Source of the DNA: Psychromonas sp. Urea-02u-13
GTDB taxonomy: Bacteria; Pseudomonadota; Gammaproteobacteria; Enterobacterales; Psychromonadaceae
DNA length: 64,000 bases
Direction of reading: 5' to 3'
NCBI RefSeq assembly: GCF_002835995.1
Contig: NZ_PJBZ01000056.1
Coordinates: 1-64,000, forward strand
In this document: positions 1-64,000 of the stretch, one piece after another
How the letters are laid out: each line of letters begins with the position of its first letter
How positions within the stretch are numbered: position 1 is the stretch's first letter
Program-made: the position numbers and the translations under genes
Notes under the pieces: model-generated
The model's input: only the letters and a program-made list of their open reading frames with translations
Told to the model about the DNA's origin: nothing
The model's database searches: none

Positions 1-306
1 TATTTTATGGCCCCATGTTAGAGCATGTGTAACCATTCATAAGAAATAAGTCAACGTTCAGAATTTAGATATAAAAAAACCTTCTTGTAAAAATTACATA
101 GAAGGCTTTATAAAGACTACGTTAATAAGATTATTGACTATACGCCAGTGAATCCGTTTTTCATATATTTCTCACTTAAAATTACGACTGCCTTTGGAAG
201 ATGAAGAATTATACAGAATTTTGAGATCTACTCAAATCCTTTCGTACAACTTCAATATAGCAGAATAATAGTTAAAACTGCAATATATTATCGTACATAA
301 ATTAGA
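1..306. other. non-coding left edge of window
   Basis: No convincing reading frame is seen on either strand. The stretch is AT-rich and lies downstream of the leftward gene that ends at 307. The only structure noted is the leftward terminator-like hairpin at 77-108, listed separately. Confidence 0.5.
73..108 (-). terminator. leftward rho-independent terminator
   Basis: A 9-bp stem with one mismatch (77-85 against 100-108) and a 14-nt loop. Read on the minus strand, a run of seven T (73-79) begins within the stem's 3' arm and extends past it. It probably ends transcription coming from the two-gene unit 1655-307, although it lies about 200 bp past the last stop codon. Confidence 0.5.
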
Positions 307-1386
307 CTATGTAATGACTCTCACTTTCCATACGATAACTTGATCTGGTCTAAAAAACTTAACTTGCTTCTGAAAGCGACAATCTTTATGACCACTAATT
401 TCGAGTTCTTTTCCATCTGAAAAATCACCATCGTCATTGATTAATAAATCAATGTTATCTTCTTCACTTGCCACGCAATAAGTTACTTTTAACTTTTTAT
501 CAGCGAGATTGTTTATAAAGTACAACTCAATGCTCTCAGTAAAGCGCTGAACTGAAAAATGATCATACTTATTTTTAGCAAATTTAGACCAAGTCCAAGA
601 ATGAACATCAATATTTATTGACTCTTGCGCAGGTATTTCTAACTTCTTAATATCGTAACTATGTAGCTTATTTACAAAATTACGACTTTTACCATTATGC
701 CAAGGCATCGGATCCTCACTGGATTTATCCGAATAGGTTCTTAGCATAGTTACCTGCCCCCATTTAAAGTCATTCGTAGCATTTTTTATTTCGTCTATCT
801 CTATCTGCTCGAGAGCAAATGAAATTTTTACAGAATCATCTTTATAGCTATTATTTCCATGTAAATTAGAGATTTGAGCTTCATATATGCCACCGCATTT
901 AAATAAGTAACTATCATCCTCTAGAGGTATAACTTCATCAAAAGAAACTGTATGCCGGCTAAATGGGCTTATAGCTGCCATCTTATTAATTTTTTGAGAA
1001 ACATATTGTTTCCCCTCTTCTGATCTATGTAAATCAGGAAACAAATAAGTTAATTTACGCTCAAAAACTTCATCTTCTGGTTTTACAAAACCAAATATAG
1101 CAATGGCTAAAGTGACCACTATAAAAAAGATACTCGTATCATAAATATTGGCTATATATGAATCATACATTGCTTGCGGATCAGTTTGGCCAATATCATC
1201 CGTTTCAGTTTCTGTTGTAGTAACCGTACTCACGGCTTCATTTTTCGATATATTAAAACTGCAGTAATCCATTATTAAACAATTGGCTACAATGAAAGAA
1301 GCTAGACAATACAAGCCAAAAGCTAGTACAGAAATTGTCATTAGGCGCCTTTTTGATGTTCCCCAAAGGTATTTCAGCATATTCAT
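307..1386 (-). CDS. two-TM protein of unknown function
   Basis: 359 residues; I do not recognise the family. Hydrophobic segments at about residues 16-38 and 84-101 frame a short acidic, Thr-rich loop. They are followed by a soluble domain of about 255 residues (102-359) rich in beta-type alternation (for example KKLEIPAQESINIDVHSW). The topology suggests a large cytosolic C-terminal domain. The start is supported by AAGGA five bases before ATG. The gene lies 30 bp behind a small HTH gene on the same strand, so the two probably form an operon in the accessory island. Function cannot be inferred from the sequence. Confidence 0.6.
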   Translation of the reverse strand: MNMLKYLWGTSKRRLMTISVLAFGLYCLASFIVANCLIMDYCSFNISKNEAVSTVTTTETETDDIGQTDPQAMYDSYIANIYDTSIFFIVVTLAIAIFGFVKPEDEVFERKLTYLFPDLHRSEEGKQYVSQKINKMAAISPFSRHTVSFDEVIPLEDDSYLFKCGGIYEAQISNLHGNNSYKDDSVKISFALEQIEIDEIKNATNDFKWGQVTMLRTYSDKSSEDPMPWHNGKSRNFVNKLHSYDIKKLEIPAQESINIDVHSWTWSKFAKNKYDHFSVQRFTESIELYFINNLADKKLKVTYCVASEEDNIDLLINDDGDFSDGKELEISGHKDCRFQKQVKFFRPDQVIVWKVRVIT

Positions 1387-1415
1387 CTCTATCCTTGATA
1401 TTTTCCAAATAAAAT

Positions 1416-1655
1416 TTATATATTGGCCAACAATAAATTAATACCATCAACAGGCGATAGTTCAAGCGCCCTACAGTAAGCGATATATTCAATCACATCA
1501 ATACGCCTTTCACACTGTTCAACTTTTCCTATAAACGAATGAGGTACTTCAAGTTTCTTAGCAAGATCGCGCATAGTAAGCCCTTGGGCTAATCTCGCGT
1601 CTTTTAGCCAAGTAATAAGTGTCTGATATTGTGTGGAATGAATTGATTTTAGCAT
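1416..1655 (-). CDS. small XRE-type HTH regulator
   Basis: An open frame of 99 codons begins at 1715, but the ATG at 1655 is the better start (about 79 residues). A GGGA sequence lies just before it, and the longer version would overlap the divergent lipoprotein gene start at 1714. Residues 20-65 of the short form contain a Cro/C1-type helix-turn-helix (LAQGLTMRDLAKKLEVPHSF then IGKVEQCERR), an arrangement typical of XRE proteins. It probably binds DNA in the short gap to the divergent lipoprotein gene and controls itself and the membrane protein gene at 307-1386. Regulator identity is fairly sure; targets are inference. Confidence 0.75.
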   Translation of the reverse strand: MLKSIHSTQYQTLITWLKDARLAQGLTMRDLAKKLEVPHSFIGKVEQCERRIDVIEYIAYCRALELSPVDGINLLLANI

Positions 1656-1713
1656 TGTCCCGATATTAGAGACAAGATATGACGTACCCAACTTAGGGAC
1701 GGAAGAGATTTTC

Positions 1714-2052
1714 ATGAAATATCTATTATTAACTGTATTGCTACTTAGTGGTTGCGCTTCTTTTGATCAAGCTTACTCTTCAATCCAGCCAAACGATAAC
1801 AAGCAACAAATTATTGATCTAGTCGGCCAGCCTGAAGATCAACAATTCAAAGGTAACAATGAAGCTTGGCAGTATTGTAAAACAGGAACTAGCTTTGGTG
1901 TTAGTGGTTACAAAGTTATCTGGTTTTATGATGGCAAAGTAACAGGAATAACAACTTATTCACTTCATCGTGCTGGTAGCTGTGAGGCACACTTTGAACC
2001 TATCAAGTGGGAAAATTCCCCTGATCAGGTAATCGAAGTAAGAGAAAGATAA
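1714..2052 (+). CDS. small lipoprotein, BamE-like
   Basis: 112 residues with a lipoprotein signal: short basic start, hydrophobic core, lipobox LLSGC with Cys14. The mature part (NDNKQQIIDLVGQPEDQQF, then a Trp/Tyr-rich beta region) has the helix-then-beta pattern and the 'G-x-P' turn of SmpA/BamE-like small lipoproteins, but no confident family call is possible. The stop codon overlaps the next start (TAATG), so translation of 2052-2384 is probably coupled to it. It sits divergently from the HTH gene. Confidence 0.65.
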   Translation: MKYLLLTVLLLSGCASFDQAYSSIQPNDNKQQIIDLVGQPEDQQFKGNNEAWQYCKTGTSFGVSGYKVIWFYDGKVTGITTYSLHRAGSCEAHFEPIKWENSPDQVIEVRER

Positions 2053-2384
2053 TGACTATCGAACACCTTACTTATATTGGCTTAATTGGTAGCTGTTTTA
2101 TGGCTTCTCGCCTTGTTGATGGCATCACAAAACAACGCTTGATTTTACTTGTATCATTCCTGATAGTTGGAGCGATTGGCTTACCAAGTTTTATTGAAGA
2201 ACGGCAACAGCATCAGTTAATTCAAAAACAAAAAGAAACAGCTGAAGCTCTGCTTTGGAAGCCTTTTAATGAATGTATTGAGCGTAGAAAAGAACAGATT
2301 AATGAGGATACCCAAGATAATCAGCCGGAGGTTTGTATATCACCAGCTGAATTGAAAATTAAGAGGCTTCTCTCTGAGCAATAG
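2052..2384 (+). CDS. small membrane protein, unknown function
   Basis: 110 residues. Two hydrophobic stretches in the first 55 residues (IGLIGSCFMASRL; LILLVSFLIVGAIGLPSF) are followed by a charged, probably helical tail. The ATG overlaps the stop of the lipoprotein gene by one base, so the two form one unit. Its 3' end overlaps the convergent KAP NTPase gene by 26 bp. The family is not recognised. Confidence 0.55.
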   Translation: MTIEHLTYIGLIGSCFMASRLVDGITKQRLILLVSFLIVGAIGLPSFIEERQQHQLIQKQKETAEALLWKPFNECIERRKEQINEDTQDNQPEVCISPAELKIKRLLSEQ

Positions 2385-4620
2385 CATCTGTAAAAGCTTC
2401 AATTGCTTCTTGCTCTGATGAATCTAAATTTTCTCTATTAAGGTGTTTAAGGGAATCTTCTATTAAGTTAATGGGAAAAAATTGCTCTATGTTTTCTAAA
2501 TTTATTTCCGCTGTTTTGCGTGAAACACGACTACCAGAAGTCCATGAAGATCCTTTTTGAACAAAAGATTTAAGTAAAAGAAGCCCATATTCTGGATCCT
2601 TAATTTGATCGATTAACCATGAACTTACTTTTTCATCATTTCCCCAACGCTTCCATCGGTAAATAAAAGATCCTATTTGTGGATGCCTAATTAAAACATT
2701 CTCTTTACTCACAGACAATAAATCAAGCTTATCAACAAACGCTATTTTCAAATGCTCAAAGATAGAATTTGATAGTAAAGTTTCACCATTATTATCCTTC
2801 CTTTTGGTTTCTTCATATACAAGTATTGATTCAATAACATTTAAACCAGATTCTGGTTCTTTAAAACATTCAAAAATCAATTTACTTCTTTCATCAATAT
2901 CTTCAATTCCCTTCAATACGTTTTCTACATAAATAGTCATATAATTGATTGAATTTAATGAAAATGAAAAATCATCATTGCCAATTTCATCACAGGCATT
3001 CAGCAAGGAACAAATGAAACTTCTACTATTTTCAGTCGGTATTTTTTCAATAAAAGCCATAAACTGACCTAAAGAGTTTTTCAGGATTTCTCTTTTATGG
3101 AGTTCTTTAAGGAAAGAGCTAAAAGCTAAACTATCATTAGTTAAAGATAACATCTCTTGTAATTCAGAATGCGAAAGCTCTCCACTTGGCATTGAAAACA
3201 GAAAATATTTTTCGAAATTAGATGAATGGCATATACGCATTCCCCTTAACCATGATTCATGGTGTCCACTCGCATATGTTGTTCCCGAAATTCTTTCAAG
3301 GCCAGGAAAAATATGATGTAGCAAACCTTTCAACCTATCCTTATTACCACTTGCTAGATTCAATATCTGATTATATTTCTCTTCTTCCTTAGCTCTGGCA
3401 TCTCTATCGTTGATAGTGCCATAATTAGTAAAAAAATCTTTAGACTGAGATATTTTCTTATAAAGATCTGGCTCAAATAGTCGTAAACATTCAATTGCGA
3501 TTAAATCAACCGGATTCACTTCAAAGGCATTTTCTCCTTGATATAGAGAGAAATGAAAAGAGAATGTTGATGTAAAGCGATACACATTTCTCAAATTATT
3601 GAAGTAATCAGCTAATGAGCTATGGAAAACATTCCCCCAATATGTTGGATTAAAGCTTGTTATAGCAAACTTATCCGTATCGAGGATTTCATTCAATTGT
3701 TGGAAAAGCAATTCATGGATTCTGCTAGTTTCAATCTTAGGAATATCAAATGGTACTTGAATAATTTTCTCTAAGTAATCTCTACCTTTTTGTTTCCCAT
3801 CAGTTAATTTATCTTCTACTAGATCTCTTTGAAATAATAAAAGAAAGACTACATTTGGAAACTCTGTATTAGCTTTAACTAGCTGAAAGACCATTTGAAG
3901 TTGCTTCGTAGTAAGTCTATCCAAGTCATCTAATACAATAATTACCGACTTATCTCGCTCTTTTAATAGCTTTGTAAGCGCATGCCGTAACTGACTGAGA
4001 GTCAATTCCTCTTCTTTAGCAGATGCGTCAGTACTGCCAGCTAGCTGTTTGAGTAACTTTTTACCCCATTTTAATGCCACTACCCAAATAGCCATGACAC
4101 CTAAACATACTTGAGTTACCCAAGTGTCAAAGAACGTCAAACCAAACAAAGCGAAGATAGCAATCAGAGTAGGAACAGCAGCGATTAGCCCAGTAGTAAC
4201 AATTTCACCAGTATTTAAATAGCGCCCATATCTGCTAAATAATTTAGCTAGTTTTTTACCATTAGCAGATTTGTCTTTTAGACCAATTGTTGATGATATT
4301 TCTTTAAAAAACGAGGCTGTTATTTTGTCTTGAGCAGCCCATTCCCAAGGAGAAAACTCAATGATATCAGGGTTATGTTCAGCTGTTTTTTTTAACTCAT
4401 CAAGAGCCATATTTTTAATAGATGATTTACCTGACCCCCAATCACCATGAAGAGCTACAACTAAACTATCATTACCATGCCAATCAGCAATTACGTTTGC
4501 CAAATCTATAGAGAATCCCGATCGACCTAATAAATCATCATTCGTTGTATTTATAGGGCGGTCAGAAGAAAATCCATGTTTATCATTATTATTCACTTTA
4601 GAATCTCTGTATTTTGGCAA
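2359..4620 (-). CDS. KAP-family P-loop NTPase
   Basis: 753 residues. The N-terminus has the KAP family opening (DLLGRSGFSIDLANVIADW), Walker A GDWGSGKS at residues 59-66 and Walker B IIVLDDLDRL at about 227-236. Two hydrophobic segments (about 141-163 and 166-185) lie between Walker A and B, the insertion typical of membrane-associated KAP NTPases. The C-terminal 450 residues are helical and charged with no recognised domain. KAP proteins are signalling NTPases; bacterial ones often occur in plasmid or phage-exclusion settings (the family is named partly after PifA). Here it sits in an accessory island beside a phage/satellite remnant, so a defence role is plausible but unproven. Family call is firm, role is inference. 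Confidence 0.85.
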   Translation of the reverse strand: MPKYRDSKVNNNDKHGFSSDRPINTTNDDLLGRSGFSIDLANVIADWHGNDSLVVALHGDWGSGKSSIKNMALDELKKTAEHNPDIIEFSPWEWAAQDKITASFFKEISSTIGLKDKSANGKKLAKLFSRYGRYLNTGEIVTTGLIAAVPTLIAIFALFGLTFFDTWVTQVCLGVMAIWVVALKWGKKLLKQLAGSTDASAKEEELTLSQLRHALTKLLKERDKSVIIVLDDLDRLTTKQLQMVFQLVKANTEFPNVVFLLLFQRDLVEDKLTDGKQKGRDYLEKIIQVPFDIPKIETSRIHELLFQQLNEILDTDKFAITSFNPTYWGNVFHSSLADYFNNLRNVYRFTSTFSFHFSLYQGENAFEVNPVDLIAIECLRLFEPDLYKKISQSKDFFTNYGTINDRDARAKEEEKYNQILNLASGNKDRLKGLLHHIFPGLERISGTTYASGHHESWLRGMRICHSSNFEKYFLFSMPSGELSHSELQEMLSLTNDSLAFSSFLKELHKREILKNSLGQFMAFIEKIPTENSRSFICSLLNACDEIGNDDFSFSLNSINYMTIYVENVLKGIEDIDERSKLIFECFKEPESGLNVIESILVYEETKRKDNNGETLLSNSIFEHLKIAFVDKLDLLSVSKENVLIRHPQIGSFIYRWKRWGNDEKVSSWLIDQIKDPEYGLLLLKSFVQKGSSWTSGSRVSRKTAEINLENIEQFFPINLIEDSLKHLNRENLDSSEQEAIEAFTDAIAQREAS

Positions 4621-4640
4621 ATTAAAATCATATTATCATA

Positions 4641-4904
4641 TCAACTAATGCGGCTTGTAGAATAATCCTTTGTTTGGCTAGGTCTTGCAGTTTTCCCTCT
4701 AGCTTTTGCTAAATATGATAAACGGTAGATTGCTTCAGCTCTTTGTTCTGTATTATCAATAAAGTAATAAGGGTTACGAATTGTTGGTACATGACCTGAC
4801 ATATCAGACCAAACGGTCTTAATTAATTCGAGTAACTTTTTTGAATGCCTGACTTTGTCACCGTCAATCCAAGGGGTCGAGGTCAGGTCTGAATGGCACT
4901 GCAT
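4641..4904 (-). pseudogene. C-terminal remnant of YfjJ/Gp2-type satellite protein
   Basis: An 87-codon frame. The last part (AIYRLSYLAKARGKTARPSQ ending in SR) resembles the C-terminus of YagK/YfjJ or inovirus Gp2-type proteins, which end in a 'YxLSYLAK...K...GxS' pattern; full-length members have well over 150 residues. The first 14 codons fall inside the inverted-repeat arm at 4881-4908 and are unlikely to be original coding sequence. It therefore looks like a gene whose 5' part was lost where the repeat element now sits. The family assignment rests on a short motif and is tentative. Confidence 0.4.
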
Positions 4905-5076
4905 TAAGCCTAAAAGCTATAGATAATAGGCTTTACAGGGAGAGAGCGAATTCAAGTTAACCCATTAAGTTCATGTTTTTAGGTTGATTTACCAAAGGCA
5001 TTAAATTTACTCTGACCTTTAATGTCCTGAAAATATTGCGTTTATAGCTTAATGCAGTGCCATTCAGGTCAGGTCT
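4881..5076. repeat. inverted-repeat element, MITE or RAYT-associated type
   Basis: A perfect 20-bp inverted repeat (4889-4908 against 5048-5067) encloses about 140 bp of non-coding DNA. Directly outside or overlapping each arm is the same 10-mer in direct orientation, GGTCAGGTCT (4881-4890 and 5067-5076). The element separates the island from the core gene yicC. No transposase lies within it. It could be a non-autonomous element or a trace of a REP-associated transposase locus. Confidence 0.6.
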
Positions 5077-5140
5077 TTCTTTTTGAAAAAAAATAGTAAA
5101 TAATCTCGCTTAAAGTACATACAAAAATTAACAAACATAA

Positions 5141-5163
5141 AAAAGCCCTGTAAAACAGGGCTT
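5141..5163 (-). terminator. terminator of yicC
   Basis: An 8-bp perfect stem (5143-5150 against 5156-5163) with a 5-nt loop. On the minus strand it is followed directly by TTTTTATG, giving a good rho-independent terminator 27 bp after the yicC stop codon. Confidence 0.85.
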
Positions 5164-5190
5164 AGTAAGTTATTTCTATAGCATTAAACA

Positions 5191-6054
5191 CTATTCAATA
5201 TTCTGAACCTGCTCGCGCATTTGTTCGATTAAGACTTTACATTCTACTGCGACTGCAGTGATGTCAGTATTAATGACTTTCGAACCTAATGTGTTCGCTT
5301 CACGGTTGAATTCTTGCATCATGAAGTCTAAACGACGGCCGACAGCGCCACCTTTTTTAAGCACGTTTTGTGCTTCGCTAACGTGAGAGTCTAAACGGTC
5401 TAACTCTTCAGCTACATCGGACTTTTGTGCTAATAAAACTAACTCTTGCTCAACACGAGTGCTGTCTAGGTCAACTTTAGCATCTTCGAATTTCTTCAAA
5501 ATGCGTGCTTTTTGCCACGCTTGTACGTCTGGCATGAAACCGCGTACGATAGATGCTTGCTCGCTGATACCTGCTAAACGTTGCTCTATCATCACTGCTA
5601 GGTTTGCACCTTCAGTGCTACGTGCTTCGATAAATTCATCAAGTGTTGCTTCAAAACCGGCCATTAACTCGATGGTAATCGCATCAACATCTTGTTCTGG
5701 TGCTTGCATAACGCCAGGCCATTTTAAGATATCAATAGGGTTCACTGTTGCATTACCCGCTTGCTCGGCAACCCATTGTGCATTTTTGATTATCTGGCTT
5801 GCTAGCTCTTGGTTCATTTCTAAACCTTTTTGGCTATTGTCAGCACCTTCAAAACGTAAACCACACTCTATCTTCCCGCGTTGTAAGCGTTGCTTGAATG
5901 ATTCTTTTAGTTTTGCTTCTAAACCACGAAATTGTTCTGGCAGACGAAAATATGTTTCTAAGTAACGTTGGTTTACAGAGCGGATCTCCCAAACGGCAGT
6001 CCCCCAATCACCTTTAATCTGTTTACGTGCAAATGCAGTCATACTGTAAATCAT
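5191..6054 (-). CDS. yicC: YicC/YloC-family endoribonuclease
   Basis: 287 residues, the same length as E. coli YicC. The N-terminus MIYSMTAFAR and WEIRSVNQRYLE are the YicC_N hallmarks, and the C-terminal domain carries EFNREANTLGSK, the signature of DUF1732. The family is known as an RNA endonuclease linked to stationary phase and small RNA turnover. It is transcribed away from the GTPase gene at 6121, with about 66 bp between the starts, and has its own terminator. The call is firm. Confidence 0.95.
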   Translation of the reverse strand: MIYSMTAFARKQIKGDWGTAVWEIRSVNQRYLETYFRLPEQFRGLEAKLKESFKQRLQRGKIECGLRFEGADNSQKGLEMNQELASQIIKNAQWVAEQAGNATVNPIDILKWPGVMQAPEQDVDAITIELMAGFEATLDEFIEARSTEGANLAVMIEQRLAGISEQASIVRGFMPDVQAWQKARILKKFEDAKVDLDSTRVEQELVLLAQKSDVAEELDRLDSHVSEAQNVLKKGGAVGRRLDFMMQEFNREANTLGSKVINTDITAVAVECKVLIEQMREQVQNIE

Positions 6055-6120
6055 AATATTTCCTCTGTGTTATTATTTACTCGCGCAGTATATCATCGAC
6101 ACCCACCTTAGGAGAGCGGA

Positions 6121-6678
6121 ATGAAACAAAAAATTGCATCACATATTATTAGTGGTTTTCTTGGCGCAGGAAAAACAACGTTTATTAACCAATTACTTAG
6201 CGCCAAAAAAGAAAATGAAACTTGGGTGGTATTGGTCAATGAATCGGGTACAACACACTATGCAAAAGAACAATTAGCCAATAATGGCATTATTGTTAAA
6301 GAGCTTTATGGTGGTTGTTTATGTTGCAGTGCAGGTATGCCATTTCGTGTTGCGTTAAATAAACTGATTAAAGAGCATCAACCTCAGCGACTCTTTATTG
6401 AACCCGCGGGCGCTGGTCATTTAGCCAATATTAAAACACTCTTACAAGGCGAGTTTTATCATCCTGTTTTAACGTTAGAAAGTACCTTATGTTTGCTTTC
6501 TCATTGGCAGTTAACGGATGAAACCTACAGCACTAATGAACACTATATGGCGTTGATACAACAAGCGGATAAGTTGTGTTATTACCAAGATGAAGCTGAA
6601 ATTTTGGCAAAAAAAATGGCCATTGATTACTCAAAGCCACTTCATAGATTGCACTTTAATCTTGACGATTTAATTTAA
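6121..6678 (+). CDS. short COG0523 (CobW/G3E) GTPase
   Basis: 185 residues. The P-loop GFLGAGKTT (residues 12-20) and the metal-binding CxCC motif (GGCLCCSAG) define a COG0523 metallochaperone-type GTPase. Usual members (YjiA, YeiR, about 320 residues) have a further C-terminal CobW_C domain, which is absent here. The base-recognition NKxD is replaced by a QADKL-like sequence. A strong Shine-Dalgarno (AGGAGAGCGGA) precedes ATG. Its stop overlaps the end of the convergent HDOD gene by 4 bp. It could act in zinc or other metal allocation, but the target is unknown. Confidence 0.8.
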   Translation: MKQKIASHIISGFLGAGKTTFINQLLSAKKENETWVVLVNESGTTHYAKEQLANNGIIVKELYGGCLCCSAGMPFRVALNKLIKEHQPQRLFIEPAGAGHLANIKTLLQGEFYHPVLTLESTLCLLSHWQLTDETYSTNEHYMALIQQADKLCYYQDEAEILAKKMAIDYSKPLHRLHFNLDDLI

Positions 6679-7505
6679 CTCGACATTAAACGGCCTAACT
6701 CTTCACCCGCTTCAATCATGCCTTCAAACTCTTCCACTAAACCATCTTTATTGAGGTTTAAGTGGGCAGTGAGTGTTGCGGGAAAACGTGCCACTATCAT
6801 TTCAGGTGGTAGGTTTGCGCCCCATGCGAAACTCGCAAACACAGAAAGACGAATCAATACTGCGGCTTTAGAAGGTTCTTCGTATGAAAGAGGATCTAGC
6901 TGTTGCTCTATCGCATCACAGAATACTTCAGAGAAATCCCAATGTTTAGCTAGCTCCGCACCTACTTGGCTGTAATCGAAACCAAAGGTCTCACGCTGCG
7001 CTGATAAACGAGGCTCACCCGTTTCTATTGCCATTGCGATTAATGAGCACTCTTCGGGCTTGAGAATTTGTAATAACAACTCGCCAATATTATGCATCAT
7101 CGCACAGGTAAAGGCGGTTTCTTGGTTTACACCCGCATGTTTCGCTAAGGCTTTAGCAATACTTGCAGTGGTAAAGGTATCTTTCCAAAATTTATTTTTA
7201 TCAAAACCCGGCGTATCAGGGAATACATTAGACAGCGTTGCTGCTACTACAATACTGCGCACTTGGTTGAAACCAAGGCGAATAACCGCTTGTGAGATAG
7301 ACTCCACCTCTTTGCCACGTCGATAAGCAACAGAGTTTGCCATGCGAATTACTTTTGCACTGATCGATTGGTCCATACCGATTTTTTTTGCGATATCTTC
7401 AACGCTGACATCCTCGTCAGAGAAGCTTTCCATTAGTTCTAACAATAAGATGGGTAAAACAGGCAGTTGTTTTACATCTTTAAATAGCTGTGAAAGTTCG
7501 AGCAT
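6675..7505 (-). CDS. HDOD-domain signalling protein
   Basis: 276 residues, essentially a single HDOD domain (QLPVLPILLLELMESFSDED, IAKKIGMDQSISAKVIRMAN, then CAMMHNIGELLL in place of the HD dyad). HDOD proteins lack the metal-binding HD pair, are non-catalytic, and often act in cyclic-di-GMP or chemotaxis-linked regulation. A Shine-Dalgarno (GGAATG) precedes the ATG. It is monocistronic. A second HDOD gene lies at 48646-49548. Confidence 0.9.
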   Translation of the reverse strand: MLELSQLFKDVKQLPVLPILLLELMESFSDEDVSVEDIAKKIGMDQSISAKVIRMANSVAYRRGKEVESISQAVIRLGFNQVRSIVVAATLSNVFPDTPGFDKNKFWKDTFTTASIAKALAKHAGVNQETAFTCAMMHNIGELLLQILKPEECSLIAMAIETGEPRLSAQRETFGFDYSQVGAELAKHWDFSEVFCDAIEQQLDPLSYEEPSKAAVLIRLSVFASFAWGANLPPEMIVARFPATLTAHLNLNKDGLVEEFEGMIEAGEELGRLMSS

Positions 7506-7584
7506 TCACATTCCTTTTTTATTATAAATTAACACGCCTTAAATTAAGCCGGAATGGGCATAAAATCAATGCTTGTACGGTACT

Positions 7585-8025
7585 TTATTGAAGTGACGCA
7601 AACTCAACAGAATTAATTACTTTCTGTTTACAAAATGATTGTAATTTAGCTTGAATTGCAAGTACTTCAGGCTTTTCATAAGCCATTTTATGCTCCGTTC
7701 CCCAAACCACACCTGGCCAGCATAGGTCCGTTTCAGTCCGTCCGATAATATGTAAATGCATCTGTTTTACTATATTGCCAATAGCCGCCACATTTAACTT
7801 ATCGCAGGGAAGCTGCGTTGCCACAAATTCACTCATGAATGCGCTTTGCTGTTGAAGCTCTGCCTGTAAAGGGAGCGGTAATAGATAAAGCTCTTCAATC
7901 TGCGTTTTAGGCACAATAATAAACCATGGGAAATGACTATTGTTAAGCAGTAACCACACACTTGTTGGTGTTTCTGCAAGGGTAAAACAATCGTTATTAA
8001 GTCGTGCATCCAGTGTAAAAGTCAT
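7585..8025 (-). CDS. HIT-family nucleotide hydrolase
   Basis: 146 residues. The HIT motif is QMHLHII (residues 88-94), followed by CWPGVVWG. The first His of the classical HxHxH is Gln, which is normal for a proteobacterial HIT subfamily with a Q-x-H-x-H and WPGPVWG signature, so this is not decay. HIT proteins hydrolyse or transfer nucleotide phosphates; the substrate is unknown. It is a single gene between the HDOD gene and the DUF1289-dapB unit. Confidence 0.85.
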   Translation of the reverse strand: MTFTLDARLNNDCFTLAETPTSVWLLLNNSHFPWFIIVPKTQIEELYLLPLPLQAELQQQSAFMSEFVATQLPCDKLNVAAIGNIVKQMHLHIIGRTETDLCWPGVVWGTEHKMAYEKPEVLAIQAKLQSFCKQKVINSVEFASLQ

Positions 8026-8253
8026 AAATCACCTATTCTGTTTCGTTATCGTCTTATATACCATAACCCTAATTATTATTTTGAAATGTAGCTATCTGTT
8101 TCCATCATTAGCATTTACGCGTTCATTGGCGTCTGAGCCTGCAATCAAAACAACACCTTGGATAACCCGTAAAAGAATTTTAAAATTTATGAATCCGTCC
8201 TTTAAAATTGCTAAACTACACAAAAATTATACCCCTAATGCAAGGATTCAACC

Positions 8254-8469
8254 ATGAAATTTAGCCCATGCACTAGCAACTGCACAAGTGACGGCACTTT
8301 TTGCCAAGGATGCGGACGCACTCATACCGAAATCAGAGAAACACAGGCCTTAGTTAAAAAATTGGTTGGCCACCTTGTGGATTACAATTACGATGATCCC
8401 GAACGCTTTCTAGAGTTAACCAGCATCAAGGCATTAAAGCGCGCCAACATTATTTTGCAAGATAAATAA
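8254..8469 (+). CDS. DUF1289 family small Cys protein
   Basis: 71 residues with four cysteines at 6, 10, 17 and 20 (SPCTSNCTSDGTFCQGCGRT), the DUF1289 signature, probably a small zinc or iron site. AAGGA lies upstream of ATG. The next gene follows after 1 bp and then dapB after 13 bp, so the three probably share a transcript. Function is not established for the family. Confidence 0.8.
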   Translation: MKFSPCTSNCTSDGTFCQGCGRTHTEIRETQALVKKLVGHLVDYNYDDPERFLELTSIKALKRANIILQDK

Positions 8470-8470
8470 G

Positions 8471-8809
8471 ATGGCTAAAAATAACAGCCAAGACGTTTCT
8501 AATGAAACGGTTGATGAAGCGTTACTCATTGCTAAAAAAACGCAAAAGCCGGGCCAAACTAAAGAGCAAACACGCTTAATTGCCCAGGGTATTCAAAAAG
8601 GCATTGTTGAATATAAAAAAGCAGCAAAAGCAAAACATCGCCAAGCCGATAAAGCGCAAAAGAAATTACAAAAACAGAAACAACTTAATAATCAATCTGC
8701 AGAGACCGTAGACGTAGCACCAAAAAGTAACAATAAACCATTACCGTGGATTTTATTAGTCACTAGCTGGGCACTCTTTGCTGGATATCTCTTTACACTA
8801 AACGCATAA
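8471..8809 (+). CDS. DUF2956 family membrane-anchored protein
   Basis: 112 residues. A very basic helical region (residues 20-75, many KQ/KA repeats) is followed by a single C-terminal membrane segment (PWILLVTSWALFAGYLFTL, about 92-110), so it is tail-anchored. The pattern fits DUF2956, a family of marine gammaproteobacteria with no known function. It lies between the DUF1289 gene and dapB, probably in one operon. Confidence 0.8.
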   Translation: MAKNNSQDVSNETVDEALLIAKKTQKPGQTKEQTRLIAQGIQKGIVEYKKAAKAKHRQADKAQKKLQKQKQLNNQSAETVDVAPKSNNKPLPWILLVTSWALFAGYLFTLNA

Positions 8810-8822
8810 GAAAAGGATTAAC

Positions 8823-9554
8823 ATGGTTAAGGTAATTGTAAATGGCGCTAGAGGGCGCATGGGTAGTGAAGCAGTTAAAGCGATCAACAATGATAGCGCA
8901 TTAGAGCTTGTTGCTGAATGTGATTTTGGTGATGATTTAAGCGCATTAATTAAAAGCAGTGGTGCACAAGTTGTTGTTGATTTAACCGCTGCATCAGCTG
9001 GATTTTCAAATACACAAATCATCCTAAACGCTGGCGCTTGCCCTGTTATTGGCACCAGTGGTTTCCAAGTTGAACAAGTCAAAGAGCTACAAGCTTTAGC
9101 AACTGAGAAACAACTAGGTGGTTTGATTGCCCCTAACTTCTCGATTGGCGCGGTCTTAATGATGAAGTTTTCAGCTGAAGCGGCAAAATACCTGCCAGAC
9201 GCTGAAGTCATTGAAGCACATAGCCCACAAAAAGAAGAAAGCCCTTCTGGCACCGGCATTCGTACTGCTGAGCTAATTGCTGCAGCACGCACTAAAGCAC
9301 CGATTGAATGTAGCGACAAAGAGCTTATTGAAGGTGCACGTGGTGCAGAACTTCATGGTGTTAAATTACACTCAATACGTTTACCGGGTGTGGTTGCACA
9401 GCAAACTGTATTCTTTGGTGGTTTAAGCGAAACACTTAAAATTGAGCATAATTCACAACATCGTGAATCATTTATGCCGGGTATTTGTCTTGCTTGTAAA
9501 GAAGTCGTGAAACGCCAAGAACTTGTTTACGGCCTTGAACACTTGATGGATTAA
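8823..9554 (+). CDS. dapB: 4-hydroxy-tetrahydrodipicolinate reductase
   Basis: 243 residues. Catalyses the NAD(P)H-dependent reduction step of lysine/diaminopimelate synthesis in the cytosol. The Rossmann motif GARGRMG is at 8-14; the catalytic His and Lys are in AHSPQK (H133, K137); the substrate loop is PSGTG (141-145). The C-terminal half (ARGAELHGVKLHSIRLPGVV, TLKIEHNSQHRESFMPG, LVYGLEHLMD) follows the Bacillus pattern rather than the 273-residue E. coli pattern, which suggests transfer or an ancient second type. The second His of the usual HH is Ser. The start has a weak AAGGA. Confidence 0.95.
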   Translation: MVKVIVNGARGRMGSEAVKAINNDSALELVAECDFGDDLSALIKSSGAQVVVDLTAASAGFSNTQIILNAGACPVIGTSGFQVEQVKELQALATEKQLGGLIAPNFSIGAVLMMKFSAEAAKYLPDAEVIEAHSPQKEESPSGTGIRTAELIAAARTKAPIECSDKELIEGARGAELHGVKLHSIRLPGVVAQQTVFFGGLSETLKIEHNSQHRESFMPGICLACKEVVKRQELVYGLEHLMD

Positions 9555-9563
9555 ATAAAGCGA

Positions 9564-9592
9564 TTAGCTGACAGCCGAAAGCTGTCAGCTAA
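9564..9592. terminator. bidirectional terminator between dapB and receptor gene
   Basis: A perfect 12-bp stem (9564-9575 against 9581-9592) with a 5-nt loop, between two convergent genes. Short T-rich tracts lie on both sides. It starts 10 bp after the dapB stop and ends 9 bp before the receptor gene's stop. Confidence 0.8.
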
Positions 9593-9600
9593 ATAACGTT

Positions 9601-11220
9601 TTATTTCGCTTCTAATTTAAAAATAGCTAACGCTTTGTCGACTCGCTGAGCCGTCGCTAATAACGCATCACTCTTGATAGCTAAACTATCACTCGCACGT
9701 TGATTAATCTGTGCAATATCCATTATTTCGGTCGCATTACTGGCAACAGCGTCACTCTGCAGTGCTTGCTCAATGGTTAACTCCGCTAAAGACTGCAAGC
9801 TTTGTCGTGATTGAGCAGCCTCCTGTTGCATATCCTGTAATGGTTTAATGATCTCTTCGATCAACAATACCCCACGTTCGATGCTCTGCTCACTTTGGCT
9901 AATTTCAGCTTCTACTTGGTTAGTTTGTTTTTTCATTGTGCCAATCACATCATCAATATTCAGTGTCACCTCAGCAGTACGTTTGGCTAATGCACGCACT
10001 TCATCGGCAACAACCGCAAAACCTCGACCACTTTCCCCTGCCCTTGCTGCCTCTATAGAAGCATTTAAAGCCAGTAAGTTAGTTTGGTCTGCAATCTCAC
10101 GAATATGGGTGATCGCCTTCGTTACCTCTAGCGCACTCTCACTTAAACGCGCCACTGATGCCGATGACTCACAGACTGACACTGCAATCTCTTTAATTGC
10201 ATAGGTTGCTTGGGTAATTGCAGCCACTCCCTGCTCAGACAGAGCTTGGGTTTTCACCGCTTGTAGTTCTATTTGTTTAACGTCTGTGGAGGTTTGATTA
10301 ATGCCCTGAGATAAACTGTAAATACGACTATTTATATTATCTGACATTTGCCATTGTTTGGTTAAGCTGGCTTTCATATCGCCTGTTTGCGCTAGAATTT
10401 CCGTTGCACTTTGGTGCACAGATTTAGCATCATGATCAATTTCACTGATCATCTCTTTTAGCTGTTCTTGCATATGTGACATACCCGATAATAAACGCCC
10501 CAGTTCATTATTACTGCCCTCTGGAATCGGTAAAGAAAGGTCTCCATCGGCAATCGCACTGACAGTAGAAACAGACTGGTTTAGTGGCAATGTAATGCTG
10601 GTTATTATTTTGTAGGTCATCAACACACCAATTAACAATGCGCCTCCGCCGAGCATCATCATGATAAGCAAAGCGCGTTCAGTCATGGTAAGAATGCTTG
10701 CCTGTCGGTCGTTCATTGATTGCTGTTGATGTTGTTTAAATATCGACACTTCGGCTAATAACGCATTTAGCGCATCCATGGTTTTACCCGTCATTAATTT
10801 TCGTGCTTCATCGGGGCCTCCAAATTCTATTTCATCAACGGTTGCAAAAAACTGTTCATGGTATGCTTTTCTTACTGTCATTAAAGTTTGCAGCGAACGT
10901 TTATCTTGCTCTGAGACTAATAAGATTTGGATCTTTTTTAATGCGTCATCAATCTGTTTGTTTTTTATATCAATCTCTTTATAAACAGCGGTTCGCTGTT
11001 GTTGATCCTCCAATATAAACAGTAATAATAATCGCCCAGCGACACTTTCCGCTTGTATATTAATTTCACCTGCAAGCTCAGCACGCAAGACATCTCCCTC
11101 GACAATATCACGCACTTGAGAAGCCGTGCTGTTAAAGCGAAGCCCTGTAAATACGAGCATTACCAACATAAAAACAAGAATCGTGGAGTGGCTTAATATC
11201 AGTCGATATTTGATCGGCAT
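9601..11220 (-). CDS. methyl-accepting chemotaxis protein
   Basis: 539 residues. TM1 at 8-28, a periplasmic four-helix-bundle-like sensor (29-182), TM2 at 183-205, HAMP (about 206-258), and a cytoplasmic signalling domain whose hairpin ([20 protein letters not shown], residues about 376-395) is the CheA/CheW-binding tip. The sensor sequence gives no clue to the ligand. No NWETF-type CheR tether is present at the C-terminus. It is monocistronic with GGA upstream of ATG. Confidence 0.93.
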
Positions 11221-11351
11221 GTTTATTCCTTTAAGAGATTGTTTAACCTACATTTCGGATTACTGAGTATTACTTTAGTTACATGGCAAGGCTATTGGAG
11301 GGGGGTATTTATTCCAAATTCAGGCACTACATTGAGAGTAGGCGATATAAA

Positions 11352-12254
11352 TTAAGACGCTAATTGCTGCATCATAAAATCAATAAAAACACGGACTTTA
11401 CTGGCCATATGTTTACGACTGGCATATACCAAATAGATGTTAATCTCAGTGCGGTTATATTCTTCTAACAAGGTAACCAATTGTCCTGTTTTTAACTGCT
11501 CTTCAACAATAAATTTAGGTAAAAGAGTGATACCCATACCCGCGACAGCTAACTCCACTTCCATGGAAGAGCTATTGGTTAACATACGATTTTTTACGTC
11601 AACCGTAATGCTTTCACCCTGCTGGGAATGAAACAATAAACGGGTTGGGTTCTTAATATTGCTGTAAGCAATCAATTGGTGATGAGCAAGTTCAGAGGGG
11701 TGTGTAGGACAACCATGTTGTTTTAAATAGCCGGGTGAAGCCACCGCCACACCATAAGAGCTGATTAATTTTCGACTAATCAGGCTCGATTCTTCTAATG
11801 CATTGGTCGCACGAATAACAACATCAAAACCATCCGCAACCACATCAACCATATTTTCAGAGATATCGAGCTCAATATTAATCTCAGGGTAATCCTGCAT
11901 AAACTGCATTAATACAAAACGTAGATGCGATAAACTAAAACTCGTTGAGCAACTTATTTTTAACGTGCCCTGTGGCTTTTTCTGTTGTTGATTAATGGAG
12001 GCTTCTGCTTGCTCTGCATCACCGACTATCGACAGGCATTGTTGATAGTAGAGCTCACCTTCATGGGTGAGGCTGATTGAGCGAGTCGTGCGATTAACTA
12101 ACCTCACGCCTAAACGCGCTTCTAATTTATTAATTTTTTTGGAAATATAAGAGGTCGAATGATCCATGTTATCGGCCGCTTTAGTAAAGCTACCCGCCTG
12201 AATCAGCTCAACAAAAATAACCATTCCATCTAATAATTCACTATTAAAGGCCAC
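11352..12254 (-). CDS. LysR-family transcriptional regulator
   Basis: About 300 residues from the GTG at 12254, which has AAGG nine bases upstream; an open frame to 12305 would reach further into the transporter gene. An N-terminal winged HTH (VIFVELIQAGSFTKAADNMD, STSYISKKINKLEARLGVRL) and a LysR substrate-binding domain follow the usual order. The HTH motif is of the CrgA/AaeR-like type. It overlaps the end of the MFS gene by 11 bp and so is the last gene of the leftward cluster 16844-11352. Effector unknown. Confidence 0.88.
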   Translation of the reverse strand: MAFNSELLDGMVIFVELIQAGSFTKAADNMDHSTSYISKKINKLEARLGVRLVNRTTRSISLTHEGELYYQQCLSIVGDAEQAEASINQQQKKPQGTLKISCSTSFSLSHLRFVLMQFMQDYPEINIELDISENMVDVVADGFDVVIRATNALEESSLISRKLISSYGVAVASPGYLKQHGCPTHPSELAHHQLIAYSNIKNPTRLLFHSQQGESITVDVKNRMLTNSSSMEVELAVAGMGITLLPKFIVEEQLKTGQLVTLLEEYNRTEINIYLVYASRKHMASKVRVFIDFMMQQLAS

Positions 12255-13431
12255 TTTTAATGCCTTTTTTAGTGTCTTTTTTAGCACCATATAATAGATA
12301 CACAAATACCAGAGGAATCGCTAAGTCATAGAGAACTTGTAACTGATTTAACGGGTCTTTGCCCATTGAAGCCAGCATGGCAATTAAGCTAAAAAAGATA
12401 ATAATCATAAATTGTGAATAATAACTTTTCGAGACAATGTAATACACGGGTTTATTCGCACTGGCCATATCGTAAAAACGTTTGTTAAAAGCAAGACGAA
12501 AGAAGCTACTTAAAAACGCGATCAATAATACGCCACCATAAAGTACCGCATCATTGTTTTGAAAGCCTAACTCACCACGTAATAACCATGAAAATGCATA
12601 ACCCAAAATAGCGATGATAAAAATACGCTGTGCATTAGTACGATCAATTACTTTTTTAACCACAAAAAAGATGACCGCCAAGAGAACACTCAGTACGATA
12701 ATCAATATACCCAGCGTCATTAAGCTCTCTTTGGTCAACATATAGAGTGTTAATACCCAAAAATAACTTTCTAAAAAGAGAAATAAGCCATCAACCATAA
12801 AGATCTTTTTAGAGTGAAAATTATCTTTAAACGTTAATATGCTAGAAAGAGAAAATGCGGCAGGTTGTTGTTGTGATAATAGATTATTCGTTTCACTCAA
12901 TAACTTAGTGAGTAAATAAAAACCAGCCACTGAAGAACATAACGAGATTAGAATAAGACTTTTAATATAGTCACTGTCGAGCATAAAACTGCCAATTAAA
13001 ACGCCAAATTTCAACGAGAAAATCACTAACATTTGAAAGTTGCCAAAGGTATTACCACTATTTTTATCGCTGGTAATCGCTTGAAATAAAATACGTTGTG
13101 TTGACCAATAAAAGCAGCCTGCAGCACCATTTATTAAGGCACCAGCCGATAACAATAACCATTGTGAATCTAAGAGCAAGACCAATACCAGTAGCATCTG
13201 CAATATGAATGATAAGGCAACGATTAATGTCCAATTCGCCTTAGCACGCAATCTATCCCAGCCATATAACGCCACTAAGAACCCAGCAGCAGTTAATACG
13301 ATGAACCAGGAAATTCCAGCAATGTTTAAGCCTTTATCCCAGAGAATAACCGGGATAAATATCGGCAATAACCCCAATAAAAAAGAATGAATGGCGGAAA
13401 AAAGATAAAAGGTACGATTTAATATGGGCAT
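12244..13431 (-). CDS. MFS transporter
   Basis: 395 residues with about 12 hydrophobic segments and short loops, giving a major facilitator topology. The central loop (about residues 185-205, LLSQQQPAAFSLSSI) separates two six-helix halves. It follows the ATP-grasp gene by 18 bp and is translationally overlapped by the LysR gene, so it is a natural candidate exporter for the product of the two ATP-grasp enzymes. Substrate and direction are inference. Confidence 0.8.
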   Translation of the reverse strand: MPILNRTFYLFSAIHSFLLGLLPIFIPVILWDKGLNIAGISWFIVLTAAGFLVALYGWDRLRAKANWTLIVALSFILQMLLVLVLLLDSQWLLLSAGALINGAAGCFYWSTQRILFQAITSDKNSGNTFGNFQMLVIFSLKFGVLIGSFMLDSDYIKSLILISLCSSVAGFYLLTKLLSETNNLLSQQQPAAFSLSSILTFKDNFHSKKIFMVDGLFLFLESYFWVLTLYMLTKESLMTLGILIIVLSVLLAVIFFVVKKVIDRTNAQRIFIIAILGYAFSWLLRGELGFQNNDAVLYGGVLLIAFLSSFFRLAFNKRFYDMASANKPVYYIVSKSYYSQFMIIIFFSLIAMLASMGKDPLNQLQVLYDLAIPLVFVYLLYGAKKDTKKGIKSGL

Positions 13432-13449
13432 GGAATGTATTCTGCTTGG

Positions 13450-14355
13450 TTAGTAAATATCTGACTGGCTTATTTCGAGCTTATCGAGTTCATCGAAGTG
13501 TAGCGAAAGATCTTCAGCTTTGCCATAACGTGGATAACCATGCATCTTCAGATAAGGTCGCGAGTTGACCTCTAAGAAGATAATCTCTTGTTCACTATGA
13601 TCAATTTCGATGCCTTTTTCCATGATCACATCGATACCTAAAATATTCGCATCAAAGAGTTTAAGTACATCTTTAAATAATTGTTGGTTGCCTTCTGATA
13701 ACAGACTTTTATCAATCACTTCAACCACACCACCTGGCGCCAGAGAAATACGATAAAACAAGGTTACGTTTTCATCTTTGGCTGGCACGGTTTGTAAGTG
13801 GTAGCCGGATTTCTTCAAAAAAGAAGTGGTTTGTACGCCTTTTTGTAATGGTGACATGCATGGGTACAAACCCATTTCTTCACGAATGGCATTTTCTTTA
13901 TCAATCAATTGCTCGATCGTGGACTTTCCATCACCAATCACAAAGGGCGCATAACGCTCTAATACAGACATGATCTTGCCATTCGCCACTACCACGCGAT
14001 AATTGTGACCCTGTAAATATTGCTCAACGACAGTGAAAGGCCACCAAATTTTGGCTAAAAATATCGCCTTCCATAGCTCCTTATAATTTTTAATCGGAAA
14101 ATGACTGCCACGAGAAAAACCACTGACATTGGGTTTAATGACTAATGGAAATCCATGTTGCTGAGCAAATTTAATCGCTTTAAAAGGATTAAAAAATATC
14201 AAACCCTGCGCGTGTTTGATACCGCCCTCTTTGAATTTATCACGGGCTTGTTCTTTACTGCGGCAACTTTTACGCACCTGTAAACTATTGTAATTACTAC
14301 AGCCATCCATAAAGGTTTTGCTGATCCAGGCATAAATTACTTTTTTAAGCTTCAT
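13450..14355 (-). CDS. ATP-grasp ligase, cyanophycin-synthetase-like
   Basis: 301 residues. The region AIKFAQQHGFPLVIKPN...SGFSRGSHF gives the ATP-grasp lysine and glycine-rich loop; VVEQYLQGHNYRVVVANG and the C-terminal IIFLEVNSRPYLKMH carry the Glu/Asn metal ligands. The order and the phrase 'VIGDGKSTIEQLID' match the ATP-grasp domain of cyanophycin synthetase and bifunctional glutathione synthetase. It is stand-alone, without an N-terminal or Mur-ligase partner domain. Such enzymes join a carboxylate to an amine through acyl phosphate. It is the second of two adjacent ATP-grasp genes. Substrates unknown. Confidence 0.82.
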   Translation of the reverse strand: MKLKKVIYAWISKTFMDGCSNYNSLQVRKSCRSKEQARDKFKEGGIKHAQGLIFFNPFKAIKFAQQHGFPLVIKPNVSGFSRGSHFPIKNYKELWKAIFLAKIWWPFTVVEQYLQGHNYRVVVANGKIMSVLERYAPFVIGDGKSTIEQLIDKENAIREEMGLYPCMSPLQKGVQTTSFLKKSGYHLQTVPAKDENVTLFYRISLAPGGVVEVIDKSLLSEGNQQLFKDVLKLFDANILGIDVIMEKGIEIDHSEQEIIFLEVNSRPYLKMHGYPRYGKAEDLSLHFDELDKLEISQSDIY

Positions 14356-14400
14356 GTTATCTCTTTTCTAAATAGGTATTAATGGACTAAAGCGCGTCTA

Positions 14401-15231
14401 TTATATGGTTTTATTGGTTGATTTTAGACGTTGTGCAACACGCAGTTTTTTGAAAAAAACTGACTTACTTAACTGAGTGCTCGGAATCGTTTTAGTGACC
14501 AGCACTAGCTGTTTCATGGCTTTATTAATAAAGCGCAGTTTCTGCCAAAGGCTAATCTGCTCGGTTAACAATAATAGAGGCATTGGCACATAAAGGTTAA
14601 TTTCAACAACATGGAATCGACCTGCAATTAAGTCATCTAGGCTATTTGCACGCACGCCATAACGGGCAATACGATAGTTGCCCATCTGTTTTAAATGTCC
14701 CCATATTTTACTTTGCTGATCGGCAGAGAGTTGCCCAACACAGTCTTGATAATAACTGTCTTTGTTGTAAATGCCGTTAACAGGTAAAACATCATCACTA
14801 CGATTACAGGTTTCTGTAATCGATAAAATAGAGCATTGTTGTAAATCACCTTCATTAGGGATCATAAACAACTCAAATTCTCTCTTTTCAGGCGCCGCCT
14901 GCTGAATAATATAAAACGGATGACGTGTTGTACGCTGTTTTCGTAATGCGTTAAGTTGCAATAAATTATCGACACGTTCAACACCTTGTGAATTTTGCCC
15001 CCACTCAGGTTTTACAAAAACAGGATAAGCACTTGGATCACGTGCACCAAGGTCCATAAACTGCTCAAGTAACCACTGCTTAGGAATTCGCTTATCCACA
15101 TCTAACTTAGAAAACAAATTACGTTGCTCATTAAAGTAAGGTGCATTTAGCTGAAAATATCGCCATGGCGCCACACAAGAGCGAATACAGTAAAATATGT
15201 AAGTAAAAATAAGTGATAATCGAATTAGCAA
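14401..15231 (-). CDS. divergent ATP-grasp-like protein
   Basis: 276 residues from a TTG start with AGAAGGG eight bases upstream; no later Met is near. The ATP-grasp lysine region is PVFVKPEWGQNSQGVERV (about residues 73-90), and VVEINLYVPMPLLLL (about 210) replaces the usual E-x-N metal site, so a Glu-x-Asn is still present. A short N-terminal hydrophobic stretch (LIRLSLIFTYIFYCI) may tether it to the membrane. It is in line with the second ATP-grasp gene (45 bp) and the membrane protein gene (3 bp). It probably works with its neighbour in making an amide- or peptide-linked compound. Confidence 0.68.
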   Translation of the reverse strand: MLIRLSLIFTYIFYCIRSCVAPWRYFQLNAPYFNEQRNLFSKLDVDKRIPKQWLLEQFMDLGARDPSAYPVFVKPEWGQNSQGVERVDNLLQLNALRKQRTTRHPFYIIQQAAPEKREFELFMIPNEGDLQQCSILSITETCNRSDDVLPVNGIYNKDSYYQDCVGQLSADQQSKIWGHLKQMGNYRIARYGVRANSLDDLIAGRFHVVEINLYVPMPLLLLTEQISLWQKLRFINKAMKQLVLVTKTIPSTQLSKSVFFKKLRVAQRLKSTNKTI

Positions 15232-15234
15232 AAT

Positions 15235-15732
15235 TTAGCCCTTCTTGTATTTCATAAGGTTAATAATGGCCATAAACACACCTAAAATCAGAATAGAAAC
15301 AGCGGCATAAAACAACGAACCACCATCCCCTTTACCTTCATGGATAACTTCTATTCCTAGTGGAGTGAATAAGTGAAAAAATACAGCCCCACTCATCACT
15401 GCAGATGCCAATAAACCACCAGCAGCATGCACTAAATTAATACTTGGCGTATTCGTTAATAAACCGATTTTTTTAAGTGCAAAAAACAATGCGGGAGAAA
15501 GTAAAATAAGTGCTGTAATTAACTCAACACCACCCACTGCATAAGAGCCATAATTCATAAATAAGGCACCACCTGATTCACCAATAAAACCTTTCATCCA
15601 CTGGCCAATAGTGCCAAATATATGTTGTGTATCTGGGTGTAAGGTAAATTTGTACGGTAATGATAAAAGGAATACTTTGCAGATCCACAATACAACAACC
15701 CAGCTTACAACCGATGTTTTACTCAATTTCAT
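15235..15732 (-). CDS. DoxX-like integral membrane protein
   Basis: About 165 residues from the ATG at 15732, preceded by AAGGAA and 2 bp after the YHS gene's stop; a longer frame to 15759 would overlap that gene. Four hydrophobic segments (SVVSWVVVLWICKVFLL, YAVGGVELITALILLSPALF, VHAAGGLLASAVMSGAVFF, FYAAVSILILGVFMAIIN) and the spacing resemble small DoxX-like or DUF-type four-helix proteins. Function unknown. It forms a unit with the upstream YHS gene. Confidence 0.6.
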   Translation of the reverse strand: MKLSKTSVVSWVVVLWICKVFLLSLPYKFTLHPDTQHIFGTIGQWMKGFIGESGGALFMNYGSYAVGGVELITALILLSPALFFALKKIGLLTNTPSINLVHAAGGLLASAVMSGAVFFHLFTPLGIEVIHEGKGDGGSLFYAAVSILILGVFMAIINLMKYKKG

Positions 15733-15734
15733 TT

Positions 15735-16190
15735 TTATTCCTTTTCCGTTTTTGCCCAATGGGCATCTGCACTTTTAATAAAACCGTCTTTATCTGCACG
15801 CCATGTATCTAATACATTTTGGTCATAATTGAGGTATAACTTGTCGTTATAAATAGTCCAAAAAGGAGGGTTACCCGGTGCGGCTTTATCATTAGACATC
15901 GCCCATGCACAGTATCCACCATATTGTGGTGCGAACTTTTCTGGATTCGCTTTAAACTTGTCGAGATTTGCTTGTGATGAGAAATACCAGTCTGCACCTT
16001 TATACTCAAGCTGATACTTAGAAGATCCCTCAACCGGTTTAGCTTGCTCAAAATAAGCAATGACATCGTAACCAGATACCGCTTTATTATTAAAATAACC
16101 CGTATGTATTTGCTCTGTTGCAAATACTGAAGTGCTACTCATAACAAATAACAGCACTAAGGCTTTGATACTTCTATTTATAATATTCAT
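15735..16190 (-). CDS. exported YHS-domain protein
   Basis: 151 residues. A cleavable signal peptide (IKALVLLFVMSSTSVFA, then TEQ) is followed by the YHS-type core: AVSGYDVIAYFEQAKPVEGS, WYFSSQANLDKFKANPEKFA, PQYGGYCAWAM. YHS domains are small, often metal-associated modules; this periplasmic form is common in marine gammaproteobacteria next to DoxX-like proteins. Biochemical role is not established. Confidence 0.82.
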   Translation of the reverse strand: MNIINRSIKALVLLFVMSSTSVFATEQIHTGYFNNKAVSGYDVIAYFEQAKPVEGSSKYQLEYKGADWYFSSQANLDKFKANPEKFAPQYGGYCAWAMSNDKAAPGNPPFWTIYNDKLYLNYDQNVLDTWRADKDGFIKSADAHWAKTEKE

Positions 16191-16292
16191 ACTTTCACCA
16201 TTTTTAATTTTTCAAGAATAACATTCACAACTCTTTAACATTAGACCCAGTAAGTGATAAAAGTATTTCACTCTAGGTTAAAAAAGAGACAT

Positions 16293-16844
16293 TTATTTAA
16301 TAAGCGTGCAATAAAGCGTGAAAGTTTCATTAAATTCTTGCTGATTAAAATCGACTTCAGGTGTCACCTTTAAGCATAAAGCCTGACCATGCAAAGCATT
16401 CAGCAACAGTAACAGCATCGACTTTTGTTTTTCAGCAGGTAAATGAAGTGGTGCAATAATTTTATTAAAGCGCTCAGAGAAGACCATTTGTGGGCCCTGT
16501 GCAGGCATTGCGACCAAGACTTCCAATAACCCAGCATAGTGGCACAATAAATTAAGGTAGCTTTCAGATAACAGGCGCAGTGAGTCTTGCCAATTTTGTT
16601 GTTTAGGTGGGAAATAAAGACTATCCATTAACGACATCAACATCGCTTCTAATAAACGCTGTTTATTATCAAAGTAATGATAAATGGCCATCGCATCAAT
16701 ATCTAAAGCACGTGCTAATCCCCTGATACTCGGCACTTTTCCTTGTTCACGCATTAATGACTTTGCGATATACACAATTAGCTCAGGATTTATTTGACGT
16801 TCTTTTTGATTCGGCCTGCCACGCTTTTTCTGTTCTTTCATCAT
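16293..16844 (-). CDS. TetR-family repressor
   Basis: 183 residues. The N-terminal HTH (VPSIRGLARALDIDAMAIYH followed by YFDNKQRLLEAML, about residues 38-71) is the TetR pattern, after a basic RGRPNQKERQ leader. The C-terminal ligand domain is not informative. Two matching 11-bp near-palindromes lie just upstream (16871-16881 and 16906-16916), which fits autoregulation. It is followed by the YHS gene after about 100 bp on the same strand and probably controls that unit. Confidence 0.88.
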   Translation of the reverse strand: MMKEQKKRGRPNQKERQINPELIVYIAKSLMREQGKVPSIRGLARALDIDAMAIYHYFDNKQRLLEAMLMSLMDSLYFPPKQQNWQDSLRLLSESYLNLLCHYAGLLEVLVAMPAQGPQMVFSERFNKIIAPLHLPAEKQKSMLLLLLNALHGQALCLKVTPEVDFNQQEFNETFTLYCTLIK

Positions 16845-16870
16845 TATTTACCCTCACAAAACACTGCTCA

Positions 16871-16916
16871 CTACAGTGTAGAATAAATTCAGAAAAAGAC
16901 GACAACTACACTGTAG
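16871..16916. promoter_or_regulatory. paired TetR operator sites
   Basis: CTACAGTGTAG (16871-16881) and CTACACTGTAG (16906-16916) are each palindromic apart from the central base and are exact reverse complements of each other, with centres 35 bp apart. They lie 27-72 bp upstream of the tetR start. A possible minus-strand -35 TTGTCG (16904-16899) lies between them. The arrangement is what a TetR repressor bound to its own promoter would need. Confidence 0.72.
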
Positions 16917-16952
16917 AATTAATATTCTATAAACAAACTAATAAAAGATTCC

Positions 16953-17468
16953 TTATACATCCCTCTTGAGCAGTAAGTCGGTTTGAATGTCTCCCGCCAT
17001 ATCAAAAGGATGCTCTCCAATTTTATAGAAACCCTGTGTTTTATAAAATGCTAAAGCAGCCAAATTTCCTTCCCAAACACCTAACCACATTGATGATTTG
17101 TTTAACTGCTCAGCAAGTTGATAAGCAAACTGCATTAACTTTTTACCCAGCCCATTACGTAGATATTGTTTACGGATATAAAATCGTTCTACCTCTAAGC
17201 TATTTTCAGCCACTTGATCGCTCTGTGCATCACCTTCATTTACTTTTAAGAACCCAGCCACTTCATTACCTAAGTAGATGAAATAGAAATGACTTCCAAC
17301 AACATTGAATTCTTGTGATAATTTTTGAGGGGTTAACGCATCATCAAAGTACTGCAACATCAATGCTTCACTATTACTCTCAGAAAACGTATCTCGGTAT
17401 GTTTCTATCGAGATATCACGTAACAAGCCAAGCTGATTATTTTTACAAAGGGTAATTTTAACTGTCAT
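16953..17468 (-). CDS. GNAT acetyltransferase, PaiA-like
   Basis: 171 residues. The acetyl-CoA loop is YIRKQYLRNGLGKKLMQFA (about 97-115), and the C-terminal LGVWEGNLAALAFYKTQGF, IGEHPFDMAGDIQTDLLL matches the polyamine/PaiA-type GNAT pattern (GVWExNxxAxxFYxxxGF...GxxxQTD). It is therefore probably a polyamine or small-amine N-acetyltransferase. It is monocistronic and divergent from the DUF3820 gene. Confidence 0.82.
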   Translation of the reverse strand: MTVKITLCKNNQLGLLRDISIETYRDTFSESNSEALMLQYFDDALTPQKLSQEFNVVGSHFYFIYLGNEVAGFLKVNEGDAQSDQVAENSLEVERFYIRKQYLRNGLGKKLMQFAYQLAEQLNKSSMWLGVWEGNLAALAFYKTQGFYKIGEHPFDMAGDIQTDLLLKRDV

Positions 17469-17543
17469 TTTTGCTCTTTATTTTGTTATATTGCATGCAC
17501 ATAATATGAACCTTTTTATAATAGAATCCAATAGGCTATCCCA

Positions 17544-17759
17544 TTGTTAGATGATCCAAAAGCACTCAGCGAAGCGATTAACCAAGTCATGCCCTTTGGT
17601 AAATACGCAGGACGAAAGCTTATCTACTTACCAGAGCCTTATTTAGTTTGGTTTTATAGTAATGGCTTTCCGGAAGGCAAGCTAGGTAAGCAATTAGCAT
17701 TGATGTATGAGGTTAAGTTAAATGGCCTGGAAAAAATGCTCACGCCATTAATTCGTTAA
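17544..17759 (+). CDS. DUF3820 family protein
   Basis: 71 residues from a TTG start; no ATG is available in frame and the next conserved residues begin almost at once (MPFGKYAGRKLIYLPEPYLV, WFYSNGFPEGKLG). The sequence matches DUF3820 (E. coli YpeB-like), small cytosolic proteins of unknown function. Length equals that of the family. It is monocistronic. Confidence 0.82.
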   Translation: MLDDPKALSEAINQVMPFGKYAGRKLIYLPEPYLVWFYSNGFPEGKLGKQLALMYEVKLNGLEKMLTPLIR

Positions 17760-17887
17760 TACTTAATCTATAAAGTTTAATCCATTAATCAATGTGTCTC
17801 AGCTAACAAGTCACATTGATTAATGTTGAAAGAAAGAGAGCTAACTTGTATAAAGTGAATCAGTTTAAAAAAGTAGGCAGGGATACC

Positions 17888-18586
17888 ATGAAGCAATTAT
17901 TGATGATCGCCATATGCACCACTGCATTATTGGGTTGTAATTCAGAACAGATGGATAGCGCCGAGCCTACGACTAAATTATCAGAAAACGGCATTACAAT
18001 TAATGAGAATAATGCACCAGAAATTATTTCTCTATTAGATGAACTCGATGTTTACACTGCACTACCCGCAACACTTTCTTATAACGAAACATCACGTAAA
18101 GCCTCTAACACTTCAAGCGAATGTATCGTTTCAGGCAATATCAATGTTGATACGCAGTCCGATAGCAACTCTTCTCTTAGCATTTTTAGTTACGATAACT
18201 GCAGTTATATTGCAGGTCATTCCATTAATGGTAGCTATACAACCGCCAGCAATTTTGAAGAAGACCTCAGCACTATCTCTATCAAAACGCAGGGAAAATT
18301 AGAAAATACAATCAATGAGTTTGCAACCATGATGCACATGGATGTAGATATTTACGGCAGCAAAGAGCTATATCAAGTCGATTATCGTTTTGATTTTGTA
18401 TCAACAGAGAAAGAAATAGCCGGTGAGTTTATTGTTTATACCAATCCAACATTAATTTGGGATGAAAATAACGATAGCTTAATTGGCAGCATCATTATTG
18501 AAGGCGCAGACAATAATAAGCTTGAGCTGTTATACAATACCAACGGTGTTACTTATTACCTTAATGGACAACTTTACACACCTTAG
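17888..18586 (+). CDS. putative lipoprotein, unknown function
   Basis: About 232 residues from the ATG at 17888, which has GGGA upstream; the frame is open further upstream to 17816 but that would put the signal in mid-protein. The lipobox TALLGC sits at about residue 16. The mature protein is acidic and Ser/Asn/Thr-rich with regular beta-type alternation (ISIKTQGKLENTINEFATMM; ELLYNTNGVTYYLNGQLY). Family not recognised. Flanked by about 280 bp of non-coding DNA downstream. Confidence 0.65.
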   Translation: MKQLLMIAICTTALLGCNSEQMDSAEPTTKLSENGITINENNAPEIISLLDELDVYTALPATLSYNETSRKASNTSSECIVSGNINVDTQSDSNSSLSIFSYDNCSYIAGHSINGSYTTASNFEEDLSTISIKTQGKLENTINEFATMMHMDVDIYGSKELYQVDYRFDFVSTEKEIAGEFIVYTNPTLIWDENNDSLIGSIIIEGADNNKLELLYNTNGVTYYLNGQLYTP

Positions 18587-18863
18587 TCTGGATAGCCCTA
18601 TTTCCTGCTAGCCTCTGAAAACAAAGACGGTTAGCTGTTAAAGCATGATCAAGCCGTAAGGTTTGATAAAGGCCATGACTACCAATAGCACTACAAAGTG
18701 CGATCTCCGGCTCTATTTCAAACTACCCGCTCTTGATGTCATACTCGCTATAATACCGACACTCTGCATTCAGCGTAAAAGCCGAGGCAAAATACAGCAA
18801 ACAATTAATGACTATTGAAATAAGCCCAAACAAACTTGCGATTCACCTATAAAGGAAATTATT

Positions 18864-19628
18864 TTGATCACTTATCAGTTTGACAATTACAACGGTGTCA
18901 CCATCGACAAGCAAGCGTTACCCGATTCTGAAGCGCTTTTCAAAGCGCAATTTAACGAAATGTTATTGTTAGTTAGTGAAAAAGGTAAACAACTGATTTG
19001 GTTTACTCTATCGATTAAACAATCTTCTTTTATTCAAATAGCGACGGATGCCGGATTTGTTTTTCATAACTGTTTAGAAGATGAAATTACGCTTATTTTA
19101 CGCATTAAAGCAGATGCTTATGCGCCTTTTGTACCGACTCATAGTATCGGCGCTGGTGCGTTAATTTTTAATAACAAACAACAGATCTTAGTCATCAGAG
19201 AAAAAATCGCGATGGGGCCTGGCTTCAAACTGCCGGGGGGCCATATTGAGTTAGGCGAGAAAATATCAGAAGCGATTGTGCGTGAAGTATATGAAGAAAC
19301 CGGTATTCGCAGTGAGTTTGTTGGTCTGCAAGGTTTTGGTTCTAAAAAAGTGTTTCGTTTTGGCAAGTCTAATATCTATTTTCTCTGCCGTTTGAATGCA
19401 TTAACAGAGCAAATCGACATTCAAGATACAGATGAAATTGCAGAAGCTAAATGGTGCGATGTCAGTGAATTTATCAACGATACCAATAACAGTGTTTTTG
19501 TACGTGAAATTGTTAAAAACCTGCAACATGAGCAAGGCTTTGAATTGGTAGAAATGCCAGAAAATAACAGTGCTTATGAAAAGCATGAAGTGTTTTTTGC
19601 AGGGAATATACATAACCAGCTTTCATAA
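18864..19628 (+). CDS. Nudix hydrolase with N-terminal pre-Nudix domain
   Basis: 254 residues from a TTG start with AAGGAAAT seven bases upstream. The Nudix box spans residues 125-148 (GGHIELGEKISEAIVREVYE then ETGI), with the catalytic REVYEE. The first 85 residues resemble the pre-Nudix domain of the eukaryotic NUDT6/antisense-FGF type and of marine gammaproteobacterial homologues. The substrate is probably a nucleoside diphosphate derivative. The alpha/beta hydrolase gene starts 9 bp downstream, so they may be co-transcribed. Confidence 0.85.
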   Translation: MITYQFDNYNGVTIDKQALPDSEALFKAQFNEMLLLVSEKGKQLIWFTLSIKQSSFIQIATDAGFVFHNCLEDEITLILRIKADAYAPFVPTHSIGAGALIFNNKQQILVIREKIAMGPGFKLPGGHIELGEKISEAIVREVYEETGIRSEFVGLQGFGSKKVFRFGKSNIYFLCRLNALTEQIDIQDTDEIAEAKWCDVSEFINDTNNSVFVREIVKNLQHEQGFELVEMPENNSAYEKHEVFFAGNIHNQLS

Positions 19629-19637
19629 GGTGTAAAT

Positions 19638-20198
19638 ATGCTGACTATTTTTGTCTCTGATATTTTTGGTCAGAGTTTAGCGCTTCAAGCATTAGCAGAT
19701 AAGATAGCACCTCACGATATATTGATTATTGACCCTTATGCTGGTCAGCTCATCAATTTTGAAAATGAGCAGGTCGCTTATGATTATTTTAGTGATCAGG
19801 TTAGCCTACCTAGTTACGCAGCCTTAGTGCTGGAAAAACTAAATGCTATTAATCAGCCATTTAATCTGATTGCTTTTAGTGTGGGAGGATCTGCGACTTG
19901 GCTAAAATCAGCAAGACTAGCAGAGACCAAGGTGAAAAAAGTATTCTGCTTTTATTCATCGCAAATTCGTCATCATTTAACGATTCAACCCAATGTCCCA
20001 ATTGAGTTAATTCTACCTCAGCATGAAAAGCATTTTGATATTAATGAATTGGCATCTTGTTTAACAAACAATAAACAGATAACACTCGCTAGGAGCCTTT
20101 ATGCACACGGTTTTATGAATCAGCTTTCAGAAAATTTTAATCAACAAGGCTACGATGAATATAGCGATTACCTTCGCGCTATATTGCAAAGAGATTAG
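19638..20198 (+). CDS. small alpha/beta-hydrolase-like protein
   Basis: 186 residues. The nucleophile elbow is AFSVGGSA with Ser81 (the usual first Gly is Ala); a His in LYAHGFMNQL near residue 158 could complete the triad. The layout (short beta start MLTIFVSDIFG, then an alternating core) fits a dienelactone-hydrolase-like or YfhR/RsbQ-type enzyme. It follows the Nudix gene by 9 bp. Substrate unknown. Confidence 0.65.
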   Translation: MLTIFVSDIFGQSLALQALADKIAPHDILIIDPYAGQLINFENEQVAYDYFSDQVSLPSYAALVLEKLNAINQPFNLIAFSVGGSATWLKSARLAETKVKKVFCFYSSQIRHHLTIQPNVPIELILPQHEKHFDINELASCLTNNKQITLARSLYAHGFMNQLSENFNQQGYDEYSDYLRAILQRD

Positions 20199-20331
20199 TC
20201 AAAAGAAACCTGTTTTCATTCGCACTGGCTAACATTAACTTTTTGTAATGTTTTATCCACCTTGTTGAAATGCTACCAGCGTACACTTCAGTTATCAGCC
20301 AAATAACTAAAATAGAAAACAGGATAACAAA

Positions 20332-20880
20332 ATGAAATTTACTAAAATATTGTGTGCAACACTCGCCTTTTCCTCTCTTTCCGCTTTTGCAGGCGACGAT
20401 GATTCACTCGCAGCACTTGCCTTACAACGTGCTAACTTCACCCTAGAACAGGCCATAGAAAAGGTAAGCACTGATTATTCTCGTCATATTACTGAATTTG
20501 AAATTGATGATTATAACCATCAAGCAACTTACGAAATTGAAACGATTAACTTTGAAACTGAACAAAAATATAAAGTACAAGTCAGCCTTGAAAATGGCGA
20601 GGTCTTAAAGGAAAGAAGTATCAGCCTGAAAGTATTAGGCCTGAATCGTTTAGATGATGATGAACTATTTGCTTTAAAAGAGTTAAAAGCAGCTAACTTT
20701 AACCTCAATAAGACGATCGCCACGTTAAAGCAAAAATACAATACAAATATCGTTGAGTTTGAATTGGAAAGTGAAAAAGGCATTAGCTTTTATAAATTCA
20801 AATTGATGGGTGAACAAGGTGCTAAACGTGTACTTGTGGACATAAAAACAGGCAACATAATCCCTGTAATGAGCCATTAG
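20332..20880 (+). CDS. periplasmic protein with two PepSY-like repeats
   Basis: 182 residues. Signal peptide (MKFTKILCATLAFSSLSAFA, then GDD) and two similar halves, each with a helix plus beta hairpin (LALQRANFTLEQAIEKVSTD...; LKELKAANFNLNKTIATLKQ...), ending in VLVDIKTGNII, the PepSY hallmark. PepSY proteins often sit beside two-component systems. The response regulator gene starts 56 bp downstream on the same strand, which suggests it is a target or modulator of that system. Confidence 0.8.
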   Translation: MKFTKILCATLAFSSLSAFAGDDDSLAALALQRANFTLEQAIEKVSTDYSRHITEFEIDDYNHQATYEIETINFETEQKYKVQVSLENGEVLKERSISLKVLGLNRLDDDELFALKELKAANFNLNKTIATLKQKYNTNIVEFELESEKGISFYKFKLMGEQGAKRVLVDIKTGNIIPVMSH

Positions 20881-20907
20881 TTAACAACACTTTAATTGCA
20901 ATAATAA

Positions 20908-20923
20908 GGGGGTTCACTCCCCC
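20908..20923 (+). promoter_or_regulatory. GC hairpin before response regulator gene
   Basis: Five G (20908-20912) and five C (20919-20923) flank a 6-nt loop. They lie just before TAAGGA (20925-20930) and the GTG start at 20937. There is no T-run, so it is more likely to be an mRNA processing or translation element than a terminator. Confidence 0.4.
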
Positions 20924-20936
20924 GTAAGGAAATACA

Positions 20937-21620
20937 GTGCGTATTCTTGTTATCGAAGATAACCAAACAACCCGTCAATACCTGCAGAAAGCCCTTCAAG
21001 AGCAAGGTTATGAGGTTGATCTCGCCGATAATGGTCAAGATGGTTTATTCTTGGCTTTAGAAGGAGATCATCAGTTAATACTACTTGATAGAATGCTACC
21101 CAAGTTAGATGGGTTAACCGTATTATCAACCTTAAGAAATGCAGGCAAGCAAACACCGGTGTTGATATTAAGCGCATTAGACAGTGTTTCTGAACGGGTC
21201 AAAGGGCTACGTGAAGGAGGCGACGACTACTTAATTAAGCCTTTTGCGCTTTCTGAGTTGCTGATACGCATTGAAATATTAATTCAACGTAAAAACCAAT
21301 CCAGTGAGAAAGTCACTAGCAGCTTACAAGTTTCAGATCTAAAAATGGATTTGCTCTCACACAAGGTTTACCGTGGTTTAAATGAGATAAAACTACAACC
21401 AAAAGAATTTAAGTTGTTGCGTTATCTAATGGAGCATAGCGGTCAGGTTCTTTCTCGTTCGTTACTGTTTGAAGCAGTTTGGGATTATCAGTTTGATCCA
21501 CAAACTAATGTTATTGATGTGCATTTGGCACGATTGCGTAAAAAGGTAGAATTTGATGGGCTTCCCCCTTTACTGGAAACAGTGCGTGGCACGGGTTACC
21601 GAATGGTGGCAAGCAAGTAG
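20937..21620 (+). CDS. OmpR-family response regulator
   Basis: 227 residues from GTG with AAGGA upstream. The receiver domain has E7/D8, phosphoacceptor D51 (LLDRMLP) and K101 (IKPF); the C-terminal winged helix has the OmpR/PhoB pattern (LLFEAVWDYQFDPQTNVIDV HLARLRKKV). It resembles the QseB/PmrA-type regulators. The kinase gene overlaps its 3' end. The partner sensor and PepSY gene suggest envelope or cation sensing, which is inference. Confidence 0.92.
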   Translation: MRILVIEDNQTTRQYLQKALQEQGYEVDLADNGQDGLFLALEGDHQLILLDRMLPKLDGLTVLSTLRNAGKQTPVLILSALDSVSERVKGLREGGDDYLIKPFALSELLIRIEILIQRKNQSSEKVTSSLQVSDLKMDLLSHKVYRGLNEIKLQPKEFKLLRYLMEHSGQVLSRSLLFEAVWDYQFDPQTNVIDVHLARLRKKVEFDGLPPLLETVRGTGYRMVASK

Positions 21621-23010
21621 AAAAGCCAGCTCTGTCTGGCGTTTAACACGTCTATATACCGTTTTGTTACTCTCAGTAGTCGCAGTATTGTTAGTCGTTT
21701 TGTATCAATTAAGTATTGGTCAAATGAGTCGTCAACAACAGGCTCAATTAGAAAGCCTTATCGCGCAACAAACCGTACTCGCTGAACAATTGAATACAGA
21801 TGAATTTATTGCACAGTTTAAATTGCAAGCGGAAAGCTCTCGACAATATATTTTAACTTACCAAACAGAAAAGCAATTAATTGGCCGACTTAGCTTCATT
21901 CCAGAACAGATATCATCTTGCCCTCGCCTCACACGTTTTCCCATTTGGTTAGATAAATACGATGAGATTCGACTTCTTTCTGGCTGTAGTCAACCATTAG
22001 GCGCAGGTTCTCTAACCGTTGCGATTGATGATGAAGCTTTATATGCACTTAAAGCACAATATATCAGCGCTTCTGTTATCGCCTTAATACTGGCTTTGTT
22101 ATTAGGTTTGCTCACCGGATTAGTCTTTTCGTTACGTGTATTAAAACGTATCAATAGTTTTAATCAAACCGCACAGTTAGTCGAGGCTGGCCAGTTAAGC
22201 GCCCGTGTTGCCTTGTCTAATAACAACGATGAATATGATCATATGGCGTTGCATATAAATACTATGCTCAGTCAATTAGAACATTCCTTTGAAACCGTTA
22301 GTGGCATTACCGATGCGATTGCACATGATTTACGCACACCACTCAGTCACTTAAGACAACAGATAGAATTAGAATTATTAGATAAACGTCAACAAGATCA
22401 ACCCACCACACAACTGCAATCAATGATCGAAAAGCTCGATGAAATATTATTTACTTTCAGTGCGATGCTGGAATTAACACGTTTACAACAGCAAAAAGAG
22501 ACAAAAACACAACACTTTAAAATAATTGATTTATCTAAAATAATAATTGATGCCGTGGATTTAATTGAGCCACTCGCAGAAGAAAAAGAACAAATAATCA
22601 CCTCAGATGTAGACCTGAATATCACATTAAAAGGGGATGCTACCTTGCTCTTTCGTGCTGTGTATAACCTGTTAGAAAATGCCAGTAAATATGCCGGAGA
22701 ACACGCACGCATTAGTATACGATTAACCGAGTCGGGGTTTACCATTAGTGATAATGGCCTGGGCATTAGCGACAATGAAAAAAACAAAGTATTCCAGCGT
22801 TTATATCGCATTGAAAAAAGCCGTCATGTGGCAGGATTTGGTTTAGGGTTAACACTGGTTAAAGCGATCGTACAACTACACAATGGACAAATAACGTTAC
22901 TCGACAATAACCCAGGATTACAGGTTATGGTTGAGTTTCCAGACACTATTTGTTGCCATAACAATGTAAATAAGCATACAAATAGCAATGGAAATAACAA
23001 GGAAGGTTAA
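21556..23010 (+). CDS. sensor histidine kinase
   Basis: About 484 residues from the ATG at 21556 (AAGG eight bases before; a TTG directly precedes it). It overlaps the response regulator gene by 65 bp, an unusually long overlap. TM1 at about 32-51, a periplasmic loop with two Cys (SCPR, SGCS), TM2 at about 171-194, HAMP, then DHp with H-box AIAHDLRTPLSHL (His about 257) and a HATPase domain (NLLENASKYA, DNGLGI, GFGLGLTLVKAI). It pairs with the upstream regulator. The signal is unknown. Confidence 0.9.
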   Translation: MGFPLYWKQCVARVTEWWQASRKASSVWRLTRLYTVLLLSVVAVLLVVLYQLSIGQMSRQQQAQLESLIAQQTVLAEQLNTDEFIAQFKLQAESSRQYILTYQTEKQLIGRLSFIPEQISSCPRLTRFPIWLDKYDEIRLLSGCSQPLGAGSLTVAIDDEALYALKAQYISASVIALILALLLGLLTGLVFSLRVLKRINSFNQTAQLVEAGQLSARVALSNNNDEYDHMALHINTMLSQLEHSFETVSGITDAIAHDLRTPLSHLRQQIELELLDKRQQDQPTTQLQSMIEKLDEILFTFSAMLELTRLQQQKETKTQHFKIIDLSKIIIDAVDLIEPLAEEKEQIITSDVDLNITLKGDATLLFRAVYNLLENASKYAGEHARISIRLTESGFTISDNGLGISDNEKNKVFQRLYRIEKSRHVAGFGLGLTLVKAIVQLHNGQITLLDNNPGLQVMVEFPDTICCHNNVNKHTNSNGNNKEG

Positions 23011-23012
23011 AC

Positions 23013-23699
23013 ATGGAAACAGTGGTTATAACAGGCGCGAATCGTGGCATTGGTTTAGCACTTACAAAAAAGTTTTTACTGCTCGATAAACATGTCATCG
23101 CCACTTGTCGGGATATCAATAACGCAGAGCAGTTAACCGCTTTATCGACTCATGGGAAGTTGACCATCTCAGCACTTGAAGTCACTAGCGAAGCATCTGT
23201 CAGCACATTTTGCGAACAGCTAATAGGCGTGAAGATAGACATCTTAATCAATAATGCAGGGACTTTTGGAGGCAATAAACAAAATACAAAAGAGATGGAT
23301 TATACAAGCTGGCTAGAGACCTTTAGCGTTAATACACTGGCGCCATTTCGCTTAAGTACGGCATTAAAAACGAATTTATTACTTTCCGACCACCCTCGCA
23401 TTGTGAGCATTTCCAGCCTGATGGCGAGCTTAGTCGGCAAAGGGCAAGGTAGTTATGCTTACCGAAGTTCAAAGGCAGCGTTAAACAAGGTTATGCAGGT
23501 GATGGCGCTAGAGTACAAAGCGGAGAATATTATCGTTTGTCCCGTACACCCTGGCTGGGTAAAAACAGACATGGGCGGTAGCGAGGCGGATATTAGTGTC
23601 GAACAAAGTCGCACATGTTTAGTTAAGCTTATTAACAATTTAACACTCGAACAGAGCGGACGTTTCTGGCAATGGGATGGCCAAGAGTTAGATTGGTAA
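23013..23699 (+). CDS. short-chain dehydrogenase, C-factor-like
   Basis: 228 residues. NAD(P) motif TGANRGIG (7-14), NNAG (about 79), and active-site YAYRSSK. The opening METVVITGANRGIGLALTKK and the length fit the CsgA/C-factor and sniffer-like SDR group. It begins 3 bp after the kinase stop, with an AAGGA within the kinase's last codons, so it is the last gene of the TCS operon. Substrate unknown. Confidence 0.85.
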   Translation: METVVITGANRGIGLALTKKFLLLDKHVIATCRDINNAEQLTALSTHGKLTISALEVTSEASVSTFCEQLIGVKIDILINNAGTFGGNKQNTKEMDYTSWLETFSVNTLAPFRLSTALKTNLLLSDHPRIVSISSLMASLVGKGQGSYAYRSSKAALNKVMQVMALEYKAENIIVCPVHPGWVKTDMGGSEADISVEQSRTCLVKLINNLTLEQSGRFWQWDGQELDW

Positions 23700-24100
23700 G
23701 CATATAAATACAATCAGTAGAAAAACGGTATGGCGAGAGATATGCGCCATGCCCCTAAAAAAACATCAACGGGTCAATTCACTACAATAACTCCCCCGCT
23801 TCACTAATAATGAACCTTGTGAGTCGTTTTTTTCTGACGCCCAAACGTAACCCGTAACTTCCCCCTACACAACAGTCACTTATAAGCTTTACTTTAGCTA
23901 TTTAAAATTCCTAAAACGATGACAAGGTTGGCTACATTATTCTTAACGTATAGCTGGCTTTACATCGATCTTGATTACGTTATTGATTTTAAATTCTGGC
24001 ATGCTATAAAGCATCAATTTTAACTAATATACATTCAAGGATGGATTTCATCTTCAACCTTTATCAACCATCGCTAATTTAATCGGGTATTTAAAATAAT
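23700..24100. other. 401-bp intergenic region
   Basis: No credible gene. It contains a weak 6-bp GC hairpin near 23730-23752 that may end the kinase-SDR unit. Toward the right end is a sigma70-like promoter, TTGATT (23983-23988), 16-bp spacer, TATAAA (24005-24010), which would serve the solute-binding protein gene with a leader of about 85 nt. Confidence 0.45.
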
Positions 24101-24805
24101 ATGGGCATTAATCAAAAGGGAGCTTTTATATTAATACTGTTTTTATACAGTACGCTCACCTCTGCCCACACCACTGATATAATTAAGATACGTACGATTG
24201 GGTTTACGCCCTACGGCATTAACACTAACGGAAAATTAAGCGGTATCTATTATGATATCGCTAATCAAATAGTGACCGGTGCGGGATATATTAGCCACAA
24301 CTCAGTGGCACCTTATGCACGTATTATTAGAGAAATACAGGCTGGTAAAATTGATATGACCATTATGTTTCGTTATCCAGAATTAGAAGATTATGTTGAG
24401 TATATTGCGCCATTACCCTCTTTAAAGATCGTCGTGATTGGATTAATACAAGCCAACTTCAATGATATAAGCGATTTAAACGGTAAAAAGATTGTCTATT
24501 TACGTGGCGCAAAGTTTAGTAATAAAATTGATAATAATGAAGGTATTATTAAGTATCCTATCAAAACCTTTGTTCAGGGGATTAAGATGCTTATTGCAGG
24601 CAGAGCCGACGCTATTATTGGTCCACTTGACCCGATAAGAAATGCGGCAGTACAAACACAAGGCACGACGCTCGGAAAACCATTTATCGTTGATCAGCGA
24701 ACTCCTTGGTTACAGATCTCGAATAAAAGCAGCATGCATTTCGATAGCAACAAACTCAAACAAAGCTTTTTGCAACTTCAAAAGCAAGATATGCTTAGAC
24801 CTTAG
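24101..24805 (+). CDS. periplasmic family-3 solute-binding protein
   Basis: 234 residues. Signal peptide (ILILFLYSTLTSAHT) followed by a bacterial family-3 binding fold: IRTIGFTPYGINTNGKLSGI, AGKIDMTIMFRYPE, DLNGKKIVYLRGAKF, AGRADAIIGP. There is no transporter gene beside it, so it is an orphan binding protein, as is common in marine Alteromonadales. The Shine-Dalgarno is weak. Ligand may be an amino acid or similar; not determinable. Confidence 0.82.
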   Translation: MGINQKGAFILILFLYSTLTSAHTTDIIKIRTIGFTPYGINTNGKLSGIYYDIANQIVTGAGYISHNSVAPYARIIREIQAGKIDMTIMFRYPELEDYVEYIAPLPSLKIVVIGLIQANFNDISDLNGKKIVYLRGAKFSNKIDNNEGIIKYPIKTFVQGIKMLIAGRADAIIGPLDPIRNAAVQTQGTTLGKPFIVDQRTPWLQISNKSSMHFDSNKLKQSFLQLQKQDMLRP

Positions 24806-24850
24806 CACATAAAAACCTTCAATAATCTCGCCACTAATCGATGACTATAT

Positions 24851-25357
24851 ATGATAAAAATTAGCACAGAAAGGCTTACGTTACGTCCATTTCAAAGCAG
24901 TGATTTTTACGCGCTCCATCAATTATTAAGTGATCCTGTGGTGATGCGATTTTCACTCAATGGCCCCTATTCAGAAACAAAGAGCCGTGATTTTATGAAT
25001 CAATGTATTCAAAAATCAGAGACTAACCAACCTAGTTTACTGGCCGTTATTAATAACAAAACCAATCAATTGATTGGCTCTTGTGGTTTTTTTCCACAAA
25101 AAATACTCGGGAAAGAAGAGCTTGAAGTCGGTTATCGTTTATTAGAAGAATTTTGGGGACAAGGTTTAGCAACAGAAGCAGCACTTGCTCTTCAAAACTA
25201 TGCGCGTGATAAAATGGGCCGGAATCGTTTAATCTCTCTCATAGAAAAAGAGAACATTGCCTCTGTGCGTGTTGCTGAAAAAAATGGCTATAAATTAGAA
25301 AAAGAGATGCTCTATGATGGCAGGATTAAAGTCTGTATCTATGCCCTTACCCTGTAA
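24851..25357 (+). CDS. RimJ/RimL-type GNAT acetyltransferase
   Basis: 168 residues. ISTERLTLRPFQSSDFYALH is the RimJ/L opening; the acetyl-CoA region is LEVGYRLLEEFWGQGLATEA, and ENIASVRVAEKNGYKLEKEM is the C-terminal signature. It probably acetylates a protein N-terminus or a small molecule. A bidirectional terminator follows at 25402. Confidence 0.88.
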   Translation: MIKISTERLTLRPFQSSDFYALHQLLSDPVVMRFSLNGPYSETKSRDFMNQCIQKSETNQPSLLAVINNKTNQLIGSCGFFPQKILGKEELEVGYRLLEEFWGQGLATEAALALQNYARDKMGRNRLISLIEKENIASVRVAEKNGYKLEKEMLYDGRIKVCIYALTL

Positions 25358-25401
25358 CAACTGACTTCTTCGTCAAACAAAGCCATTTATAGCAAGCACA
25401 A

Positions 25402-25427
25402 AAAAGGAGACCAATGAGTCTCCTTTT
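25402..25427. terminator. bidirectional terminator
   Basis: A perfect 10-bp stem (25402-25411 against 25418-25427) with a 6-nt loop, A-rich before and T-rich after, between the convergent acetyltransferase gene and trhO. Confidence 0.85.
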
Positions 25428-25450
25428 CAATCCAAACAACAAGTAAGAGC

Positions 25451-26434
25451 CTATTTAGACTTTTTACGTTGTTGTTCTTTATGCGCTTTTTTCTTAGCAC
25501 GGTTTTTTTCTAATTGCTCAACCGCACTTGAACCAATATGGTCCTGGCCACGCTCTTTCGATAAACGTACTTGTAGCTCTCGCTGTGAAAAACGTTCTTT
25601 TTGAGCATCTGTAATTGAATCAAAACACTGATGACAACTCACACCTTCCATGTATTTTTCAGATTTTTTATCATCTTCAGTGATCGGTAAACGACAACCA
25701 TGGCATTGGTCATATTGACCTTTCTCTAGCTGATGATTCACCGAAACACGATTATCAAAAACAAAACATTCGCCTTTCCACATGGTCTCTTCTTCAGGCA
25801 CTTCTTCTAAGTACTTAAGTACGCCACCTTCAAGATGATAAACCTCATCAAAACCTTGCTCTTTTAGGTAAGCAGTTGATTTTTCACAACGAATACCACC
25901 AGTACAAAACATCGCTACTTTTTTATGTTTTGCAGGGTCAAGGTTCTCTTTTACGTATGCAGGAAACTCACGAAAGTTAGTCGTTTTTGGGTCAACCGCA
26001 TTTTCAAAGGTACCAATGCTAATTTCGTAATCATTACGTGTATCAACCAATAAGACTTCTGGATCGCTGATTAAGGCATTCCAATCTTTTGGTTTAACGT
26101 AACTACCCACTGTACGGTTAGGGTCAATACCCTCAATACCCATAGTAACAATTTCTTTTTTAAGCTTTACTTTAGTGCGGTAGAACGGGTTTTCTACATC
26201 ATAAGATTCTTTGGTTGTTAGTCTCTCTAATCGAGGGTCCAACTTTAACCAATTAATCACGTTATCAATGCTTTCACGTGTTCCGGCAACCGTACCGTTG
26301 ATACCTTCACTAGCCAGTAATAAAGTACCTTTTACGCCATTCGTGTTCATGATATCGAGTAAAGGTTGTTGGATTTCTGTGTAGTTATCAAGTGCGACAA
26401 AACGATATAACGCACATACGACTATATTTGACAT
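25451..26434 (-). CDS. trhO: tRNA uridine-5-hydroxylase TrhO
   Basis: 327 residues. N-terminal acylphosphatase-like domain ([20 protein letters not shown]), central rhodanese domain with the active loop [10 protein letters not shown], then a Cys-rich region (CHGCR, CHQC). This is the YceA/UPF0176 family, which makes 5-hydroxyuridine at position 34 of tRNA. The basic, Lys-rich tail is usual for marine members. A separate, probably monocistronic gene. Confidence 0.95.
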
Positions 26435-26647
26435 GGTATTTCCTTTTAGCTAACTGAAACGTAAATCCAGCGCTGTAATTAATTGAGCGTGCATTATACG
26501 AAGTGCAGATAAACTCTCAAGTAACAATTTTAACAAATAGGAAACATTAGAAAGGAGTAAAAATTTTGAAGGCAATATTTTCAGGCTTAAAGTAAACGCA
26601 TCACTCTATTATTTAGCGGTCTACTTTAAATATTACCCAGCGGATCA

Positions 26648-27211
26648 TTAACGTAATCGCTGACCTGTTAGCGCATGGTGAATCTGTGAAGGGTTATCAA
26701 GACCTGATACTTCGGCTTCAATAATAGTCGTTAATAGCGGGTTGTTGATAAACATCTCTTTAACTTGCGAGGCATTCACACAAGCATCTAATCCAGAAAG
26801 ATTAGCACTAGTCGAAATAATAGGTTTACCAAATTCACTACAAAGTTGCTGTACAACAGGGTGATCACTCACTCTGACAGCGACACTATCAAAATCACCA
26901 CTAATGAGTTTAGACAGTGTTTTTTGCACAGGAACAACCCAAGTGAAGGGGCCTGGCCATGTATTTTTTATCGCGGTTAGTTGTGTTTCATTTAATGAAG
27001 AAAAATCAGCGTATGTCTTTAACTGCTCAATATTAGCCGCAATTAAAATCAGCCCTTTATGTGCAGGACGTTGCTTTAAATCTAAAATATGTTGAATGGC
27101 GATTTCACAATCAGGATCACAACCTAACCCAAAAACAGATTCGGTTGGATAAGCAATGACGCCTTGCATACGTAGCGCAGTGAGCGCATTTGAGAGTTTG
27201 AAATTAGTCAT
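26648..27211 (-). CDS. tsaC: L-threonylcarbamoyladenylate synthase TsaC
   Basis: 187 residues (E. coli TsaC 190). The YrdC fold motifs are IAYPTESVFGLGCDP, LKQRPAHKGLILI and ISTSANLSG. It makes threonylcarbamoyl-AMP for the universal t6A37 tRNA modification. It lies in the conserved order dprA-smg-yrdD-tsaC. In related genomes hemF and aroE follow; here the next gene is trhO, and aroE is found at 55991. Confidence 0.94.
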   Translation of the reverse strand: MTNFKLSNALTALRMQGVIAYPTESVFGLGCDPDCEIAIQHILDLKQRPAHKGLILIAANIEQLKTYADFSSLNETQLTAIKNTWPGPFTWVVPVQKTLSKLISGDFDSVAVRVSDHPVVQQLCSEFGKPIISTSANLSGLDACVNASQVKEMFINNPLLTTIIEAEVSGLDNPSQIHHALTGQRLR

Positions 27212-27257
27212 ATAGTAAACCTAGTACAGCACATTTATGAAGATGATATGCGCGAGA

Positions 27258-27818
27258 TTATATAGGCTTACCTCGGTAACTACATCCTTTTTGTGGACAT
27301 ATTATGCGCAAGGTCGCTGCCGTTTTTCTCTCTACTAAGATAGGCCAATGGCAATCGGGGCAAAATTCGTTCACTGGTTTGTCGTTTACGGCGTATTTAC
27401 AACTAGGGTAATTATCGCAGGCATAAAAGGTTTTTCCGAAGCGGGATTGACGCTTGATTAACTTACCTTTTTTACAAGAAGGGCAACTAATTTCTGGCTC
27501 TTTTTCTTCGTCTTTATTTGTAGTTTCAGAGAGTTGCGCAGTATGTTCACACTGAGGATAATCACTACAACCGATAAACAGCCCATAACGCCCCTGCTTC
27601 AATACCAGTTCTTTAGTACATAAGGGACAACTTGTGCCACTGAGTACTTTCTTGATCTCGCTTTTTTCATGCAATGGACGCAAATAATCGCAGTCAGGAT
27701 AACGGGTACATCCCAGAAAGGCACCCTGTTTACCGTTACGAATATGCAATTCTGAACCACAATCAGGGCAAAGGTCGATGGTTTTTAAGTGTGTCGTTGT
27801 TAACTCGTCTTTACTCAT
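27258..27818 (-). CDS. yrdD: topoisomerase-type zinc-ribbon protein YrdD
   Basis: 186 residues. At least three, probably four, CxxC...C zinc ribbons of the topoisomerase I C-terminal type (CPDCGSELHIRNGKQGAFLG, CPLCTKELVLKQGRYGLFIG, CPSCKKGKLIKRQSRFGKTF, CPDCHWPILV). A stand-alone DNA-binding-type protein of unknown role, always near smg and dprA. It is co-directional with smg, with a 0-bp gap. Confidence 0.9.
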   Translation of the reverse strand: MSKDELTTTHLKTIDLCPDCGSELHIRNGKQGAFLGCTRYPDCDYLRPLHEKSEIKKVLSGTSCPLCTKELVLKQGRYGLFIGCSDYPQCEHTAQLSETTNKDEEKEPEISCPSCKKGKLIKRQSRFGKTFYACDNYPSCKYAVNDKPVNEFCPDCHWPILVERKTAATLRIICPQKGCSYRGKPI

Positions 27819-28292
27819 TTAATGAATCAACCCATCTTCAAAGTCCATTAACATCGACTCTAATTGTAAAAATTCATCTTCACTATTCGGATCATTAAAT
27901 AACACCATTAGAATGAGCCATTTCAAATCATGTAAAGGTAACTCACTAATTTCTAGCAACATTGCACAATCAATGACTGTTTCACGTGTATAGGTTGTTA
28001 AAATATCAGCTTGCTCTAAATAGAATATATAACCTTGACCGACACTTGATATACGTTGCTGCTCAAGATAACTGTAAACACGATGTGAAGTCGGTTTTGC
28101 TAATTGCACTCTATTTTCTTCAGATTGCTCATGCAATCCGGATAAATGCTCTAACCATGCTAATGCTTTAGTTATATCGCTACTCTGAAAGCCTTCTTCC
28201 AATAGTTCGTCGGTGATCTCCTGCGCATCAACCTCTACGTTTTGATCAATCTGCATGTAACTTTCAAATAGATATATGATGACTTCAAACAT
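27819..28292 (-). CDS. smg: Smg (DUF494) protein
   Basis: 157 residues. MFEVIIYLFESYMQ and ITDELLEEGFQSSDITKALA are the Smg/DUF494 hallmarks; the length is that of the family. Function unsettled; the conserved neighbours (dprA, yrdD) suggest a DNA-related context. It overlaps dprA by 8 bp and is followed without a gap by yrdD. Confidence 0.93.
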   Translation of the reverse strand: MFEVIIYLFESYMQIDQNVEVDAQEITDELLEEGFQSSDITKALAWLEHLSGLHEQSEENRVQLAKPTSHRVYSYLEQQRISSVGQGYIFYLEQADILTTYTRETVIDCAMLLEISELPLHDLKWLILMVLFNDPNSEDEFLQLESMLMDFEDGLIH

Positions 28293-29355
28293 ATGTATTA
28301 TTTTTACCTTTTATATAACCTTCAGCGGTTGCTGTAATTCTACCAGTTATCTCTAACTCTACTAACTGATTTTGTAAATTGATGATATCAAGCCCTGTCC
28401 GTTGTAATAGTTGCTCTAGCGTAGTGATATGGAAATCGATGTGCTTCATTACCGGGTGTGTTTCTTGCTGCAATGATAGTTGTAGTTCAGGCGCAGTCAC
28501 TTTTATAGATCGCAGGTGTGTAAATTCTTCAATAATATCATTGATATCAACCACTAATTTTGCACCTTGCTGAATAAGGTGGTGGCAGCCACAGGCTTGG
28601 CTATTATCAATTGAACCAGGCAACGCAAAGAGTTCTCTATTTTGCTCATTTGCATAACGTGCAGTTATTAACGACCCGCTACGTTTGGAAGCTTCAACCA
28701 CCAATACCCCCAGTGACAAACCCGAAATAATACGATTACGCCGAGGGAAGTTACTTGGAATAGCCGGACTATTGGGCCAAAACTCAGAGACCAGCAAGCC
28801 CTGTTCACTGATATTTTTGGCTAACTTAATGTGTCTTTTCGGATAAATATTGTTAAGCCCAGTCCCTAATACTGCAATTGTTTTGCCGTTATGGTCAAGT
28901 GCTCCTTGATGTGCAAAACCATCAATACCTAAGGCCATGCCACTGGTGACAGTAAAACCTGCTTGCGCTAACTCAGCAGCAAACTGATAGGCTTTATCCT
29001 GGCCGTACGGAGTGCAATTTCTGCTTCCGACCAAAGCGACTTGCGCTGACTTTAAAAGGCTTACATCGCCTTCTAGGTACAGTAATAAAGGTGGATTACT
29101 TATTTCTTTGAGCGGCTTAGGGTAACGCTCATCATCGAAGCAGATAATATTTCGATTTTGTGTTTCATCTATCCAACTGAGGTTTTCTTCTATCTGCGTT
29201 AGATTCGGATTTAGCAGAGCATTAATTTGGTTTTCTTTTAAACGATAGGATTTTAAGGTTGAAGCGGGAAGTGTTAATAATTCTGCAAGGGAATGTTTAC
29301 TGAGTAATTTGAAGGCGCTACGTTTTTGTAAACTCGGGACAGCATCTAAAATCAT
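28285..29355 (-). CDS. dprA: DNA processing protein DprA
   Basis: 356 residues from the ATG. The Rossmann-like DprA core is complete: VALVGSRNCTPYG, SGMALGIDGFAHQGAL, FPRRNRIISGLSLGVLVVEA, GSLITARYA, ALPGSIDN, and a C-terminal winged helix. It loads RecA on incoming single-stranded DNA during transformation. The ATG has no Shine-Dalgarno, and 22 conserved-looking codons (QDLFSPEEIAASS...) extend upstream to an ATT at 29421 that is preceded by AAGGTAGG. A non-standard ATT start is therefore likely. A stop codon lies three codons further up. Confidence 0.93.
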   Translation of the reverse strand: MILDAVPSLQKRSAFKLLSKHSLAELLTLPASTLKSYRLKENQINALLNPNLTQIEENLSWIDETQNRNIICFDDERYPKPLKEISNPPLLLYLEGDVSLLKSAQVALVGSRNCTPYGQDKAYQFAAELAQAGFTVTSGMALGIDGFAHQGALDHNGKTIAVLGTGLNNIYPKRHIKLAKNISEQGLLVSEFWPNSPAIPSNFPRRNRIISGLSLGVLVVEASKRSGSLITARYANEQNRELFALPGSIDNSQACGCHHLIQQGAKLVVDINDIIEEFTHLRSIKVTAPELQLSLQQETHPVMKHIDFHITTLEQLLQRTGLDIINLQNQLVELEITGRITATAEGYIKGKNNTYV

Positions 29356-29511
29356 CCAGCGTTGAATATGCTCAGTAGATGAGGCGGCGATTTCTTCTGG
29401 TGAAAAAAGATCTTGTTGAATAGTTACCTACCTTAGCCATGATAGAAAGCGTTACAACCTATTAATAAATAGAAAGTAAAAACTTAGGCGAAGATTTTTA
29501 AGCTTAATTGA

Positions 29512-29555
29512 AAAAGAAAGTGCCCGCTTTACTTTATTAACGTGCACTTTCTTTT
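29512..29555 (-). terminator. terminator of the LysM gene
   Basis: A perfect 12-bp stem (29512-29523 against 29544-29555) with a 20-nt loop. On the minus strand the second arm ends in a run of T. It separates the LysM gene (stop at 29588) from dprA. Confidence 0.8.
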
Positions 29556-29587
29556 CTAAAAGCTAAATAATAACAACCTAAGTGTTA

Positions 29588-30670
29588 CTAGAATTCAAGC
29601 CCTTCAATATCGTATTTAGCTCCCATTGCGTCAGTACTACGCATAACAAGTGCAATACTTACTTTTTCATAGACTTTAAATACCATCAACTCACCAATAC
29701 GCTCAGCTGGAATGACTAAATCAGCTTTGCCCATTTGATCAAAGCGACTTGCATCTTCTTTATATTCAATTTTATTGTTATTCATGATTACACCAGGGCC
29801 TGAGCGTAAGATAGAAAACATTGAACCGATTTGAACTTTATCACGTTGGCCTTTATTAATAACAACGGTATCCCATTTACCAATAGCAACGGCATTATTT
29901 AGTGCTGCCAGTATATGGCCTTTCACTTCAGACGATACTGGCTGAGGTAAGAAATAAGCAGGTAACGTTTCATACTCAGGAATCGGTAAAATCAAATCAC
30001 CTTGGCGCGCTTCACGTGCACTTTTCAAAAAGTCGAATGGTGTCACTTTTTCTGTTGTTGTGACATTAGGGCTTTTAGACACTTCAGAATGACCAATAAA
30101 AGTTAACTCTTTACCTAAAAATTCATCCGTTCCAGGTTCACGGAAATTATCACCTAAACGATAGATTCCATAAAGCTTAGTTGTGTCGAATTGGCCCTGA
30201 CCATAAAATATATCACCAGCAAAGAAACGAGGGCTACCAATAGCATCACCTAATAAACGGGGTGCATCGACAATTAAAGAAGGCTCAATAACATGATCTT
30301 TCGATAAAAAGGCTGAAATAGCGGCTAACGGAATCGTTGGAATTGGCTCACCTTTTTCTTCTAAACGTGGAGAAGGTGATAATTTTTTCAATTTTTTACG
30401 TGTTAACTGTGGCTCACCATTAATCCAGATAAGTGTTAATACATCACCAGGATAAATAAGATGAGGATTTGCGACTTGATTATTGGCTTCCCATAAACGA
30501 GGCCACAACCAAGGAGTATTTAAAAAGTGAGCAGAAATATCCCACAGGGTATCGCCCTTAATAACCGTATAGGTCTCTGGGTGATCTTCTCTTAGTGTCA
30601 ACGTGTCTGCAAAAGCTGCAAAAGAAATCGCTGCGCCTAATAAGAGTGAGGTAATTCGTTTAAATTTCAT
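29588..30670 (-). CDS. exported LysM-domain protein
   Basis: About 360 residues from the ATG at 30670 (AGGGA upstream); an open frame begins at 30727 but would bury the signal peptide. Signal peptide (RITSLLLGAAISFAAFA), then a LysM domain (YTVIKGDTLWDISAHFLNTP, WLWPRLWEANNQVANPHLIY, PGDVLTL) and a long C-terminal domain ending in VFSILRSGPGV-like beta elements. Peptidoglycan binding in the periplasm is likely. The conserved divergent pairing with def is typical of Shewanella and Vibrio. Confidence 0.9.
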   Translation of the reverse strand: MKFKRITSLLLGAAISFAAFADTLTLREDHPETYTVIKGDTLWDISAHFLNTPWLWPRLWEANNQVANPHLIYPGDVLTLIWINGEPQLTRKKLKKLSPSPRLEEKGEPIPTIPLAAISAFLSKDHVIEPSLIVDAPRLLGDAIGSPRFFAGDIFYGQGQFDTTKLYGIYRLGDNFREPGTDEFLGKELTFIGHSEVSKSPNVTTTEKVTPFDFLKSAREARQGDLILPIPEYETLPAYFLPQPVSSEVKGHILAALNNAVAIGKWDTVVINKGQRDKVQIGSMFSILRSGPGVIMNNNKIEYKEDASRFDQMGKADLVIPAERIGELMVFKVYEKVSIALVMRSTDAMGAKYDIEGLEF

Positions 30671-30815
30671 AACAATCCCTGTTTGGTGAGTAAAAACTAT
30701 TTTTCTATTAGGAAATGAATATCCCATATAACTGTACGATGCTTGGTTGCATCTTTAAGCAGCATGGGGTTAGAATTAGTGTTCTTTAACATTAACTATA
30801 GAGCAAGATAATATC

Positions 30816-31328
30816 ATGGCTTTACTCGAAGTATTACATTTTCCCGATCAACGTCTTAGAACGGTTGCTAAAGCTGTTGAGCAGATCACACCAGAGATCA
30901 AAACTATCGCAACTAACATGATTGAAACCATGTATGACGAAGATGGCGTTGGTCTAGCGGCAACACAAGTAAACGTTCACTTGCGTATCGCTGTCATCGA
31001 TGTTTCTGAACAGCGCGATCAAGCAATGATTCTTATTAACCCTGAAATTATAGATCAATCTGGGGAAGAAGAGTCTCAAGAAGGTTGTCTTTCTGTTCCT
31101 GATACTAATGCAGATGTTAAACGTAGTGAGTTTGTAACTGTGCAATATCTTGATATTGATGGAAACTTACAAGTTTTAAATGCTGATGGCTTATTAGCAG
31201 TTTGTATCCAACATGAATTAGATCACCTGAAAGGTAAGCTATTTATTGATTACCTTTCACCGTTTAAACAAAAACGTATCAAAACAAAACTTGAAAAACT
31301 ACAGCGTCAAAACCAAAAGTTTTCATAG
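30816..31328 (+). CDS. def: peptide deformylase
   Basis: 170 residues. All three catalytic motifs are present: GVGLAATQV (motif 1), EGCLSVP (motif 2, metal Cys) and QHELDHLKG (motif 3, HExxH). It removes the formyl group from new proteins and is first in the def-fmt-rsmB-trkA-trkH run, divergent from the LysM gene. Confidence 0.97.
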
Positions 31329-31331
31329 TCT

Positions 31332-31363
31332 TTAAACGCTCGATGAGAACATCGAGCGTTTAA
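31332..31363. terminator. hairpin between def and fmt
   Basis: A perfect 13-bp stem (31332-31344 against 31351-31363) with a 6-nt loop, starting 3 bp after the def stop. The trailing T-run is short, so it may be a partial terminator or an RNA stability element that separates def from fmt expression. Confidence 0.6.
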
Positions 31364-31528
31364 CACTTTGCATCTAATAACGCTTGGACTAAATATGTGA
31401 TCTGATTTTACCCAGTAAAAACAGCTCAGATATTTATTTCGATTGCTATAAAATACCGATCTTAAGACCGGTAAAAAGTGCAATGTCACAGCAAAATTTT
31501 CATAACTCTAAACAGGTAAGATATCTTA

Positions 31529-32491
31529 GTGGAAAAATTAAACATTGTTTTTGCAGGCACACCTGACTTTGCAGCAAAGCATTTAAGCGCATTGATTACG
31601 TCGGAATTTAATGTTGTTGCTGTTTATACGCAACCAGATCGACCTGCAGGCCGTGGTAAAAAACTCACCGCGAGCGCAGTCAAAGAATTAGCTGTTGAGC
31701 ATGACTTACCCGTTTATCAACCAGAAAACTTTAAATCCGATGAAGCACTTGCACAACTAGCGGCACTCAATGCCGATATTATGATTGTTGTCGCTTACGG
31801 ACTAATTCTGCCAACAGTGGTTTTAGAAACACCCCGTTTAGGTTGCCTCAATGTTCATGGTTCTCTTTTACCTCGCTGGCGTGGCGCAGCACCGATTCAG
31901 CGTGCCATTTGGGCGGGTGATAAAGAAACTGGCGTTACTATTATGCAAATGAACGCAGGTTTAGATACCGGTGATATGCTAAGTAAAGTGGCCTACCCTA
32001 TTAATGATGACGAAACCAGTAGCTCACTTTATGCCAAGCTAGCAGAACAAGCACCACAAGTATTAGTCGATACTATTACACAATTAATAAACGGTGAACT
32101 AAGCGCAGAAGTACAAGATGAAAGCCTTGCTAACTACGCAAAAAAGCTCAGCAAAGCAGAAGCATTGATCGATTGGTCTGCTGATGCCGTTTTCATTGAA
32201 CGTTGCGTGCGTGCATTTAATCCTTGGCCGATGAGTTACTTCGAATTGGCAGGAAAACCGATTAAAGTACATAACGTCAGTGTTATTGAAGAAGAGACGA
32301 CGCAAACACCCGGCACTATTATTAGTGCAGACAAAACCGGTATTCAAGTCGCAACAGGCAAAGGCATTTTAAACCTACAGTTGATTCAACTTTCAGGTAA
32401 AAAAATGATGCCGGTTGCAGACATATTAAATTCTCGTCGTGAGTTATTTGCAGTAGGCACCCTGCTTGCTACACAAGGTGAAACAGAATGA
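31529..32491 (+). CDS. fmt: methionyl-tRNA formyltransferase
   Basis: 320 residues from a GTG start. [32 protein letters not shown] (catalytic His and Ser-Leu-Leu-Pro loop), [11 protein letters not shown], and the C-terminal anticodon-side domain are all present. It formylates initiator Met-tRNA. The stop overlaps the rsmB start (ATGA). Confidence 0.96.
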
Positions 32492-33792
32492 ATGTTCGTG
32501 CACAAGCAGCAAAAGTATTAAATCAAGTGGTAGAACAAGGGCAGTCACTTTCACAAGCCTTACCGGCAGCACAAAAAGACTTAAACCCAAAAGACAAAGC
32601 CTTATTACAAGTGCTTTGTTATGGCGTATTACGCACATTACCGCGACTTGATTTTTTCTGTCGCTCATTGATGCAAAAACCGCTTAAAGGCAAACAACGT
32701 GCGATGCACTTTTTGATTTTAGTGGGTTTTTATCAGCTTCTTTATACTCGCATTCCAAGCCATGCAGCGGTTGGCGAAACGGTTGATGGAACAAAAGCAC
32801 TTAAAGCACCTGGCCTTAAAGGCATGGTTAACGGTGTATTGCGTAGTTTTTTACGTGAGCAAGAAGCATTAACCGAAAAAGCAGACCAACAAGATACACT
32901 TAAATACTGTCATCCAGGTTGGTTAGTTAAGCGTTTACAAAGCGCTTACGGAGAAGAAAAAGCCGCATCGATTATGACTGAAAATAATCAGCAAGCGCCG
33001 ATGTGGTTACGCGTGAATAACATTCACCATACACGTGCAGAATATAAAACATTATTAGATAACGCAGAGCTAAACAGCTTTGACGCGATTGATGATGAAA
33101 ATAGCAACGCACTACGCCTAGAAAAAGCCACTGACGTTTATAAGTTACCTGGTTTTACTGAAGGTTGGGTTTCCGTGCAAGATGGCGCGGCACAATTAGC
33201 GGCACACTATTTAGGCGCGCAAGAAAACGACCTAATTTTAGATGCCTGTTCAGCCCCTGGTGGTAAAACAGTGCATACATTAGAACTACAACCGCTAATA
33301 ACACAGATGGTTGCAGTAGATGCTGATGAAAAACGTTTAGTGCGCGTACAAGAAAATTTAGACCGCTTACAATTACAAGCAACAGTCATTCATGGTGATG
33401 CCTCGAAACCAGGTGAATGGTGGAATGGGGATCTATTTGATCGCATTTTATGTGATGCGCCTTGTAGCGCGACGGGTGTTATCCGTCGTCATCCCGATAT
33501 CCGTTGGTTACGACGCGATAGTGACATTGCTGATCTTGTGGCTTTACAAAAAAGCATTTTAAACGCGCTTTGGGATAAATTAAAACCCGGCGGTATTTTG
33601 TTATATGCAACCTGCTCTGTTTTGCCTGATGAAAATGAATTACAAATCAAAGGCTTTTTAGAAAGCAGAAGCGATGCAACATTAATTCCGTTATCAGCAC
33701 AATATAATAGCGCGTCTCAAGGACGTCAGTTATTACCTAACGAAGATGCGATGGATGGATTTTATTACGCGAAATTGCAAAAGAACGCTTAA
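32488..33792 (+). CDS. rsmB: 16S rRNA m5C967 methyltransferase RsmB
   Basis: 434 residues. An N-terminal NusB-like RNA-binding domain (about 1-140) and a C-terminal SAM methyltransferase ([47 protein letters not shown] with the two catalytic Cys). It modifies C967 of 16S rRNA. Start overlaps fmt by 4 bp. Confidence 0.96.
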
Positions 33793-33836
33793 TAGATAAA
33801 TTGTAAATGCGAGCGCAATTTTAACGCCTTGTATTG

Positions 33837-33998
33837 ATACCAATCACAATAAATAGCTGATCTATTTGGCTAGTTAAAACAACTTACTTCTACGTTGTAA
33901 TTTTCGTAAAGGGAATAACCATTTACGTCAAATTACGCCTTGAATTAAGCCGTTTTTCCTGCGCAAAATTTAGATCTCTTACTTAATGGAATTGGTAT
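33837..33998. repeat. MITE-like element with ATACCAAT ends
   Basis: About 162 bp between rsmB and trkA, bounded by ATACCAAT (33837-33844) and ATTGGTAT (33991-33998). The inverted match extends inward over about 16 bp with mismatches. It has no reading frame. The ends are of a type I associate with abundant short repeats in Alteromonadales genomes (AATACCAAT...ATTGGTATTA). It is probably a non-autonomous transposable element. Confidence 0.65.
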
Positions 33999-34090
33999 TA
34001 CAATAGCACGACGTGAAAACAGCGCTCCAATAGCATCTAAAAGTTCACGTTTAAATACAGGTTAGTGTTTTTACACAAACAGGATCAACA

Positions 34091-35467
34091 ATGAAAATTA
34101 TTATTTTAGGCGCGGGACAAGTAGGCGCATCACTGGCTGAAAACCTAGTAGGTGAAAATAACGATATCACCGTTGTTGATTCTTCCCATGAACAACTTCA
34201 AAACCTGCAAGATAGATTCGATTTACGTGTCGTGCAAGGTAACGCTTCTAGCCCGAGAACACTCGGAGAAGCCGGCGCTGAAGATGCAGATATGTTGATT
34301 GCAGTGACCAATTCCGATGAAATCAATATTGTTGCCTGCCAAATTGCCTTTACGCTGTTTAATGTGCCTAAAAAAATAGCACGTATTCGTTCGCAAAGTA
34401 TGATCATGTACGAAGACAAACTATTTAACAGTGACGCCTTTCCAATTGACCACATAATAGCCCCTGAGAAGTTAGTAAGTGATTACATATTCCAGCTTAT
34501 TGAGCACCCTGGTGCGCTACAAGTCGCTCATTTTGCAGAAGGGAAAGTAGGCCTTGTGGCAATCAAAGCTTATTACGGTGGCTCTTTAGTGGGTAATGCA
34601 ATCTCTACACTAAAAGAACATATGCCTAATATTGAGGCACGTGTAGCGGCTATTTTTCGACGTGGCAAAGCCATTAGACCGCAAGGTACAACGATTATTG
34701 AAGCGGATGATGAAGTGTTTTTTATCACTGCAAGCCAACATATCAAAGCAATTATGAGTGAGATGCAAAAATTAGAGCATCCATACAAACGTATTATGAT
34801 TGTTGGTGGTGGTTTTATCGGGGAGAGCTTAGCTAAACGCCTCGAAAAAGAAAATTCAGTAAAGCTCATTGAGAAGAATTTAAAACGCGCAGAATATCTC
34901 TCGGAAACCCTTTCTAATACCATCGTTTTTTGTGGCGATTCTTCTGACCAAGAATTATTAATCGAAGAACATATCGATCAAATCGACCTGTTTATCACAG
35001 TGACCAATGACGATGAAGCCAATATCATGTCTGCGATGCTCGCAAAACGCATGGGCGCACGTAAAGCAATGGTGTTGATACAACGCAGCGCTTATGTTGA
35101 TTTGGTACAGGGTAATATTTTAGACATTGCAATTTCTCCGCAGCAAGCCACTATTTCAGCGCTATTAACGCACGTACGTAAGGCTGATTTAAAGCACGTA
35201 TATTCGCTTCGTGAAGGTGTTGCAGAGGCGATTGAGATCGTCGCGCGTGGTGATAGCATGACTTCAAAAGTAGTTGGTAAACAACTGTGCCAACTTAAAT
35301 TACCACGTGGTACGAGTATCGGCGCGATTGTGCGTAACAGTGAAGTGTTAATCGCTCACGATAAAACCGTGGTAGAAAGTGATGACCATGTCATTCTATT
35401 TCTGGTAAACAAAAAATATATCAGTGATATTGAAAAACTATTCCAACCTAGTCCGTTCTTCCTCTGA
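34091..35467 (+). CDS. trkA: Trk potassium uptake regulator TrkA
   Basis: 458 residues with two tandem RCK/TrkA_N-TrkA_C units: [20 protein letters not shown] (residues 2-21) and [20 protein letters not shown] (about 235). Each Rossmann half binds NAD(H) or ATP and gates the TrkH channel. GGATCA precedes ATG. It is 14 bp upstream of trkH. Confidence 0.96.
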
Positions 35468-35481
35468 TTCGGTTACTGTAA

Positions 35482-36927
35482 ATGATTTACCGCCCACTGT
35501 TTTTTATAACCGGCTTAGTGTTATCAAAAATGGCCGTGTTTATGTATTTCCCTATGACACTGGCTTTTTATGAAGATAGCTTAGGAGGCGTAGAGTTTCT
35601 TACCGCCATCGTGATCACCCATATAGCGTCCTTTATTTTTATCTATTTAGGGGGTGAAAAACAGCGATCTCGGCTCGGTGTGCGAGAGATGTTTCTCCTC
35701 ACCACCGGTGTTTGGGTGCTTGCCAGTTTATTTGCGGCCCTGCCTTTTGTATTGATAGAGCATATTAGTTATAGCGATGCTTTTTTTGAAACCATGTCGG
35801 GCATTACCACCACCGGCAGTACGGTATTGCATAATTTAGATACCATGCACCCAAGCATTTTACTGTGGCGATCCATCTTACAATGGTTAGGCGGTGTTGG
35901 TTTTATCGTGATGGGGGTGGCTATTTTACCCTTTTTAAACGTCGGTGGTATGCGCCTTTTCCAAACAGAATCTTCAGATTGGTCAGATAAAGCGGAATCA
36001 AAAACACGTCGTGTCGCCATTGATATTTTAATGGTTTACCTGTTTTTAAGCCTTTGTTGTTTTGCCGGTTATCGCTTGGCAGGCATGAGTACTTTTGACG
36101 CGGTCAATCATGCGATGACCACCATCTCTACAGGCGGTTATTCAACGTCAGATGGCTCGATGGGACATTTCTCAAAAGGGGCACATTGGAACGCGATTTT
36201 ATTTATGTTCTTAGGCGGTTTACCCTTCCTGTTATTTATTCGCGCGGTTAATCGTCGTAGTTTATTACCTCTATTAAAAGATGCACAAATCCAAGGTTTT
36301 ATAAAACTGATCATCGCTTGTACCGCGAGTTTAACCCTCTACTTAACATTAAGCGGACAATTCAATTGGTTAGATGCGCTGCGTTTAAGCATGTTTAATG
36401 TTGTCTCAGTGATCACTACAACCGGGTTTGGTTTAGATGACTTTCTTACTTGGGGTGATTTTAGTGTGATGATGTTTTTTGCACTGTTGTTTGTTGGGGC
36501 TTGCTCTGGTTCAACAACCGGTGGCATCAAAATATTTCGTTTCCAAATTGCCTTTAGCTTGCTCAAACGACAACTCATGCTGTTGATGCACCCGCATGGT
36601 ATTTTCCCGCAAAAATACAATAACCGCTTAGTGGGCGACGATATTTTACGTTCGTTAATCGCCTTTGTACTGGCTTATCTGGCCACGATTATTATTGCGG
36701 CCTTATTGCTAACATTGCTCGGCGCATCGGCAATGACCGCGTTAACGGCAGCTATTACAGCGGTATCGAATGTTGGGCCGGGATTAGTTGCAGAGATAGG
36801 ACCATCAGGAAATTTTGCACATTTTCCTGATGCCTCAAAATGGATATTGTCATTATGTATGTTGATGGGACGTCTAGAAATATTAACCGTAGTGGTTATG
36901 TTTACACGCCATTTCTGGCGACGTTAA
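35482..36927 (+). CDS. trkH: Trk potassium channel subunit TrkH
   Basis: 481 residues, polytopic. Four selectivity-filter-like repeats can be seen, including SGITTTGSTVL, TTISTGGYST, SVITTTGFGLDDF and SNVGPGL. Together with TrkA it forms the constitutive low-affinity K+ uptake system. Its stop overlaps the convergent 36924 gene by 4 bp. Confidence 0.96.
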   Translation: MIYRPLFFITGLVLSKMAVFMYFPMTLAFYEDSLGGVEFLTAIVITHIASFIFIYLGGEKQRSRLGVREMFLLTTGVWVLASLFAALPFVLIEHISYSDAFFETMSGITTTGSTVLHNLDTMHPSILLWRSILQWLGGVGFIVMGVAILPFLNVGGMRLFQTESSDWSDKAESKTRRVAIDILMVYLFLSLCCFAGYRLAGMSTFDAVNHAMTTISTGGYSTSDGSMGHFSKGAHWNAILFMFLGGLPFLLFIRAVNRRSLLPLLKDAQIQGFIKLIIACTASLTLYLTLSGQFNWLDALRLSMFNVVSVITTTGFGLDDFLTWGDFSVMMFFALLFVGACSGSTTGGIKIFRFQIAFSLLKRQLMLLMHPHGIFPQKYNNRLVGDDILRSLIAFVLAYLATIIIAALLLTLLGASAMTALTAAITAVSNVGPGLVAEIGPSGNFAHFPDASKWILSLCMLMGRLEILTVVVMFTRHFWRR

Positions 36928-37412
36928 TCAGACTCTAACGTAAAAAATGATGTCGGTTCAGGTTGATGGCTGAGCATATATTCATAGGTTTTTGCATTCA
37001 GCGTGCGAGTGTTTTTAACCACTAAACAGACCTCTTGCCATACCTCTTTCGACAGGATTAACTCTTTATTAATCCGCCATTTCTTTGAGGTTAACTGGCC
37101 ATCGTTAGTATGCTGAAAAGTAAGTACGGGATAACTATAACGCTTCCCACTGGCTATTTTTTTTACTTCATGGGTAAACGCCAGTCCTTTAAATCCGGTA
37201 TTAGAGCGTTTCGATTTAATGTCGTTACGTGCATATTTTAATTGTAATTTTAGCAGCTGACGCTCTTTTTCTTGAGCGCGTCGTAACGCAGTAGAATCAG
37301 TATATTTTGCATATGAGAAATAGATCTGTTTCGATTTACCATTAACACTGACCGAGACTCGTACACCTGTCCATCCGCTGGAAAGTTCACCTGGTTTATA
37401 AATTCGAATCAT
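36924..37412 (-). CDS. AP2-like DNA-binding-type protein (tentative)
   Basis: About 162 residues from the ATG at 37412 (GAGAGG five bases upstream); an ATG at 37433 would overlap rmuC by 20 bp. Two similar beta-rich modules appear (GWTGVRVSVSVNGKSKQIYF, then GFKGLAFTHEV...YPVLTFQHTNDGQL), each followed by a helix, which recalls AP2/ERF-like folds found in bacterial and phage proteins. No firm family. It begins 2 bp from the rmuC stop, so it is probably the last gene of an rmuC transcript. Confidence 0.5.
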   Translation of the reverse strand: MIRIYKPGELSSGWTGVRVSVSVNGKSKQIYFSYAKYTDSTALRRAQEKERQLLKLQLKYARNDIKSKRSNTGFKGLAFTHEVKKIASGKRYSYPVLTFQHTNDGQLTSKKWRINKELILSKEVWQEVCLVVKNTRTLNAKTYEYMLSHQPEPTSFFTLESD

Positions 37413-37413
37413 A

Positions 37414-38742
37414 TTACCTCTCTTGTGATTCATCCCTCTGCGATAACGAAACGAGTGTTTCGGGCAGGGGTTTATTGACAGTCACCCCCATTGATTTGAG
37501 CGATTCTGCCTGTGCAATTATATTGCCACGGCCCTCACTAAATTGCTTCAGTGCATGGTCATAACTATCTTGTGCTTTACCTAATTGCGCGCCGACCTCA
37601 AGCATATTGTGGCTAAACAAACGTAATTTGTCATATAGCTTACCTGCTTGATTGGCGATTAAACGGCCATTTTTTTCCTGTGAATCATAACGCCATAGGT
37701 TTTCAATCGTACGCAGTGCAATCATCAGGTTGGTTGGGCTTGCGAGTAAGATGTTGTTATCTAACGCTAATTTCACTAATTCGGGGTCATTTTCAATAGC
37801 TGCAATGAAAGCTGGCTCAACGGCAACAAATAACAGTACATAATCCAGACTATTTGCACCAATCAAATTTTGGTAATCTTTTTTGGCTAGCCCTTTGATA
37901 TGCTGGCGTACAGAAAGAGTATGCGCTTTTAATGCTTCTTTTTGTTCACTGATATCTTCACTATTAAAAAAGCGTTCATAAGCGACTAAAGACACTTTCG
38001 AGTCGATAATGATATTTTTATTTTGCGGTAAATGCACCACCACATCGGGTAAAAAACGCTGTCCAGATTCATTTTTATAGTGCGCTTGTGTCTCGTATTC
38101 ATGGCCTTCACGTAAACCAGAATTCTCTAAAATTCGCTGTAATACCACTTCGCCCCAGTTACCCATTTGCTTATTATCGCCCTTTAAAGCATTCGTCAGG
38201 TTACTGGTTTCCTGTTGCATTAATTGGTTGATCGTCGAAAGTTTTTTTATCTCTTCTTGTAAGTTATAACGCTCTTTACCCTCGTTAATATAACAATCAC
38301 TGACTTGCTGCTTGAAACCTTCCAGCTGCACTTTAAAAGGCGCTAATAATTGATTGAGGCTTTCTTGATTAAGGGTTTTAAATTGTGCGGATTTATCGTT
38401 AAAAATACGTTGAGACAGCAACTCAAATTGTGAACTTAACTTCTCTTCACTGGCTTGTTGATCGCGTAATCGCTGTTCGCCCGCCTGTAAACGAACCTCA
38501 GATTCTCGTAACCGTGCGGTTAATTTATTATTTTGTAACTGTAAACTTTCAGTCAATAATTGACAGGCTTCCAAATCAACAATTTTATTTTCTAGCGACT
38601 CTTGATGGAAATATTGCGCCTGTTCATTGAGCAGTAAAGTCGTCTGAAGCGTACTTCTTGTGCGTAGATAAAGTGCAATAAATAGAAGAGAAATAAAGAC
38701 AAATATCGCTAAAATTGCGATTTCAATAGGGGTGAAATTCAT
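37414..38742 (-). CDS. rmuC: DNA recombination protein RmuC
   Basis: 442 residues. A short N-terminal membrane anchor (IAILAIFVFISLLFIALYL), a long coiled coil (about 30-150) and the RmuC domain (NWGEVVLQRILENSGLREGH, PDVVVHLPQNKNIIIDSKVS, and LLFVAVEPAFIAAI) in the usual order. The domain has a restriction-endonuclease-like core; the protein limits inverted-repeat recombination. Start overlaps the stop of the upstream small membrane protein gene by 1 bp. Confidence 0.94.
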   Translation of the reverse strand: MNFTPIEIAILAIFVFISLLFIALYLRTRSTLQTTLLLNEQAQYFHQESLENKIVDLEACQLLTESLQLQNNKLTARLRESEVRLQAGEQRLRDQQASEEKLSSQFELLSQRIFNDKSAQFKTLNQESLNQLLAPFKVQLEGFKQQVSDCYINEGKERYNLQEEIKKLSTINQLMQQETSNLTNALKGDNKQMGNWGEVVLQRILENSGLREGHEYETQAHYKNESGQRFLPDVVVHLPQNKNIIIDSKVSLVAYERFFNSEDISEQKEALKAHTLSVRQHIKGLAKKDYQNLIGANSLDYVLLFVAVEPAFIAAIENDPELVKLALDNNILLASPTNLMIALRTIENLWRYDSQEKNGRLIANQAGKLYDKLRLFSHNMLEVGAQLGKAQDSYDHALKQFSEGRGNIIAQAESLKSMGVTVNKPLPETLVSLSQRDESQER

Positions 38743-39005
38743 TAATACTCTAATTTTTTAAGGTAGGAAACAACACCTTTATTACTGCGGTTCCATAAAA
38801 GTAAATAAACTAAATAAATAGCTAAAACCAACCACTTGTGAAAGTTTTTTCCTTGGTCTAAGTCTTCAAATGTAAAACTTTCATCGTAGCTATTCATCAC
38901 CATCACATAACCCACCATGATTAATGGAATCACAAAAACCGAAGAGAGCTTCCACAGTAAAATTAAAAGTTGGCTAAGTTGAGCAATGAGCATGATTTTC
39001 TCCAC
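38742..39005 (-). CDS. small membrane protein upstream of rmuC
   Basis: 87 residues. Two hydrophobic segments (LIAQLSQLLILLWKLSSVFV then IPLIMVGYVMVM; and WLVLAIYLVYLLLW) are separated by an acidic loop (YDESFTFEDLDQGKNF). The stop overlaps the rmuC start by one base, so translation is coupled. Family not recognised. Confidence 0.6.
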   Translation of the reverse strand: MEKIMLIAQLSQLLILLWKLSSVFVIPLIMVGYVMVMNSYDESFTFEDLDQGKNFHKWLVLAIYLVYLLLWNRSNKGVVSYLKKLEY

Positions 39006-39103
39006 AGTATGTCACTGTTATTTTAAACAGTTATATGTTCATTAGCGACCTACTTTAACCTATTCCCTTTGATTTTGTGCCTCACTTCTCAGCGCGTGTT
39101 TTT

Positions 39104-39238
39104 ATGAAACAAGTAAAAAAACGCATCAAATACTTTATTTTGCGTGTTTTATTAGTTCAAATACTCTACTATGCGTTTTTAATGGATTTAAGTGCGGGTT
39201 TACCTGTGTTTATGCAACAAATAAAGAATTGGAGCTAA
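39104..39238 (+). CDS. putative 44-residue membrane peptide upstream of glmS
   Basis: An ATG-to-TAA frame of 44 codons with a basic start (MKQVKKRIKYF) and one hydrophobic segment (ILRVLLVQILYYAFLMDL). Its stop lies 3 bp before the glmS ATG, so the glmS Shine-Dalgarno (GGAG) falls inside its last codons. Its own ribosome-binding site is poor. It could be a leader peptide coupled to glmS, or chance. Confidence 0.35.
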   Translation: MKQVKKRIKYFILRVLLVQILYYAFLMDLSAGLPVFMQQIKNWS

Positions 39239-39241
39239 ATT

Positions 39242-41065
39242 ATGTGTGGGATTGTTGGTGCGGTTGCGCAAAGAGATGTTGCTGGTATTTTAATAGAGGG
39301 ATTAAAACGCCTTGAATATAGAGGTTATGATTCAGCGGGTTTAGCCGTTATCGCCAATGATCACACCTTACAAACGGTGCGTCGTATCGGTAAAGTAAAC
39401 AGCCTGGCTCAAGCTATTAATGAGAACCCACTTGCAGGTGGTACAGGCATCGCGCATACACGCTGGGCAACACACGGTGGAGCAACAGAAACAAACGCAC
39501 ACCCACATCTTAGCGATCAACGCATAGCGATTGTGCATAATGGCATTATTGAAAATCACCAACTATTACGCCAACAGTTAATATCCGATGGTTACCTTTT
39601 TCACTCTCAAACCGATAGTGAAGTGATCGCTCATTTGGTCCACCAGCATCTACAAAACGACAATACACTGTTATCTGCGGTGCAAAAAACAGTACAACAA
39701 CTAGAAGGCGCTTATGGCGCGGTGGTCATTGATAAAAATAATCCTGATGAAATGATAGTGGCGCGTTCAGGCAGTCCATTAGTCATAGGTTATGGCCTCG
39801 GTGAGCATTTTGTTGCTTCCGATGCGAATGCTCTGTTACCCGTTACCCGTCGTTTCTCCTTTTTAGAAGAGGGAGACATTGCCCAAATAAGTCGTTTATC
39901 CGTGGCTATCTATGACGCTCAAGGTCAAACCGTTGAACGTGACATTATTGAGTCACAAGCCACTACTGAGAATACAGATAAAGGCCAATATAAACACTTC
40001 ATGCTGAAAGAGATTTTTGAGCAACCTCAAGCACTACAACGCACACTAGCTGGACGTTTACAGCCAGGAAAAGTCGCTGTGGATTGTTTTGAGCAAGCGC
40101 AATTACAAGGTATTCAGCATGTACAAATTATTGCCTGTGGTACCAGTTATAACGCAGCTATGGTGGCGCGTTATTGGTTTGAGTCATTAGCGGGTATTAG
40201 TTGTAACGTTGAAATAGCCTCTGAATTTCGCTACCGAAAATCGGTCACTCTAAAAAACAGCTTATTTGTAACACTTTCCCAATCGGGTGAAACAGCGGAT
40301 ACCTTAGCAGCCTTAAGAATCGCCAAAGAACAGGGTTATCAAGCGACACTCACTATCTGTAATGCTTCTGAATCATCATTAGTACGAGAGTCTGATATTG
40401 CTTATATGATGAAAGCCGGCACTGAAATTGGCGTTGCTTCAAGTAAAGCGTTTACCGTGCAATTAACCGCGCTATTAATGTTAGTAACAACACTTGGACG
40501 CCAGCATCATTTAACTGAGTTGCAAGAACAACAGATCACCGAGGCGTTACAAAGTTTACCGGCAAAAATAGAGCAAGCCCTTACCATGGAAAAAAATATT
40601 CAGCATCTTGCTGAAGACTTTGCTGATAAACATCACAGCCTATTTTTAGGGCGAGGCGAGCAATACCCCATTGCTATGGAAGGTGCACTTAAACTTAAAG
40701 AGATATCTTACATACACGCAGAAGCGTACGCGGCCGGTGAATTGAAGCATGGCCCGTTAGCATTGGTTGATGCCGATATGCCAGTGATTGTTGTCGCTCC
40801 CGATAATAGTTTATTAGAGAAGCTAAAATCGAATGTTGAAGAAGTCCGTGCGCGTGGTGGCTTGATGATTGTTTTTGCTGATAAAAACTCAGGTTTTGAA
40901 AGTGATGAAACCATGAAGGTAATAGAAGTACCACCTTGTGATCCTGTGATTGCGCCCATTATCTACACAATCCCATTACAACTGCTTAGTTATCACGTTG
41001 CTTTAATCAAAGGCACGGATGTTGATCAACCTCGTAACCTTGCAAAAAGTGTGACCGTAGAATAG
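39242..41065 (+). CDS. glmS: glutamine-fructose-6-phosphate aminotransferase
   Basis: 607 residues. [20 protein letters not shown] places the catalytic Cys directly after the start Met; the glutaminase domain is followed by two SIS isomerase domains ([29 protein letters not shown]) and the C-terminal LAKSVTVE. It makes glucosamine-6-phosphate for the cell wall and LPS. No glmS ribozyme is expected or seen in this order. Confidence 0.97.
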
Positions 41066-41074
41066 CTAGCTAAT

Positions 41075-41115
41075 GAGTGTCTGGGCATTAATGTCAAATT
41101 AACATGCAGGCACTC
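41075..41115 (+). terminator. possible glmS terminator
   Basis: A 9-bp stem with one G-U pair (41075-41083 against 41107-41115) and a 23-nt loop, starting 10 bp after the glmS stop and followed by GTTTAAAA. The T-run is short, so the call is weak. Confidence 0.4.
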
Positions 41116-41229
41116 GTTTAAAAAACATAAAATCTACCTAACTCATAGTTCTTAAACGAAATCATTGAATTTACTAACTGACAGTCTTACCCTAATCTTT
41201 TGATTACTAAGTTTGTTAAAAGGTCGACC

Positions 41230-42549
41230 ATGAATTTCAGTTTGAGAACCATCTCTCTGTTGTTACTTATCAGCGCTACTTTATTAGCTTTATTGGCTTA
41301 TGAAAAAGGCATCTATAAAACTTATAGTGTTGACCTCTCCCGACAACAACAAATAGGACTTAATACCGACCTTTCACAGGGTGGACAAACAACCGCCGAT
41401 ATTAGTTATAGCGATCAAGGCATTAAGCTAAAATGTAATATTAGCTTGGAATACCAATGGCCCTATTGTGAATTAAAAATTCATTTAGCAGAACGCGCCG
41501 ATCAAGGCTCTTTTGATTATGCCCAAGGTGTCGACCTTTCAGCCTATACCGAAGTGTTTCTTAATATCGCCACTGAAGGTGATAACTCTGAGCAGATTCG
41601 TTTTTATATTCGTAATTACAACCCTGAATATACCAACTTGAATTCAGATGGAAACTCACTAAAAATTAATGAAGTTCAATACTCCCCTAACCAATACCCG
41701 ACCGGAAAATTTATTCCAATCAAAGATTTTAATGTCGTCTCTTGGTGGTTGCAGGCACGTGATATCCCCCTTGAATTACGTGGTGTAGAAATAAGTAACA
41801 GCCCTCTTTTAACCATTGCATCGGGCGGTGTCGTTGATGAAGGCCCCATCACTATTATCGTTAAAGAGATCACCTTCCGTTATAACCTTGTCAGTAAAGA
41901 AAACATTCTTTTTACCGTGATTGCGATGTGGTTTTTCAGTGCCGTGATTGCGTTATTATTACAATTAAAGTCTTTCCGCCAGCGTTTAAGTTATTCCAAA
42001 GGACAACAATTAAAACTTAATGATGTTCTGGTCGCATTAAAACTGGAAAAAGCACAACTCGAACAACTAGCTAAACGTGATGCATTAACCGGACTAAGAA
42101 ATCGTGTGGGTTTAAGTGAATATCTGCTGAGAGGAGAGGAGAAGGCACAGGATCATAACCTGCCTTTTAGCCTTATTTTCTTGGATATCGATTTTTTCAA
42201 AAACGTGAATGACAAACATGGCCACGCTGTGGGTGACCAATTATTAATACAGTTTGGGCGTATTATTAATGAAAATATACGTCAGCAAGACAAACTTGCA
42301 CGCAGGGGAGGCGAAGAGTTTATCTTGTTATGTATGGAGACTCAGCAAGACAAAGCCATTACGCTTGCTCAAAAATTGTGTGACCTTATCGCAACAACCG
42401 TGCTTATCGACGAGATTATGATCGCCGCTAGCTTTGGTGTGGCTCAACTACATAAAGGTGAGAGCACAACCTCATTTTTAGAACGTGCAGATAATGCATT
42501 ATACAAAGCAAAAACGAATGGTCGTAATCAAGTGCAAGCGGCAGCTTAA
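41230..42549 (+). CDS. membrane diguanylate cyclase with periplasmic domain
   Basis: About 439 residues from the ATG at 41230 (AAGG six bases upstream; a TTG frame extends to 41200). TM1 (ISLLLLISATLLALLAYEKG), a beta-rich periplasmic domain (about 35-215) that recalls CIA30/carbohydrate-binding-module sheets, TM2 (ILFTVIAMWFFSAVIALLL), a short coiled coil and a GGDEF domain with GGEEF. The inhibitory I-site RQQD lies five residues before GGEEF, so product inhibition is expected. It makes c-di-GMP. Ligand of the periplasmic domain unknown. Confidence 0.9.
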   Translation: MNFSLRTISLLLLISATLLALLAYEKGIYKTYSVDLSRQQQIGLNTDLSQGGQTTADISYSDQGIKLKCNISLEYQWPYCELKIHLAERADQGSFDYAQGVDLSAYTEVFLNIATEGDNSEQIRFYIRNYNPEYTNLNSDGNSLKINEVQYSPNQYPTGKFIPIKDFNVVSWWLQARDIPLELRGVEISNSPLLTIASGGVVDEGPITIIVKEITFRYNLVSKENILFTVIAMWFFSAVIALLLQLKSFRQRLSYSKGQQLKLNDVLVALKLEKAQLEQLAKRDALTGLRNRVGLSEYLLRGEEKAQDHNLPFSLIFLDIDFFKNVNDKHGHAVGDQLLIQFGRIINENIRQQDKLARRGGEEFILLCMETQQDKAITLAQKLCDLIATTVLIDEIMIAASFGVAQLHKGESTTSFLERADNALYKAKTNGRNQVQAAA

Positions 42550-43247
42550 AGACGCGCTCTATTCACAACTCTTGCGCTTTCTGCGATCTCTTTAGAAACA
42601 ATCGTTTGTCCGATAGGCGCAAAAGAGATCATCGCCAGTTTTAAATGCTGTATCGCAAAAGGGATGCCAATAATTGTCATCGTGCAGGCAACCGCAGAAG
42701 CCAAATGACCTAACGCCAGCCAAAAACCAGCTAATACACACCAAATCACATTACCAATTAGTGTCCAATCGCCAGTGCCAATATCTTCATTTCCCGTCAG
42801 GTATTTTCTATCAATCGGTTCTTTACCAAAAGGCAGAAAAGAAAAATTTCCAATGATAAAACACGCCTTTGCCCAGGGAATACCAATAATCGTCATAAAA
42901 GCAAAAATACCGATTAACCACCTCATACCCGTTACCAATCAATGTGCTTTATTCAGTCGTCAGCTCGGACACTAAGGCAAGGCACAGTATGATGACAATG
43001 GCTAGCCCTTAGCGAATACTGTAACGCAGAATTAGTTTTCGAGCTGGCGATCCGTAGGACAAGCTGTGAGGTCAGCATCTTCGTTGTTAGAAAGTATCGA
43101 TTGAACCAGTTAGACCTTCAACTTCCTGCCTAGAATCTGCTCACCTCACAGCTTGCTGAATTTTGCACTTTGAATGATAACGGGTATACCCCATAAAAAT
43201 ACCGCCAAACAATAACCAAATAATATTACCGATAAATGCAATCATGC
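42546..43247 (-). pseudogene. yccF: yccF, interrupted by a 263-bp insertion
   Basis: YccF proteins have two repeats, each with a membrane segment, a TIxGIP motif and a PxG end. The 3' part of the gene (frame 42938-42546) gives MRWLIGIFAFMTIIGIPW, NFSFLPFGKEP and the complete second repeat. The missing N-terminus is found at 43247-43191 as MIAFIGNIIWLLFGGIFMG after AAAGAG, and aligns with the second repeat (IGNVIWCVLAGF). Between them is the element 42925-43187. The 3' part has no ATG or ribosome-binding site at its new start. Gene end overlaps the cyclase gene by 4 bp. Confidence 0.8.
42925..43187. mobile_element. 263-bp MITE-like insertion in yccF
   Basis: Ends ATACCCGTTA (42925-42934) and TAACGGGTAT (43178-43187) are perfect 10-bp inverted repeats. 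Inside is a further near-perfect inverted repeat (43060-43077 against 43138-43155, containing CAAGCTGTGAGGT) with about 60 nt between arms, which would fold into a long stem in RNA or single-stranded DNA. It has no coding frame, so it is non-autonomous. The exact target duplication cannot be fixed, because GGGTAT is shared by the end and the flank. Confidence 0.75.
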
Positions 43248-43342
43248 TGTCACTCTTTAAAAAATCAAAAAAGTAGAGTAATAAATTTATACAGGGAAGA
43301 AAAGGAAATATTAAATAAGTTGTATTAAAGAGGAGTTTTGGT

Positions 43343-43424
43343 AAAAACCTGCCCGAAGGATTTAGGCAGGTTCCTAGCTAACCAAAGCAGTTCAAGTGGT
43401 GCTGTGCAAGGCCCCAAATCAACG
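43343..43424 (-). ncRNA. candidate Fur-regulated small RNA, about 82 nt
   Basis: Leftward. A sigma70 promoter (-35 TTGCAT at 43459-43454, 17-bp spacer, -10 TATTAT at 43436-43431) places the start near 43424. A hairpin (43346-43353 against 43365-43372) followed by five T on the minus strand ends it at about 43343. No reading frame fits. A Fur-box-like sequence overlaps the -35. Size, promoter and terminator match RyhB-class RNAs; the short GAACTGCTTTGG region only loosely recalls the RyhB core, so the family is uncertain. Confidence 0.55.
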
Positions 43425-43453
43425 AAAACGATAATAACAAGACACAAACCCAA

Positions 43454-43474
43454 ATGCAAATGATAATTAGTATT
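43454..43474. promoter_or_regulatory. Fur-box-like operator and -35 of the sRNA
   Basis: The 19 bases 43456-43474 match the Fur consensus (GATAATGATAATCATTATC) at 14 positions by eye, including the unbroken ATGATAAT. They overlap the -35 hexamer of the leftward promoter, the expected place for iron-dependent repression. Confidence 0.55.
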
Positions 43475-43532
43475 ATTCAAGAGTTTGTTAAAAATAACTA
43501 AATACCCCTATTAAGATCAGTTCACAGCAGGT

Positions 43533-43561
43533 TTGAACAGTGACAAGATAACTGGGATAAT
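43533..43561 (+). promoter_or_regulatory. sigma70 promoter of the CxxC protein gene
   Basis: TTGAAC (43533-43538), 17-bp spacer, GATAAT (43556-43561), giving a start near 43568, 40 bp before the first possible TTG start codon. Confidence 0.6.
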
Positions 43562-43607
43562 ACGCCACAATTACTGCCCATTAGCTAAAGCAAAGCAGTA
43601 GCACTCA

Positions 43608-44291
43608 TTGTTGTACCTGTTAAATGGAGTTTTTAATATCGCTAATCACCCGTTAATCGAAGTCCCTTTTAATTACCGTAATACCTGCTGGTTTTGCGGT
43701 GAGCCCGATGATCAAAATGTCGACTTCCCTAAAAAAACTTATGAAGCTAACATTGTGACACATGAACCGATCTGTCTGCCTAGCTGTAAAGAATGTGCAA
43801 ACATTATTCAGCGTAGTGCGTTCACCTCTATCTACGCTTATCGGGACGCCATTAAACAGGGACTAGTGAAGAAGCATCAGAAGGTACTCAGTATTGGCTC
43901 TAATTGGACTGAACAAGAGTTATTAGAGTCTGAATTTGAAGGCAGTGCCTTCGAAGGTTTTAAACGCAGTGCTTGGCCGATGTTTAAAATGATGCAAGCA
44001 CGTATTAACTACCAGGGCTGGAGTATCGTTATTAATAACGATCATGTGATTGAAGAAAACGAGCATGAAAATTTTGAGTTTGATGGTGTTAATTACACTA
44101 GCTTAGAAGATGCCGTTACACATGCTGTTAAAACGTTTTTCTTAGATGAGCAACTGTTTACACGTGTATTGAGCGTGCTAGGTAAAGCAAAGTTCACGCA
44201 AGCGATTAGATTGTGCCGCTTATATCCGAATTTAAGCACTAAACAACGCGAGTCTGTCTTTATAGAGATATTAGATAGTATTGGTTTGTAG
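43608..44291 (+). CDS. CxxC zinc-ribbon protein of unknown function
   Basis: Up to 227 residues. A first pair CWFCGEPDDQNVDFP and a second CLPSCKECANI suggest a treble-clef or HNH-like zinc site near the N-terminus; the rest is helical and acidic (ENEHENFEFDGV). The start is unclear: TTG codons at 43608 and 43611 have no Shine-Dalgarno, while a good GGAG (43626-43629) sits eight bases before an in-frame ATC at 43638, just before the conserved part (NHPLIEVPFNYRNTCWFC). Similar proteins occur as single genes in marine gammaproteobacteria. No function is known to me. Confidence 0.65.
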   Translation: MLYLLNGVFNIANHPLIEVPFNYRNTCWFCGEPDDQNVDFPKKTYEANIVTHEPICLPSCKECANIIQRSAFTSIYAYRDAIKQGLVKKHQKVLSIGSNWTEQELLESEFEGSAFEGFKRSAWPMFKMMQARINYQGWSIVINNDHVIEENEHENFEFDGVNYTSLEDAVTHAVKTFFLDEQLFTRVLSVLGKAKFTQAIRLCRLYPNLSTKQRESVFIEILDSIGL

Positions 44292-44315
44292 AAGCGTTAT
44301 TTACAGCAGTAAAGC

Positions 44316-44350
44316 CCGCCCTACGAGTAAATGATGTCATCGTAGGGCGG
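44316..44350. terminator. hairpin between convergent genes
   Basis: A perfect 11-bp GC-rich stem (44316-44326 against 44340-44350) with a 13-nt loop between the CxxC gene and the tubulin-like gene. No T-run follows, so it may be a REP-like palindrome that also blocks read-through. Confidence 0.55.
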
Positions 44351-44374
44351 AGTATCAGTCCATTAAAAAATCAA

Positions 44375-46636
44375 TTAGAGTTTATTCAAACTTGGCTTTT
44401 TACTTTGATTTAAAGAAATAAGCTTAGTTTTACTGACACGGTAACGATAGATTTCACGCAGGTATTTAATGGCACGTTTGACGTTGTCAGAATTTAACCT
44501 GATATCATTAATAGAGACAAACTTATCATCTTCATCACCTAATATTTCACGATACTTTTTCTCGTACATAGGTTTGATGGCATGCCAATTGGTATCGAGT
44601 ATTTTAGCTGGATTCTCAAACTCTGAGATCATCGTATCCAACTCATCCTCATCAAAGTGATCATCTTTAATCATATTCAAGAATATTTCATCAAACTTAT
44701 CATCGTAACAATAATCACCCGTTGCAAAACAACGTTTCACATAAGAGACAATCAGCGTTAAGAAATCATCACTTAAACAAGGGCTTTTAGCCACCAGCGT
44801 GGTTAATGAAATATTTTCTGATGCCCCGATGACTAACGCGTAACGCTTCAACGTCGTATTGGGAAATAGGCTATTAAGGTGTGTTTTAAGACGATTAAGA
44901 TCCATATAAGAGAGCTTGTAGTCTTTAGGTAATGAGATAATCGATACAACCGAAGAACATTTATTAAAAAACAAAATATCTTTTAACTTACTGGTATCAA
45001 AATTATTGTTGCGACAATCCGCTAAATGTTCGCGATACGCCTCCGCTTCCATCGGTAATAGGCTCACCCCTTCAATCGCACGCGTATCTTTATTGAAGTG
45101 CGGTAAATCAATTGAGCGGAAGAATAAATCGTCAATATCTAACTCGACCAGTTCACTTGGCCCAGCTTGGCTACCATCAATAATAGGGGCGGTTTTCTTC
45201 ACCGTTGATTCTGCATAAGCGATCGTCACGGGACCAGCAAGGCTCATAAACAGATCGTTTGCATCTAAGCGAATCGTTTCACTGATATCAACCCCGGCAC
45301 TGCGGAAGTAGTCTTGATCGTAATCTTTAGTCACCGCTTGTGCGGTTAAAATATTAAATATTTGCTGTGAGATATATTGGTTTGCGTATTTCTCCATGGT
45401 GTTCACATCAACATTTTGCATGCTGCCACCATCTTTCTCTTCTGCATAACGCATAATGTCATTGGAAATTAACATCATCGAATTCCAAGGGCGTAATCTA
45501 TCCACAATCGTGCGTTTGTTATCGTCTTCATCACGATCTAAATTATATGAAAAGTCCCACTCTTCCGATAAATATTTACACAATAATCGCCCAGCATTGA
45601 TATGCAACGCCTCGGAAATCTCCACCGACTGACAAGAAATATTTGGCAGAATACAGATACCACTACTAAAAATAGGTTCGAAAACAAAAGAGTGACCATC
45701 ATTATCATTATCATTATCATGATTTTCTTTTTTAGCTTTCTTTTCAATATGTAACGTTTTGCTCATATAAGCATATTGTTGCGCTAAGCCAAACTCAGAT
45801 GCCATACCTGAACCTGTACCACCACCCGCACTAAAGATATAAAAGAATAAACGTGATTGATTCGCTTTAATGCCACAGGAATCAATCATATAAGAGTGAA
45901 TTGATTTCCAGTCTTTATTTAAAAATCGTTCTGCGCCTTTATTAAGAATAATTTTTGCTAAATATTGGCCCAAGACAGGTGCATTACCCGAACCACCAGC
46001 ATGCACTTCCGATAAGTCCATTATCTTCATTTTTGAATAACCGTCTAACAGGCTATTTTTTCCATCCATATAGGAATAACGAACACGACCATCAATGTCT
46101 TGGTCTAAATCGCCCAATATGACAAAAGGCTCGATTAAAAAAGCGGCTCGTTTGTCATAGGGCTCTTGAATACCTAAGCTTTTCTTAATCCATCGACTGG
46201 TAGCGGAAGGCTTGTACTTTTTACTAACATCAGATTTTTGGAAGTCATTAAGGTAATAATTACGTGCGTTGTAAACAAGATTAGCGAGGTCCAATGAAAT
46301 ATTCGAACCACAACGACCTAAACCCACCAGACAAACAGAGGGGAATTGCGCTTGTGCTTGATCTTCAGCGGTAAAGTTATCGTGTAACGGGTAAATCTGC
46401 TTTTTAAGCTCCGCTAAATTTTCTAAAATACGCTGTGTATCATCTTCAATAAAATAGATGTGCTCAGAGATAGGCACGACATTATCATCGTCAGGTAGGT
46501 TAACAGGTTGCTTTTTTTCAATCTTTTTATGATTTTCTTTAGCTTTGCTTTTCTTTTTTACAACCGCTTGTTCAGCACTGATTTCAATGTCGCTTTCTGT
46601 TATTTCTGTTGTAAGCGCACTCTTTTTTATTTCCAT
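44375..46636 (-). CDS. large FtsZ/tubulin-like GTPase
   Basis: About 753 residues from the ATG at 46636 (AGAGAG upstream; an earlier in-frame Met at 46660 is less likely). A charged N-terminal tail (1-95) precedes the GTPase half: VCLVGLGRCGSN (about 101-112, first loop), AGGSGNAPVLGQ, the tubulin signature SAGGGTGSG (269-277), and ETIRLDANDLFMSLAGPV (about 453-470), which matches the FtsZ T7 region with both Asp of D-x-x-D kept. A 280-residue C-terminal part follows, far from the FtsZ pattern. An acidic ND repeat (about 306-313) interrupts the domain. It is clearly neither the cell-division FtsZ (about 380 residues, in the mra/mur cluster) nor plasmid TubZ in length. It stands alone, with its own promoter region and no partner gene on the same strand. 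A filament-forming, membrane or cargo role is inference. Confidence 0.85.
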   Translation of the reverse strand: MEIKKSALTTEITESDIEISAEQAVVKKKSKAKENHKKIEKKQPVNLPDDDNVVPISEHIYFIEDDTQRILENLAELKKQIYPLHDNFTAEDQAQAQFPSVCLVGLGRCGSNISLDLANLVYNARNYYLNDFQKSDVSKKYKPSATSRWIKKSLGIQEPYDKRAAFLIEPFVILGDLDQDIDGRVRYSYMDGKNSLLDGYSKMKIMDLSEVHAGGSGNAPVLGQYLAKIILNKGAERFLNKDWKSIHSYMIDSCGIKANQSRLFFYIFSAGGGTGSGMASEFGLAQQYAYMSKTLHIEKKAKKENHDNDNDNDGHSFVFEPIFSSGICILPNISCQSVEISEALHINAGRLLCKYLSEEWDFSYNLDRDEDDNKRTIVDRLRPWNSMMLISNDIMRYAEEKDGGSMQNVDVNTMEKYANQYISQQIFNILTAQAVTKDYDQDYFRSAGVDISETIRLDANDLFMSLAGPVTIAYAESTVKKTAPIIDGSQAGPSELVELDIDDLFFRSIDLPHFNKDTRAIEGVSLLPMEAEAYREHLADCRNNNFDTSKLKDILFFNKCSSVVSIISLPKDYKLSYMDLNRLKTHLNSLFPNTTLKRYALVIGASENISLTTLVAKSPCLSDDFLTLIVSYVKRCFATGDYCYDDKFDEIFLNMIKDDHFDEDELDTMISEFENPAKILDTNWHAIKPMYEKKYREILGDEDDKFVSINDIRLNSDNVKRAIKYLREIYRYRVSKTKLISLNQSKKPSLNKL

Positions 46637-46779
46637 ATTATCTCTCTTAGTGATACACAAAGAAAAGGTGCACAGTGCACCTGAATATGAAATAAGTGTA
46701 GTTTATAAAGGCACTTAACTTAATTTGAGAAAGGAGATACGGCACATACTTTCAACAATTTATCACTTATAAAAAACAA

Positions 46780-46803
46780 AAAAGGAGGCAATAGCCTCCT
46801 TTT
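46780..46803 (-). terminator. terminator of the receptor gene
   Basis: A perfect 9-bp stem (46781-46789 against 46794-46802) with a 4-nt loop; on the minus strand it is followed by a long T-rich run. It lies 22 bp past the stop of the chemoreceptor gene and insulates the tubulin-like gene. Confidence 0.9.
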
Positions 46804-46824
46804 AAATAGACTCACAAAACGTAT

Positions 46825-48450
46825 TTACACTTTAAATTGTGCGACCAAACTATCTAACTTAGTACACTGTGCATCAAGTGCTGAGCAGGCATGTTCCGCA
46901 TCGGCAACAACACCCACAATATCATGACTATTTTCTGCAATATGTTGCACATTTACATTCACATCTTCGCTCACTTGGCTTTGTTGTGTGGCCGCGGTTG
47001 CGATTTGAATATTCATATCATTGATGACATCAATCGAGCCAACAATGGCATCCAATGAATTACCTGCGATATCCGCTTGTTGAACCGTTTCTTCACTGTT
47101 TGTTTGTGAAGAGGTCATGACTTTCACGGCTTGCTGTGCACCATTCTGCAATTTTTCAATCATGTTTTGAATTTCACCGGTACTGTCCTGCGTCTTACTT
47201 GCCAGTGAACGCACTTCATCTGCCACGACGGCAAAACCTCGACCTTGTTCGCCGGCACGTGCTGCTTCAATGGCCGCGTTTAATGCCAGTAAATTAGTTT
47301 GGTCCGCAATGCCGCGGATAACATCGAGAATAGAGCTAATGTCTTTAACATCGTGCTCTAAGGTATTAATCACCTCACCCGCTTGGGCAATCTCAGTAGA
47401 GAGTGACTGAATAGAAGTAACCGTATCACCTAAAACCAGTTTTGCGTTGCTCGCTTCATCACTGGCACTTTGTGAGGCAGTGGCTGCATCATTAGCATGT
47501 TGACTAACCGTATCACTGGTTGCGCTCATTTCATGCACAGCCGTTGCAACCGCATCACTTTCCTGTTGCTGTTTACTTGCCCCTGTAGAAATTGATTTAG
47601 TCACATTACTAATATTGGTCATCTCATGGCGCACCTCTTTTGAGGCTTCAATCACTTCACCAATGGTCTGATGAATTTTTTCTACAAATTGATTAAACGA
47701 ACCGGCTAGTTGTCCGATTTCATCTTGTGTTTCGACATCAACGCGCGCCGTTAAATCACCATCACCCGATGAAATATCCTTCATTGCACGGTTTAAACGC
47801 TTGATAGGTGCGGCAATCACACCAGAAAGGTACCAAGTTAAGAATGCAGACAATAAAATAGCAATAAGCCCACCTAGCTCCATAACCAATTTACTGCGTT
47901 CCATACTGTTAAGCTTTTCTTTTTCTAATTTTTCCTCTGAGACTTCAATTGCTGAACGAATATTTTTCAAAGAAACTCGCATATCAACAAAGAGAGATTT
48001 CATCTCTATTTTATGCATTGAGTAATACGATTCATAATTGCTATTAAGTGAAAATAGCCCCTTATAGAGTATGAACCAACGGTCAAAATTGTTTTGTAAT
48101 TTTCGTATTTCTGCTTGATTTTGAGTACTGATAAACCCTGAATCAATTAATCTTTGAGGTGAATTAATACGTTGTGCCACTTTAAGAGAATCATCTTTAA
48201 ACTCTGCTTTATAGTGATCAACTTCCTCTGCTAAAACCAGTGCTTTAGCTGCTGCGATGATCTGGTACAAATCTCGGTAACCTTCATCTAACTCCTCTAA
48301 GACAGGTGTCACCTCTAGAGTTAATAATCGGTCAGATTCTTCTTGTGCATTAAACGCTAACCAGACGTTAAACAGAATAATCACGAATAACGCTGAAACT
48401 AATGCCACTGGCATTGCCATTTTGGCTCTTAAACTCATTTTTGATAACAC
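46825..48450 (-). CDS. methyl-accepting chemotaxis protein
   Basis: 541 residues. TM1 about 13-33, a helical periplasmic sensor (34-188), TM2 189-215, HAMP ([20 protein letters not shown]), and a signalling domain with [20 protein letters not shown] and [15 protein letters not shown]. No CheR-binding pentapeptide at the C-terminus. It differs in the sensor from the receptor at 9601. Ligand unknown. Confidence 0.93.
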
Positions 48451-48645
48451 ACTACACCCCTTAGAATAAACGCTTGAATACTGCTTATCGACAAATCATC
48501 AATATACTTTAATTATCATCGCCATAACTTAGAACAAACATTATAAAATACATCTACTTTACATTTGTTTTTTAATGACCACAAAAAAAACACAACAAAA
48601 ATATGATTTGTATTACACTTTATGGAATTAATATAAGGAATTACC

Positions 48646-49548
48646 GTGCAAGAAAAACTGTCTACCGCTTTTTACGATGCCATGTTTGGGCCTGAACAAT
48701 TAACCACCGACATGAACGCGACCGAGCAGGTGGCGTTAGACAGCGTGCGTAATATTCTTAATCATCCAGAAAAATTAAGCACTCAAATCCCCCCGCTACC
48801 AACAATACTTTTGCAGTTAATTAATACATTAAAAGATGACAATGCGGAATTCAGTGATATTGCAGAAGTGATTGAAAAAGATCCTTCACTGGCCATTGAG
48901 GTATTAAGAATTGCCAATACGGCACTTTATTTTAAAGGCGATGGTGAAATAACCTCCTTACAAAAAGCCGTTTCATTAATTGGTGTAGCGGGTATCGCAA
49001 GTATCTCAAGCACCATTTTATTAGAGAAAATTCGCCCAGTAGCACCTATTTATTATCGGATGTTTGGTAAACAAATCTGGATACATTCCATGCAGTGTGC
49101 TTTTTTATGCAAGGCATTAGCGCGCAGTGAACAACAGGATGAATTTGACGCTTACTTTTTAGGCTTGATTCATGATATTGGAAAAATCATCATCTTTAAC
49201 TGTTTGTGTGATGCACTTAGCTCGGGCTTAACCGAGGGTGCGCCAGGCACGCGGGCTTTTAAAGAATTGATGTCTGAGATGTCTGCTGATATCTCATTTT
49301 TTATTGCTCAGGAATGGGCGTTACCTAAAATATATTGTGATGCCTTACAAGCACACCACCATATTCACTCAGACCCTCTTGCGACACTTTTATATAAAGG
49401 CAACTTACTCAGTGAAATTTATCTGTTAGTCAAAAAGAAAGCCTTAGATGACACTATTATCGATAATTTATTAGTGAAGCTTGCCGTTGATAAACAGATT
49501 TGGTTAGACTTTAAAAAGCTTTGTTCTGAGATTGAGAGCCATGTTTAA
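48646..49548 (+). CDS. HDOD-domain protein
   Basis: 300 residues from GTG with AAGGAA upstream. After about 45 residues the HDOD core starts (QIPPLPTILLQLINTLKDDN, IEKDPSLAIEVLRIANTALY, LQKAVSLIGVAGI), and GLIHDIGKIIIFNC retains an HD pair. It is a regulatory protein like that at 6675 but only weakly similar. Its 3' end overlaps the convergent HAD gene by 38 bp. Confidence 0.88.
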   Translation: MQEKLSTAFYDAMFGPEQLTTDMNATEQVALDSVRNILNHPEKLSTQIPPLPTILLQLINTLKDDNAEFSDIAEVIEKDPSLAIEVLRIANTALYFKGDGEITSLQKAVSLIGVAGIASISSTILLEKIRPVAPIYYRMFGKQIWIHSMQCAFLCKALARSEQQDEFDAYFLGLIHDIGKIIIFNCLCDALSSGLTEGAPGTRAFKELMSEMSADISFFIAQEWALPKIYCDALQAHHHIHSDPLATLLYKGNLLSEIYLLVKKKALDDTIIDNLLVKLAVDKQIWLDFKKLCSEIESHV

Positions 49549-50191
49549 TAATGTATTGTTGCACTTCTTGCATGGAGTCTTTAATAATATGCCCTAGCGC
49601 GGTCACTTCCTCACAAGGAGAGACAAGATCGGGAATTTGAAAGACCTGCATATTAGCAGCAACCGCTGAGCGCACCCCATTATTTGAATCTTCAAAAGCT
49701 AAACATAACTCAGGCTCTACATTTAGACGTTTTGCCGCTAACAAAAATATTTCAGGATGAGGCTTACCGTGTTTGACTTCGCAGCCCGTACTTAAATGTT
49801 CAAAAAAATCATATAAGCCAGCTAATGTCAGTTTGTTGATCGCTAGTTCACGGTGTGTCGACGTCGCAAGCGCAATGGGAATATGATTATCTTTAAGCCA
49901 AGTGAGCAGTTCAAGCACACCTTGTTTAACCGGGATCGCTTGTGTTTGTACAATAGGGTTGTAGCGACTCATCCACTCTTTACGTAAGGGTTCATAAGCA
50001 ATTAAATGACCGTAACCTGCAGTGAGTATTTTCTCGATACCTTGTGCATTACAGCCAATAATACCGAGATAAACATCTTCCATAAAAGGCAGCGATAAAA
50101 AATCACAGGCATCACGAAATGCTTGCTGACAAACACGCTCAGTATCTAATAACAGACCATCCATATCAAAAATGGCAGCTTGGTAGTTCAT
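49511..50191 (-). CDS. HAD-family phosphatase, beta-PGM-like
   Basis: 226 residues. Motif I DMDGLLLDTE (9-18) with the nucleophile Asp9, motif II ATST, motif III Lys in KHGKPHPEIFL, and motif IV FEDSNNGV. The C1 cap and sequence pattern place it with beta-phosphoglucomutase/YniC-like phosphatases. Substrate is probably a sugar phosphate. It overlaps the convergent HDOD gene. Confidence 0.9.
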   Translation of the reverse strand: MNYQAAIFDMDGLLLDTERVCQQAFRDACDFLSLPFMEDVYLGIIGCNAQGIEKILTAGYGHLIAYEPLRKEWMSRYNPIVQTQAIPVKQGVLELLTWLKDNHIPIALATSTHRELAINKLTLAGLYDFFEHLSTGCEVKHGKPHPEIFLLAAKRLNVEPELCLAFEDSNNGVRSAVAANMQVFQIPDLVSPCEEVTALGHIIKDSMQEVQQYIIKHGSQSQNKAF

Positions 50192-50236
50192 CTTTATCCC
50201 CTTTTACAACACATTAAAATTGAGGTAATAGTACAA

Positions 50237-51127
50237 CTAACTTTTCAGAAAAAATAGCCCACGTAATTGTGTACGATTAATTTTTAATAAACCGATTAAT
50301 AAGCCACTTATCACCAGTAAACAGGCGAATGCTTTAACCAAGCCTATTTGCTCTTGGTAAAAAATAGATCCACCCAATAAACCAAAAATGGGCACTAATA
50401 ATGTTAATGGCGCTACCGTTGTCAGGGGGTATTTAACCAATAAACGATTCCATACCCAGTAACCCAATAGTGTAACTGGGTAAGCCTGAAATAATACCGA
50501 GAAAATAACCCGACTATTAAACCCCGAGGTCAATAAAACAAACGGTTCACTGCCACTTTTCAGAAAAACGATTAACAATAGTGGTAAAGGTGCAAAAATC
50601 ATCGACCAAATCGCAAAGGCAAAAACCTGCTTAGTACCCGAACGTTTAATAATAATGCTCGATACACTCCACGCCAGTGCGGCACATAATATTAAAGAAA
50701 ACCCCATTGCCGTTACTGAACCATCGTTAACGGTTAGGCTAATTAACAAGCCACCAATAGCAATCGAAGCGCCGAGTAATTTTTGTTTAGAAATGGCTTC
50801 TTTTAAGAGCAAGTAACCCAAGAATAATCCAATCACCACATTCATTTGTAATAAAACAGAGGCCATACCCACAGACAACCCCGCTTCAATTGACCAACTG
50901 CCCATGCCCCAAATTCCAATGCCAAAAATGAGTCCGTAGCTAATTAAATAAGACCAGCTAACATCGGGTTTCTTTACAAAAAAGATAATAGGAAAACAAA
51001 CCAAGGTAAAACGGAGCGCGGTCAGCAATAGTGGGTCGATCTCACTGACGCCCATTTTAATGACAGAAAAATTAATGCCCCATAGCGCCATCACTAAAAT
51101 GCCTGCTATAAAATCGCTGAATTTCAT
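50237..51127 (-). CDS. EamA/DMT-family exporter
   Basis: 296 residues, ten hydrophobic segments in two EamA repeats. The opening (GILVMALWGINFSVIKMGVS, LLTALRFTLVCFPIIFFVKK) and SLTLLVPIFG-like end follow E. coli EamA (YdeD), an exporter of O-acetylserine and cysteine. It lies 45 bp upstream of the HAD gene on the same strand. Substrate inferred only by similarity. Confidence 0.85.
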   Translation of the reverse strand: MKFSDFIAGILVMALWGINFSVIKMGVSEIDPLLLTALRFTLVCFPIIFFVKKPDVSWSYLISYGLIFGIGIWGMGSWSIEAGLSVGMASVLLQMNVVIGLFLGYLLLKEAISKQKLLGASIAIGGLLISLTVNDGSVTAMGFSLILCAALAWSVSSIIIKRSGTKQVFAFAIWSMIFAPLPLLLIVFLKSGSEPFVLLTSGFNSRVIFSVLFQAYPVTLLGYWVWNRLLVKYPLTTVAPLTLLVPIFGLLGGSIFYQEQIGLVKAFACLLVISGLLIGLLKINRTQLRGLFFLKS

Positions 51128-51285
51128 ATTCTTTCCTTATCAATGAATCATGCCACTATTATTGATTAATAAAGGTAATAGAACAGATACAGTTCAGCAA
51201 TAAATTCAGCATACAGCTGAAAATGTCGACAACAATAAATAAGCTATGCTTAAATATTGACCAGCCACATTAAAGGGAGAGGTTT

Positions 51286-52071
51286 ATGTTTGCCAGAAAA
51301 TATCTCGTTCTGCTTACTTTACTCATTAGCGCTTCTCTTTTTGCACAACAAAAAACGCTCACCGTTGCCACTCTCGGCGATTACGCCCCACTACTTTTTA
51401 GCCTGAATAATCAGCCGATTCGCGCCACTCTGCCCCCTGGCGAAGATGCGTCTAATTTTTACGGTTACAGCTGGGATGTATTTCGCGAAAGTTATCATAG
51501 TATGGGTTATACGATTGTACTCAAGGTTGAGCCTTGGGCGCGTGCACTTAAAGAACTTGAAGCAGGAAAAGTAGATTTATTATTTCCCGCAGGGAAAAAC
51601 AAAAAAAGGTTATTAGCATTTAATTATGCCAAAAGGTCCACAAATGAAGCGCACTTTGTCGTTTATGTGAACGCCAATAACCCGATACTCTGGGAAGGGT
51701 TAAATTCATTGAAAGGGCTTAACATAGGTGTAATACGTGGTTATAACTATGGCAATAAATGGGAGGATATCCGCGGTATTAATAAAGTGAATGTAAAACA
51801 GATTTTAACTGGATTTGAAATGTTAGCGAAAGGTCGCCTGGATGGTTTTGTTGGTTATGAATTTAATTGGGATCACCTACTTAACAAACAGGGATGGACC
51901 CATAATTTTAGAAAACTACCGCACTTCGATTACAGTAATGAATATGTTGTTGCTTTAAAAAGTAATAAACGGGGCCAACAGCTATTAGATGATTTTGATG
52001 CGGGTAAACAGAAGTTAATAGAAACAGGCCGTTTACAGGCAATAAAATCAAAATGGTCATTTAAGAAATAA
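51286..52071 (+). CDS. periplasmic family-3 solute-binding protein
   Basis: 261 residues. Signal peptide (YLVLLTLLISASLFA, then QQK), followed by TVATLGDYAPLLFSLNNQPI, YGYSWDVFRESYHSMGYTIV, ELEAGKVDLLFPAGKNKKRL and GLNIGVIRGYNYG. Orphan binding protein without a transporter beside it. Distinct from the one at 24101. GGAGAGG precedes ATG. Confidence 0.85.
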   Translation: MFARKYLVLLTLLISASLFAQQKTLTVATLGDYAPLLFSLNNQPIRATLPPGEDASNFYGYSWDVFRESYHSMGYTIVLKVEPWARALKELEAGKVDLLFPAGKNKKRLLAFNYAKRSTNEAHFVVYVNANNPILWEGLNSLKGLNIGVIRGYNYGNKWEDIRGINKVNVKQILTGFEMLAKGRLDGFVGYEFNWDHLLNKQGWTHNFRKLPHFDYSNEYVVALKSNKRGQQLLDDFDAGKQKLIETGRLQAIKSKWSFKK

Positions 52072-52095
52072 TGACTTCTTCTCTATTTGCTCCGT

Positions 52096-52127
52096 GTTCA
52101 ATGCAATTAAAAAACATTGAACTTTTT
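52096..52127 (+). terminator. terminator of the binding protein gene
   Basis: A perfect 8-bp stem (52096-52103 against 52115-52122) with an 11-nt loop, followed by five T (52123-52127). Confidence 0.8.
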
Positions 52128-52226
52128 GTGCTTTATCTTCTCTGATAAAAAACAGATAATTCCTTGAAATTTTTCTGCAAAATACTCTGTCTTATTAATC
52201 GATACCTTACGGTTTGGAGCTTTACC

Positions 52227-54359
52227 TTGAATAACATCCCCACTTTTATGCGCCTACTGGCTTTTATACTGATATTTAATAGTATGGCCGTGCGCAGTGC
52301 TGACTTCATTCAAACAAGCACAGGGTGGTTAAATAACCCATTACACAAACCAGTTTCAGTGCAAATGCAGCTGACCGGAAACGTTGATAAACAACAACAA
52401 ACAGCCGATCTGCTTTTAAATATCAACCTTGAAGGTGACTGGAAAACCTATTGGCGTTCACCGGGTGAAGGTGGCGTAGCACCCACTTTTAATTGGCAAG
52501 CAGAATCAAAAAACATCACTAATATAAATTGGCTTTGGCCTGCGCCTAAACGTTATCCCGTTTTAGGGGTTGATACCCTAGGTTATAAACATCAGATTCA
52601 TCTTCCCCTCACACTTGAGCTACAAGACCTCAGCCAACCTACCGTGCTAAAAGGTCGATTTACCCTCGCTTCATGTACCACTATCTGTGTATTAAGTGAT
52701 TATGATATTGATCTCGCATTCACCGCGAATGATCTAATCATCGAACAGGACATTGCCTTTGATTATGCACAGGCGTTAGGCTCAGTACCGATTTTAATTG
52801 ATGAGTTGCAAGTTAAAGAATCAAAAAATAACGCGTCAATTACAGCCCTTAATAGTTATTGGGATCAAATTAACCAACAACTGACAGTGCAAATAGATAA
52901 TCAGTTTAATTGGGATAATCCAGATATTTTTGTTGATTTACAGCAACCAGAATTAGATGGCGTATTTTTCTCTAAACCTAAAATAAATACCGATAAAAAA
53001 CAGCTGACTGCCACCTTTGAAGCTTCTAGCTGGGCAGGAGAGGTTAACTTAACGAAGACTAAAATCCACGCCACCGTGATAGATAGCGACATTAGCGCAG
53101 AGTTAATCAGTACCACCAGCAATCAACCGATTATTAACCAAGGCGAAAGTAACAATCTCTTCTCTATGTTTTTAATCGCTTTATTAGGCGGTTTGATTCT
53201 GAATATTATGCCCTGTGTTTTACCTGTATTAGGGATGAAATTAAGCTCAGTATTAGGCGCTCATGGCATCGAAAAATCACATATTAGAAAACAGTTCTTA
53301 GCGTCATCTTTGGGTATTATCAGTTCATTTTGGCTATTAGCGTTATTCCTACTGGCATTAAAGTTATCAGGCGAAGCACTGGGCTGGGGTATACAGTTCC
53401 AAAATCCTTATTTCATTGCTTCAATGGTGGTGATTACCGCCTTATTTGCAGCTAACATGTTAGGTCTATTTGAAATTCAATTGCCTTCAAATATGCAAAC
53501 TTGGTTGGCGACAAAAGGGGATAGCTCTTACATAGGCCATTATCTACAGGGTATGTTTGCAACGTTGCTTGCAACCCCTTGTAGTGCTCCCTTCCTTGGT
53601 ACTGCAGTTGCTTTTGCACTTGGTGCTTCAACGGCTGAATTATTTATTATTTTCAGTGCATTAGGCTTAGGCATGGCATTACCTTGGTTACTGATTGCAT
53701 TATTCCCGTCAGTTGCCCTGTTATTACCTAAACCAGGAAAATGGATGAGCACCGTTAAGCTCATTTTTGCACTAATGATTTTAGCTACCAGCTTGTGGTT
53801 ATTAAGCCTGTTAAGCAGCTTTATCGGTTTAACTTATGTCATTGTCAGCACACTGTTGTTATTGATAGTGTTATTTACGTTAGTTGCTAAAAAACACGGT
53901 AAACGGGTGTTACTCATCACCCTCGCGTCGTTATTGCTGATCAGTGCATTAGGTTTATTAGTGAGCAGCTTAACGGCAAAACATTGGGCGAGCCCATTAG
54001 CCAGCGATCTTGTATGGCAACCGCTGGATACCGCTCAACTAAAACAACAGGTTGAACAGGGTAAAACAGTCTTTGTTGATGTCACCGCCGATTGGTGTGT
54101 CACCTGTAAAGCCAATAAAATTGGCGTGATATTACAAGATCCGGTTTATAGCGCACTAAAAGCAGAAAACATCGTATTAATGAAAGGCGATTGGACAGTT
54201 CGATCAGATAAAGTAACGGAATATTTACAATCTTACGGACGTTATGGCGTGCCGTTTAATATTGTTTATGGCCCTAGCGCACCACAAGGTATTGAGCTTT
54301 CTACTATTTTAAGTAGTGATGCCATTATTAACGCGATCGCCACAGCACAAGGGAAATAG
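52227..54359 (+). CDS. scsB: ScsB/DsbD-family thiol-disulfide reductase
   Basis: About 710 residues from a TTG at 52227 with GGAG seven bases upstream; open frame to 52164. Signal peptide (RLLAFILIFNSMAVRSADF), an N-terminal DsbD-like domain (GDWKTYWRSPGEGGVAPTF, LASCTTICVLSD), eight-helix DsbD transmembrane part with the paired Cys (NIMPCVLP; LATPCSAPF), and a C-terminal thioredoxin domain with DWCVTCK. This is the ScsB group, which carries electrons across the inner membrane to periplasmic partners and is linked to copper tolerance. The scsD-like gene starts next to its stop. Confidence 0.9.
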   Translation: MNNIPTFMRLLAFILIFNSMAVRSADFIQTSTGWLNNPLHKPVSVQMQLTGNVDKQQQTADLLLNINLEGDWKTYWRSPGEGGVAPTFNWQAESKNITNINWLWPAPKRYPVLGVDTLGYKHQIHLPLTLELQDLSQPTVLKGRFTLASCTTICVLSDYDIDLAFTANDLIIEQDIAFDYAQALGSVPILIDELQVKESKNNASITALNSYWDQINQQLTVQIDNQFNWDNPDIFVDLQQPELDGVFFSKPKINTDKKQLTATFEASSWAGEVNLTKTKIHATVIDSDISAELISTTSNQPIINQGESNNLFSMFLIALLGGLILNIMPCVLPVLGMKLSSVLGAHGIEKSHIRKQFLASSLGIISSFWLLALFLLALKLSGEALGWGIQFQNPYFIASMVVITALFAANMLGLFEIQLPSNMQTWLATKGDSSYIGHYLQGMFATLLATPCSAPFLGTAVAFALGASTAELFIIFSALGLGMALPWLLIALFPSVALLLPKPGKWMSTVKLIFALMILATSLWLLSLLSSFIGLTYVIVSTLLLLIVLFTLVAKKHGKRVLLITLASLLLISALGLLVSSLTAKHWASPLASDLVWQPLDTAQLKQQVEQGKTVFVDVTADWCVTCKANKIGVILQDPVYSALKAENIVLMKGDWTVRSDKVTEYLQSYGRYGVPFNIVYGPSAPQGIELSTILSSDAIINAIATAQGK

Positions 54360-54360
54360 T

Positions 54361-54909
54361 ATGAGTGATAATAATGATAAAAAAAAGAATGAAAAAAATC
54401 GACCGATTAAACGCAGAAAAGGCTGGTTAGGTTGGCTAAAAGAAGGCGTTATTATGGTCGCTATTGTCATTATTATCGGTTTAGGCGCTGATTTGTGGCG
54501 TAGTCAATCAATGGCCTCAGGCCAAGCGCCTCAATTGCTAGCTGAATCAGTACAAGGTAATAACATTGACCTGATTCAAATGAGCCAAGAAAAACCCGTC
54601 ATGGTCTATTTTTGGGCCACATGGTGTGCGGTTTGCACCAGCGTATCGCCTTCGGTGGATTTTATCTCGGATAACTATCAAGTGGTTACCATTGCGCTCA
54701 GTTCTGGTGAAGCGCAACGCATCAAACAATACCTGAATGCTAAAGAATATAATTTCACGGCAATAAATGACCCCAAAGGTGAGATTAGCCGTACTTGGGG
54801 CGTATCTGTGACGCCGACTATTTTTGTTATTGATAAAGGTGAAATTACATCGGTTACAACCGGTTTCACTTCACCCATTGGAATGTGGTTACGTTTATTG
54901 ATTGCTTAA
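54361..54909 (+). CDS. scsD: ScsD-like membrane thioredoxin
   Basis: About 182 residues from the ATG at 54361 (AAGGGAAA upstream; an earlier Met at 54316 falls in scsB). A very basic cytosolic tail, one TM (WLKEGVIMVAIVIIIGLGAD), and a TlpA/ScsD-type thioredoxin domain with active site WATWCAVC and cis-Pro VTPTIFVI. It is a likely electron acceptor of ScsB. The ScsA and ScsC genes of enterobacterial loci are not in the window. Confidence 0.86.
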   Translation: MSDNNDKKKNEKNRPIKRRKGWLGWLKEGVIMVAIVIIIGLGADLWRSQSMASGQAPQLLAESVQGNNIDLIQMSQEKPVMVYFWATWCAVCTSVSPSVDFISDNYQVVTIALSSGEAQRIKQYLNAKEYNFTAINDPKGEISRTWGVSVTPTIFVIDKGEITSVTTGFTSPIGMWLRLLIA

Positions 54910-54916
54910 TTATAAC

Positions 54917-55399
54917 TTAACAGCCTGTGCTTTTAATACGCGAGTGGGCTTTTTTTATCACTTTTTCTCCATCCGGAGAAGTCACTTGATGCGCTTGATT
55001 ATAATCAATATAACAACGCTCATTTTTATAGTTAATAAAATATATACGAATGTTATTTTCTTTTTTCTCTAGTTCATAATCAATCAGATTATTGCCTATG
55101 TACTGTTTTAAGTCTTCTTTCTGCGCGCGTAACTCACCATAAACGAGATAAGCACCAACATCTTCGCCACCGAGTATATCGGTGCTTTGCAAAGTATTCT
55201 GTTGCACATTTTTTATCACCGCACGGCTGTACAATAAACGATTAACGGAACCGAGGTTTAATGCGATGGCATTAAGTGCTTTGATACGTGCCTCGCTGCC
55301 AATATCCATAAATTTAGGTAAGGCAACAAGCACCAATAAAAATAGTAAGATGATTATGGTCATCAACTCGAACAGAGGAAATTCAATACGCTTTCTCAC
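54917..55399 (-). CDS. type IV pilin-like protein with altered cleavage site
   Basis: 160 residues. The N-terminal helix EFPLFELMTIIILLFLLVLV ALPKF has the pilin +5 Glu (E11) and the MSHA/GspG-like ALPKF(I) end, followed by DIGSEARIKALNAIALNLGS. The residue before the mature Phe is Glu6, not the Gly needed by prepilin peptidase. The globular part has two Cys (CYID; C-terminal STGC), which could form the usual D-region disulphide. It stands alone, not in a pilus cluster, and may be a degenerate or diverged MSHA-type pilin. Confidence 0.7.
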   Translation of the reverse strand: MRKRIEFPLFELMTIIILLFLLVLVALPKFMDIGSEARIKALNAIALNLGSVNRLLYSRAVIKNVQQNTLQSTDILGGEDVGAYLVYGELRAQKEDLKQYIGNNLIDYELEKKENNIRIYFINYKNERCYIDYNQAHQVTSPDGEKVIKKAHSRIKSTGC

Positions 55400-55990
55400 A
55401 ACAAAGGTCCTCCTTAAAATTCATAAAGCCACTTACCGTTTAAAGTGTTAAACCCAAATCATGAACACTTACAAACACAGTACGTAAATGGTGGATAATA
55501 GACCCTGAACGACAATTAACAAAGCGCACTGGCGAATCAACTTCAAAAATAAATATTACCCGCTCTTTCTAGCAAAAAAATCACTATCAACAACGACAAT
55601 TATAGATGCTTCATTGTTAGATCTATTGCCGAGAAAAAGTACGAACCATTATACAAAGTTAAATTTTCAATTTATAGACTCCTGAATTTAAATAAAAAGA
55701 GTAACAACTCAGCACCCTGCTAAAACGAGTGGTTTTTATACGAAAATAGACAGTAACAGCTCAGGGCTAAGCTATTTAAGCTTAGTTCAAGGCAAAAAAG
55801 CGCAGTTTAGTCGTTTAAATGAGCATTTTTTAACGATGAAATAGGCTTAAATAGCGACGCCCTGAGTAGTTAATAAAAATAAACTATTAATAGTTTACAA
55901 CCTTTACAATTTTTGATTTTGCTCTGTATTGATAAACACATAATTATGCTAGATTAATGCATTCAAATTAACCGTTATCTTGGAGTTTTC
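55400..55990. other. 591-bp intergenic region upstream of aroE
   Basis: No gene seen. It is AT-rich and holds the 119-bp palindromic repeat at 55754-55872. The last 100 bases (with TATGCT at about 55944 and TTGGAG just before ATG) contain the likely aroE promoter and ribosome-binding site. Confidence 0.5.
55754..55872. repeat. palindromic MITE-like repeat
   Basis: TAACAGCTCAGGGC (55754-55767) and GCCCTGAGTAGTTA (55859-55872) form a 14-bp inverted repeat with two mismatches. A second inner 11-bp perfect inverted repeat (GCTATTTAAGC / GCTTAAATAGC) follows. The whole 119 bp is an imperfect long palindrome with no coding frame. I believe similar elements are widespread in Psychromonas and its relatives. 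Confidence 0.65.
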
Positions 55991-56809
55991 ATGGATCAGT
56001 ATGCTGTTTTTGGTAACCCGATTAAGCACAGTAAATCCCCGTTTATTCACACCCTGTTTGCTAATCAAACCGCACAACAACTCATTTATAGTGCGATCGA
56101 AGCACCGATTGATGACTTTGAAGCAACGCTAAACCAATTTTTTGCAGGTGAAGGTAAAGGTTGTAACATTACCGTGCCATTTAAAGAACAAGCTTTCCAA
56201 TATGCACAACAACTCACTGATCGCGCAACACTTGCTGGTGCGGTAAATACGTTAAAACTCACCGATGATGGCCTCATTATTGGGGATAATACCGATGGTG
56301 CCGGGTTAGTGCTGGATCTTAAAAATCATCATGTCGATTTAAAAGACGCACGCATTTTATTATTAGGTGCAGGCGGCGCGGCCCGTGGCGTTTGTGGTCC
56401 ACTACTTGCTGAATTACCCAAAGAGCTGGTTATTGCAAACCGTACTTTTAGCAAAGCAGAAATATTAGCCAATCGATTTAATGATCTTGGCAATATAAAA
56501 GCCTGCGAATTTGCAGACCTTAATGGTGAATTTGATCTGATAATAAATTCAACATCAGCAAGCTTAAGTGGTGAAGTTCCACCGATTAGCGCTATCTTAA
56601 TACGACCAGAAACAGCAATCTACGACATGATGTATAGCGCTCAAGCGACCGCATTTAATGACTGGGCAAAAAAATTAGGATCCAGACTAGTGATTGATGG
56701 TTTAGGCATGCTTGTTGGCCAAGCAGCCGAAAGCTTTGCTATCTGGCGAGGTTTGAAACCCAGCGCTAGCCAAGTATTAACTGAATTACGTCATAACTTA
56801 TCAAACTAA
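55991..56809 (+). CDS. aroE: shikimate dehydrogenase
   Basis: 272 residues. [15 protein letters not shown] (substrate Ser), [11 protein letters not shown] (catalytic Lys), [12 protein letters not shown] (catalytic Asp), GAGGAARGV (NADP loop) and [14 protein letters not shown] are all present. It reduces 3-dehydroshikimate in aromatic amino acid synthesis. TTGGAG precedes ATG. It is followed by yihD after 17 bp. Confidence 0.96.
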
Positions 56810-56826
56810 CTCATTAGGAGTAAAAC

Positions 56827-57090
56827 ATGCAATGTCACCGTGTAAATGAAGTATTAGAGTTATTAAAACCCTACTGGTTAAAAAATAAAGAGCTAAGCTT
56901 AATGGAAGTATTAGCTTTACTCAGTAAAGAGTCTGGTTTTGAAGCGCCATTAGAAAAGCTAAGTGATGAGGTTGTTATTTATCACCTCAAGATGGATCAG
57001 ACCGAAGAAGGTGCAATGATCCCGGGCATTAAAAAAGATTGTGAAGATGACTTCCAAACGGCATTGTTAAAAGCGCGAGGACTCATCTAA
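56827..57090 (+). CDS. yihD: YihD family protein (DUF1040)
   Basis: 87 residues. CHRVNEVLELLKPYW and GAMIPGIKKDCEDD match the YihD/DUF1040 pattern and length. Function unknown in E. coli; it is Cpx-linked there and lies upstream of srkA-dsbA, as it does here. TTAGGAG precedes ATG. Confidence 0.9.
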   Translation: MQCHRVNEVLELLKPYWLKNKELSLMEVLALLSKESGFEAPLEKLSDEVVIYHLKMDQTEEGAMIPGIKKDCEDDFQTALLKARGLI

Positions 57091-57100
57091 CGGAGTTGAT

Positions 57101-58405
57101 ATGACCAATAAGTTCACGCTGTTATTTTTTATTTGTAGTGTTTTATTGATGAGTGGTTGCCAACAAGAATCCTCATCAAGCTCGTCCGTAAAGAACAACG
57201 CCTCTGAACTTGGCCATGTTTATACCTACCAAAAGCAAACCCTTGAAGCCCCTCTACTAGATCCCGCCAGTTGCGTAGATTACACACGTAGCTGCAAGAT
57301 AGAGGAGCTACCTTTTATTACCATGAGCTACCCTAATCCACAAATTGCAGATGTCATGACACGTGTTGTGGTTTCCCATGATTGGATGGGGCAACGCTTT
57401 CAGAGCTTACTGGCAGTCATGCCTAACGAAATACTCACCCTACTAGGTTCTGTTACTGCCATTGTGATTGCAGACAATATCCGCCCCTCTTTCTATTGGA
57501 CGGGCTCTGGTGCCATTTACCTTGATCCTGCTTCTCTGTGGTTAACCAATGCAGAAAAAGACACTATTAATCAAGCTCCCGATTACCGTAATGGTTTCTC
57601 AAGTGGGCTGAGTTATGATTTTTTCCATCGTTTTGTTAAAAATGGCCAGTCAGCCTATCAATATTATTCTTTAACCAGTAACACTGAGCGCACAATCGAT
57701 GACATTATCATCCCGATGGCTAGTCTACTGTTTCATGAACTCGCTCATGCTAATGATTTTATGCCCAGCACATTAATGCCTTCTCTCATTGCCGACAAAC
57801 CGCTGTGGTCTGAGATAAATCGTTTTTCAAATATACAATTAAGTGAAAAACTAAAACAAGGTTATCCCATCTCCGATAACACACTCAAAGCGCACGCAGC
57901 TGTTTTATATTTGGGCCAAGCTGCAACGGAAGACCAAAAATCACAAAGCGCGGATTATCTTGGATTATTAATGCAACAGGAAGGCGCAAACCACCTTTAT
58001 GCATACTCCCACCAAGCCGAAGATGTAGCGATGTTATTTCAAGCAACCATGCTCAATTATTATTACGGCATAGAAATGGACAGTGCATTTGTTATTAAAC
58101 CCGAAACAGATAATCCAACCTGTGCGGATTACATTATTGCTTGGGGGCAACGTAACCGTATCGCAGACGCCACTAGCAAACCACGTGCGCAGTTTGTTAG
58201 CCAACAGATATTAACCAATATCGATTTAACTGATTTTTTTAACCAATTAGGTGAAGCACAGTATTTTCCTGCACTCAGTAATTGGTGTAGCAATCAACTT
58301 TCAGCCCCTGTGGTCACAAATAAAAACGCAGAAAGAGCAAAGCCAACGCGACTGTTGAACATTAGAAAAGATCACCATCACGGTGCGATAACCGCCTTCC
58401 AATAA
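57101..58405 (+). CDS. HExxH lipoprotein, putative zinc protease
   Basis: 434 residues. Lipobox VLLMSGC with Cys20, a Ser-rich linker, then a large domain with HELAH (212-216), the zinc-protease dyad, in LLFHELAHANDFMP. A downstream Glu (for example EDVAMLFQ) may be the third ligand. Cys pairs (SCVDYTRSC; CADY...WCSN) suggest disulphides. It is outer-membrane anchored by prediction. The family occurs in marine gammaproteobacteria near aroE or ccoG, but no substrate is known to me. Confidence 0.72.
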   Translation: MTNKFTLLFFICSVLLMSGCQQESSSSSSVKNNASELGHVYTYQKQTLEAPLLDPASCVDYTRSCKIEELPFITMSYPNPQIADVMTRVVVSHDWMGQRFQSLLAVMPNEILTLLGSVTAIVIADNIRPSFYWTGSGAIYLDPASLWLTNAEKDTINQAPDYRNGFSSGLSYDFFHRFVKNGQSAYQYYSLTSNTERTIDDIIIPMASLLFHELAHANDFMPSTLMPSLIADKPLWSEINRFSNIQLSEKLKQGYPISDNTLKAHAAVLYLGQAATEDQKSQSADYLGLLMQQEGANHLYAYSHQAEDVAMLFQATMLNYYYGIEMDSAFVIKPETDNPTCADYIIAWGQRNRIADATSKPRAQFVSQQILTNIDLTDFFNQLGEAQYFPALSNWCSNQLSAPVVTNKNAERAKPTRLLNIRKDHHHGAITAFQ

Positions 58406-58471
58406 TAATTAGTAGGTTCAGCTAATATAAACTTATAATGTGGGCTTCAATGTTATTCAAGGTGCACAAAA

Positions 58472-59875
58472 ATGACAGAGCGCATTAAAATCAAAGAGAT
58501 AAAAACCTCAACACAATCCACAGTTGACCGTTATAACCCCAGCAATCGCATTTATGTACGCGCCGTCTATGGTTTGTATCAAAAACTGCGTCGTTATACT
58601 GGCTGGGGACTGATCATTCTCTTTTTAGCGCTACCGATGATCCGCTGGAATGGTCATCAAGCTGTGTTGTTTGATATCAGCAAACAGCAATACCACCTTT
58701 TTAACATGACACTTTTCCCACAGGATTTAACCCTGCTCGCGTGGATATTCATTATTGCCGCCTTTGCACTATTTTTTATAACCACCTACCTCGGCCGAGT
58801 TTGGTGTGGTTATACCTGTCCGCAAACCGTATGGACGTTCATTTTCATTTGGTTTGAAGAACGTTTTGAAGGCACTGCGAATAAACGTAAACGTCTCGAC
58901 CAACTACCTTGGAGCTTTAATAAAGTCTGGCGGAAAGCAGCCAAGCATACGGGTTGGATAATCGTTTCATTATTAACCGGTCTCGCATTTTGTTCTTATT
59001 TTGTACCTGTTGAAGAGCTCTATTTTGATTTCCTAAGCTTTAATTCAAGCTTCGCTATTACGGCAAACATCCTCTTTTTTGCCACTATCACTTATGCAAA
59101 TGCTGGCTGGATGCGCTCGATTGTTTGCACACATATGTGCCCATATGCGCGCTTTCAATCTGCAATGTTTGATAAAGATACCTACATTGTTGGTTACGAT
59201 GCAAAACGTGGTGAAGCGCGTGGCCCTCGTCGTCGTAAAGTAGACCCTAAAGAATTGGGATTAGGTGACTGTGTTGATTGTGACCTTTGTGTGCAAGTCT
59301 GCCCAACCGGTATCGATATTCGTAACGGCTTACAATACGAATGCATAAACTGCGGCGCCTGTGTTGATGCTTGTGACGAAACCATGGTTAAAATGGGTTA
59401 TGAAAAAGGCCTTATCTCTTATACTTCAGAGCAAAAACTCGAAGGCAAAGAAACCCATGTCATGCGCCCTAAAATCATTGCTTACGGTGTGTTATTACTA
59501 CTGATGCTCGGACTATTTATCACCAGTGTTATTAATTTGAGTAGCGCAGAATTAGAGATAGTACGAGATCGTACCGCTTTATACCGTGAAAACAGCGAAG
59601 GCTTAATTGAAAATACCTACACCCTAAAAATACTCAATAAGACCAGTGAAACACAGACCTATGCACTGTCATTTACAGGCCTTGAAGACGCCCAATTAAT
59701 TGGCCCTAAAACCATTGTGATAAAATCAGGGGAAGTATTAACACAACCGATTTCCATTGCGGTTGATGCTTACGATATTAAAGAGAAAAAAGTAATGGTC
59801 ACTATCAAACTCACTAGCACCAGTGGTGATGTTGAAGAGATAGAGCAACAAAGCCCATTCTTCACTGGCTCATAA
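58472..59875 (+). CDS. ccoG: cbb3 oxidase accessory protein CcoG
   Basis: 467 residues. Four to five TM segments, GRVWCGYTCPQTVW, and two 4Fe-4S motifs (CVDCDLCVQVCP; CINCGACVDACD), then a C-terminal immunoglobulin-like FixG_C domain. It is a cupric reductase that delivers Cu(I) to the cbb3 cytochrome oxidase. No oxidase genes are in the window. A terminator follows at 59898. Confidence 0.95.
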   Translation: MTERIKIKEIKTSTQSTVDRYNPSNRIYVRAVYGLYQKLRRYTGWGLIILFLALPMIRWNGHQAVLFDISKQQYHLFNMTLFPQDLTLLAWIFIIAAFALFFITTYLGRVWCGYTCPQTVWTFIFIWFEERFEGTANKRKRLDQLPWSFNKVWRKAAKHTGWIIVSLLTGLAFCSYFVPVEELYFDFLSFNSSFAITANILFFATITYANAGWMRSIVCTHMCPYARFQSAMFDKDTYIVGYDAKRGEARGPRRRKVDPKELGLGDCVDCDLCVQVCPTGIDIRNGLQYECINCGACVDACDETMVKMGYEKGLISYTSEQKLEGKETHVMRPKIIAYGVLLLLMLGLFITSVINLSSAELEIVRDRTALYRENSEGLIENTYTLKILNKTSETQTYALSFTGLEDAQLIGPKTIVIKSGEVLTQPISIAVDAYDIKEKKVMVTIKLTSTSGDVEEIEQQSPFFTGS

Positions 59876-59897
59876 TAACCAACGTTTAGTTATACTA

Positions 59898-59936
59898 AAA
59901 CGCCACTGCCTTATTCGGTTGTGGCGTTTCTTTTTT
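59898..59936 (+). terminator. terminator of ccoG
   Basis: A perfect 9-bp stem (59898-59906 against 59921-59929) with a 14-nt loop, then CTTTTTT (59930-59936). Confidence 0.9.
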
Positions 59937-59959
59937 ATATACCCATTTTTGAGACGAAC

Positions 59960-60952
59960 ATGCCAGATTCAAATTTTAGTTATTCCTCCCTTACGCCTGA
60001 GTTACAACTCGACGCACTTGCAAGTGTGGGTATCTACCCAGAAACAGGCTTAATGCAACTCAACTCTTATGAGAATCGTGTTTCTCTATTTACCGATGAA
60101 AACAAAATACGTTATGTCGTGAAGTTTTATCGTCCACAACGTTGGAATGAAGCACAGATACTTGAAGATCATGCTTTTAGTTTGCAGTTAAAAGAACAAG
60201 GCTGTTTGTTAGCGGAGCCCGTCTTACTTGAAGAAAAGACACTCTTTGAGTTTCAAGGTTACTATTTTGCTCTGTTTAAAAGCCTTTCTGCACGTAGTTT
60301 AGAAAGCGACAATCTTGATCATCTTTATGAAGTTGGCGTAACACTTGGGAAATTACATAAAATAAGTAGCCAAGGTACTTTTCAAACACGAGAACGCTTA
60401 GATATAAAAACCATGTTATCAACACCGATTAAGCAACTTAAAGAAAGTAAATTAGTGCCTAAATTTATCTCGGAAGAACTGTTTTTAACCATGGATAAAG
60501 TGGAAAAAATAACAACTGAGCTGTTTAATAAAAGCAATTTCACTGCTATTCGTTTACATGGTGATTGCCATGCAAGCAACATTCTAATGGATCGTGATAC
60601 GCCCTATTTAGTCGACTTCGATGATTGTAAAATAGGTCCTGCTGTACAGGATTTATGGATGTTATTAAGCGAAAATAAAGAAGAAAAAAAGTTACAGTTA
60701 TCTACCTTATTAGAGGGTTACGAGGAAGAATTTGAGTTTGATAGTGGCCAGCTGGCGCTCATTGAACCACTACGTAGTATGCGTATCATTCATTACGTGA
60801 GCTGGATCAACAAAAGATGGAGCGATCCTGCTTTTCCATTGAACTTTCCCTGGTTTACTACTGACCAATACTGGCTAGAGTTGTTACAATCATTGCAACA
60901 ACAGATCATTAATATGCAAGCGCCGCCAGTTTCAATGCAGCCTGACTATTAA
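59960..60952 (+). CDS. srkA: stress-response kinase SrkA
   Basis: About 330 residues from the ATG at 59960; the longer GTG frame at 59921 overlaps the terminator hairpin and is rejected. Aminoglycoside-phosphotransferase-like kinase: YVVKFYRPQRW (ATP Lys), LHGDCHASNIL (catalytic loop), VDFDDC (metal). In E. coli SrkA (YihE) protects against envelope stress and is followed by dsbA, the same order as here. Confidence 0.94.
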   Translation: MPDSNFSYSSLTPELQLDALASVGIYPETGLMQLNSYENRVSLFTDENKIRYVVKFYRPQRWNEAQILEDHAFSLQLKEQGCLLAEPVLLEEKTLFEFQGYYFALFKSLSARSLESDNLDHLYEVGVTLGKLHKISSQGTFQTRERLDIKTMLSTPIKQLKESKLVPKFISEELFLTMDKVEKITTELFNKSNFTAIRLHGDCHASNILMDRDTPYLVDFDDCKIGPAVQDLWMLLSENKEEKKLQLSTLLEGYEEEFEFDSGQLALIEPLRSMRIIHYVSWINKRWSDPAFPLNFPWFTTDQYWLELLQSLQQQIINMQAPPVSMQPDY

Positions 60953-60978
60953 AAATAACTATAAAAAAGGGTACAAAA

Positions 60979-61770
60979 ATGAAAAAAGGATTCTCACTTT
61001 TAAGTGGTGTTTTATTTATCAGCTTATTAGCTTCATGCAGTGAAGCACCAACACCAGATAAGCAGCAAGCAAAAGTTGTGGTCGCAGAAACACAAACGAC
61101 ACCAGAACCCGTCACTGAAACTATCGTTGCAGAGAAAACCGTTGTGGCTTCGAATAAAGTCGAAGTAGTAAGTGAAGCGCCTGTTGTTAAGAAAGAAACA
61201 AAGCAAATCATAATTACCCCAGGAAAGTTCGTAGAAAACACACACTATGAAGTAGTTAAACAAACAGCCACTGCAACGCCAGAAGTTATGGAGTTTTTCT
61301 CATTTTACTGCCCACATTGCTTGAAGTTTGAACCTCTAATGGAACAACTAGAGAAAAGTTTAGGTGAAGATGTAAAAATCAAAAAGAATCATGTTAACTT
61401 TTTAGGCAAAGATATGGGCCCACAGTTAACACAAGCACTTGCAGCGGCTGAATTATTAGAAGTTGAAAAGAAAGTATCAAGCCTTATTTTTGACCAAATT
61501 CATACGCAACGTAAAGCAATCAATGGCGAAGCAGGTATTTTAGCTATTTTCGAAAAAGCCGGCATCTCTAACCCAGAAGCAAAAGGCGCACTAGCAAGCT
61601 TCCCTGCCAGCGGTATTGCATCACAAATGAAACGTAATACTGAAACATTTAACATTCGTGGCGTACCGGCACTGATTGTTAATGGTAAATACCAAGTCAT
61701 CACTAACTCAGTAAAAAGCACCGATGAGTTTATTGAATTAGTTACTTTCTTAACTAAAAAGAAAGATTAG
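60979..61770 (+). CDS. dsbA: DsbA-like oxidoreductase, lipoprotein form
   Basis: 263 residues. Signal with lipobox SLLASC (Cys20), a Pro/Thr/Val-rich spacer of about 55 residues, then a DsbA thioredoxin fold with active site FYCPHC (111-114) and cis-Pro region RGVPALIVNG. It introduces disulphides into periplasmic proteins. E. coli DsbA is soluble and about 208 residues; here the extra N-terminal part would tether it to a membrane. It follows srkA by 26 bp. No dsbB in the window. Confidence 0.88.
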   Translation: MKKGFSLLSGVLFISLLASCSEAPTPDKQQAKVVVAETQTTPEPVTETIVAEKTVVASNKVEVVSEAPVVKKETKQIIITPGKFVENTHYEVVKQTATATPEVMEFFSFYCPHCLKFEPLMEQLEKSLGEDVKIKKNHVNFLGKDMGPQLTQALAAAELLEVEKKVSSLIFDQIHTQRKAINGEAGILAIFEKAGISNPEAKGALASFPASGIASQMKRNTETFNIRGVPALIVNGKYQVITNSVKSTDEFIELVTFLTKKKD

Positions 61771-61815
61771 ACAGTAGAGCGAAGTAGAAGATAAACACTT
61801 CTCACACTGCATATT

Positions 61816-61840
61816 AGGTCACTTCGGTGACCTTTTTTGT
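61816..61840 (+). terminator. terminator of dsbA
   Basis: A perfect 7-bp stem (61816-61822 against 61827-61833) with a UUCG loop, then a run of T. Confidence 0.92.
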
Positions 61841-61868
61841 GTGCGATCGCTTCTCCGATGTTGGATTT

Positions 61869-61896
61869 TTGCATCTTGAGAGGTAACGGGTATAAT
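61869..61896 (+). promoter_or_regulatory. sigma70 promoter of the kinase-coaA unit
   Basis: TTGCAT (61869-61874), 16-bp spacer, consensus TATAAT (61891-61896), start near 61903. Confidence 0.75.
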
Positions 61897-61926
61897 GCGC
61901 AAATATAGATGGATGGAGAATTATCT

Positions 61927-62586
61927 TTGAAAACCGTATTCAATAACGCAGCACAAATAAAATCTGTCCTGCGTGATTTACACACCCAAAAAGGCTCAAG
62001 TAAAGCCAAAATTATCGCTATTAGCGGTATTGAAGGGGGTGGTAAGCGCGCAATAACTAAAAAAGTAGCACAAGCATTACGCTTAGAAGGTATCTCAGTT
62101 GCTATCGTTCATACCGATGACTGGGAAGCTTGCGATAGCGTTCGCTTTAATGTGATGAACAGCCCTGAAGAATACTACCTGAACGCCTATCGTTTAGACG
62201 AGATGGTTGAGCAACTCATTTTACCGCTCAAATTATTTGGTAGCGTGCAAACATCTGTACACCTTGAAGATGTATTAAACCCACGCACGGTTGATTATAA
62301 CTTTGAAGATATTGATATCATTCTAATCGAAGGTCCTTATCTGCTACAAAGTGCTTATTTAGATCTTTACGATTACAGCATTTGGGTTGAAAGTGATTTT
62401 GATGCGGCCTTTACGCGTTTAGATAACCAAGTTGATATCGAACAATCACAAGAAGCATTGGTAAACCTTTTTGAAGGGTTAATTAAACCAGCTGCGCAAT
62501 ATCATATTTATACAGATGACCCGCAAGGCAGTGCGAACTCTGTTTATATCGAAGAACAAGAAAATGACGATAAATCAGAGCAGTAG
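61927..62586 (+). CDS. uridine-kinase-like P-loop protein
   Basis: About 219 residues from a TTG at 61927 with GGAG eight bases upstream; an ATG at 61909 would leave only a 6-nt leader after the promoter. A P-loop [13 protein letters not shown] and PRK/uridine-kinase-like IVHTDDWEA and [10 protein letters not shown] (Walker B) are seen. The same fold is used by the next gene, coaA, which it overlaps by 23 bp. Likely a small-molecule kinase, but the substrate is not known. Confidence 0.75.
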
Positions 62587-63514
62587 TCACACTGCTTATA
62601 TGCAGTTTGATCGTGAACAATGGTCAGGGTTACGTGATAACGTAGCGCTCACATTGTCAGAGCAAGATTTACAGCAGCTACAAGGCATCAATGAATCATT
62701 GTCACTTGAAGAAGTCCGCGATATCTATCTGCCGCTCTCTCGCTTATTAAACCTGTATGTAGAAGCACAGCAGTATCGTCATACCGTTCGAGATAAATTT
62801 TTAAACAGTACCAATGAGAAAGTCCCTTATATCATTGGTATTGCAGGCAGTGTTGCTGTCGGAAAAAGTACAACGGCGCGTATCTTACAAGCCTTGCTTT
62901 CGCGCTGGCCGCAACACCCTAAAGTGACTTTAGTCACGACCGATGGATTTTTACGTCCTAATCAAGACCTTGTTGCACGTAATTTAATGCATAAAAAAGG
63001 CTTTCCAGAAAGCTTTGACATTAAGGCCTTAGTTGACTTTGTAGCGGCGATAAAATCCGGTAAAGCGTCTGTTTCAGCGCCTATTTACTCGCATCTAACT
63101 TACGATATTCTTCCAGACCAAAAAGTATCAGTCGAAAAGCCTGATATTGTCATTTTGGAAGGACTTAATGTATTACAAACAGCGGTTAACTACCCTGATC
63201 ACCCCCACAGACTTTTTGTCTCTGACTTTGTCGATTTCTCTATTTTTGTTGATGCTGATACCGACCTGCTGAAACAATGGTATATCCAACGCTTCCTCAA
63301 GTTTCGCAAAGGCGCCTTTACTGATCCTAATGCTTACTTTCACTGTTATTCGAAAATGACTGAACGCGAAGCGATCAAGACGGCTGCAAAAATCTGGGAT
63401 GAAATAAACGGCGTAAATCTACAAGAAAACATTCGCCCCACTCGAAATCGCGCCAATCTGATCCTTAAGAAAGCCACTAACCATCAAGTGTCTAGCGTAA
63501 AACTTCGAAAATAA
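62564..63514 (+). CDS. coaA: pantothenate kinase (type I)
   Basis: About 316 residues from the ATG at 62564; longer frame to 62516 rejected because E. coli CoaA begins at the same place (YLQFDRNQW versus YMQFDREQW). P-loop [43 protein letters not shown], and the C-terminal [13 protein letters not shown]. It phosphorylates pantothenate, the first committed step to coenzyme A. Overlap with the upstream kinase gene suggests translational coupling. Confidence 0.96.
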
Positions 63515-63629
63515 AATACCCCAATTTTAGAGCAATATCCTTAACGCCTTAAAAATGCTATCATTTGCGCCGTTTTTCGAAAATAACAAATTACATGGAT
63601 TTAAGAACTTATTTTCCCTTATTAACTTC

Positions 63630-63681
63630 ATACCAATTTATAAAGCCCAGCGAATGACTGCATGTCTTCATAAATTGGCAT
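63630..63681. repeat. 12-bp inverted repeat before the symporter gene
   Basis: ATACCAATTTAT (63630-63641) and ATAAATTGGCAT (63670-63681) pair with one mismatch across a 28-nt spacer. The outer ATACCAAT resembles the end of the element at 33837, so this may be a short relict of the same family. It ends 12 bp before the symporter start. Confidence 0.4.
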
Positions 63682-63693
63682 ATAGGAAAAATT

Positions 63694-64000
63694 ATGTTAG
63701 CACTATTTAATAGCCTTAACGGCGTATTATGGGGACAAATACTTGTCTATTTACTTATTGGAACAGGCGTTTACTTTACTGTTCGTTTAGGCTTTATTCA
63801 GTTCCGTCATTTCTTACACACTTTCACCGTCATGCGTAGTAGTCGTAAATCAGACAATGAAGGTATCTCTTCGTTTCAGGCGCTTTCAACTAGCTTAGCG
63901 GCGCGTGTGGGTACAGGTAATCTTGCCGGTGTTGCGATTGCAATTACCGTCGGTGGCCCTGGCGCTATTTTTTGGATGTGGTTGATTGCAGTACTGGGTA
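63694..64000 (+). CDS. sodium:alanine symporter (AGCS), 5' part
   Basis: About 102 residues are in the window; the gene runs off the right edge. LNGVLWGQILVYLLIGTGVY, FIQFRHFLHTFTVM and SFQALSTSLAARVGTGNLAG are the AGCS family hallmarks. GGAAAAA precedes ATG. Full proteins are about 450-500 residues. It takes up alanine or glycine with sodium. Confidence 0.93.
   Translation, partial: MLALFNSLNGVLWGQILVYLLIGTGVYFTVRLGFIQFRHFLHTFTVMRSSRKSDNEGISSFQALSTSLAARVGTGNLAGVAIAITVGGPGAIFWMWLIAVLG

Follow-up and report, generated by a model that had tools for sequence, protein, structure and literature searches.

A lone gene in a 64,000-nucleotide stretch of DNA from Psychromonas sp. Urea-02u-13, the whole of which is referred to below as the window, probably encodes a tubulin-superfamily GTPase that can be dispensed with, moves horizontally and would polymerise. 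Its features fit those of FtsZl2, a known family represented here in Psychromonas, rather than a new one, and what the present analysis adds to the account of that family published in 2010 is its patchy presence, low dN/dS values, transfer between bacterial families, broken copies, and coexistence with FtsZ.

The gene and its product

The open reading frame covers positions 44375-46660 of the minus strand and would specify 761 residues from a TTG start, while an ATG at 46636, with AAGAGAGA just before it, gives 753. Since the relative L003 begins at the matching position (MEIKKSAL...), the ATG start and the 753-residue product are probably the better coordinates, and the initial annotation, which had placed a frame of about 753 residues at 44375..46636, described a real gene whose start is common to L003. 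Residues are numbered from the TTG throughout. The gene is the sole match for itself in the 4.75 Mb genome. Terminator-like sites are not enriched in the region (three observed, 3.4 expected from shuffles), and one such hairpin separates the gene from that of an upstream chemotaxis receptor, so that the ftsZl2-type gene is perhaps its own transcription unit. The features of the gene and of its product are collected in Table 1.

Table 1. Features of the ftsZl2-type gene, its product and its upstream flank, in window coordinates; counts are of sequences with the motif.
Feature	Position	Strand	Residues	Remarks
ftsZl2-type gene	44375..46636	-		753 aa from ATG; 761 aa if TTG at 46660
Variable charged N-terminal tail	46466..46636	-	9-65	relative L006 almost without tail
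T1-like loop GLGRCGSN	46301..46324	-	113-120	123/126
T4 (tubulin signature) loop SAGGGTGSG	45806..45832	-	277-285	126/126
T6-like segment ISND	45458..45469	-	398-401	assigned by eye
H7-like helix from ANQYISQQIFNIL	45326..45385	-	426-445	assigned by eye; helix in low-confidence model
T7-like segment LDANDL, both Asp	45251..45268	-	465-470	126/126; assigned by eye and from PMC2875224
C-terminal region	44396..45220	-	about 481-755	
Terminator-like hairpin	46780..46803	-		between upstream methyl-accepting chemotaxis gene and ftsZl2-type gene

Motifs were counted in 126 sequences, namely the window protein and the 125 relatives kept. The strings for T1, T6, H7 and T7, the last three assigned by eye, follow one another in order and are invariant or nearly so, and the T6 pattern [LIVM]SND is found in every sequence (126/126). 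The three elements that the initial annotation had singled out, GLGRCGSN, SAGGGTGSG and LDANDL with both aspartates, thus proved to be invariant or nearly so across this set, and the charged N-terminal tail that it had noted is present, the first 65 or so residues being those that vary among relatives. The spacing of the loops is wide, with 164 residues from T1 to T4, as against about 86 in FtsZ, then about 120 from T4 to T6 and about 66 from T6 to T7. A DNA pattern for GGGTG(S/T)G has two sites in the 4.75 Mb genome, one in this gene and the other at the ftsZ locus, and its reversed counterpart, used as a control, has none there; the occurrence of the motif is more than chance.

Past residue 480 the protein continues for about 280 residues, for which no Pfam match was found in the window protein and none over cut-off in four relatives. 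This part, which had been described from the sequence as novel, is indeed one without a Pfam match, but such a region had been reported for FtsZl2 in 2010. It is as conserved as the GTPase half, at 63-69% each between the window protein and those of 10 genomes outside the genus.

Probable membership of the FtsZl2 family

FtsZl2 was defined, with PFL_1302 of Pseudomonas fluorescens Pf-5 as its type, as a proteobacterial family found through its signature motif (Makarova and Koonin, 2010; PMC2875224). According to that paper, its proteins have T1, T4, T6, T7 and H7 elements, inserts between T1 and T4, and a unique C-terminal region of ~300 aa, and its genes have no associated genes (PMC2875224). 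In the present set the signature loop GGGTG(S/T)G is universal (126/126), and the C-terminal region without known relatives is of about the length described (about 280 against ~300 residues). Given this agreement in signature loop, probable T1, T6, T7 and H7 elements, inserts, C-terminal region, lone gene, and abundance in Pseudomonas, the window protein is very probably a member of FtsZl2, an assignment made by the published description. In that comparison by description, which places the family in Pseudomonas and other proteobacteria, no feature was seen that would separate it from the window gene. The initial annotation had suggested that the FtsZ-like protein may be a cytoskeletal element of its own; its FtsZ-like character stands, but the family that it fits, to which the annotation alluded in general terms, had already been named in 2010. 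A literature search by the name FtsZl2 returned no work on the family later than the 2010 paper; the string also occurs in PMC7327170, where it concerns an FtsZ L272E mutant and not the family.

Comparison with other members of the superfamily sets the protein apart from each. It shares with FtsZ the GGGTG(S/T)G loop and a T7 segment with two aspartates, but it is about twice as long, has large inserts and shows no significant overall similarity, and the gene is patchy in distribution, with FtsZ present alongside. FtsZl1, by the same source, contains a coiled coil, lacks a recognisable T6-H7 and is encoded in operons together with VWA proteins (PMC2875224). It presumably corresponds to PF13809 (Tubulin_2). 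That profile has a subthreshold match in 24/24 FtsZl2 members scanned, over long stretches in some. TubZ and PhuZ, known from plasmids and phages, are tubulin-superfamily GTPases outside cell division, in contrast to which the window gene has no plasmid or phage relative in the collections searched. SAGGGTGSG occurs as well in a TubZ-like protein, L193 (positions 1255-2457 of its contig, minus strand), which is a second tubulin-superfamily protein in a genome, G1035, that also has FtsZ and FtsZl2. Unlike the window protein, L193 has 400 aa and a TubZ C-terminal domain, scoring over the cut-off for PF00091, PF13809 and TubZ-like_C (PF22453), and a BLAST comparison of the two gave no significant match (best E 1.1).

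Evidence for membership of the tubulin superfamily

Membership of the tubulin superfamily is likely for the window protein, and the initial description of it as tubulin/FtsZ-like was probably right: the loops are kept, and 24/24 members match both tubulin models, below threshold. Against PF00091 the window protein scores 20.1 bits, where the cut-off is 33 (E 8e-4, residues 267-288), and against PF13809 13.9 bits, where it is 27 (E 0.03); four relatives reach 13.7 to 22.3 bits and 13.6 to 18 bits, respectively. These are the two profile comparisons that the initial annotation had recommended, and every score in them fell under the curated cut-off. For the 24 members scanned, matches up to E 1 were counted, the lowest E being 8e-4 for each model; DUF6562, an apparently unrelated family, matches 12/24 of the same members, in the best case at E 7.6e-4, so that tubulin-model E-values of such size are no proof. 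Some matches extend well beyond the signature loop, as in L053, whose residues 196-368 are collinear with PF13809 positions 115-270 (E 0.0018; 173 residues in order), and L017, whose residues 203-335 are collinear with positions 115-228. L133 matches PF00091 at E 1.8e-4, and the T1 stretch of L017 aligns, under the cut-off, with PF00091 positions 2-39 (E 0.017), the first positions of the model, where T1 belongs in the FtsZ topology.

Profile-profile comparison with FtsZ aligned the T4 stretch alone, at a probability of about 2%. For the whole protein the score was 25.3, compared with a shuffle maximum of 25.1, so that 0/60 column shuffles came as high, and in three other set-ups one or two of 60 shuffles reached the real score. 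A local FtsZ HMM found the family no better than it found shuffled sequences, as did the reverse search, and no NCBIfam model, including the FtsZ model TIGR00065, matched the window protein up to E 1. Sequence searches of the PDB returned nothing relevant and no convincing solved relative; with the T4 stretch alone, gamma-tubulin appeared at E 4, ranked behind a superoxide dismutase construct. A PF13809 profile search in 150 sampled genomes of the phylum found none.

Two AlphaFold models had pLDDT values of 39 and 46, too poor for use, and fold searches with an unreliable model gave weak non-tubulin matches. Because the models are this poor and the Pfam tubulin matches lie under their cut-offs, we infer the fold and filament formation from features of the sequence. 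In the second model a strand (570-577), a helix (585-598) and a strand (606-611), followed by SLTTLV, with pLDDT of about 35-68, look by eye like the C-terminal domain of FtsZ, a resemblance that is only a lead and that a profile test did not support. In that test the C-terminal domain of FtsZ was compared with the full-length protein, with its C-terminal region and with the middle part of that region, and 39, 51 and 47 of 60 shuffles, respectively, were as good.

Distribution, genomic context and decay

The search confirmed 443 relatives in genome contigs, the best 80 of which are all gammaproteobacterial, from Psychromonas, Rheinheimera, Alkalimonas, Arsukibacterium, Alishewanella, Cellvibrio, Pseudomonas, Marinobacter and other genera. 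Presence is patchy. With the window's own genome counted throughout, the gene is found in 4/24 genomes of its genus and 7/60 of relatives' genomes (the broken copy in G032 included), 25/217 of its order (broken copies in G032 and G1371 included), 2/369 across the class, and 9/398 of a sample of the phylum (G032 included). Pseudomonas carries it in 99/149 genomes, two of these copies being partial (two pieces in G868, the C-terminal half only in G860), and one relative, L071, is from P. piscis; the order of Pseudomonas has it in 22/390 genomes. Genome G660 is that of Pseudomonas sp. HMWF032, to which its DNA is 100% identical over 5079 bases. Plasmid, phage and viral-contig collections yielded no relative, the viral scans depending on short peptide patterns, and in these collections the initial observation of no phage or plasmid link holds. 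A search of phages for FtsZ gave 36 records; the 10 listed were set aside, since they resemble FtsZ of the host entered under a phage.

Neighbouring genes were surveyed at 98 loci, in 89 of which the gene is a single open reading frame, after removal of the duplicates L168, L178 and L179. The loci fall under 28 genus labels, including provisional ones given to unclassified assemblies. The most widespread neighbour family occurs under at most six of the 28 labels. The top three families share an identical six (Rheinheimera and kin), the fourth is found under five of them and under g10, and families of immediate neighbours reach at most 6, 4, 3 and 3 labels; even among the Psychromonas copies the flanks differ. 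The lack of a partner gene, which had been noted from the window, therefore extends to the 98 loci, where none is widely shared, and the neighbour survey, which had been proposed as a check, found that homologues are not always linked to an unrelated enzyme family.

Decayed copies occur in two genomes. In one (L201, in G032) the gene is interrupted by stop codons and carries an insertion of about 975 bases, and in the other (L200, in G1371) C-terminal pieces are all that is left. Together with the 20/24 genomes of the genus in which no match was found, three of them under 90% complete, these broken copies indicate that the gene is dispensable.

Selection and coexistence with FtsZ

The gene is under strong purifying selection. 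Among eight pairs tried, two were saturated and five were measurable, with dN/dS of 0.026, 0.031, 0.061, 0.068 and 0.012, values that are rough in three of the five as dS is above 2, and the 22 cluster representatives compared are at least 57% identical to one another. Canonical FtsZ was found over cut-off in 27/27 genomes tested (15/15 and 12/12), that of the window's own genome lying on contig C168, and so FtsZl2 is no replacement for FtsZ.

Horizontal transfer

FtsZl2 and FtsZ identities were compared in 24 of 27 genomes, G032 (broken), G783 (near G769) and G741 (near G535) being left out, and correlate at 0.46 over 276 pairs. The window and family f16 share 88% identity in FtsZl2 and 61% in the FtsZ core; in the tree, f16 FtsZl2 is nested among Psychromonas. 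Psychromonas FtsZ sits on a long branch, which lowers its identity to the FtsZ of other families. Families f10 and f20 show 58-62% to Psychromonas in FtsZ and 64-65% in FtsZl2. The case for transfer is thus that f16 is no closer to Psychromonas than f10 and f20 are in FtsZ, whereas in FtsZl2 it stands at 88% against their 64-65%. A second case is provided by f10_G1379 and f210_G547, with 80% in FtsZl2 and 65% in FtsZ. For 11 genomes of other orders, compared with the window, the figures are 57-68% for FtsZl2 and 53-56% for the FtsZ core, a difference exaggerated by the long branch of Psychromonas FtsZ, and elsewhere the order is reversed, as between f16 and f10 (FtsZl2 64% vs FtsZ 84%) and between f285 and f209 (60% vs 78%). 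Judged by these sequence comparisons, the ftsZl2-type gene has moved between bacterial families.

Contamination of the f16 assemblies with stray Psychromonas contigs was considered and ruled out. A fadE-like neighbour on the f16 contigs has counterparts of 88% and 82% identity in two other f16 genomes, and none above 31% in Psychromonas, which marks the contigs as native. Loci L013 and L014 match each other over a stretch that starts about 130 bases before the open reading frame and runs through fadE, and agreement with two f16 genomes that lack an intact gene starts 55-103 bases (G038) and 205-281 bases (G1371) past the stop. As agreement with these two genomes is downstream alone, it maps one edge of the inserted unit and no more.

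Proposed mode of action and alternatives

We lean towards an FtsZl2-family GTPase of the tubulin superfamily that would form a GTP-controlled filament and serve outside essential division. A pocket made by T1, T4 and T6 would bind GTP, and upon stacking the T7 aspartates of the adjoining subunit, D466 and D469, would bring about its hydrolysis; the stacked subunits would give a filament under the control of GTP. The N-terminal tail would hang off this filament and the C-terminal extension would decorate it or bind a partner, the whole probably serving to scaffold or move a structure of the cell, other parts of which would be host proteins common in gammaproteobacteria; transfer of a single gene suggests either a protein that works by itself or one whose partner is a host protein of wide occurrence. 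On this basis we infer that the protein binds nucleotide, polymerises and has a function other than essential cell division.

The protein might instead be a GTPase of the tubulin superfamily without the ability to polymerise, working as a scaffold or an enzyme switched by nucleotide, in which the large inserts and the C-terminal extension would block stacking. The long stretches between the loops (164, about 120 and about 66 residues) would suit it, as would the equal conservation of the C-terminal part and the GTPase half, which is expected if the C-terminal part bears the function, but T7 keeps both aspartates in 126/126 sequences, and the T7 of FtsZ and tubulin acts on the nucleotide of the neighbouring subunit; we regard this alternative as unlikely, though one to be taken seriously. 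It is improbable that the protein is no relative of tubulin at all and that an unrelated alpha/beta protein acquired a glycine-rich nucleotide or phosphate loop by convergence. Such an origin would agree with Pfam tubulin matches that all lie under cut-off, with DUF6562 matching half of the members at a similar best E, with an FtsZ HMM that does no better than on decoys, with the want of a convincing solved relative by sequence, and with an unreliable model whose weak matches lie outside the tubulins. It accords poorly with matches to both tubulin models in 24/24 members, in some over long collinear stretches and at T1, with a signature motif confined in the genome to this gene and ftsZ, and with the HHpred E of 0.0033 that supports a tubulin relationship for PFL_1302 in its description (PMC2875224).

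Single-gene movement and patchiness would also be accounted for by a mobile gene of defence or some other conflict, and loss through decay would be in keeping with it, yet PADLOC gave no match for the protein and, on four of its neighbours in the window, weak ZorA and JetC matches alone, both to the chemotaxis receptor. Many conflict genes change faster than this slow-changing family, with its minimum identity of 57% and dN/dS of 0.01-0.07, and its presence in 99/149 Pseudomonas genomes likewise speaks against such a role, which we consider very improbable.

Implications

If the preferred reading of a polymerising GTPase is taken further, FtsZl2 might, tentatively, be a one-gene mobile filament system with its own C-terminal effector, spread over many gammaproteobacterial hosts with no co-transferred partner, under tight selection and yet losable. 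Its C-terminal region may, in the same tentative scheme, hide an FtsZ-type C-terminal domain (residues 570-611), one that went unrecognised in the 2010 description of FtsZl2 (PMC2875224). The unusual and testable point is that single-gene mobility is combined with slow change of the protein, and, as the gene is common in Pseudomonas, laboratory strains offer a way to test what it does. Should the protein prove to be of cytoskeletal type, it would mean that a relative of tubulin can work in plug-and-play fashion, unlike the prevailing view of FtsZ or TubZ.

Other genes in the window

The gene adjoining the ftsZl2-type gene, at 43608-44291 (plus strand), encodes a protein of 227 aa with a subthreshold match (E 8e-4) to PF12156, a metal-binding domain of cation-transport ATPases, and without an ATPase part. 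Elsewhere in the window, at 2359-4620 (minus strand), lies a gene for a KAP-family P-loop NTPase of 753 aa, a family that is frequent company of mobile or defence genes.
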